Below are positions 1 through 32,024 of a stretch of 32,024 nt of DNA, piece by piece. Below the pieces are notes generated by a model. It saw nothing but the letters and a program-made list of their open reading frames with translations. It had not been told where the DNA came from and ran no database searches. The stretch is from Pirellulales bacterium (GTDB lineage Bacteria > Planctomycetota > Planctomycetia > Pirellulales > JADZDJ01), in contig DASRSD010000093.1 in the NCBI GenBank assembly GCA_035656635.1, positions 1-32,024 of the forward strand. Reading direction: 5' to 3'. Numbering within the stretch: position 1 is the stretch's first letter; each line of letters opens with the position of its first letter. The position numbers and the translations under genes are program-made.

Positions 1-2
1 CC

Positions 3-851
3 TTGCGAACGATCGGTACCGGCTTATTACTAGCCGGGATTGCCCTATTAGGGAGAGCCGAACCAAAGGCAGACGAAGGTACTCAACCAAAAGAGAGTGT
101 AAAAACTTCCGCGCCACTAAAAGGCTCCAGCGATGCTCATCAGAATTTATTCAGTTCGAATGTGCAAGTTTCGTTTACTGATAAATACTTGATCATAAAG
201 AGCGATGGTATTCCCAATCATCCGCATGGCAACTTTCCCAACAAAGACAATCCCAACACAATTCGCAAGCAAGACTACACTTTCTACATTCCTTTAAATC
301 CGAAGCCAGCAGCCAAGCCCACCAAAACGCCATTTGGGCCCATAGGCGTGGCAATAAACGGCATTCCATTTTACAACCAGTACAACGCTGAAGGGGGCGA
401 TGCGGTCAAGCTAGAAGTATTCGATTCTTGTTGTGGGCATCCCGATCCGCAGGGGCGATATCATTACCATAAGTATCCAGTATGCGTGAAATCGCCATTC
501 AAAGATCCGGAAGGCGAACATTCACCATTGATTGGATATGCATTCGATGGATACGCTATTTACGGCCCCAACGGGGAAGACGGCAAGCCGCCGACCGATT
601 TGGACGAATGCAATGGACACACTGATTCGGTGCGTGGCTATCACTACCACGTCACGGCGAATTATCCGTACATTTTAGGTGCCTATCATGGCATCGTAGA
701 ACCGAAGAATTTCGATCACGGACCACCAGGTGGTAAGGGACCGCCTGAAGGCAAATCGCCGATTAACGGTCCACCGTTCGGAAATGGACCGCCACCATAT
801 GGACATCCTCCATTCTGGATTCCACCGCCGACCGGGCTGCCACCAAGATAA
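3..851 (+). CDS. YHYH-domain secreted protein (5' end at or beyond window edge)
   Basis: The protein carries two copies of the motif that names the YHYH family: GRYHYHKYPVC near residue 150 and RGYHYHVTANYPY near residue 215. Between them lie paired cysteines (DSCCGHP, DECNGH) that could form disulfides or bind metal. The first 20 residues are hydrophobic (TGLLLAGIALLG) and look like the core of a signal peptide, so the protein is probably exported. The C-terminal 45 residues are rich in Pro and Gly (GPPGGKGPPEGK type) and are probably an unstructured tail. The only start codon inside the window is a TTG at base 3 and the frame may be open to the left edge, so the true start may lie a few codons upstream outside the window. 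The biochemical role of YHYH proteins is not established. The family assignment is firm and the function unknown. Confidence 0.85.
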   Translation: MRTIGTGLLLAGIALLGRAEPKADEGTQPKESVKTSAPLKGSSDAHQNLFSSNVQVSFTDKYLIIKSDGIPNHPHGNFPNKDNPNTIRKQDYTFYIPLNPKPAAKPTKTPFGPIGVAINGIPFYNQYNAEGGDAVKLEVFDSCCGHPDPQGRYHYHKYPVCVKSPFKDPEGEHSPLIGYAFDGYAIYGPNGEDGKPPTDLDECNGHTDSVRGYHYHVTANYPYILGAYHGIVEPKNFDHGPPGGKGPPEGKSPINGPPFGNGPPPYGHPPFWIPPPTGLPPR

Positions 852-1095
852 ATTCCAATTGCCGAACTCTGACAAAATGCAGGATCTCTCTCCTGCGTGG
901 CATGAAAGGATTCTCATCCTAAAGTTCTCGACGGTCTCAAAAGACTGAACCGACAGACTTGTCAAAAATCGTATCTAAAAACTGGTAAACGCTGTTCAGG
1001 CCAGTTATTTACGGTTAAGATAGTTCGCATTAGGGTATGTATTGCTGTTGCCACCCTTGGATGAAGATGTGGCGGCTGACCGCGCGAGAAAGTTA

Positions 1096-2778
1096 ATGAA
1101 GGCAATAAAAATACGTCACCAGTGGTTTTTACTGCCACTGATATTGGTTGTTTCCCTGGTCAGCGTCAGGACGACCCAGGCCGTGTATTGGAACAACGAT
1201 CCCAATTTTGGCACCACCGCCGGCACCAGCGGCCTAACCGATATGCCACTCTGGTTCCCCAACGACTACATCATCAACAATACGTCGAACAATACGCGCG
1301 GAACCACCATTCTGCTGAATAACGAATGGGCCCTCAGCGTGCGCCACGTGGTGCAAAACGGCAGTGATTTCAGCACCATCACCAGCCCGGGCAATGTAAA
1401 TGTGGCCGTATCGGGAGCGACGGTTTACGGGAGCCAAATTTTCACGCCCGACGGCGGCTCAGAAATTTCGCTCACGCATTTGCGCGGCGGAATTCCCGGC
1501 GCGATTAATTTGCTCAGCGACATCAATACTTCTTCCGATGAAATCGGCCGCGTGGTGGAAATTGGCGGTTGGGGTTTTTGGGGCGTTATCGACACGACTC
1601 AAGCCGCCGGCAGCAGCGATGTCGCCGGGACCGGTAGTGGCGCGGAAACTTTCCACCGCGCTTACAATGTGGCCACTTCGATCAATGGCCTGGGACAAAT
1701 TACCATCGGCACAGGCGGCACCGGCAATGCCACGCTCAAAGCTGACGGCCTGGTGCAAGGCATCGGCGAATCGGGCGACAGCGGCGGCCCCATGTTCGCT
1801 TTTTATGGAACCAACATCAACGATCCCACGCAGGCCAACAATTTGGCCAATTGGCGGCTGGTTGGGTTGACCGCCACCGCCACCGCGCTGGGTTCCGGCA
1901 ACATCGTCTCGTGGGGCGCCAGCGCGAATTACACCCGGGTTTCCAATTTTTCCAGTTGGATCAACAGCACGATTGCCGCCAATTCTTTCCCGGCCTCGGT
2001 CACTGGCGCTTGGGTGCAAGATGCCGGCACCGGTTTATACGATGACCATTCCAACGTCGTGAGCGTCACCAACACCACTGGCGCGCCGGTCATTCATTCC
2101 AGCTTCGGCTCCGGTCCCAATCACACGGGCGGATACACTATGAGCCAAGTCGGGCAAAAAATTGTGATGACCGCCATGCTCAGCGCGCCGCTGGTGCTGA
2201 ACGACATTCAGTTTCGCTTCGGTATGTTCAACGACGTCGGCGGCACCATTGCCGGAAACGTGTCCGGCGGCACACCCTGGCAAGGATATTTCGTCGGCAA
2301 TGCCATTCAGGGCTTCACCAATGGCGTTTTCGAAAAGGGATCCAGTGGCGGTGGCGTTGGGCAGTGGTGGTCGCAGGCCAGCCCAAATTCCGCGACGGTG
2401 GTAAACGGTTTCACCACTTCCGCCATGGGCAGTTTTACCGGCAGCACGCCAGCCGGCATCTATTCGCTATCGCTCACCTACACGCGCGAAGCCACTGGTT
2501 TGGAAATCGATTGGGCAATGTCGCAAATCGACAGCATCACCGGCAGTGCGACTTCTGGCGTGTATTCCTTTACAGGCAGCATTTTGGACGCCACGCCCGC
2601 TTCGTCAAGTTGGACGTACGACGAACTTGGCTTTTTCCTCTTCGGTAGCAACTTTACCGGACAAATGGTACTGGAGAACGTGAACGTCGCATTCGTACCG
2701 GAACCGTCAACGCTTGTGTTGCTCGCGGTAGGCAGCTTGGCCGCGTTTTTCTACCGATGCCATAAGCAACGCGCGTGA
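1096..2778 (+). CDS. Trypsin-like serine protease with PEP-CTERM sorting signal
   Basis: The ATG at 1096 is preferred over an in-frame TTG 54 bases upstream because it places a clean signal peptide at the N-terminus: charged MKAIKIR, a hydrophobic core, and a likely cut after TTQA. Residues about 60-250 resemble a chymotrypsin-fold protease: SVRHVV supplies the histidine (about H84) and GESGDSGGPM the nucleophile serine (about S229). Where the family usually has D-[IL]-[AG]-L, this protein has SEISLTHL, so the aspartate position looks to be a glutamate (about E123). The C-terminal half is Gly/Ser/Thr-rich and ends in VPEPSTLVLLAVGSLAA followed by a short basic tail, the classic PEP-CTERM tripartite signal read by exosortase. 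The protein is therefore expected to be processed at the membrane and exported or anchored outside the cell. Its substrate is unknown. It converges on the next gene with only 24 bases between stops. Confidence 0.85.
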   Translation: MKAIKIRHQWFLLPLILVVSLVSVRTTQAVYWNNDPNFGTTAGTSGLTDMPLWFPNDYIINNTSNNTRGTTILLNNEWALSVRHVVQNGSDFSTITSPGNVNVAVSGATVYGSQIFTPDGGSEISLTHLRGGIPGAINLLSDINTSSDEIGRVVEIGGWGFWGVIDTTQAAGSSDVAGTGSGAETFHRAYNVATSINGLGQITIGTGGTGNATLKADGLVQGIGESGDSGGPMFAFYGTNINDPTQANNLANWRLVGLTATATALGSGNIVSWGASANYTRVSNFSSWINSTIAANSFPASVTGAWVQDAGTGLYDDHSNVVSVTNTTGAPVIHSSFGSGPNHTGGYTMSQVGQKIVMTAMLSAPLVLNDIQFRFGMFNDVGGTIAGNVSGGTPWQGYFVGNAIQGFTNGVFEKGSSGGGVGQWWSQASPNSATVVNGFTTSAMGSFTGSTPAGIYSLSLTYTREATGLEIDWAMSQIDSITGSATSGVYSFTGSILDATPASSSWTYDELGFFLFGSNFTGQMVLENVNVAFVPEPSTLVLLAVGSLAAFFYRCHKQRA

Positions 2779-2802
2779 AATTCAACCATAGTGGCGCGGT
2801 AC

Positions 2803-3279
2803 TTAGAGATACATGCCCATGTAGCCGCCCGATTGGTCAGCTTTAGCCTGCAATGTGGCGATTCGCTTTTTAGCTTGTTCTAAATCGCCGCCGGCAATGT
2901 AGCGATTGAACTCCACCATGACAGCGTGCGGCACTGTGTCTTTAAACCAAGCAACAATGGGTTCCGTAAGCCATTCGCACGTTTCACGCTCCAGTTTCAC
3001 CTGTAGATTGGCGTGGGCGGCCTGTTGATCAGTTTCATCAGTAAGCAGCGTTCCTTCGAAGCTGAATTCCAGCATTCCTTCTTCCGCTGAATTAGTCAGA
3101 TGAAACACGCAGTGGGCATTGTACAAGTAATATGAATTGTGGGAACCATGCGCTTCCATGGCAGCTTTTATGTGTTCGCATCGTTGACGATAACGCGGCG
3201 AAGCATCCAATGGAATTTCCAACCGAGAAATCGAACGTAGCGGCAAGCAATCAAACGTGATTTCAACGTAACGCTGCAT
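2803..3279 (-). CDS. Hypothetical protein of 158 residues
   Basis: I do not recognise a named family. The protein starts MQRYVEITFDCLPLRS and is soluble-looking, with no signal peptide or membrane segment. Residues 1-95 alternate hydrophobic and polar positions as in beta strands, with a GMLEFSFEGTLL strand near residue 70. The C-terminal 60 residues look helical, with an acidic and basic segment (DLEQAKKRIATLQAK) followed by a Gly/Tyr/Met tail. No catalytic motif is visible. It reads opposite to the PEP-CTERM gene on its left, and its start lies about 100 bases from the stop of the upstream minus-strand gene, so a shared transcript is possible. Codon and amino-acid composition are like the neighbours, so I believe it is a real gene, probably restricted to planctomycetes. 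Confidence 0.7.
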   Translation of the reverse strand: MQRYVEITFDCLPLRSISRLEIPLDASPRYRQRCEHIKAAMEAHGSHNSYYLYNAHCVFHLTNSAEEGMLEFSFEGTLLTDETDQQAAHANLQVKLERETCEWLTEPIVAWFKDTVPHAVMVEFNRYIAGGDLEQAKKRIATLQAKADQSGGYMGMYL

Positions 3280-3382
3280 AATTTTTGGTTGGAGTCTGCA
3301 ATGATGCTACAACCCGATCAAGTGCTAATTTCAAGCGACGGTAGAACAGCATACCGTAAACAGCAGACCTTGGGAAATTAAT

Positions 3383-5881
3383 TTAGAATTGACCGGAAGT
3401 GCTGCTAGCCGATTCGGCCGACGTGCCCTGAGCGGGCAGTGTCCAGCCGACCGCCAGCCACCCATCCTTAGAAACCAATTGGGTCCATGGAAGTTGGCCG
3501 AGCTTTGCCCAGCGGCCTCGCAAAGTCATGCCTTCGGATTTCAATTGCTGCGGAAAAATGGGCTCTGAGTTGGCTTCTTTGTCCTCAGCTGGCGCTTCGC
3601 CAACTCCAAAAAATCGCCGAGGCAATGTTTTGGTAATCAAAGTGCTGCGGCGTGTTTTTTCGGCAAACGAAAGATTGGCTTCCGCATCCCCGGGCATCGG
3701 CAGGCCTTTGACGCCAAACTCACCATCGATTCTCGAAGCTCGGGCCACACCGCCCTCTAGTGTCAGTTTGTATGTGACATATACCTCTGCCGGATATGGA
3801 TTAACCACGCGTTGGCCATTATTATCCAGATTCGGTTGCGTAGTCGATTTAATGTGTAGCACGAGGCGGGCAGTGCCATCACGAAATTGAATATCGACGG
3901 GCTGTTCATCAGCGAATGTCATCCCTGCGTAATTGACTTGGACATCGCCGCGTTTGACGTCGGCCAGGAACTTCATCACATCGTTGTATGAAACCGATTC
4001 GCGCGAAAGGCCGGCCAAGTAGCGGTTAAACTGGTCTTCCGTCAAAGAGGCATTAAATACAGCGCGAGTCAGCGTATCGTACTCAGCCTGCGTGACCGTA
4101 ATGCTATAACGATCTTTCATCAGTGATTGGAACTGATCAAACGTGACGACTAGCGAATTGTCACGATGGTCGGCTGGAGCTGCCGCTTCGGCCAGACATT
4201 GCAAGTAGTCGTTGAACTCAGTTGGCTCATAGCGCATGCTGGCAGCATCCCGTACGGAGCGACGATAGGCCAGCGAGCGAACAGCGCGACCCGCTTCAAC
4301 AGCACCACCTAAATTATCGACCAATGATTCATGTAGTCGAATTGAAAGTTGTGTATTGGAAGCAGCATCCGGAGGCGGTGTAGTGGCGCCCAACTCATTT
4401 GCTCGAGCTTGCAAACCCACCACATTCAGCCAATCGCTTGTCGTGCTGAACGAAAGCTGCTGGGGAAACGCGTCTCGCCGCAGGAGCGGATTCCGGAACC
4501 GATCATCAAACGAACGATTCAAATTTGCCATCAAGGTGCCGGTGCGACTATCCATTCGATTTTCCAACCGCGCCTCCGCATGCTCGCCTGCTATTTCCTC
4601 GGCTTCATCTTTGCTGCCGTAAACGCGGTTCGTTGCGATGCGTGTGATCAATCGTCCTGCGCAAACATCAATACAATCGATCTCATTGTTAGTACAACAC
4701 TGCGCAGAAGCAGGATCGCCAATGAATGCGACTTCGTCAAACTCGACACGGTTCTTACCGGCTAACTGCGTGGTACCGTGGCTAAACACCGTGACCATGC
4801 CATGATAGCCGACAGTCTTGGACTTCGTTTGGCCCGTGAGTCCAATTTCTACGATCGCCTTGTCGCGGTTGGGAACCAGCGCGGCACGCACTTGGCCTGT
4901 GGTATGGCCGGAGCCTTCTACATCGGTTCCCAGAATGACATCTTTAATTGGGGTTTGTTCGTCGATTTGGTCGTTGATACCGCTAACAACAATGTCGCTG
5001 GAAACGTGGACTAGTAAATTCGATTGGCTGTCTTGTCCGCGCACCGCAGCAACCAATCCCGGCGCCTGTCCAGATTTCGAAATGCGGTCCAGAAGTTCGC
5101 CCAATTCTCGGCGGTCGAATGTAGCGGGCGATTTGGCAGCGGTTTCCAAACTAGCAGCTAACGCATCCAAGTTTTTATCGTAATCTTCTCGGGCTTGCGA
5201 ATTCTGAAAGGCCGCCAATAAGCCGGCATACGGCCGCAAAGTTGTTGTCACGCCACGAAATTGCGGCAATTCTAAACCCGAAAATCCAGATGAATAACGG
5301 GTTGCAAATGCATTGAGAATCTTTGGATCAGCGTTTAAATCTTTCTTTAATTCCGTCTGCAAATCGTCCAGACCAAGAAACTTCCGCCAGCTGGCGCCGT
5401 TGCTACCGGAACCCTTCAAATATCGATCTAATCGCCGTACAGCGGATGCTAATGCCACTTGCCGCTCCATAACGGTCGACTTTTCTACAGGCTTATAGTC
5501 GGATTTTGCCGCTCGAGCCATTGCGGGCAAGTCGGCCGCTTTCGGCTGCGAAAGGTCTTTGATCCAAGCGACGAGTGCCTTGCGTGTCGATTCGAACTGG
5601 GACAACCGCAATCCTGGCTCGCGCGCTTGGTATTTCTGGAGGATGTCCTTAACCACCACTGCGTCAGCATCCGGCCCTTTTTCAAGCTGCTGTTTCAATT
5701 CCGCAGTGCGCAGATATTTATTCCAGCCCGGCTGATTAGCTTGGCCAGAAAGCCAGTTGTCTTGATCCGAAAGAGCATTCCGAACTTGTTCACCAGAGCG
5801 AGTTTGGGCAGCAACATGGGACAGAAACAACAAACAAAGGCCAAAAACTGCTGCGGTTAGAAAGTGTGTTGGCAATCGCAT
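3383..5881 (-). CDS. Large secreted protein of unknown function (832 residues)
   Basis: The N-terminus (MRLPTHFLTAAVFGLCLLFL, then SHVAAQ) is a typical signal peptide with a cleavage site around VAA-QT. The ATG follows AAAGGA with a 9-base spacer, supporting this start. Residues about 30-290 are helical and contain repeated blocks of similar layout (xxNAxxxxxxWxxFLxLxxLxxxL), which may be a duplicated helical module: compare WNKYLRTAELKQQL and WRKFLGLDDLQTEL. Residues about 290-420 look beta-rich. A short cysteine cluster (AQCCTNNEIDCIDVCAG) sits near residue 400. The region about 640-760 again looks beta-rich. No enzyme motif is recognised. The protein is probably periplasmic or cell-surface and looks like the large uncharacterised exported proteins common in planctomycetes. 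The start lies divergent from the gene at 6296, leaving a shared 414-base upstream region. Confidence 0.8.
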   Translation of the reverse strand: MRLPTHFLTAAVFGLCLLFLSHVAAQTRSGEQVRNALSDQDNWLSGQANQPGWNKYLRTAELKQQLEKGPDADAVVVKDILQKYQAREPGLRLSQFESTRKALVAWIKDLSQPKAADLPAMARAAKSDYKPVEKSTVMERQVALASAVRRLDRYLKGSGSNGASWRKFLGLDDLQTELKKDLNADPKILNAFATRYSSGFSGLELPQFRGVTTTLRPYAGLLAAFQNSQAREDYDKNLDALAASLETAAKSPATFDRRELGELLDRISKSGQAPGLVAAVRGQDSQSNLLVHVSSDIVVSGINDQIDEQTPIKDVILGTDVEGSGHTTGQVRAALVPNRDKAIVEIGLTGQTKSKTVGYHGMVTVFSHGTTQLAGKNRVEFDEVAFIGDPASAQCCTNNEIDCIDVCAGRLITRIATNRVYGSKDEAEEIAGEHAEARLENRMDSRTGTLMANLNRSFDDRFRNPLLRRDAFPQQLSFSTTSDWLNVVGLQARANELGATTPPPDAASNTQLSIRLHESLVDNLGGAVEAGRAVRSLAYRRSVRDAASMRYEPTEFNDYLQCLAEAAAPADHRDNSLVVTFDQFQSLMKDRYSITVTQAEYDTLTRAVFNASLTEDQFNRYLAGLSRESVSYNDVMKFLADVKRGDVQVNYAGMTFADEQPVDIQFRDGTARLVLHIKSTTQPNLDNNGQRVVNPYPAEVYVTYKLTLEGGVARASRIDGEFGVKGLPMPGDAEANLSFAEKTRRSTLITKTLPRRFFGVGEAPAEDKEANSEPIFPQQLKSEGMTLRGRWAKLGQLPWTQLVSKDGWLAVGWTLPAQGTSAESASSTSGQF

Positions 5882-6295
5882 CCGTACGTTCCTTTCATTC
5901 CTAACAAACGGTGTAGTACATGGAGTGTACCGTCAATTCATACCACGAAATTCCAATGCACGCCAACACCCTAAATTGCAGGTTTGGAAAAATCGTCAGA
6001 ATCACCCCATCTCAGCGTGGCCCTCAATTTGACTAAGGTCATCTCTTCCTCTTACTGGCATTTGAGTCATTTGCGCCGGAATACAACCGCAAAGTCAGAC
6101 TATTTTCTTCAAACCATCGAGCCAGCCCCCTTGTCGAAATCGTTTTATGTTGCCTTAATATCCTGACTTGATCTGCTAGCATCCTCGATCAACCCGCCTA
6201 TAGCACCAAAGCATCCCCGCTGGAATCGATCCGGCATCGTATCACGATCCACGCGTCTTAAGGATTGCGTGAATCGAAATGTAAGGAGGCTACTC
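5882..6295. other. Divergent intergenic region
   Basis: This 414-base stretch separates two divergently transcribed secreted-protein genes and must hold both promoters. A short open frame on the plus strand (5984-6166) has no homology that I recognise and is probably chance. A weak promoter-like pair is visible on the plus strand, TTGTCG at 6131 and TTAATA at 6155, but it departs from consensus and is not a firm call. I see no clear operator or terminator. Confidence 0.4.
6283..6289 (+). promoter_or_regulatory. Strong Shine-Dalgarno sequence fixing the start at 6296
   Basis: AAGGAGG is followed by a 6-base spacer and ATG. This is a near-perfect ribosome binding site in a genome where most genes show little or none. 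It argues against the in-frame GTG at 6269, which would put the site inside the coding region. Confidence 0.75.
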
Positions 6296-7321
6296 ATGCC
6301 AGTTACGTACGAAACATTGATTGCCAGAAGTCGTATCCCATCCCTGGCAATATGGCTTAGCTTTATCTGCTGTTCTGCAAACGCTGTTGACCCGTCGATC
6401 CCCGCGAATCATAGGTCAGCTGCTGAATCCACGAATGAACTTGATTTGACGAGGGCGGCGCCTGATTCAGTTTCCTCGGGCTCCGGTCACGTTATCAGCT
6501 GGCTCAATGACTATTCGGTGGCAATGAATCAAGCCAAAGCCGAAAAGAAAATGATGCTAATTCATTTCTTCCGGCCCTCCGATCAAAAGCGAGCGGAAGC
6601 AAGCGTAGCGGGCGACTCCGTCTCGAATGTGGAAAAGGCGTTTAGCCAGCTCACAGTCCCCGAAAAGCTCGATAGCTTTATTTTGGTGAAGCTGCCGATA
6701 GACACACAGATTAGTACGAAAGGACAAAACATTCGGCTACTCGATCACGGTGCGTTTTCTGAATTACACAAAGGTCCGGGACTGGCCGTAATCGATATGG
6801 CCCATGAAAAGGCAGAATACTACAGCTACGTCGTCAGCGTTTTGCCATTCACGCCGGGCAAGTATTACCGTTTCCGTCCCAGCCAAATCGAAACGCTCGT
6901 GGGCCTTCCGGAAGGAACGCTTACCCAGCGCAGCATGATATTAGCGGTACGAATTCATCCGGAACACCCGGCCAGCACCAACGGTCAGGAAAACCCGGTC
7001 CTGTTGTCGGAAGCAACCTCGCATTCCGATTATCAAGCGCAGGTCCACGTTCAGGGACACCAAGGTTGGGGCTCGCGATTTGAACGCATCCTCGGAAAAC
7101 TGTTGGGTCGCGGTGAGGCAGGCATGCCCGTGGAAGTCGTGGCTGAAAGTTGGCCCGACCAAGACCTGATGGATTCCTGCGTCGATTGCGTGGCCAGTTG
7201 GCGACAATCGCCCGGCCACTGGGAAGCCGTCAGCGCCAAGCAAGCCAGCTATGGCTACGACATTCGCGAAGGCAGCAACGGTATTTGGTACGCCACGGGC
7301 ATCTTCCGCGAGGCGCACTAG
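6296..7321 (+). CDS. Secreted protein: thioredoxin-like segment without CXXC plus CAP-like C-terminus
   Basis: Starting at the ATG after the strong ribosome binding site gives 341 residues. The first 30 residues look like a signal peptide (SLAIWLSFICCSANA, then VDPS). Residues about 60-140 resemble the thioredoxin-like segment seen in proteins that begin A-K-x-E-K-K-xx-L-hydrophobic: here AKAEKKMMLIHFFRPSDQ, but the place where CXXC would stand reads RPSDQ, so redox activity is unlikely. The last 100 residues look like a CAP (SCP/PR-1) domain: GWGSRFERI, AESWPDQDLMD, SWRQSPGHWEAV and GIWYATGIF match the helix, S-P-G-H and final strand pattern of bacterial CAP proteins. CAP domains in bacteria are extracellular and mostly of unknown activity. 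Both domain calls are by eye. The pairing suggests an envelope role. The gene stands alone, with a dispersed repeat copy 87 bases after its stop. Confidence 0.75.
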   Translation: MPVTYETLIARSRIPSLAIWLSFICCSANAVDPSIPANHRSAAESTNELDLTRAAPDSVSSGSGHVISWLNDYSVAMNQAKAEKKMMLIHFFRPSDQKRAEASVAGDSVSNVEKAFSQLTVPEKLDSFILVKLPIDTQISTKGQNIRLLDHGAFSELHKGPGLAVIDMAHEKAEYYSYVVSVLPFTPGKYYRFRPSQIETLVGLPEGTLTQRSMILAVRIHPEHPASTNGQENPVLLSEATSHSDYQAQVHVQGHQGWGSRFERILGKLLGRGEAGMPVEVVAESWPDQDLMDSCVDCVASWRQSPGHWEAVSAKQASYGYDIREGSNGIWYATGIFREAH

Positions 7322-7407
7322 CCGAACCCGGTCGCATTGAATTGAACAGACACTTCGGCGGCGCGCGGCGGTGAGTTGCCGTCGCAACCTCAACCACGAC
7401 GCACATT

Positions 7408-7449
7408 CGTTTAGCCACGACGCGCAGTCCTCGGAGCGGAGCGCTCGCT
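7408..7449 (+). repeat. Dispersed GC-rich repeat, copy 1 (intergenic)
   Basis: This copy begins CGTTTAGCCACGACGCG and ends GGAGCGGAGCGCT, followed by CGCTGC. Over 38 aligned bases it matches the copy at 8281-8324 (opposite strand) at 33 positions by my count. It lies between the stop of the CAP-like gene and the start of ppa, so here it is non-coding. Confidence 0.7.
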
Positions 7450-7533
7450 GCCCCGTTGGCGCAACTCAAAATTCGCTTTTCTCGCGCTGCCCGCCCGTCG
7501 CCAACCGCCCCTTGTGTGTGCTACACTTCGCAC

Positions 7534-8100
7534 ATGCATCCACTGCACGATATTTACGTTGACGACCAGCAAATCGATCACGTCTTTCCGGCCATCATCG
7601 AAGTGCCGCAAGGCAGCAAAAACAAGTACGAGCTGGACAAGGAAACCGGCCTCATCCGCCTGGACCGTGTGTTGTACAGCGCCGTCCACTATCCGGCCAA
7701 TTACGGTTTCATTCCCCGCACCCATTGCGAAGATGGCGACCCGCTCGACGTGCTGGTGCTCGGCCAGGAGCCGGTTTATCCGCTGACCATTGTCGCCGCC
7801 CGAGCCATTGGCGTGATGCGCATGCGCGACGAAAAAGGGCTGGACGACAAAATCATTGCCGTGAACGTCAGCGATCCGGCCGTGGAGGAATACAACGACC
7901 GCACCGAGCTGCCTAAGCACACGCTGGTGGAAATCAAGCGCTTTTTTGAAGATTACAAAAAGCTGGAGCACAAAACCGTGGAAGTGGAAGATATTTTAGG
8001 CCCGACCGAGGCCATTAAAATCATCCGCGAAGCGCTCGACATGTATCGCAAGCTTCGCCGCGGTGAGCTGTCCGACAAAAGCAGCGGCTTTCGACTATAG
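7534..8100 (+). CDS. ppa: Inorganic pyrophosphatase (family I, soluble)
   Basis: This enzyme hydrolyses pyrophosphate to two phosphates in the cytoplasm and pulls nucleotide and lipid synthesis forward. The 188-residue protein has the family I pattern throughout: IEVPQGSKNKYELD, DRVLYSAVHYPANYGFIP, and the metal-binding signature EDGDPLDVLVLG with its three aspartates (about D67, D69, D72), then DPAVEEYND and the helix EIKRFFEDYKKLE. The ATG at 7534 is chosen because it precedes the conserved N-terminus directly. The longer frame back to 7456 would read through a dispersed repeat and gives no family-like sequence. No good Shine-Dalgarno sequence is visible. Length is slightly above the E. coli enzyme. 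The gene converges on the acyl-CoA synthetase with 3 bases between stops, so no separate terminator fits between them. Confidence 0.95.
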   Translation: MHPLHDIYVDDQQIDHVFPAIIEVPQGSKNKYELDKETGLIRLDRVLYSAVHYPANYGFIPRTHCEDGDPLDVLVLGQEPVYPLTIVAARAIGVMRMRDEKGLDDKIIAVNVSDPAVEEYNDRTELPKHTLVEIKRFFEDYKKLEHKTVEVEDILGPTEAIKIIREALDMYRKLRRGELSDKSSGFRL

Positions 8101-8103
8101 TAC

Positions 8104-9915
8104 TCAAGCTGTTTCTTGCTCTTTGAGACCCAGCTCGTTGCACATCTGTTCGCGGATTTTGAATTTTTGAATCTTGCCGGTTACAGTTTGCGGAAATTCG
8201 GTAACGAATTTCACGTAGTGCGGCACTTTATATTTGGCGAACTTCGCCCGGCAGAAATCGCGGATTTGGTCGGGAGTAATCGCAGCAGCGCTCCTCTCCG
8301 CAGACTCCGCGTCGCGGCTAAACGGTGGGATGGACGCGGAACCCGAACCAATAGCACTTTCCGCAACAAATCCGGCCTTCAATTTAATCCATGCGCATAG
8401 TTCCTCGCCGAATTTGGCGTCGGGCACGCCCACTACGGCGGCTTGCTCCACCGCCGGGTGCGTAAACAAGAACTCTTCGATTTCGCGCGGGTAAATATTC
8501 TCGCCGCCACGAATAACCATGTCTTTGATGCGGCCAGTAATTTTATAGGACCCGTTCGGCAAGCAAATCGCTAAATCCCCGGTGTGCAGCCAGCCCTCGG
8601 CGTCGATCGCCTCGGCGGTGGCCTGCGGATCGTTATAATAACCCAACATAACACAATGACCGCGAGCGCAAAGTTCGCCCGGTTGATTTTCGCCAACACT
8701 GCTGCCGGCAGAGCGCTCGCCTGTCGGCTCGCGGCTAAACGACGTTGGATTGACAATTTTCACTTCCAAACCCGGCAGCGGGCGGCCGACGGTATGGACA
8801 CGCAGTTCGAGTGGATCATCAATTCGAGTCTGCGTGATGATGGGAGAAGCTTCCGTTTGGCCATAGCCGATCGTTATCTCTCGGCACCCCAGCATATCTA
8901 CTACCGAGCGCATGGTTTCAATCGGACAAGGGCTACCCGCCATGATTCCAGTGCGCAGGGAATTAATATCTCTTCCAGCAAGAGTTGGATCATTTAATTC
9001 AGCAATAAACATGGTGGGCACCCCATACAGTGAGGTGCAGCGTTCCTGCTTAATCGCGTCGAGCGTGGCGCCAGGTTCGAACGATTCGGCCGGCACGACC
9101 ATCGCTGCGCCGTAAACCATCGACATCAATGTGCCCAACACGCAGCCGAAGCAGTGATAAAATGGCACGGGAATACAAATGCGGTCTCGTTCTGAAAGCG
9201 ATTGGCACTGGCCGCTGTAGAAAACGTTCAACAGCAGATTGCGATGACTCAGCATCGCGGCTTTTGGAAAACCAGTCGTGCCCGACGTGTATTGTATGTT
9301 GATTGGATCGGTCGGGCTAAGTTGAAACGTTACCGCGCGCACTTCTTCCAGCGGCACGGCATTTCCCAATTTCAGCATTTGTTGCCAGGTCGTAGCGGCA
9401 GGCGGCGGATTGCCTTTGATCGTAACGACCTGCCTAAGCTTGGGAAACTCAATGGACCGAAAACCGCCATGCCTTGCTGGGGCTGTGCCAGAATTTTGCA
9501 CCACCTCTGGGCAAACCTCCGCTAACATGCCTATATAGTCAGACGACTTAAAGCGATCTGTTAACACCAGGAGCACCGCATCGCTTTGCCGCAGTACGTA
9601 CTCTAATTCGTGGGCGCGATAGGCGGGATTAATGGTCACCAGCACGGCGCCAATCCGCGCGGTAGCAAATTGCAATACGATCCACTCAGGCAGATTGGTG
9701 GACCAAATCGCGACATGCTCGCCTCGATGAATGCCTAGTGCCATCAGGCCGCGCGCCGCTTGATCAACTTGTGCGGCAAATTGTTGGTAGGTCCAGCGCA
9801 GGCTGAGGAGAGGAAAAATCAGGGCATCTCTCGTCCCAAACAGATCCAAGGTGCGATCCAGCACTTCCGGGATCGTTAAGCCTTCCAACCAAGCCGATTG
9901 TGTCCCAACAGACAT
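8104..9915 (-). CDS. AMP-forming acyl-CoA synthetase, FadD-like, with two inserted repeat peptides
   Basis: The protein belongs to the ANL adenylating superfamily and would activate a fatty acid to acyl-CoA through an acyl-AMP. Visible motifs in order: the P-loop YTSGTTGFPKAAMLSH at residues 209-224, YGQTEASP at 351-358, HTGDL at 444-448, the hinge region GRIKDMVIRGGENIYP at 461-476, and the catalytic lysine in TGKIQK at K581. GGAG lies 8 bases before the ATG. At 603 residues it is about 50 longer than usual relatives. The excess sits in two places: residues about 391-408 (SFSREPTGERSAGSS) and about 516-545 (PPFSRDAESAERSAAA). Both are encoded by copies of a dispersed DNA repeat read in the same frame. 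All catalytic motifs are intact, so the enzyme is probably active. The fatty-acid chain length preference cannot be told. Confidence 0.92.
   Translation of the reverse strand: MSVGTQSAWLEGLTIPEVLDRTLDLFGTRDALIFPLLSLRWTYQQFAAQVDQAARGLMALGIHRGEHVAIWSTNLPEWIVLQFATARIGAVLVTINPAYRAHELEYVLRQSDAVLLVLTDRFKSSDYIGMLAEVCPEVVQNSGTAPARHGGFRSIEFPKLRQVVTIKGNPPPAATTWQQMLKLGNAVPLEEVRAVTFQLSPTDPINIQYTSGTTGFPKAAMLSHRNLLLNVFYSGQCQSLSERDRICIPVPFYHCFGCVLGTLMSMVYGAAMVVPAESFEPGATLDAIKQERCTSLYGVPTMFIAELNDPTLAGRDINSLRTGIMAGSPCPIETMRSVVDMLGCREITIGYGQTEASPIITQTRIDDPLELRVHTVGRPLPGLEVKIVNPTSFSREPTGERSAGSSVGENQPGELCARGHCVMLGYYNDPQATAEAIDAEGWLHTGDLAICLPNGSYKITGRIKDMVIRGGENIYPREIEEFLFTHPAVEQAAVVGVPDAKFGEELCAWIKLKAGFVAESAIGSGSASIPPFSRDAESAERSAAAITPDQIRDFCRAKFAKYKVPHYVKFVTEFPQTVTGKIQKFKIREQMCNELGLKEQETA
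8281..8324 (-). repeat. Dispersed GC-rich repeat, copy 2 (inside acyl-CoA synthetase)
   Basis: On the minus strand it begins CGTTTAGCCGCGACGCG and ends GAGAGGAGCGCT, followed by GCTGCG. It is read in frame as FSRDAESAERSAAA. In related synthetases the chain runs straight from KLKAG to an acidic D-I-R-x-F-C segment, so this copy and flanking bases account for an insertion of nearly 30 residues. Confidence 0.7.
8701..8742 (-). repeat. Dispersed GC-rich repeat, copy 3 (inside acyl-CoA synthetase)
   Basis: It shares the 13-base head CGTTTAGCCGCGA with copy 2 and the tail GAGCGCT, with a shortened middle. It is read in the same frame as copy 2, giving FSREPTGERSAG. The stretch GCCGACAG, nine bases, CTGCCGGC forms an imperfect hairpin with 7 of 8 pairs and an AGCGCT palindrome in the loop. 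It falls in a loop between the KIVNP and QPGELCARG motifs. Confidence 0.6.
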
Positions 9916-10057
9916 GGCAGAAACTCCGCGAACTCAATTTTAGAACGCGGGCTTAAGAAAACACTTACGAAATTAGCATTCCCTGTCATTCTATCTGATT
10001 CTGCGGGCATTGCTTCAGCACTTCATGTTCCCGAAAGCAGATCGGAATCAAATCGTG

Positions 10058-11194
10058 TCATTCTAGCAGGGGTTCACCCATCCACATTGCCAGCGGAATA
10101 AAAATCAGTAGTGGAAGCCAAGCAGCGAGTGCCGGACTGATTAAGTAACTGGAACCCAGGTACTGACAGGCATAAACAACCACATAAAATCCCACGACCA
10201 ACGACACGCATAACCCAATCGAGAAAAAAACATTCCGACTATATCGCGATAGCAGCAACGGCAAGCCCAAAAACAATAGCACCACGTCTAATCCTGGCTG
10301 TACCATGCGGGCATGAACCGCTACCCGTACATCGGAGCCAAAATTCAAACTCGGGTTGTGTAGGCCTGCCACCAACTCAGGCAGTGAAGCGTTACGTCGC
10401 CAATCGTCGGCGTTCGCTAGATATTCGAAAGTTATGTCACTAACGACAAAGCATTCGTCCGGGGCCAGCCACGGATAATCGTGCGGCGTAAGGAGCACTG
10501 GCTCTCCATTCAGGCTAAGTGTTGGTTTGGATGCAATTTGCTTTGGCAGCGTTACGCCCTTGAGCAAATACCCATTAGCATGTTGCATGTTATGCGGCTG
10601 ATATAGCGCTTTGCCAGCGACCAACTGCTTTCCATAGACATCCAGATCGGTCGGTAATGCGAATGACGGTTTTTCGACACGCTGCTCTTTGGCAATGGTT
10701 TGCTTACCCCGCAAGATGATGTCTGTTTTGTTGTCGGTGCGCGGAGTCATTTCGTGCGCAGCTTCTCCGCCTAGGTCTTGCGCCTGACCGGTTCTTAAAT
10801 GGTCGCGGATGGCCGGGATGACAATTTCTCGATTTACAGCCGCTAAAGTGGCTAACACGATCACCGCAATGACTACGGGCTTAATAATCCGCCATTTGCG
10901 AATCCCGGCGGCCTGTAGCGCAATCATTTCATTGTAGCGCTGAAACATGGCGATTGTGAACATCGCGGAAATTAATGTTAGGATGCCGCTCGTACGATCA
11001 AAGAAGCCAATAGTTTGATAACCGTAGTATTTGGCGATGATGGCCAAAAGATTACCGTGGTCGCCGGCAAATCGCATGAAACTGTCGAGCTGGCCAAAAA
11101 TATCGATGACAATATACAGACCGGTCAAACTGCAAAAACAAATCAGAAAATTTTTCAGAAACTGCCGTAATAAATAGCTATCGAGAATTCGCAT
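10058..11194 (-). CDS. LptF/LptG-type permease (YjgP/YjgQ family)
   Basis: The family supplies the membrane subunits of the Lpt system, which extracts lipopolysaccharide from the inner membrane and passes it towards the outer membrane. The frame is open further upstream (to 11452), but the family-like sequence begins at the ATG at 11194 with MRILDSYLLRQFLKNF, and this gives 378 residues, close to the usual length. The start of membrane helix 1 (FLICFCSLTGLYIVID), the FFDRTSGILTLISAMFTIAMF region and the hallmark MIALQAAGIRKWRI are all present, followed by a large periplasmic domain and three C-terminal helices ending LLIFIPLAMWMGEP. No Shine-Dalgarno sequence is visible. Usually LptF and LptG are encoded as a pair; only one is here, so the partner must be elsewhere. 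I cannot tell F from G. Confidence 0.85.
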   Translation of the reverse strand: MRILDSYLLRQFLKNFLICFCSLTGLYIVIDIFGQLDSFMRFAGDHGNLLAIIAKYYGYQTIGFFDRTSGILTLISAMFTIAMFQRYNEMIALQAAGIRKWRIIKPVVIAVIVLATLAAVNREIVIPAIRDHLRTGQAQDLGGEAAHEMTPRTDNKTDIILRGKQTIAKEQRVEKPSFALPTDLDVYGKQLVAGKALYQPHNMQHANGYLLKGVTLPKQIASKPTLSLNGEPVLLTPHDYPWLAPDECFVVSDITFEYLANADDWRRNASLPELVAGLHNPSLNFGSDVRVAVHARMVQPGLDVVLLFLGLPLLLSRYSRNVFFSIGLCVSLVVGFYVVVYACQYLGSSYLISPALAAWLPLLIFIPLAMWMGEPLLE

Positions 11195-11412
11195 GGCCGG
11201 AGAATTGCGGATTGATGCGGTATCTGGGGAATCGCACTGTTTAGCGGAATAACCCCTAGACCGAGCCACGTCAAGAGCGATCAATCGCAGCGTTGTGATT
11301 GCCAACCATTTCGCTGGGAGTATGATGTCGGCCGGTGCATTTTTTTCAGGAAGCGTTAAATCAACATGCCGATATGCTCCTTGCTGATGATCATGTTTTG
11401 TTGAGTTGATGC

Positions 11413-12234
11413 ATGATGAAATCACCAAGCATTTTTGCTCGATCAAGGGCATCGTTTCGAGACAATTGGCAGCGTGGCGTGTCGCTTACCTGCAAAGCGC
11501 TGGCGGATGTGGTCTTTCCGCCCACGTGTGCCTGGTGTCGCAGTCAACTGCTCCAACTGGACCCCAATCAGCAGTTGGACTGCGTTGGCTTGTGTCCTGA
11601 TTGCAAACAACAATTGGCGCCTCCAGTGGCCGGTTGGTGTGCGCGATGCGGCGCACCGGCGGATGGCATATCTGGAGAAACAGATGGTTGCGGGCATTGC
11701 GCTGGGCAACATTTTCCGTGGGAGCGCGTCGTGGCACTTGGCCGTTATTATGGCGAGTTGAGCCAGGCAATTGTGTGTTGCAAAAAACCGCACACCGAGC
11801 CGCTGAACTTTGCCTTGGCAAAAATATTATTCCAAGAGCGTTTTGCAGACTTGCAGCAATTCGGGGCGCAAGTAGTTGTACCCATCCCAATGCATTGGAT
11901 GCGACGAGCGCGACGCAGAGCAAACAGTCCAGATTTATTGGCAGAAACTTTGGCAAGGAAAATGAATTTGCCATTGCAGATTCATGCATTGTCACGGTCA
12001 CGTCTGACCCGGCTGCAAGTGGAAGTACAGCCGGCGGAACGCTATACTCGTCAACGAAAGTCATTTCGTGTTAGACGCAAACGAGGCGTTGAGGGTCGCC
12101 GAGTTCTCCTGGTAGACGATGTGCTCACGACTGGCTCGACGGCTGCCGAAGCTGCCCACGCCTTGTTGGGGGCAGGCGCCACGGCTGTGGCCGTGGCCGT
12201 AGTGGCGCGTGGAATTGGAAATGATTTTCTGTAA
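11413..12234 (+). CDS. comF: ComF-family phosphoribosyltransferase-like protein
   Basis: The protein has the two-part ComF layout. The N-terminal 100 residues carry four CXXC or similar pairs (CAWC at 39-42, CPDC at 61-64, CARC at 76-79, CGHC at 93-96), expected to bind zinc. The C-terminal part is a type I phosphoribosyltransferase fold with the PRPP-binding loop VLLVDDVLTTGST at 231-243, preceded by VVPIPMHWMRRARRRANS. ComF proteins act in DNA uptake in naturally competent bacteria, though most homologues have no proven role. Two ATG codons stand together at 11413 and 11416; either could be used. The gene starts a plus-strand run with DUF502, hemC and an MFS gene and is divergent from the LptF/G-type gene, with about 218 bases between starts. 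Confidence 0.88.
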   Translation: MMKSPSIFARSRASFRDNWQRGVSLTCKALADVVFPPTCAWCRSQLLQLDPNQQLDCVGLCPDCKQQLAPPVAGWCARCGAPADGISGETDGCGHCAGQHFPWERVVALGRYYGELSQAIVCCKKPHTEPLNFALAKILFQERFADLQQFGAQVVVPIPMHWMRRARRRANSPDLLAETLARKMNLPLQIHALSRSRLTRLQVEVQPAERYTRQRKSFRVRRKRGVEGRRVLLVDDVLTTGSTAAEAAHALLGAGATAVAVAVVARGIGNDFL

Positions 12235-12280
12235 AAAACGAATTCGCAATTGACTGCGTTTTGCCAATTTTCTTTTCATT

Positions 12281-13189
12281 ATGCCTGTCGATACTCATAC
12301 TGCTCGCCGAGTTCGCCCGAAATCTCGCATGCTGCGCGGTGTGTTGTTGCGCGGTTTATCGCTATTGTTGCCACCGATTCTGACAATCGTGATCCTGTTG
12401 TGGGTCGTCAACACGGTAGAAAGCTATGTATTGCTTCCTGTCAAACTATCGGCAAGAGAGGTACTCGTCTGGGCAATGGCCGATATTCGAGAGGCGCCGC
12501 CCGGAACAATCTCGAATCAGACCACCATGCAGTTTGAGGGGCAAGCCTATACTCGACTTTCCAGCGGAGAGTATGTTCCCTCTATGGTTGTTGATTGGCT
12601 GCGTCGAAATCTACCCGGCGAGCCGCTGCCCGCGACGGGCGAGGCAGTATACCGTGAATATGTGGAAGCGAGGCATTTACAGCCGCAAATTGTAATACCC
12701 GTTTTCTTATGCGTGTTTGTATTGCTGTTGTACCTATTGGGAAAGTTTTTGGCGAAGGAAATTGGAGGCTTGTTTGACTGGGGCATTTTGCACTTACCCA
12801 TCGTGCGCAAAGTTTATACTGCCGTAAAGCAAGTCACCGATTTTGTATTTGGCGAGAACCTTGGCGATAACTTTCCTGCATATTACAGACGCGTAGTAGC
12901 CATCGAATACCCGCGCCCGGGCTTGTGGAGCATAGGGCTGGTAATGGGTGAGGCTGTAAATGATGTCAGCACGGTCGTGAAAGAGCCGTGTGTGACGGTT
13001 ATGTTGCCTACTTCGCCGGCACTATTTACCGTGAAGCCGGTAATGATTGCGCAAAGCAAAACCCACAACATTAACATGACGATTGACCAGGCTTTGCAGT
13101 TCGTCATCAGTTGTGGCGTCGTGTTGCCAAACCATCAGCTTTCGCTCAACACAGCGAATACAAATGACCCGTCGAAACGAACTCAATAA
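12281..13189 (+). CDS. DUF502-family membrane protein
   Basis: This 302-residue protein has two predicted membrane helices: LRGLSLLLPPILTIVILLWVV near residues 23-43 and IVIPVFLCVFVLLLYLLGKF near 136-155. After the second come the DUF502 signatures: HLPIVRKVYTAVKQVTDFVF, VAIEYPRPGLWSIGLVMGEA, VTVMLPTSPALFTVKP and the C-terminal FVISCGVVLP. The usual P-x-T-P-x-P-T-S-G loop reads LPTSPALFT here, a mild departure. A loop of about 90 residues between the helices is longer than I expect for the family and would lie in the periplasm. DUF502 proteins have no established function. It starts 46 bases after comF and ends 18 bases before hemC, consistent with a shared transcript. Confidence 0.85.
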   Translation: MPVDTHTARRVRPKSRMLRGVLLRGLSLLLPPILTIVILLWVVNTVESYVLLPVKLSAREVLVWAMADIREAPPGTISNQTTMQFEGQAYTRLSSGEYVPSMVVDWLRRNLPGEPLPATGEAVYREYVEARHLQPQIVIPVFLCVFVLLLYLLGKFLAKEIGGLFDWGILHLPIVRKVYTAVKQVTDFVFGENLGDNFPAYYRRVVAIEYPRPGLWSIGLVMGEAVNDVSTVVKEPCVTVMLPTSPALFTVKPVMIAQSKTHNINMTIDQALQFVISCGVVLPNHQLSLNTANTNDPSKRTQ

Positions 13190-13207
13190 GTCCTTCTTGG
13201 AATCGTC

Positions 13208-14137
13208 ATGACTAAACCAATTCGCATTGGGACCCGAGCAAGTACGCTGGCATTGTGGCAAGCGAATTGGGTAGCAATGCGATTGGGAGAAATTGGAAAA
13301 AAATGCAGCGTTGTTACCATTAACACGCACGCGGACCAACAACCCAACGTTTCACTCGAATCGTTTGGCGTGCCGGGAGTTTTCACCAAAGAGCTGCAAA
13401 AATGGCTGCTGGATGGGCGGATCGACGTGGCCGTTCATAGTCTTAAGGATTTACCAACTGACGTGGTCAAGGGACTAAGTCTGGCCGCTGTGCCGCAACG
13501 GGAGTCGGCCTTCGACGTGTTGATTAGTCGAGAGGGGCAGAAACTTGGCAAATTGCCGCCGGGCGCCAAGGTAGGCACTGGCAGTTTACGGAGGCAAAGC
13601 CAATTACTTCATGCCCGATCCAACCTGCAAATGGTACAAATCCGCGGCAATGTCGATACACGGTTACAAAAATTACGGGCCGGTTTGTACGATGCGTTGA
13701 TACTGGCGGAAGCAGGCTTGAAAAGGTTAGATTTAGCGTGGCAAATTACTGAAGTTTTAACACCGCCATTGATGCTGCCTGCCATTGGGCAAGGTGCCTT
13801 GGGACTGGAAACACGGTCGGGCGACCAAGCAGCGCAGGAGAGTGTGGCTGAAATCGACGATCCAGCAGCACACCAGTCGGTATTGGCGGAACGCACATTA
13901 CTGGCAACCTTACGAGGCGGCTGCTTAGCGCCTGTCGGCGCTTGGGGAAGAATTGAGGACGATGGACGATTGCATTTGTCAGCCTGTGTTCTCAGCGCAA
14001 ATGGAAGAACCCGTCTATCGGCCGATCTATTGGGTAATTCTGCCGACGCAGTTCAAATTGGTCGCCAAGCGGCCGAGGAATTATTGGCCGCCGGCGCGGG
14101 TAAATTGATCGAGGAATCGCGAATAAAACACAAGTAG
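13208..14137 (+). CDS. hemC: Hydroxymethylbilane synthase (porphobilinogen deaminase)
   Basis: HemC polymerises four porphobilinogen molecules to hydroxymethylbilane in haem synthesis. The 309-residue protein starts MTKPIRIGTRASTLALWQAN, contains the HSLKDLPT motif with the catalytic aspartate (D81), the arginine-rich substrate site TGSLRRQSQ, IRGNVDTRLQKL, GQGALGLETR, and the ERTLLATLRGGCLAPVGA motif whose cysteine (C239) carries the dipyrromethane cofactor. All key residues are present, so an active enzyme is expected. It follows the DUF502 gene by 18 bases and is probably cotranscribed with it. No other haem gene lies in this window. Confidence 0.96.
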   Translation: MTKPIRIGTRASTLALWQANWVAMRLGEIGKKCSVVTINTHADQQPNVSLESFGVPGVFTKELQKWLLDGRIDVAVHSLKDLPTDVVKGLSLAAVPQRESAFDVLISREGQKLGKLPPGAKVGTGSLRRQSQLLHARSNLQMVQIRGNVDTRLQKLRAGLYDALILAEAGLKRLDLAWQITEVLTPPLMLPAIGQGALGLETRSGDQAAQESVAEIDDPAAHQSVLAERTLLATLRGGCLAPVGAWGRIEDDGRLHLSACVLSANGRTRLSADLLGNSADAVQIGRQAAEELLAAGAGKLIEESRIKHK

Positions 14138-14220
14138 TTGGAAAATAGTTGGCGGATTCGCGGCGCGGTTTGCGACTAGCTAGTAGATACTTGTGTTTTT
14201 GACGCTGATTTCTAATTCGT

Positions 14221-15582
14221 ATGTCGGATCGTCCGACACCCATTGAGCGTCGCCGGGCACTTCGATTGGGATTGGTCAACGCAGTGATCAACTCCATGGG
14301 GTACGCCCTCACAACGGGCGCTATTGTCACGTATTTGGCACAGGATTTGGGAGCTAGAGGCCGGGTGCTGAGCCTGCTGTTGGCCGTGCCTTCGCTGGCG
14401 GGGCTGTTGCGATTGCTTACTCCTGCAATTATCTCTCGTGTGGGGAGCACCAAACGTACCTGCGTGGCAGCCCTAGGTCTTGGGTATACAACCCTGTTGG
14501 GATTGCCGCTCGTGGGTTGGTTATCGCCACAGATGACGCCAGGCGTGGCGCTTGCCTTATTGGTTATCGTGGTCTGCAGTTACCAATTGCTTGATTTCAT
14601 TGGCTATGTCGCGCTGTGGTCGTGGTTTGCAGAACTTGTGCCATTGCGGGTTCGCGGAAATTACTTTGGCTGGCGACAAATGCTGCAACTGCTGGTGAGC
14701 ATTCCCATTGCTCTAGCTGCTGGTTATTTTGCTGACCATTGGAGTGCGACGTATAAGGTCATGCCGAGCATAAAATTGCTTGGTTATGCAATTCCCAATG
14801 CAATCGGTGCAGTTTGCATGTTGGCATCACTGGTGCCACTTTGCTTAATGCCGGACGCAGGTGATGTTCCACCACCCGCTGGAATTCCGTGGCGCGCCAT
14901 GTTGGCTCCGTTCCGGCAATGGCGTTTCCGCCGGCTACTTTTGTTTCGGGCATGGCTTTCCATTGCCAATGGGATTTCGCAAACCGCCGATCAGATATTT
15001 CCGAAAAGCGTGTTGAAGCTGGGACTGGGCGATCTGGCCATCATGCGAAATGTGATGCAGATAGGACAAATCGGCGTATCGCGTTGGGCCGGACCGTTCA
15101 GCGATCGTTATGGCAACCGCCCCGTTTTGGTCGCTTGCCAATGCTTGGTGGCAGTAGCGATGATTTTCTACATGGTATCGACGCCAATCCACGCCTGGCT
15201 GCTCTTGGGCGCTTGGATCCTGTGGTCGTTTTATGCAGGGCATAATATCTGCTTACCCAATTTAGCTTTGAAGTTGGCGTCGGCGCGAGAAAAATCGCCT
15301 TATGTTGCGGCACACGATGCCTTAGCCAGCTTTTGTTATGCTGGCGCTACAGTGGCAGGGGGTTTTCTGTTCGACTGGCTTAATGACACCGAGCTTTTAT
15401 CCCGGTGGGGGTGGGTTGGCAGCCATCCCTACGTGGCAATTTTCGCTTTAGCGCTTGTTCTCCGCCTGCTAGCCGTGCAGCTGGCAGCGGCAATTGTCGA
15501 ACCAGGCGCGTGGCGGTGGCGAGAAATTCTTAAATCCAGAATGAATCGCCGCCAAAGCAACCTGATCGTCGCACAAGAATAG
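14221..15582 (+). CDS. Major facilitator superfamily transporter
   Basis: A 453-residue protein with about 11-12 hydrophobic helices. An MFS motif A variant (RWAGPFSDRYGNRPVL) lies in the second half, between the sixth and later helices, and a WFAELVPLRVRGNYFGWR loop follows the fourth or fifth helix. In relatives that have this loop the proteins are usually annotated as MFS transporters of unknown substrate. The C-terminus ends in a basic cytoplasmic tail. It follows hemC by 83 bases, so cotranscription is possible, but nothing indicates haem-precursor transport. The substrate is unknown. Confidence 0.85.
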   Translation: MSDRPTPIERRRALRLGLVNAVINSMGYALTTGAIVTYLAQDLGARGRVLSLLLAVPSLAGLLRLLTPAIISRVGSTKRTCVAALGLGYTTLLGLPLVGWLSPQMTPGVALALLVIVVCSYQLLDFIGYVALWSWFAELVPLRVRGNYFGWRQMLQLLVSIPIALAAGYFADHWSATYKVMPSIKLLGYAIPNAIGAVCMLASLVPLCLMPDAGDVPPPAGIPWRAMLAPFRQWRFRRLLLFRAWLSIANGISQTADQIFPKSVLKLGLGDLAIMRNVMQIGQIGVSRWAGPFSDRYGNRPVLVACQCLVAVAMIFYMVSTPIHAWLLLGAWILWSFYAGHNICLPNLALKLASAREKSPYVAAHDALASFCYAGATVAGGFLFDWLNDTELLSRWGWVGSHPYVAIFALALVLRLLAVQLAAAIVEPGAWRWREILKSRMNRRQSNLIVAQE

Positions 15583-15612
15583 GTAAGTGTGCTTTACCGT
15601 AGAATTCTATTA

Positions 15613-15724
15613 GTGCGACCATTGATTGCACAAAAGCCGAAACAGGCCGCTTGCAGGTTCGCTTCGGCCTAATTAAGATCATAGGCGCGGTCGCACAGCG
15701 GCTAATCATTTTTTGTGCGATTGA
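15613..15724. ncRNA. Candidate structured RNA or inverted-repeat element
   Basis: Three sets of complementary arms lie in 112 bases. GTGCGACC (15613-15620) pairs perfectly with GGTCGCAC (15689-15696). The arm 15622-15635, which includes ATTGCACAAAA, pairs with 15711-15724, which includes TTTTGTGCGAT, over 14 positions if G-U pairs are allowed. Between them GCCGAA (15636-15641) pairs with TTCGGC (15663-15668), or alternatively AGGCCG with CGGCCT. The first two helices cross, so they form either a pseudoknot-like fold or two mutually exclusive states. The element lies in a long gap between the MFS gene and the XRE-type regulator. It does not look like a simple terminator because the T-run (15709-15714) is not directly behind a stem. 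A small mobile inverted-repeat element is the main alternative. Confidence 0.4.
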
Positions 15725-15850
15725 AGTGAAGGTAATGGGCTGGAGCCGTTCGGCATCTTAGGGCAAGCTTTGGGCGACACTCGTTGCTGCAAAGTCGTGC
15801 TGGCGGCCAACGGGACAACTCTAAGGACGGATCATTGCAACTTGAGCGCG

Positions 15851-15873
15851 CGCAAGCAGGGCTGATGCTTGCG
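15851..15873. other. Perfect 8-bp hairpin upstream of the XRE-type gene
   Basis: CGCAAGCA, a 7-base loop and TGCTTGCG form a perfect stem. No T-run follows on either strand, so it is not an obvious terminator. As a symmetric site about 200 bases upstream of a DNA-binding protein gene it could be an operator or part of a leader, but this is speculation. The rest of 15583-16074 beyond this and the structured element shows no gene. Confidence 0.3.
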
Positions 15874-16074
15874 GGCGATTGGACAAAACGTTATACGCGC
15901 AGTAGTGTGATTACATTACTTTAGAAGATAGTGGCAAGGGGAGCGGTCGCCAAGCATTCGTGGGCCGACGAATGCGTTGGAATTAAGTTGCAGGAGAGAC
16001 GAATTCACGCGCGGCGATTGGCGGTGATCGTTCTTCTCCGTTCTTTCTCATCATTGATTGACACCCAGGAGCTA

Positions 16075-16629
16075 ATGCTTAGCATGAGCATTGTTGAATG
16101 GAATTCCGAATCAGCACGTGGGCTGAACGGCAATGGAAAGCCTGCGCCTCAAAGCGCCAACAAACTCACTCAACGCCCACTGCATCGACTCTCGTCGGTT
16201 CGACGGCAACAAGGGCTTTCGCAAAGAAACATCGCCAGACGGCTGAATATCGACATTTCTGTCGCGCGTCTGCAGGAAGAAGAAACCAGCGATCTGCCAC
16301 TCAGCCTTTTATATGAGTGGCAAAAAATTCTGGAAGTGCCCATCGCGGAACTGCTAGTCGATTCCGACGCGCCCTTGTCACCTCCGGTAATGGAACGCGC
16401 CCGAATGATCAAGGTGATGAAAACGGTAGCCGCCATTGTAGAAAAAGCGACTACGCCTTCGATGAAGCGCTTAGTGCAAATGTTGTGTGATCAACTGCTG
16501 GAGATTATGCCTGAGCTTGCCAACGTAGCTCCCTGGCATACGATCGGCCAACGGCGCACCTTGGATGAATATGGTCGTGTGGTGGAACGGCAATTGCCCG
16601 ACGATATGTTCCGTCGCCACATCAAGTGA
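16075..16629 (+). CDS. XRE-type helix-turn-helix regulator
   Basis: The frame is open from 15931, but the first 48 codons read as unpatterned sequence. The ATG at 16075, preceded closely by AGGAG (16067-16071), or the ATG at 16084, are better starts. The resulting protein of about 184 residues has a helix-turn-helix segment near residues 45-75: VRRQQGLSQRNIARRLNIDI, matching the Q-G-L-S-x-x-x-[IV]-A-x-x-L pattern of Cro/XRE domains, followed by VARLQEEE and LLYEWQKILEVPIAELL. The C-terminal 90 residues are helical (MERARMIKVMKTVAAIVEKA) and end in a charged tail. It is probably a cytoplasmic transcription factor. Targets are unknown; the long structured upstream region may be its control region. 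Confidence 0.72.
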   Translation: MLSMSIVEWNSESARGLNGNGKPAPQSANKLTQRPLHRLSSVRRQQGLSQRNIARRLNIDISVARLQEEETSDLPLSLLYEWQKILEVPIAELLVDSDAPLSPPVMERARMIKVMKTVAAIVEKATTPSMKRLVQMLCDQLLEIMPELANVAPWHTIGQRRTLDEYGRVVERQLPDDMFRRHIK

Positions 16630-17030
16630 GTCATTGAAACTCAAGCGCGCACTATCACCAGAAGCAAAATTTCTGCTAACGCTCTAAGACAAGGGCATTT
16701 CTCGGGGTTTTATTAATAACGTTGGTTCTGGTGCTGATGATCGGCATAGTCGCCCGGCTCACCCTGGGCGAGTAGCACTCAAGCACATGTTTTATGCGCA
16801 ATGTGGGGCTGCCTTGGACATCGATCTTGTGCCAGCCGACTTCTGTGAACGTACCCACCACTAGGTACTGCTCGCGCAATGTGTTAGAATGGATCGTTGG
16901 GCTGTCTTTGATCGCAGTTCCACCTTCCTTTTGGGAATGCATTCCGCGCGATCACCGGCATTCGACGGCGCTGGTAGTATTCATTCGAGTTCGACAAACC
17001 TGCCGTTTTCCGGCTTGAGCGGTTCGTTCG
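16630..17030. other. Intergenic region without a supported gene
   Basis: About 400 bases between the XRE-type gene and the PIN/TRAM gene. Several short frames cross it on both strands, but none has a ribosome binding site or family-like sequence. A TAGAAT hexamer at 16885-16890 could be a -10 element for the downstream gene, but there is no matching -35, so I do not call a promoter. Confidence 0.4.
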
Positions 17031-18098
17031 ATGCCTACAATTGCCATCATCATCTTGCGCTGCCTGCTCCTCATGGTTTCGGCCGGACTGGGCGTTGGGC
17101 TAATTAACTCGCCGCTGCTGCCCAAAGAGCCGACTTGGATTCCCTGGGGCGTCTTTATCGGTTGTTTGGCATTGGCGGGAATCGTCATCGGCCTTGATGT
17201 GCTCGTGCGTCGAAAGCGAATCGAGACCATGTCAGCCGTCTATTTTGGATTACTCGTCGGCGTATTACTCACCTATGTAGTGCGCTTGGCATTGACGCCA
17301 CTGCTACCCGACCCCGCAACGCTTTCCAGCCACGACGCACAACGCGCTCAACAAATTATGTATTGGGTGCTTGTGGGCCTGGGCGCAATCATCTGCTATA
17401 CGTGCATTTCCTTGCTCATTCAAACCAAGGATGATTTTAGATTCATCATTCCCTATGTTGAGTTTTCCAAAGAAATCAAAGGCCGCCGACCGTGCATTTT
17501 AGATACTAGCGTTGTGATTGATGGCCGGATTGCCGACGTGGTGGATACCGAAATCTTCGACACCCAATTGGTAATGCCCCGGTTCGCAATTGGCGAGCTA
17601 CAAGGCATCGCAGATAGTTCCGACAAACTTCGGCGCAGCCGCGGCCGGCGCGGGCTCGATATTTTGAATAAGTTGCGCTCGAATCCCAAAGTCGATTTGC
17701 TGATTTTCGACCGTGATTTGGCCGAATTCAACGGACAACCCGTCGATATGAAATTGGTTCTACTGGCTAAACATCTGAACGGAAAGATTATCACCAATGA
17801 CTATAATTTGAACAAAGTTGCCAAGTTGCAGGGCGTAGGAGTGATCAATCTCAACGATTTGTCCAATTCGCTCAAACCCGTATATTTGCCAGGTGAATCG
17901 ACCGAAGTGCGAATTGTAAAGCCCGGCGAAGAAGCCGGACAAGGCATTGGTTATTTAGACGACGGCACCATGGTTGTCGTCGAAGGAGGTCGTGAGCACG
18001 TAAACCAGATGGCACGGGTAGCCGTTACCAGTGTGCTGCAAACCAGCGCCGGCCGGATGGTGTTTGGACGATACGATGGACCGGGCCCAGGAGCATAA
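17031..18098 (+). CDS. Membrane-anchored PIN/TRAM-domain protein (YacL type)
   Basis: The 355-residue protein has four hydrophobic helices within residues 1-130, then a PIN nuclease domain beginning CILDTSVVIDGRIADV and a C-terminal TRAM domain (about 285-345). The acidic residues expected to bind metal are visible: D158 in LDTS, E189 in IGELQ, D239 in PVDMKL and D257 in TNDYNL. The order membrane region, PIN, TRAM is the layout of YacL of Firmicutes and many other bacteria. PIN domains are usually RNases and TRAM domains bind RNA, so a membrane-bound RNA-processing enzyme is plausible; the cellular role of YacL-type proteins is poorly known. The ATG start lies directly before the first helix. 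A gap of about 690 bases to pheT follows. Confidence 0.88.
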   Translation: MPTIAIIILRCLLLMVSAGLGVGLINSPLLPKEPTWIPWGVFIGCLALAGIVIGLDVLVRRKRIETMSAVYFGLLVGVLLTYVVRLALTPLLPDPATLSSHDAQRAQQIMYWVLVGLGAIICYTCISLLIQTKDDFRFIIPYVEFSKEIKGRRPCILDTSVVIDGRIADVVDTEIFDTQLVMPRFAIGELQGIADSSDKLRRSRGRRGLDILNKLRSNPKVDLLIFDRDLAEFNGQPVDMKLVLLAKHLNGKIITNDYNLNKVAKLQGVGVINLNDLSNSLKPVYLPGESTEVRIVKPGEEAGQGIGYLDDGTMVVVEGGREHVNQMARVAVTSVLQTSAGRMVFGRYDGPGPGA

Positions 18099-18173
18099 TT
18101 TCAAGCTCTCTGCGAATCGTGGATGTATCGCCGCTCTCGAATCCAGCGGTACGTTCTAATCGAATCCACGCAG

Positions 18174-18386
18174 CTATGCTGCCCGGCGCTGATCTTCCTG
18201 TTCCGGGTAAGACACAGTCTGATTGGCCTTCGCAGTTCTAGCATCGCTCATTTGCAGTGGATGGCGACGCTTGCGCCAGCGGCTAAAAAGATCGTAAGTC
18301 AACAAACATGCTATTCCTACGAGTCCATGCTGCAAGGTCGAAGGACCTTCGCCCGCCAACAACCATTGAAAAATCTGGCACGCCAT
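18174..18386 (-). CDS. Possible small membrane protein (70 residues)
   Basis: On the minus strand an ATG at 18386 follows GGAG with a spacer of about 8 bases. It opens a frame starting MACQIFQWLLAGEGPSTLQ, continuing with one hydrophobic helix (HGLVGIACLLTYDLFSRW), a basic stretch (RKRRHP) and a polar tail. The layout, one helix followed by positive charge, is that of a small inner-membrane protein with the C-terminus in the cytoplasm. I recognise no family, and the frame is open for 57 codons further upstream, so chance is possible. It lies in an otherwise empty gap of 690 bases between the PIN/TRAM gene and pheT and reads opposite to both. Confidence 0.4.
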   Translation of the reverse strand: MACQIFQWLLAGEGPSTLQHGLVGIACLLTYDLFSRWRKRRHPLQMSDARTAKANQTVSYPEQEDQRRAA

Positions 18387-18784
18387 TGCTGATTCTCCAT
18401 GTCCAGTTTTCAGAATACGCAATGCGGAACAATATCCTTGGGAAACCGTTCCGCTTGATGTTGATGAGCAAAGTCTGACAGGCCGAGAGAAAGCCTGGAA
18501 ATTGTAGCGATCCGCTACGCTGGCTTCTACATCATTTTCGGCTGATTTGCTGGCCATTTACAATATTTCCAAGGAGATGCTGGACAAAGTTACTATTGAC
18601 CGATTGAACACCGAACAGGTCGCGGACTTCAGCCGCCAACGGGAAGCACCAACCCAGCATGCATGCTGCTAGTGAAAGGCGGCGAAACGAGCAATCATTC
18701 CCCGGCTTTAAGCTTGAACATTTATTGACTACACTGGCCCGGTTCAATTGCCTCCGTAAGCTTTCTTAATCGTTCGGCCCGCTC
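18387..18784. other. Region upstream of pheT, no supported gene
   Basis: About 400 bases precede pheT. Short minus-strand frames here start only at TTG or lack ribosome binding sites. I looked for pheS upstream of pheT and for a T-box or leader-peptide attenuator with a run of Phe codons and did not find either. Confidence 0.4.
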
Positions 18785-20800
18785 ATGATTGTTTCCTGGA
18801 ACTGGCTCAAACAATACGTCTCGCTGTCGATGCCTCCAGAGGAATTCGAGCGGCGTTTGATGCTGGCCGGCTTGAACCATGAAAATACAAAATCCGTAGC
18901 GGACGATTTGGCGATTGACCTGGAAGTTACCAGCAACCGGCCGGACTGTTTGGGGCATCTTGGAATTGCCCGGGAAGCGGCTGCGATTTTCGGCGTGCCG
19001 CTCACGATTCCTAATCCTCAGCCGCCACAAGGAAAAACCTCTGTTGCAGAATTCACTAAAGTAACGTTGCAATGCCCGAACTTGTGCAACCGTTACACGG
19101 CCCGTCTCCTCCGCGGTGTCAAAGTGCAAGCCAGCCCGAAATCGATCACGGATCGGCTAAGCACGCTGGGCATTGCGGCCATTAATAATGTCGTCGACAT
19201 CACGAATTATGTGTTGATGGAGTGCGGCCAGCCCTTGCATGCGTTCAATTTTCAAAAGCTCGACGGCCGTGAAATTATTGTGCGGGAAGCTCGCAAGGGG
19301 GAACGGCTGGAAGCGATCAATCACAAAACCTATGAGCTGGAGCCCGGCATGTGTGTCATTGCGGATCGCAGCCGAGCCGTGGCCTTGGGCGGCGTGATGG
19401 GGGGCGCCAACACAGAAGTCACATCGTCTACGACTGACGTACTAATCGAAGCCGCGGAATTCGATCCGCTTTGTATTCGCAACACGGCCCGAAAGTTAGC
19501 CCTGCACAGCGACTCATCGTATCGCTTTGAACGCGGGATAGATTCAGAAGGAATCGAATGGGCTAGCCGACGGTGCTGCGAACTGATTCTACAAATTGCG
19601 GGCGGTGAATTGGCCGCCGGCATCATTGATGTCGGCAGCAAACCGTCGCCGCGCGAGCTAATTGTGTTGCGATATGCACAGCTTAAGCGGATTTTAGGAA
19701 TTGAGATCGATCGGCAAAGGGTCGAACAAATTCTTCAAAGCTTGAATGTCAACTCGTTGGGTTCAACTGAAAAAGAAGGCAAATTTATCCCGCCGAGTTG
19801 GCGTCGGGATTTGACTCGCGAAATTGATTTGGTCGAAGAAGTAGCCCGCATTCATGGTTACGATGCCATTCCGGAAGATGTGAACGTGCCCATGGCTGCC
19901 AGCCAAAAGACCCCGCGCGATCGGGTGCTGGCCAAAGTGCGGGAAACATTAATCTCGGCCGGAATCGACGAAGCCATGACGCTTAGCGTGGTCAGCGAAG
20001 CAGCTTCCGAAGCATTTAGTCCGTGGACTCAACTGCCGGCGCTCGTTTCGTCGACTCATATATTACGACGAGCTGACCGGTTGCGGCGGAGTTTAATTCC
20101 CAGTTTGCTGGAAGCGCGGCGGAATAACGAGGCACTGGCGAATCCGAGCGTCGAATTGTTAGAAATTGCCCGAGTATATCTGTCCCAAGCCGGTGCATTG
20201 CCCGACGAACCGTTAATGTTGGGCATCACAAGCGGGGCCGATTTCTTCAGCGTAAAGGGAGTTCTGGAGCGAATTATTTCGCGGCTGAATCCTGAAGTGT
20301 CCTTGGAAGTTGCTGATTACACTCACGAATTGTTCCGCCCGAGCAGGGCTGTGGAATTGCGTCTGGCCGGCAAGCGAGTTGGATATCTCGGTGAAGTAAG
20401 TTCAGCGGGCTTGAAAATGTTCGAGTTGCATGGTTCGACCACGGTGGGAGAAATAAAAATTGCTGAATTAGAAGCGATTGCTAACCTGGTGCCACAAGCA
20501 ACGCAGCTTTCAACCTACCCGGCAGTAACCCGTGACCTGAATTTAGTCGTTGACGATTACGTTCGTTGGGCGGATATGCTGGCAACCATACGCAGCGCTG
20601 CGAGAAGCGCATTAGAAACGGTCGAATACCGGGACACCTACCGCGATCCACAACGATTGGGGCCTGGCAAGAAAAGCCAGTTGCTTACCATCACCTTACG
20701 CCGGCAAGATGGAACATTGACGAATACGGAAGCTGACTCCGTGCGTGATGAAATTGTGGCTGCCTGCGCTTCTACACATGGTGCTTCGCTGCGGGCATGA
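18785..20800 (+). CDS. pheT: Phenylalanine-tRNA ligase beta chain, short form lacking the OB-fold domain
   Basis: PheT forms the alpha2-beta2 enzyme that charges tRNA-Phe. The order of parts is N-terminal piece MIVSWNWLKQYVSL to AGLNHE, then directly IDLEVTSNRPDCLGHLGIARE; the B3/B4 editing domain (IAAINNVVDITNYVLMECGQ, then PLHAF); the B5 domain ending PSWRRDLTREIDLVEEVARI; the catalytic-like core; and the C-terminal anticodon-binding FDX-ACB domain (STYPAVTRDLNLVVDD). Standard bacterial PheT has about 790-800 residues with an EMAP/OB-fold tRNA-binding domain inserted after residue 40. This protein has 671 and lacks that domain precisely, without disturbing the flanks, so it is a natural short form rather than a broken gene. 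No pheS is adjacent, unlike the usual pheST operon. Confidence 0.95.
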   Translation: MIVSWNWLKQYVSLSMPPEEFERRLMLAGLNHENTKSVADDLAIDLEVTSNRPDCLGHLGIAREAAAIFGVPLTIPNPQPPQGKTSVAEFTKVTLQCPNLCNRYTARLLRGVKVQASPKSITDRLSTLGIAAINNVVDITNYVLMECGQPLHAFNFQKLDGREIIVREARKGERLEAINHKTYELEPGMCVIADRSRAVALGGVMGGANTEVTSSTTDVLIEAAEFDPLCIRNTARKLALHSDSSYRFERGIDSEGIEWASRRCCELILQIAGGELAAGIIDVGSKPSPRELIVLRYAQLKRILGIEIDRQRVEQILQSLNVNSLGSTEKEGKFIPPSWRRDLTREIDLVEEVARIHGYDAIPEDVNVPMAASQKTPRDRVLAKVRETLISAGIDEAMTLSVVSEAASEAFSPWTQLPALVSSTHILRRADRLRRSLIPSLLEARRNNEALANPSVELLEIARVYLSQAGALPDEPLMLGITSGADFFSVKGVLERIISRLNPEVSLEVADYTHELFRPSRAVELRLAGKRVGYLGEVSSAGLKMFELHGSTTVGEIKIAELEAIANLVPQATQLSTYPAVTRDLNLVVDDYVRWADMLATIRSAARSALETVEYRDTYRDPQRLGPGKKSQLLTITLRRQDGTLTNTEADSVRDEIVAACASTHGASLRA

Positions 20801-20832
20801 AGCAATGGCGAGCGAGCCAATCTAACAGTCAC

Positions 20833-21798
20833 TCATTGCACTGGGGGCAATGCACGCAAATCGTTATTCAGCGGCGGAACGTTTTGCGGTGTCTGTGCGA
20901 TGTTTGGGAAAGCCGCTTGAGTCGGAATGCGATTTGAGGCAGGCGGTACGGGTGCAATCCCGTAGGAGCCATACTTTGGAGATTGCACGCTGGCCATCCG
21001 CAGCTGCTGATTGGTTGAAGCCTCATAGACGGGAGTTGCCGGAGCAGGATTGGCTGCGATTCGGGCGGCAATTTGCTGGCTCCATTGTCGTGCTTCCGCA
21101 AACGCTGGGTCCAATTCCACAGCGTGTTGGAAATGCGCTTGAGCTAAGCCAATTTGACCCCGCTGCTCCAGCAATATGGCCAGATCATAGTTGGCAATCG
21201 CTTCGTTATTCACCGCCTTAAGTTGTGCCAACGCTTCATCCGGCTTGTTCTGATCGACCAACAGGGTAGCCAAATTATTTCGATACAATGCCTTTTCCGG
21301 CTGTAATTGTACGGCCTTCATTAGATTGGTTTGCGCTTCGGCGGCCATTCCACGGCGCGCTACACACAGACCCAAATCGTTGTATGCGGCGGCTTCCTTA
21401 GGATTCGCCTTAATAGCCCGCTCGTAAAGCTTTGTCGCTTCGGCCAGCTTAATTTGGTGATCCATCAAATGCGCGTACGAGAGCAGGGCCGGCACATAGT
21501 TGGGAGATTCTTTGAGTGCCTTTTCGTATTGCGCTTCGGCGCCGGAAAAATCGCTGCGCGATTCGCACAGTCGGGCAGTGGCAACGTACAAATCCGGAGT
21601 GGCCTTCTCTTTCTTGGCAAACAGACCGCCGCTCGTTGTTGTTGAAGCCGTGGCTGAATCAGTGCTAAATGTAGACGTAGCGGCCGATTTTTTCGGCGAC
21701 ATCCAACTAAGAGATGGACTGCTAAACCAGCCGGTGCAACCACTCAGTGATACAGCGAAGCAAGCAAGCAGGCAGATGAATTGCGAGATTGAACTCAC
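20833..21798 (-). CDS. tadD: TPR lipoprotein in the TadD position
   Basis: I choose the GTG at 21798, which follows GAGGTG closely and opens a lipoprotein signal peptide: SSISQFICLLACFAVSLSGC, with lipobox LSGC at the 20-residue range. Longer in-frame starts upstream would bury it. A Ser/Thr/Ala-rich linker follows, then four or five tetratricopeptide repeats, for example YEKALKESPNYVPALLSYAHL, YERAIKANPKEAAAYNDLGL and FQHAVELDPAFAEARQW, and a Pro/Asn-rich tail. In Tad loci TadD is a TPR lipoprotein thought to assist secretin assembly. Position as last gene of the cluster and the lipoprotein/TPR layout fit TadD, but TPRs diverge quickly and the name rests on context. It converges on pheT with 32 bases between stops. 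Confidence 0.78.
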   Translation of the reverse strand: MSSISQFICLLACFAVSLSGCTGWFSSPSLSWMSPKKSAATSTFSTDSATASTTTSGGLFAKKEKATPDLYVATARLCESRSDFSGAEAQYEKALKESPNYVPALLSYAHLMDHQIKLAEATKLYERAIKANPKEAAAYNDLGLCVARRGMAAEAQTNLMKAVQLQPEKALYRNNLATLLVDQNKPDEALAQLKAVNNEAIANYDLAILLEQRGQIGLAQAHFQHAVELDPAFAEARQWSQQIAARIAANPAPATPVYEASTNQQLRMASVQSPKYGSYGIAPVPPASNRIPTQAAFPNIAQTPQNVPPLNNDLRALPPVQ

Positions 21799-21960
21799 GG
21801 TGCACCTCGCGGTATCATTTGCACAATCATGGCAGCTTCGATCGATGCTAGCAAAGCGATGGCACATAGGCAGTCTCGTAGGTATCCATCGACGTGGGCT
21901 CGGAATCCGCATAAGCAGAACTTGCCAACGGTAACGCTTTTAACGGGGAGGAGCGATGGC

Positions 21961-22548
21961 CTATGGGCTGCCGCCGCCCGATGAATCATCGTCTTGCTGG
22001 AATGCCTTCACCTGCGGCTTTGGAATGCTGGTCATGAAGCCGTTGTACCAAGTGTTGACGCCAGCAACGTTCTCGGCAGGCGTGGTAGCAGGTTCCAAGT
22101 TACTTACCAACACGGGCGGCATGGGGCCAGGGCCCACCATTTGAGCCGTGGCTGCTTGCGCTGTCGCCAACCGCTTAGCAGTCACATCTTCGGTCCAACC
22201 CTGGGCAACAAACACGCTCCGGAACGCAACCGGGTTGCGGGTTAAAATTTCGTGCACTTTCAATTGGCCCGCTGGTGATAGCTTCGTGTTACCGGACTCA
22301 AAGTGGGCATCGCCCAATAAATCTTGTGTTTCCCATCCCTTGGCCACTTGGGCATCGACAACATTCCATACGCTAGCAGTGTCTACATCGACAAACGGCT
22401 TGGTCCACGCATTATTACGGTGCCAATCGACCCAAAAATTATGCCACGGGCTGTTGGGCTGATAACCATTCGAAACATCGCCAGCCAGCCCCGGGGTTGT
22501 CACACCAAATAATAAGGCAACCGTAATGGCAATCAGTGGACGGAGCAT
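21961..22548 (-). CDS. Secreted Tad-locus protein with a weak OmpA-like region
   Basis: The N-terminus (MLRPLIAITVALLFGVTTPG, then LAGDVS) is a signal peptide, and the ATG has the strong ribosome binding site AGGAGG eight bases upstream. Residues 35-60 are rich in Trp, His and Asn (SPWHNFWVDWHRNNAW). Residues about 80-135 (LLGDAHFESGNTKLSPAGQL, KVHEIL, then QGWTEDVTAKRLATAQAATA) follow the strand-helix-strand-helix spacing of an OmpA C-terminal peptidoglycan-binding domain, but the signature residues are mostly replaced, so binding is doubtful. The tail is acidic and Gly/Ser-rich. The gene sits between tadC and the TPR lipoprotein gene, where other Tad loci often have accessory envelope genes. 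Function unknown; a role in anchoring the Tad machine in the periplasm is inference. Confidence 0.72.
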   Translation of the reverse strand: MLRPLIAITVALLFGVTTPGLAGDVSNGYQPNSPWHNFWVDWHRNNAWTKPFVDVDTASVWNVVDAQVAKGWETQDLLGDAHFESGNTKLSPAGQLKVHEILTRNPVAFRSVFVAQGWTEDVTAKRLATAQAATAQMVGPGPMPPVLVSNLEPATTPAENVAGVNTWYNGFMTSIPKPQVKAFQQDDDSSGGGSP

Positions 22549-22556
22549 GATGGCAT

Positions 22557-22562
22557 CCTCCT
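22557..22562 (-). promoter_or_regulatory. Shine-Dalgarno sequence of the OmpA-like gene
   Basis: AGGAGG on the minus strand, 8 bases before the ATG at 22548. It is notable because neighbouring tadB, tadC and cpaF starts have none. Confidence 0.65.
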
Positions 22563-22753
22563 GCGTGGTTCTATCTGCGAAAAACTAGATGTGCCGACGG
22601 CGAAAACATTAGCACGGGAACATATCTTCCCTATCGGCTAGCGCGCCAGGCATACTCTGCAAGGCGCATATTAATCCGCACCACTTCATGGATCGACAGC
22701 TTTTCGCGAATCGTTAAAGCTTACAGGCATGCCGCAAGTTACGCGCGACCTGC

Positions 22754-23740
22754 TTACTTATGTCCCTGCATCACAGGGAACATTTCGCGAACCATGGTGA
22801 TAGCAGCCGGGCCGACAAGCACCACAAAAATGCCCGGGAAAATGAAGATCACCAAAGGAAAGATCAGCTTCACCGCGGTTTTGGCGGCTTTTTCTTCTGC
22901 TAGTTGGCGCCGCCGCGTGCGCATCGAATCACTTTGCACACGTAGCGCCTGAGCGACGCTGGAACCAAACTTATCCGCCTGAATTAATATGGCCGCCAGG
23001 CTGCGCACGTCATCAACCCCGGTGCGTTCCCCTAGATCGCGCAGCACGTCGTTGCGGCTTTTACCCATCTGCAAGTGAAAATTACACAGGCCGAATTCCT
23101 CGGAAATTACACGCGCGGTGCGGCGCATTTCCTCCGTAACTTTGCGCATCGCCTGATCTAATCCCAGGCCTGCCTCCACACAAACCACCAACAGATCAAG
23201 CGCATCGGGCAAGGTGAGGAAAATGCTTTGTTTGCGCCGGCGACCAATAAACCAAACAACAAGGTCCGGAAGATAGAAAAAAAACGATGCGACTATAACT
23301 GTGTAGATCAACGAATCAGTATTGGCGCCTTTGATCAGGACAATGCTGCCGCCGCCCAAAAACAAGCCGGCCATGAGCCCGGCAAACTTCAAGCCCAAGA
23401 ACGTCCCCGCCACGGCGTCGCCTCGGAAGCCAGCTTGCGAAAGTTTTTGCTTGAGCTTGCTGGTTTCAACCTCCGTTTTCGGTTGCAAGGGAGCTGAGAA
23501 AACGGGAGTCGCTTTCTCCAGCATTTTGGACATCGCGTCTTGCTTTTTGGCTCCCTTGCCAAGTTTTTCGCGGCGGCGGTTTAAAGGATTGCGCAATTCC
23601 TCCAAGCGCTCGGTGGTTCGATCTCCTTTGCCGGCAAACACGTTGAGCACCCAAAACACGATGACCGCAAACAGGCCGAAGACAGCAATCGGCACAATTC
23701 TTTCCATCGTGAGCAGTGCATTGGCAATGAGCAGAATCAT
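22754..23740 (-). CDS. tadC: TadC, inner-membrane platform protein of the Tad pilus
   Basis: The 328-residue protein has the type II secretion F (T2SSF) domain of the Tad class. After two N-terminal helices comes TLPDALDLLVVCVEAGLGLD, the hallmark LPDALDLL of TadB/C proteins, followed by EMRRTARVISEEFGLCNFHL, then DVRSLAAILIQADKFGSSVA and the C-terminal helix pair KLIFPLVIFIFPGIFVVLVG. The VCVEAGLGL and KFGSSVAQALRVQSDSMR motifs and second position after cpaF match TadC rather than TadB. TadC and TadB are thought to form the inner-membrane platform driven by the CpaF ATPase. The first ATG, at 23740, gives MILLIANALL; an alternative at 23707 would start MERIVPIAVFG, and neither has a clear ribosome binding site. 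The start lies 91 bases downstream of the tadB stop. Confidence 0.9.
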   Translation of the reverse strand: MILLIANALLTMERIVPIAVFGLFAVIVFWVLNVFAGKGDRTTERLEELRNPLNRRREKLGKGAKKQDAMSKMLEKATPVFSAPLQPKTEVETSKLKQKLSQAGFRGDAVAGTFLGLKFAGLMAGLFLGGGSIVLIKGANTDSLIYTVIVASFFFYLPDLVVWFIGRRRKQSIFLTLPDALDLLVVCVEAGLGLDQAMRKVTEEMRRTARVISEEFGLCNFHLQMGKSRNDVLRDLGERTGVDDVRSLAAILIQADKFGSSVAQALRVQSDSMRTRRRQLAEEKAAKTAVKLIFPLVIFIFPGIFVVLVGPAAITMVREMFPVMQGHK

Positions 23741-23831
23741 GATAGCTACGCAAATTTAAATGGTTGAGTTAATTCTGTAGCAGTGCGTTGGAGTGCGCCG
23801 GTGTTTCGTTTTCGCCAGAGAATTGTCGCCG

Positions 23832-24797
23832 CTAAACTTTGATATTCACAATTTTTCGGATGACTAAAGCGCCCAAAATTTGCATCACAACCCCGCCGGC
23901 CAACATCTTTTTGCCGATGGGGTCAGTGAACAGCACGGTCACATAATCGGGGTTCAGGTAGTAGACGGTCGCAAACAGCACGGGCGGCAGCGCCAACAAC
24001 ACAATTCCAGATAAACGACCTTCGCCGGTTAGCGCCTGCACTTGTCCCCAAATGCGGAAACGTTCGCGAACCAGACTGCCAATTTTATCGAGGATCTCGG
24101 CCAAATCGCCGCCGGTCTGACGTTGCAACACCAGGGCTGTGCAAAAGAATTTCAAATCCAGGTTCGGAACGCGATTGGTCAGGTTCTTCAGTGCTTCGTC
24201 GAGCGAAATGCCCAAATTTTGTTCTTCGTAACAGCGCTGAAATTCGATGCCAATCGGCGCTTTCATTTCTCCCGCCACCAAATTGAAGCCCGCGCTCAAA
24301 CTGTGTCCCGCGCGCAGCGCCCTGGCGATGAGCTCTAAAGCATCGGGGAGCTGCTTTCCAAAGGCGCGCAATCGGCGGCGGCGGCGGAACAACAACCAAA
24401 ATAATGGCAACAAACCAGCCAGCACGAAAAAGACCGGAATGAATGCGGGATTCAGGCCCGTGGCAACCGCCGCGACCGACCCGGAAACACCCATCACCCC
24501 GCTAATGATGCAGAACTTGGAGGGCGTCAGCGACGTGTCGGCCTGCACAAACAACAAACTGATTTGGCGGAAGCTCCCCAGAAATTCAGCAAAGGCCCCT
24601 TGTTTAAAGGATAACGGTTGGCTGAGCACACCCGCATCTTGCAGAATATTTTTAGCTCCACCGGCTTTATTCGCAGTCAGCAAAGCTAAACGATCTTCGT
24701 TGCGGCTCGATTGGTCACTGCGCAGTAGCAACGCCACGCCGCCGACAAGTGCGGCGACGGCAAAAAATGCAGCAATCGAAATCAGCAGAGGGGACAT
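23832..24797 (-). CDS. tadB: TadB, inner-membrane platform protein of the Tad pilus
   Basis: The protein of 321 residues starts with a membrane helix (LLISIAAFFAVAALVGGVAL), then a cytoplasmic stretch, two helices around residue 110, and the T2SSF domain: KQLPDALELIARALRAGHSL with the S-L-S-A-G-F motif that follows, GIEFQRCYEEQNLGISLDEA, FCTALVLQRQTGGDLAEILD, and a final helix pair. The GGDLAEILD motif and the QVQALTGEGRLSG segment are typical of TadB. Together with TadC it should form the core around which the CpaF hexamer turns. It follows cpaF by 86 bases on the same strand. Confidence 0.9.
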   Translation of the reverse strand: MSPLLISIAAFFAVAALVGGVALLLRSDQSSRNEDRLALLTANKAGGAKNILQDAGVLSQPLSFKQGAFAEFLGSFRQISLLFVQADTSLTPSKFCIISGVMGVSGSVAAVATGLNPAFIPVFFVLAGLLPLFWLLFRRRRRLRAFGKQLPDALELIARALRAGHSLSAGFNLVAGEMKAPIGIEFQRCYEEQNLGISLDEALKNLTNRVPNLDLKFFCTALVLQRQTGGDLAEILDKIGSLVRERFRIWGQVQALTGEGRLSGIVLLALPPVLFATVYYLNPDYVTVLFTDPIGKKMLAGGVVMQILGALVIRKIVNIKV

Positions 24798-24883
24798 AAG
24801 ACGCTAAAACCACAGGCGATTGAATGTTTTTTGTTCGACCAGCCGACCACTCCCGGGCGACAGCCTAAAATTCACCTTAAAAC

Positions 24884-26215
24884 TTAGCACTGCAACATGG
24901 TTCGTTGGCGAAATGCACTGGCGGGCAAACGGACACCTGCCCGTTCCAAACGTTCCATAAACGTGGGACGAATCCCTGTCGCTTCAAAACGACCCACGGC
25001 ACGGCTTGCTTCGTCAATTCCATCCTGGCAATACAGATAAATGTCCTGCATCACGACCGTTTCCTGTTCCATTCCCGTGATCTCGGTAATATGAGTTATT
25101 TTTCTCAGCCCGCCTTGGAGGCGATTGGCTTGAATGATCAAATCGACCGAGCTTGCAATCTGTTGGCGCAAGGCCTTCAAAGGCAATTCGAATCCGGCCA
25201 TGGTGATCATGGTTTCAATGCGCGAAATGGCGTCGCGCGGCGAGTTGGCGTGCAGGGTGGTCATTGATCCTTCGTGACCGGTATTCATGGCCTGCAACAT
25301 ATCAAGCGTTTCCGCTCCGCGGCACTCGCCGATGATCACTCTTTCAGGCCGCATACGCAGGGCGTTTTTCACCAAATCGGTAGCGGTAATTGCCCCTTTG
25401 CCTTCGATGTTCGGTGGCCTGGTCTCCAAGCGTACAACGTGTTCTTGCTGGAGCTGCAATTCGGCCGCGTCTTCGATGGTCACAATGCGTTCATGACCGG
25501 GGATAAAGCTGGACAAAGTATTTAGCAATGTCGTTTTACCAGAGCCCGTACCGCCGGAGATGAGGATGTTCAGCCGCGCTTTGATGGCGCCTTCCAGCAG
25601 CATGACCATTTCCGGCGTGAATGCTTTATAGTTGAGCAGGTCTTCCAACTTGAGTGGATTGGCGCCGAAGCGACGGATGGAAACAGCAGCTCCATCCAAT
25701 GCCAACGGCGGAATGATGGCGTTTACACGGCTGCCATCCGGCAACCGGGCATCAACCATCGGGCAGACTTCGTCCACCCGGCGTCCCACGCGCGACACAA
25801 TTCGATCGATGATTTGCAGCAGGTGCGAATTGTCGCGAAATTGAACGTTGGTTTTTTCCAGCTTCCCGCGACGTTCGACATAAATGTGCTTGGGGCCATT
25901 GATCAAAATATCGCTGATCCCCGAATCTTTTAGCAGCAATTCTAGCGGGCCTAGGCCGAACGTTTCGTCGAGCACTTCTTCGACCAGGCGATCTCGCTCG
26001 CTGCGATTCAGCAGATGATCTTCCGTGTCGCACAAGTGCTCCACGACGAGCCGAATTTCCCGACGCAACACATCGCCTTCGAGTTCACCCACGCGCGACA
26101 AATCGAGCTTGTCGACCAATTTGGTATGGATCCGACGCTTCAAAGCCTCAAAATCGGAGGACGAAGTTTTATCGCCTGGACGAGAAACAGTCGGCATGGG
26201 TTTAATCGGCGGCAT
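24884..26215 (-). CDS. cpaF: CpaF/TadA secretion ATPase of the Tad pilus
   Basis: This is a type II/IV secretion ATPase that powers pilus assembly at the cytoplasmic face of the inner membrane. The 443-residue protein has the N-terminal region with [20 protein letters not shown], the D-G-S-R-V-N motif ([13 protein letters not shown]), Walker [10 protein letters not shown] at residues 221-229, the aspartate box [10 protein letters not shown], Walker B-type [11 protein letters not shown] at 292-302, and the histidine box TTLHANS at 319-325. All catalytic elements are intact. The N-terminal 20 residues are variable and two ATGs (residues 1 and 7) could start; no Shine-Dalgarno sequence helps. 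It lies between cpaE and tadB, the standard order for Tad loci. Confidence 0.95.
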
Positions 26216-26386
26216 AGAAGTGTGGAGCTAATGGAGTGAAAATGGGGACGGGTATACTCCCGACCCCGACAACCATAGCTCACATTTAGCAGCGTCGGCG
26301 TCGCAAAAAAGCGACTGCCAGAAAAGAAAAGTTGACGGGAAATGTGGCAGGACGCTCATCCGAAGCGTCGGTGCAGCATCCAGCGA

Positions 26387-27610
26387 CTATTTTTTGCTGC
26401 CAAACAATCCCTTCCACCGCGAGCCTTTTCCTGCTTTGACGCTTTCCTCGATATTGGCGGCTGAATTTTCGGATACCGCGCCGGAGCTGAACCGCTCGGC
26501 CATTTCGACGATCGCTTGCGTGATCGCTGCTTTGGCCGCATGCTCTAAAAGCGGCACGCCATTGTTGCGCACTTCGGACATGGTGCGATAATCGTTCGGC
26601 AGTTCCCAGAAAATTTCGCGGCCGATGGTCTCTTGCGCCTTTTTGGAGCTGATTTGCGACGCATCCAGCCCCACCCGGTTGACGACGATTTTCACCTTCT
26701 CTTTTAATCCCTCGATTTCGCCGAACGACATCATCAACCGAACCACATTTCGCAAACACGGCAAATCAAGCTGGGTTACCAACAACACTTCGGTGGCCGT
26801 TTCCAGTGCAACCATGTCCAAGGCGTTGTAGCCCTTGGAAAGGTCGATGATTAAATGCGTAAAGGTCGCCTTCAACAAACCAATCATTCGTTGCAGATCT
26901 TCCGTAGTGATCTGGGCGGCGTCCGCTAATTGAACCGGGCGCGGCAACAGGAACAGCCCGGACGAATGCTTGGTCAGCGAGCGCTTGAGAAGCGTGAAGT
27001 CAAGTCGTTCCACATTTTGGGCCACGTCGACCAGGGTATAGTCGGGAATCGTGTCGAGAAACACATCGGCATCGCCGAGACTTAAATCGAGATCCACGAG
27101 GCAAACCGAGTTCTTCGAATCCGCAGCCAATGCGCAACCTAAGTTGACTGCCAGGCTGGTAGTGCCGACTCCGCCCGTAGCTCCGCACACAGAAATCACC
27201 TGGCAGCCACGAACTTTGCCTTCCCCCTTGCCAAACTGACGCTCGCTCAATCGCCCAAGAGCACCAACTAAATCTTCAATTTTAAGCGGCTTGGGCAAGA
27301 ACTCTTTTGCGCCGGCACGCATGGCGCGCAGGATCAAACTGCCATCAGTCGATCCGCTAACGACCAGAATGCTGCACTGAGGCGATGCCGCCGCCAACTG
27401 CTCGACCAGCTTCAACGCTTTGTCCGGATCAGCATCGAGAGCGACAACGCCAATATCGGGATGCGTTTGCGCAATGACATCCGCGAAAAACTCGTAGCGG
27501 GAGCATTCCGCTTCCAACCACACCATGTCCAGGCCAAGCAAAATCGACTTGAGCGATTCCCGTGATGGATCGCTAGGGTCGACAATGGCTAGCCGTAAAA
27601 CGTTAGTCAT
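26387..27610 (-). CDS. cpaE: CpaE/TadZ: receiver-like domain plus MinD-type ATPase
   Basis: CpaE/TadZ proteins localise the Tad machine to its site in the cell. Residues 1-120 form a receiver-like domain (LRLAIVDPSD, VVALDADPD with a possible phosphoacceptor at D59, ILVVSGSTDG, and FLPKPL with the conserved lysine). Residues 135-385 form a MinD/ParA-type ATPase with the P-loop CGATGGVGTTSLAVNLG, where the lysines of the standard deviant Walker A motif are absent and a threonine stands before the T-S pair. This is common for TadZ proteins and may mean slow or no ATP hydrolysis. The motif SVCLVDLDLSLGDADVFLD follows. The C-terminus ends with a basic tail (WKGLFGSKK). The gene is followed, after 171 bases, by cpaF. 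Confidence 0.92.
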   Translation of the reverse strand: MTNVLRLAIVDPSDPSRESLKSILLGLDMVWLEAECSRYEFFADVIAQTHPDIGVVALDADPDKALKLVEQLAAASPQCSILVVSGSTDGSLILRAMRAGAKEFLPKPLKIEDLVGALGRLSERQFGKGEGKVRGCQVISVCGATGGVGTTSLAVNLGCALAADSKNSVCLVDLDLSLGDADVFLDTIPDYTLVDVAQNVERLDFTLLKRSLTKHSSGLFLLPRPVQLADAAQITTEDLQRMIGLLKATFTHLIIDLSKGYNALDMVALETATEVLLVTQLDLPCLRNVVRLMMSFGEIEGLKEKVKIVVNRVGLDASQISSKKAQETIGREIFWELPNDYRTMSEVRNNGVPLLEHAAKAAITQAIVEMAERFSSGAVSENSAANIEESVKAGKGSRWKGLFGSKK

Positions 27611-27794
27611 GTTGTAATTCTGGAAACATGCCGCACTGCAGTGAAGAACCGCCTAGCAAAGATGAATTCTTATGCCGTCGATCCAATGCTGACGCAAGCA
27701 TGTTGCCTCAGGCATCTGCACAACATTAAGAATTCGTCTTCAAAACTCCACAGGCAGCGCGTTGACGTCATAAAACTTAGGGCACGAGCGCTCT

Positions 27795-29774
27795 CTAGTT
27801 TAATACGTCATATCCAACCGGCCCGATGAAACCAGGCGAGCCGCCCGAAGGAATCGCCCCGTTTGCCGGATACTGATTTTGCACCGTAGGCGGTTTGTAA
27901 CGGTTATCCGTACTGGATGAAACGGATGGCGTGGCAGACGGCGGGGATGCCACGGCAGGTGGCACAGCATTGGGTAGGCGTGCAATCCGGCTGGTTTGAT
28001 TCATGCTATTGCTGGTCGTATTGCCCGATCCAGGTGCATAACCAGATGACGTCGGCCTGGCAGGCGGAGGTGGGGATGGAATGGGTTCCGGCGATGCGGG
28101 AACGATACCGCCAGGCATCGGTCCCATCATAAACGGCGCGCCTTCGGGTCCATATCCTGGGCCTTCGCGCAAGTCGCCTGAGCCACAGGCGGGGTTGCAG
28201 CCATAAGGACCACACGGACCCTTTGAAGGCACTTCGTTGTAACCTTTGAAATACAGGCCACAATCACTGGGAACATCGGTATGCATGCCGGGGAAGCACT
28301 GCGGAACTTCGCAGGGATCCAGTGCTTGGACAATCTCAGGCGTAACCAGGAATAACAATTCTACTTCTTCTTCTGTCTGCTTCACATGACGGAAGGCTGC
28401 GCCAACGTAGGGCATTTCACCCAGCCAAGGGATTTCCTGTTTTTCTGCATTCAACCTCTTTTGCACCAATCCTGCGATGGCCAACGTTTGCCCTGCTCTC
28501 ATTTCCACGCCGGTATCTACCTGACGTAATGTGAAAGCGGGGGACTCTACGCCTGGCGCAATCTCAAAACTTTGCGTGGGATCAAGTTCGCGATCAATCG
28601 GGCGGACTTCCAACCGAATGTTTCCATTCCCCAGGACGATGGGCACAAAGTCAACCGTAATTCCGGTGTCTTTATAGGCTACGCTAACACCGTTCAAAGT
28701 GGAGTTGGCCGGATAGGGAATTTCGCCGCCAACTTTGAACTGTGCCGGACGACCGCTGACGGTAACCAGCGTGGGATCGGACAAGACCTTCAACAAATCT
28801 TCCTTTCGCAGGGCATCCAGGAAGCCAAAGAAGGCTGTATTGTTCTTCACCAAGCCAAAGCGAACCGTGTCGCCCAACGCGGAGGGTGCCGCGGTGCCGG
28901 CAACCGTTCCAGGAGCAAGGAGATTGCTAATGCTGGACGCTAGAAAACTTCCGCCGTTAACGGAGGCGAAGTCAAAGCCTAACTCTCGCAGCTTCGTTCG
29001 CGACACTTCTGCCACCTTCACGTGCAACATGATCTGTTGCACGCCGCCCACCTGAATGTTCGGCACGACCTTGGGATAATAATCTTGCGCGATTTGAATA
29101 ATTTGGCTGATTTGATCGGCGCGATCGACAAAACCAGTCAACAGCACGCTGCTGGCCATTGGACGAACACGCAAGTTAGCGGCAGGAAATTCTGCGCGAA
29201 GCAGTTCCGTCAACTCGCGCGCGTCGCCAGAGACCACGCAATCGACGGTATAGATTTGGCCTTTCTCGTTCCACAAATTGATTTGGGTTACCCCGGCTTT
29301 TTTGGCCAATACCTGAATTTCGTTGGGAGACAGCGCGGTCAATTCCAAGATTTCACGATTATTAACCTGGGCGCGAGGAATGTTTTGGTCCAGTGTTAAA
29401 ATGCGGCTGGCGTTGACCGTCATTTCCATCCGTTCCGAGGGGCCCTGAATGTGGTGAATCAAATCGTTTGCCACAGGCGCGAAACCCGACGGAATTGAAA
29501 GATCGTTGGAATGTTGCGGATCAGCGGCAGGGCTTTGTATCGCCCCCGGTGTTTGAGTTACGCCCGGCGTTTGAAATGCGCCGGGAGTTTGAATGGGACC
29601 AGGCGTCTGAATAGCGCCAAATGCCGGAGCGGGCGGCATTGTCCGAATCGGATTCGCGGATGGCAGCGGAGCGTTTAACTGCTGAGCGTATGCATTCTGA
29701 TTTACAGTGCATGCGATGACGATTGCGGCCATTGTGCGCGCAGCAGCAACCTGTCGGAAATTGCGTGAGAACAT
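27795..29774 (-). CDS. cpaC: CpaC/RcpA secretin of the Tad pilus
   Basis: The secretin forms the outer-membrane pore for the pilus fibre. A 30-residue signal peptide ends near QNAYA, and GAGGGGG stands before the ATG. Residues about 52-82 are a five-fold repeat of x-Q-T-P-G. The N0-like Pil_secretin domain (ILTLDQNIPRAQVNN) and a BON/N1-like region (SVLLTGFVDRADQISQI) follow, then the secretin core (QQIMLHVKVAEVSRTKLREL, KVLSDPTLVTVSGRPAQF, KVGGEIPYP, and the end motif EIPWLGEMPYVGAAFR with VELLFLVTPEIV at 471-482). Beyond it is a Pro/Gly/Cys-rich extension of about 170 residues, longer than I expect. It carries several CysX pairs, so it may form disulfides, as in an outer-surface module. The gene follows cpaB by 163 bases. 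Confidence 0.93.
   Translation of the reverse strand: MFSRNFRQVAAARTMAAIVIACTVNQNAYAQQLNAPLPSANPIRTMPPAPAFGAIQTPGPIQTPGAFQTPGVTQTPGAIQSPAADPQHSNDLSIPSGFAPVANDLIHHIQGPSERMEMTVNASRILTLDQNIPRAQVNNREILELTALSPNEIQVLAKKAGVTQINLWNEKGQIYTVDCVVSGDARELTELLRAEFPAANLRVRPMASSVLLTGFVDRADQISQIIQIAQDYYPKVVPNIQVGGVQQIMLHVKVAEVSRTKLRELGFDFASVNGGSFLASSISNLLAPGTVAGTAAPSALGDTVRFGLVKNNTAFFGFLDALRKEDLLKVLSDPTLVTVSGRPAQFKVGGEIPYPANSTLNGVSVAYKDTGITVDFVPIVLGNGNIRLEVRPIDRELDPTQSFEIAPGVESPAFTLRQVDTGVEMRAGQTLAIAGLVQKRLNAEKQEIPWLGEMPYVGAAFRHVKQTEEEVELLFLVTPEIVQALDPCEVPQCFPGMHTDVPSDCGLYFKGYNEVPSKGPCGPYGCNPACGSGDLREGPGYGPEGAPFMMGPMPGGIVPASPEPIPSPPPPARPTSSGYAPGSGNTTSNSMNQTSRIARLPNAVPPAVASPPSATPSVSSSTDNRYKPPTVQNQYPANGAIPSGGSPGFIGPVGYDVLN
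29539..29610 (-). repeat. 18-bp tandem repeat, four units, in the secretin gene
   Basis: Four units of 18 bases each end TTTGA or TCTGA on the plus strand; a partial fifth follows. On the coding strand each unit gives a six-residue piece of the form Q-T-P-G-x-x. The units have diverged at synonymous and nonsynonymous sites, so the array is not freshly expanded. It forms a flexible linker between signal peptide and the first secretin domain. Confidence 0.8.
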
Positions 29775-29840
29775 CCTTGTCCCCCTCTTGTGCTATCCCT
29801 AGCCTAGGAATTTGGTGTCAGTGAAAAGATGAGTGGATTA

Positions 29841-29856
29841 ACGAGGAACACCTCGT
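29841..29856. other. Short hairpin between cpaB and the secretin gene
   Basis: ACGAGG, a 4-base loop AACA and CCTCGT form a 6-bp stem in the 163-base gap between cpaB and cpaC. There is no T-run, so it is not a canonical terminator. It could act as a processing or partial attenuation site within the transcript. Confidence 0.25.
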
Positions 29857-29937
29857 AAGCCATGGGTCGTGAGCGAGAAATCTATAAGTGTTTGGGCGTC
29901 GTTTTCTTTCCGTAGCCGTCTCAGCAAAGCAAGGGCT

Positions 29938-30948
29938 TTATAAAGTCGGCTGTGCGGGCGATTGATTTGGGGAAGGGGTAACTACTGCAGCAGACGATTG
30001 GCCGCCGCTGCCAGTGGCGTCGACACTGTTATTTTGCCAACGGTCATCCTTGTTTTTTCGGCTGAATTCAACCCGACTCAGTTCGTCACCCTTTTGGAGC
30101 GTCATTGTAAAATGTTCTTCGGGATTCAGCGTTGACGCCGGCGTTGGTGCTGTTGACGGGGCAGAACCGGTTTGTTGTTTCAACCAATCGAGAATTCCTC
30201 CGCCAGATTTTGTCAAATCCTGGTCGTGGTTTCCTTTCGTTTTGCCAGTCAGAATCTCGTTTTCCTCGGTCCCCGACGTATCCGCCACTTGTTCGTCATT
30301 GGGATTGCGAAGCACAAGCCGAATATGCCCTAATTCGCTGGCCAGCGCAATCGTTTCCGCCTCACCGGGCGTGACAAGCAGCGATACCGTCTTGGCCGTA
30401 ATCGATTCGTCGGATTTATTGCCCTCCGTCGGTCGCCACTGTTCGTTGATGGCAAAGACGCGAATGTTTTGCAAAATGGTTTTCGCTACCTGGCTCTGCG
30501 AAATCGTTCCATGCTTGATGGAGACGACAATATCGACCCGATCGCCCGGTTGCAATAAATTTCCCGTGGCGCTGACTGCGTCCGCCGGCACGGCCACCAC
30601 TCGATAACCATGTGGAATTTCTTGAATGCGGTTGTCGACAGCAAACTTTGCCTTGCGGATCGGCTCACCCACCAAAATGATTCCACCCGCGCGTTGATTT
30701 TCCAGTTCCTTGATATCGTGGACCACGTCGGCAGGAATCTTTTCCTTAGGCCAATCTTCCAGTTGCACGTTTTTGTCCGACAGGGGCTCGTTGACCTTGA
30801 TATCGTGACTGGCCACCAGGATTTTATCCATCTCCACCACGGGGGCCTGGTCGTGGTTGCGGTTTTGCATCACCTGGCTAATGCCGATGGATGCCACCAA
30901 ACCACAGCCTAAAGCCAGCAACAACAAAATCAACGATTTGGGTCGCAT
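29938..30948 (-). CDS. cpaB: CpaB/RcpC Tad assembly protein (SAF domain)
   Basis: The 336-residue protein begins with a single membrane-spanning helix (KSLILLLLALGCGLVASIGI), followed by a SAF domain near residues 42-105 (KILVASHDIKVNEPLSDKNV, then EPIRKAKF) and the RcpC-type region (YRVVAVPADAVSATGNLLQP, GDRVDIVV, and TVSLLVTPGEAETIALASEL, then GHIRLVLRNPND). CpaB/RcpC is a periplasmic protein associated with the secretin and may bind peptidoglycan-like sugars through the SAF fold. The C-terminal 100 residues are disordered-looking, rich in Ser, Pro, Thr and Gln. The ATG is preceded by only a weak purine stretch. It starts 80 bases after the tadE stop and is followed by the secretin, the usual order in Tad loci. 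Confidence 0.93.
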   Translation of the reverse strand: MRPKSLILLLLALGCGLVASIGISQVMQNRNHDQAPVVEMDKILVASHDIKVNEPLSDKNVQLEDWPKEKIPADVVHDIKELENQRAGGIILVGEPIRKAKFAVDNRIQEIPHGYRVVAVPADAVSATGNLLQPGDRVDIVVSIKHGTISQSQVAKTILQNIRVFAINEQWRPTEGNKSDESITAKTVSLLVTPGEAETIALASELGHIRLVLRNPNDEQVADTSGTEENEILTGKTKGNHDQDLTKSGGGILDWLKQQTGSAPSTAPTPASTLNPEEHFTMTLQKGDELSRVEFSRKNKDDRWQNNSVDATGSGGQSSAAVVTPSPNQSPAQPTL

Positions 30949-31028
30949 AATTTGCTCTCACGTGAAACTTCAAGTTCGAGTCTTCGATCGCAATCGAGGC
31001 GCTGCAACTTGAGATTTTGGATTCAATT

Positions 31029-31544
31029 TTACTGTACGCCCTCTCGCCGCATCACGGACGTCGCCGACAGGGTTGTTGAACCAAGGTACAACGGAGTCGG
31101 CAACCAACTGACTTTTGAAAATGGAATCGATACGCTCACTGTCACCGGGCTACCGGTAGTCTGGCTGCTCGGTGGATTTGGAGTTACCGTAATGGTTGTG
31201 AAGGTTGTGGATATTTTGGCGGCGGTCAAATAATTGTTGACTGCCGTTTGAACATCCGAATAGGTCGATCCGTCCAGCACGCCCACTCGGGCGCCTTCCC
31301 GCGCAGCATTCGTAATGACTTGCTGCACCATCACCATTCGGCCGTATTCAACCATGCCGAATACGAGCAGGAAAAATACCGGGGCAACGATTGCGAATTC
31401 AACGACAGCGGCCCCTCGTCGGTGTCTTCGGCAAGTCCGGCAGAACTTCTCCACTTTCGGCGCAGGTGCCGTCAGATTTACCGAAGTTACCTGGCTTTGA
31501 CCGCGCAACGCACGGTGATAGCATCGCAAAGTATTCATGTTCAT
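31029..31544 (-). CDS. tadE: TadE-like pseudopilin
   Basis: I choose the ATG at 31544 because it overlaps the TGA that ends the upstream prepilin-peptidase frame in an ATGA arrangement, typical of translational coupling; the longer frame starts at a TTG. The 171-residue protein has the TadE signature RRGAAVVEFAIVAPVFFLLV followed by FGMVEYGRM: a prepilin-like cleavage region with a glutamate at the fifth or so position after the Gly, then a hydrophobic helix. The periplasmic part carries VITNAAREGARVGVLDGS, found in many TadE/TadG proteins, and a beta-rich C-terminus. TadE is a pseudopilin processed by the same peptidase as Flp pilin and needed for pilus formation. A basic leader of about 45 residues before the helix is longer than usual; the next ATG at 31538 hardly shortens it. 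Confidence 0.9.
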   Translation of the reverse strand: MNMNTLRCYHRALRGQSQVTSVNLTAPAPKVEKFCRTCRRHRRGAAVVEFAIVAPVFFLLVFGMVEYGRMVMVQQVITNAAREGARVGVLDGSTYSDVQTAVNNYLTAAKISTTFTTITVTPNPPSSQTTGSPVTVSVSIPFSKVSWLPTPLYLGSTTLSATSVMRREGVQ

Positions 31545-31693
31545 AGCAGCAATCCAGCCCAAAAGAAGTAAGCAATGGTGCCAATGGCGATCGGAATGCC
31601 ATAAGGCAGTAGCAGCATCGTGCTTTTTCGTTCCGCGGCAATGGCAGCTAATTCGGTGGGTTTACCGATGGTAATTACCTCGCCGACAATCGA
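31541..31693 (-). pseudogene. C-terminal 50 codons of prepilin peptidase, beyond an in-frame TGA
   Basis: Directly after the TGA at 31694-31696 the same frame continues for 50 codons to a TGA overlapping the tadE start. The peptide reads from SIVGEVITIGKPTELAA through RKSTMLLLPYG to IPIAIGTIAYFFWAGLLL, which is the expected C-terminal loop and last membrane helix of TadV/CpaA-type peptidases. No start codon fits independent translation. The stretch is therefore the end of the upstream gene cut off by one stop codon, whether by mutation, sequencing error or recoding. Confidence 0.8.
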
Positions 31694-32024
31694 TCAGAAT
31701 TGATCTTTATGGTGTTTCCATTTATGCCGCAGGAGGACCATTGTCAGAGCAATCACTCCGCCGACCAGCGCCGATATACAGAACGAATAAAATGTGGTTG
31801 TGGCGCCAACCCAAGCTCCCACGCCTGCTAGCAGTTTCACATCTCCGGCGCCCATGCCGCCAATTGCGTATGCTGGCATCAGTAACGCCAATCCCACCAC
31901 CGTGCCTAACAAGCTTTCCCCTAATCCTGCCCAGCCTGCTGTGACGGCGCCGAAAACCCATCCGCTAATAATCATGGGAAACGTAAGCCAGTTGGGCACG
32001 CGTAATTGCCGACCGTCGATCACG
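31694..32024 (-). CDS. Prepilin peptidase TadV/CpaA, cut at the window edge and by an in-frame TGA
   Basis: This A24-family aspartic peptidase should cleave the leader peptides of Flp pilin and TadE at the inner membrane. The visible part starts within the first catalytic region (IDGRQLRVPNWLT, catalytic Asp) and contains the second, GMGAGDVKLLAGVGAW, with the G-x-G-D motif. Membrane helices flank both. The gene runs off the right edge, so its start is not visible. The frame meets TGA at 31694-31696 after KHHKDQF, while the family-like sequence continues in the same frame for 50 codons. The truncated product would keep both catalytic aspartates but lose the last helix. It leads the Tad gene run here, upstream of tadE. 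Confidence 0.88.
   Translation of the reverse strand, partial: VIDGRQLRVPNWLTFPMIISGWVFGAVTAGWAGLGESLLGTVVGLALLMPAYAIGGMGAGDVKLLAGVGAWVGATTTFYSFCISALVGGVIALTMVLLRHKWKHHKDQF

Follow-up and report, generated by a model that had tools for sequence, protein, structure and literature searches.

The short prepilin peptidases TadV, CpaA and FppA of the Tad/Flp (type IVc) pili have an A24 domain with a VIDG motif and a GxGD motif, and their genes are placed in the Tad locus between those for the Flp pilins and tadE. Processing of Flp prepilins by TadV has been described as essential both for assembling the pilus and for its function; a Micrococcus luteus ΔtadV mutant formed no Flp assemblies (PMC4322843). 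In Myxococcus, the major pilin was still polymerised after deletion of the peptidase of a Tad-type locus (PMC12075869). The Pirellulales tadV/cpaA gene described here shares with these systems the domain, both motifs, the short form and the place in the locus, but differs from them in that, in this assembly only, a TGA codon precedes the region encoding the last helix. The window analysed (32,024 nucleotides) is the entire contig C93 of a metagenome-type genome of 4.90 Mb in 190 contigs, with a completeness of 95.6% and a contamination of 2.0%; the named records closest to it belong to Pirellulales and other Planctomycetota.

The interrupted peptidase gene and its locus

The tadV frame matches Peptidase_A24 (PF01478) with E=3e-19 and a score of 69.8 bits, against a curated cut-off of 26.5. 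Both catalytic aspartate motifs are present, VIDG and GMGAGDVK (the latter of GxGD type), and both aspartates are invariant in 34 relatives. The setting is that of a TadV peptidase: genes for TadE, RcpC, a secretin, a TadZ-like protein, TadA and two T2SSF proteins follow downstream (Table 1), and Flp pilins are encoded on the adjoining contig C129. The one feature of a TadV that is missing is a complete C-terminal helix in a single open frame, which is interrupted by the TGA at 31696-31694. No sequence relative of the peptidase was found among solved structures, and a structure model of the orthologue from a genome of the same genus (G001), of medium confidence (pLDDT 75), was used only for placing helices.

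A sequence-only reading of the window had located the in-frame TGA at 31694 inside a prepilin peptidase gene, and its coordinates are correct. It had also taken the 50 codons that follow for the end of a TadV/CpaA peptidase, and these codons are indeed homologous to that end: across all 160 codons the gene is 84% identical to its G001 orthologue, which contains no stop. Two further proposals, that the ancestral gene reached 31541, its stop overlapping the tadE start as ATGA, and that truncation at the TGA removes the last helix, likewise hold.

Table 1. Features of the tad locus in the window
Feature	Position	Strand	Remarks
tadV/cpaA prepilin peptidase frame	31541..32023	-	160 visible codons and original stop; 5' end cut
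In-frame TGA	31694..31696	-	codon 110 of the visible frame
50-codon tail past the TGA	31544..31693	-	conserved cytoplasmic stretch, last membrane helix; purifying constraint
ATGA overlap of original stop and tadE start	31541..31544	-	TGA 31543-31541, ATG 31544-31542
tadE	31029..31544	-	intact; TadE PF07811, E=2.8e-19
rcpC/cpaB	29938..30948	-	intact
Secretin (rcpA/cpaC)	27795..29774	-	intact
tadZ/cpaE-like	26387..27610	-	intact
tadA/cpaF ATPase	24884..26215	-	intact
tadB-like (T2SSF)	23832..24797	-	intact
tadC-like (T2SSF)	22754..23740	-	intact

The 5' end of the peptidase gene is absent from C93, which stops at 32024, inside tadV/cpaA. The start of the gene (ATGCAT), ...CCCATGCAT, is found at the extreme end of C129 in the same genome, downstream of three Flp pilin genes, and about 70 bp, estimated against G001, are absent between the two contigs. 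Since C93 and C129 both end within tadV, the peptidase gene is the one at which the assembly broke. A search for second copies found a single tadV-like gene and a single tadE in the genome. The remaining Tad locus and the three pilin genes are intact, with no further sign of decay.

Several other frames were encountered in and around this locus. Between the Flp pilin genes and tadV lies a frame of 36-37 codons for a small one-helix protein (MYPAIPVEMYSGVVSLLSYFFTLVAVLVTLAVAARN), at 10175-10285 (plus strand) of C129 (locus L168) and at 14991-14878 (minus strand) of locus L084; a similar frame occupies a similar position upstream of tadV in some 18 other planctomycete loci, and may represent an overlooked small Tad-associated protein. 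The frame also occurs, with a tadV of Pirellulales type (68% identical), on a contig filed as Candidatus Nealsonbacteria (L013), which on account of these two genes has probably been binned wrongly. In the window, the tadC-like gene is followed by a 195-codon gene (21964-22548) that has no Pfam match and is 78% identical in G001. Elsewhere in the window are an open frame of 832 codons (3386-5881), with zero Pfam matches, and a gene for a 578-codon protein (1042-2775) with a PEP-CTERM motif at its C-terminus.

Conservation of the tail and age of the stop

Uninterrupted tadV genes in syntenic Tad loci are present in G001 (84% identity) and in a genome of the same family, G002 (76%). The site of the TGA is covered by 82 aligned orthologues, none of which has a stop there; the codon is mostly one for Phe, Leu or Trp and never one for Cys. 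An order-wide search of 297 genomes gave a match in 175, and among the matches listed an internal stop was seen in none of 149 other places. All the relatives compared have a sense codon at this place, and the idea that the 50 codons might be non-coding, with orthologues all ending at the position of the TGA, is contradicted by genes that all continue through them.

The tail itself bears the marks of selection. Alignment of 34 orthologues revealed 38 invariant positions, 12 of them past the TGA, and all 12 are kept here. For the tail, pN/pS is 0.22 against G001 and 0.18 against G002, compared with 0.16 between G001 and G002, both of which are stop-free; in all pairs the value is not higher than for the preceding 30 codons. 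The ATGA overlap is retained in G001, G002 and 30 of 80 other relatives. A tail still under constraint, unlike that of a long-dead gene, means that the stop either is recent or is absent from the real genome.

Nonsense substitution, consensus error or recoded UGA

The TGA is probably a nonsense substitution of the ordinary kind that arose recently in tadV/cpaA of the assembled population and acts as a stop. We infer that the allele exists in the organism and is no error of the consensus, although the pilin genes and the other Tad genes show no decay, and the assembly breaks within this gene, so that the base itself may be wrong.

Indeed, the break inside tadV makes a consensus error a serious rival, and there is an appreciable, though smaller, probability that the organism has a sense codon at this site and an intact peptidase. 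The contig ends 328 bases away, in the same gene, with further bases missing before C129; the fully conserved tail, the intactness of all other Tad genes and the lack of a stop here in any other listed relative also fit such an error. On the other side, the TGA is not at the outermost contig end, and no second interrupted gene was seen either in comparing the window with G001 or in a sample of 0.5 Mb, which suggests that errors in this assembly are infrequent. A search of the literature on stops in metagenome assemblies yielded nothing useful. Sequencing or assembly error, which the sequence-only reading had listed as an option, is therefore retained beside the nonsense allele, but the phase-like loss of piliation also listed there lacks support at the site, where neither a repeat tract nor an invertible element was seen, only a changed codon.

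That UGA is recoded or read through here, to give a full-length peptidase, is very unlikely, despite the intact and constrained tail. RF2 scored above its cut-off in the genome, which has 44 tRNA genes; all the anticodons read are ordinary, with one tRNA-Trp (CCA), and no suppressor tRNA is among the 44. Nothing above cut-off was found in the genome for selB or tRNA-Sec, and tRNA-Sec candidates proved to be ordinary tRNAs according to ARAGORN. All 60 matches to ABC_tran and all 6 to sulfatase are free of internal stops. A codon-usage scan of a sample of about 0.5 Mb (roughly a tenth of the genome), where by a rough count TGA ends 151 of 468 ORFs and is thus a common stop, disclosed no second convincing TGA-interrupted gene. 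Of seven other same-frame continuations that it picked up, three were separate adjacent genes, each with an ATG of its own directly after the stop; the other four, assessed by eye rather than by a family scan, seem to be open frames in the wrong frame. The checks that had been suggested for further in-frame TGA codons in conserved genes and for a suppressor tRNA, together with the search for selenocysteine machinery, contradict the recoding option at the level of the genome.

Each specific form of recoding meets its own obstacle. Genome-wide reassignment of UGA (codes 4 and 25) is contradicted by the retention of RF2, the lack of a UGA-reading tRNA and the uninterrupted conserved genes. Selenocysteine would require SelB and tRNA-Sec, neither of which scored above cut-off, at a site that is mostly hydrophobic and never Cys in relatives. 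Site-specific read-through would be expected to leave a stop conserved among relatives, and a sense codon was found in all of them (82 aligned, 149 places listed). A stem-loop does begin 11 bases past the UGA, but 17% of the windows of the operon fold equally well, among 80 relatives it is for the most part not conserved, and it also folds in the stop-free G001, so that as a read-through signal it is unremarkable for this operon. Partial read-through aided by the stem-loop, by which a little full-length peptidase would set pilus processing in this lineage only, is a shade more doubtful still. Scarcely credible is a division of the gene into two parts whose products cooperate, with the last helix translated from an internal ATG (residues STM) past the stop: there is one in-frame ATG before this helix, but such a start would omit the still-constrained conserved segment between the TGA and the ATG, and no listed relative has a split gene.

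Expected consequences and comparison with known systems

If the TGA is a nonsense substitution acting as a stop, translation would end after about 136 residues (109 in the visible frame and, by analogy with G001, 27 before it). The truncated product would keep both aspartate motifs but lack the last membrane helix and the conserved cytoplasmic stretch that precedes it, and would probably be inactive or unstable, in which case processing of the Flp pilins and of TadE would be poor. Synthesis of TadE would also fall, as ribosomes would no longer reach the ATGA overlap through which the two genes would be coupled. A premature stop in the upstream gene of overlapping pairs from Haloferax volcanii abolished expression of the partner in nine of nine cases, and overlapping pairs from Escherichia coli were coupled with one exception (PMC6728339). 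These results, from H. volcanii and E. coli rather than from a planctomycete, make it plausible that TadE translation is reduced here.

The sequence-only reading had suggested that truncation could abolish the whole Tad system. Such an outcome is possible, but is made less than certain by a second A24 peptidase, encoded by a 428-codon frame on contig C49, which may partly replace the interrupted TadV and, in that it may do so, also weighs against the reading favoured here. A real allele would suggest that this uncultured planctomycete includes cells in which Tad piliation is lost or diminished, and would serve as a natural test of whether translation of tadE depends on that of tadV through the ATGA link.

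The likeness to known UGA recoding, by selenocysteine or codes 4 and 25, lies in an in-frame UGA with a conserved continuation; the differences are that here the machinery is absent, no second example was found in the genome and the stop is not conserved in relatives. Recoding should not be deduced from a single assembled consensus in which a frame is interrupted by a stop close to the break between contigs. From known nonsense alleles the present case differs in that the fixation, or the reality, of the stop rests on that one consensus. In other respects it resembles the nonsense alleles and young pseudogenes of bacterial surface-structure genes, in which, as here, there is a single stop, the frame and tail are kept and the neighbouring genes are intact.
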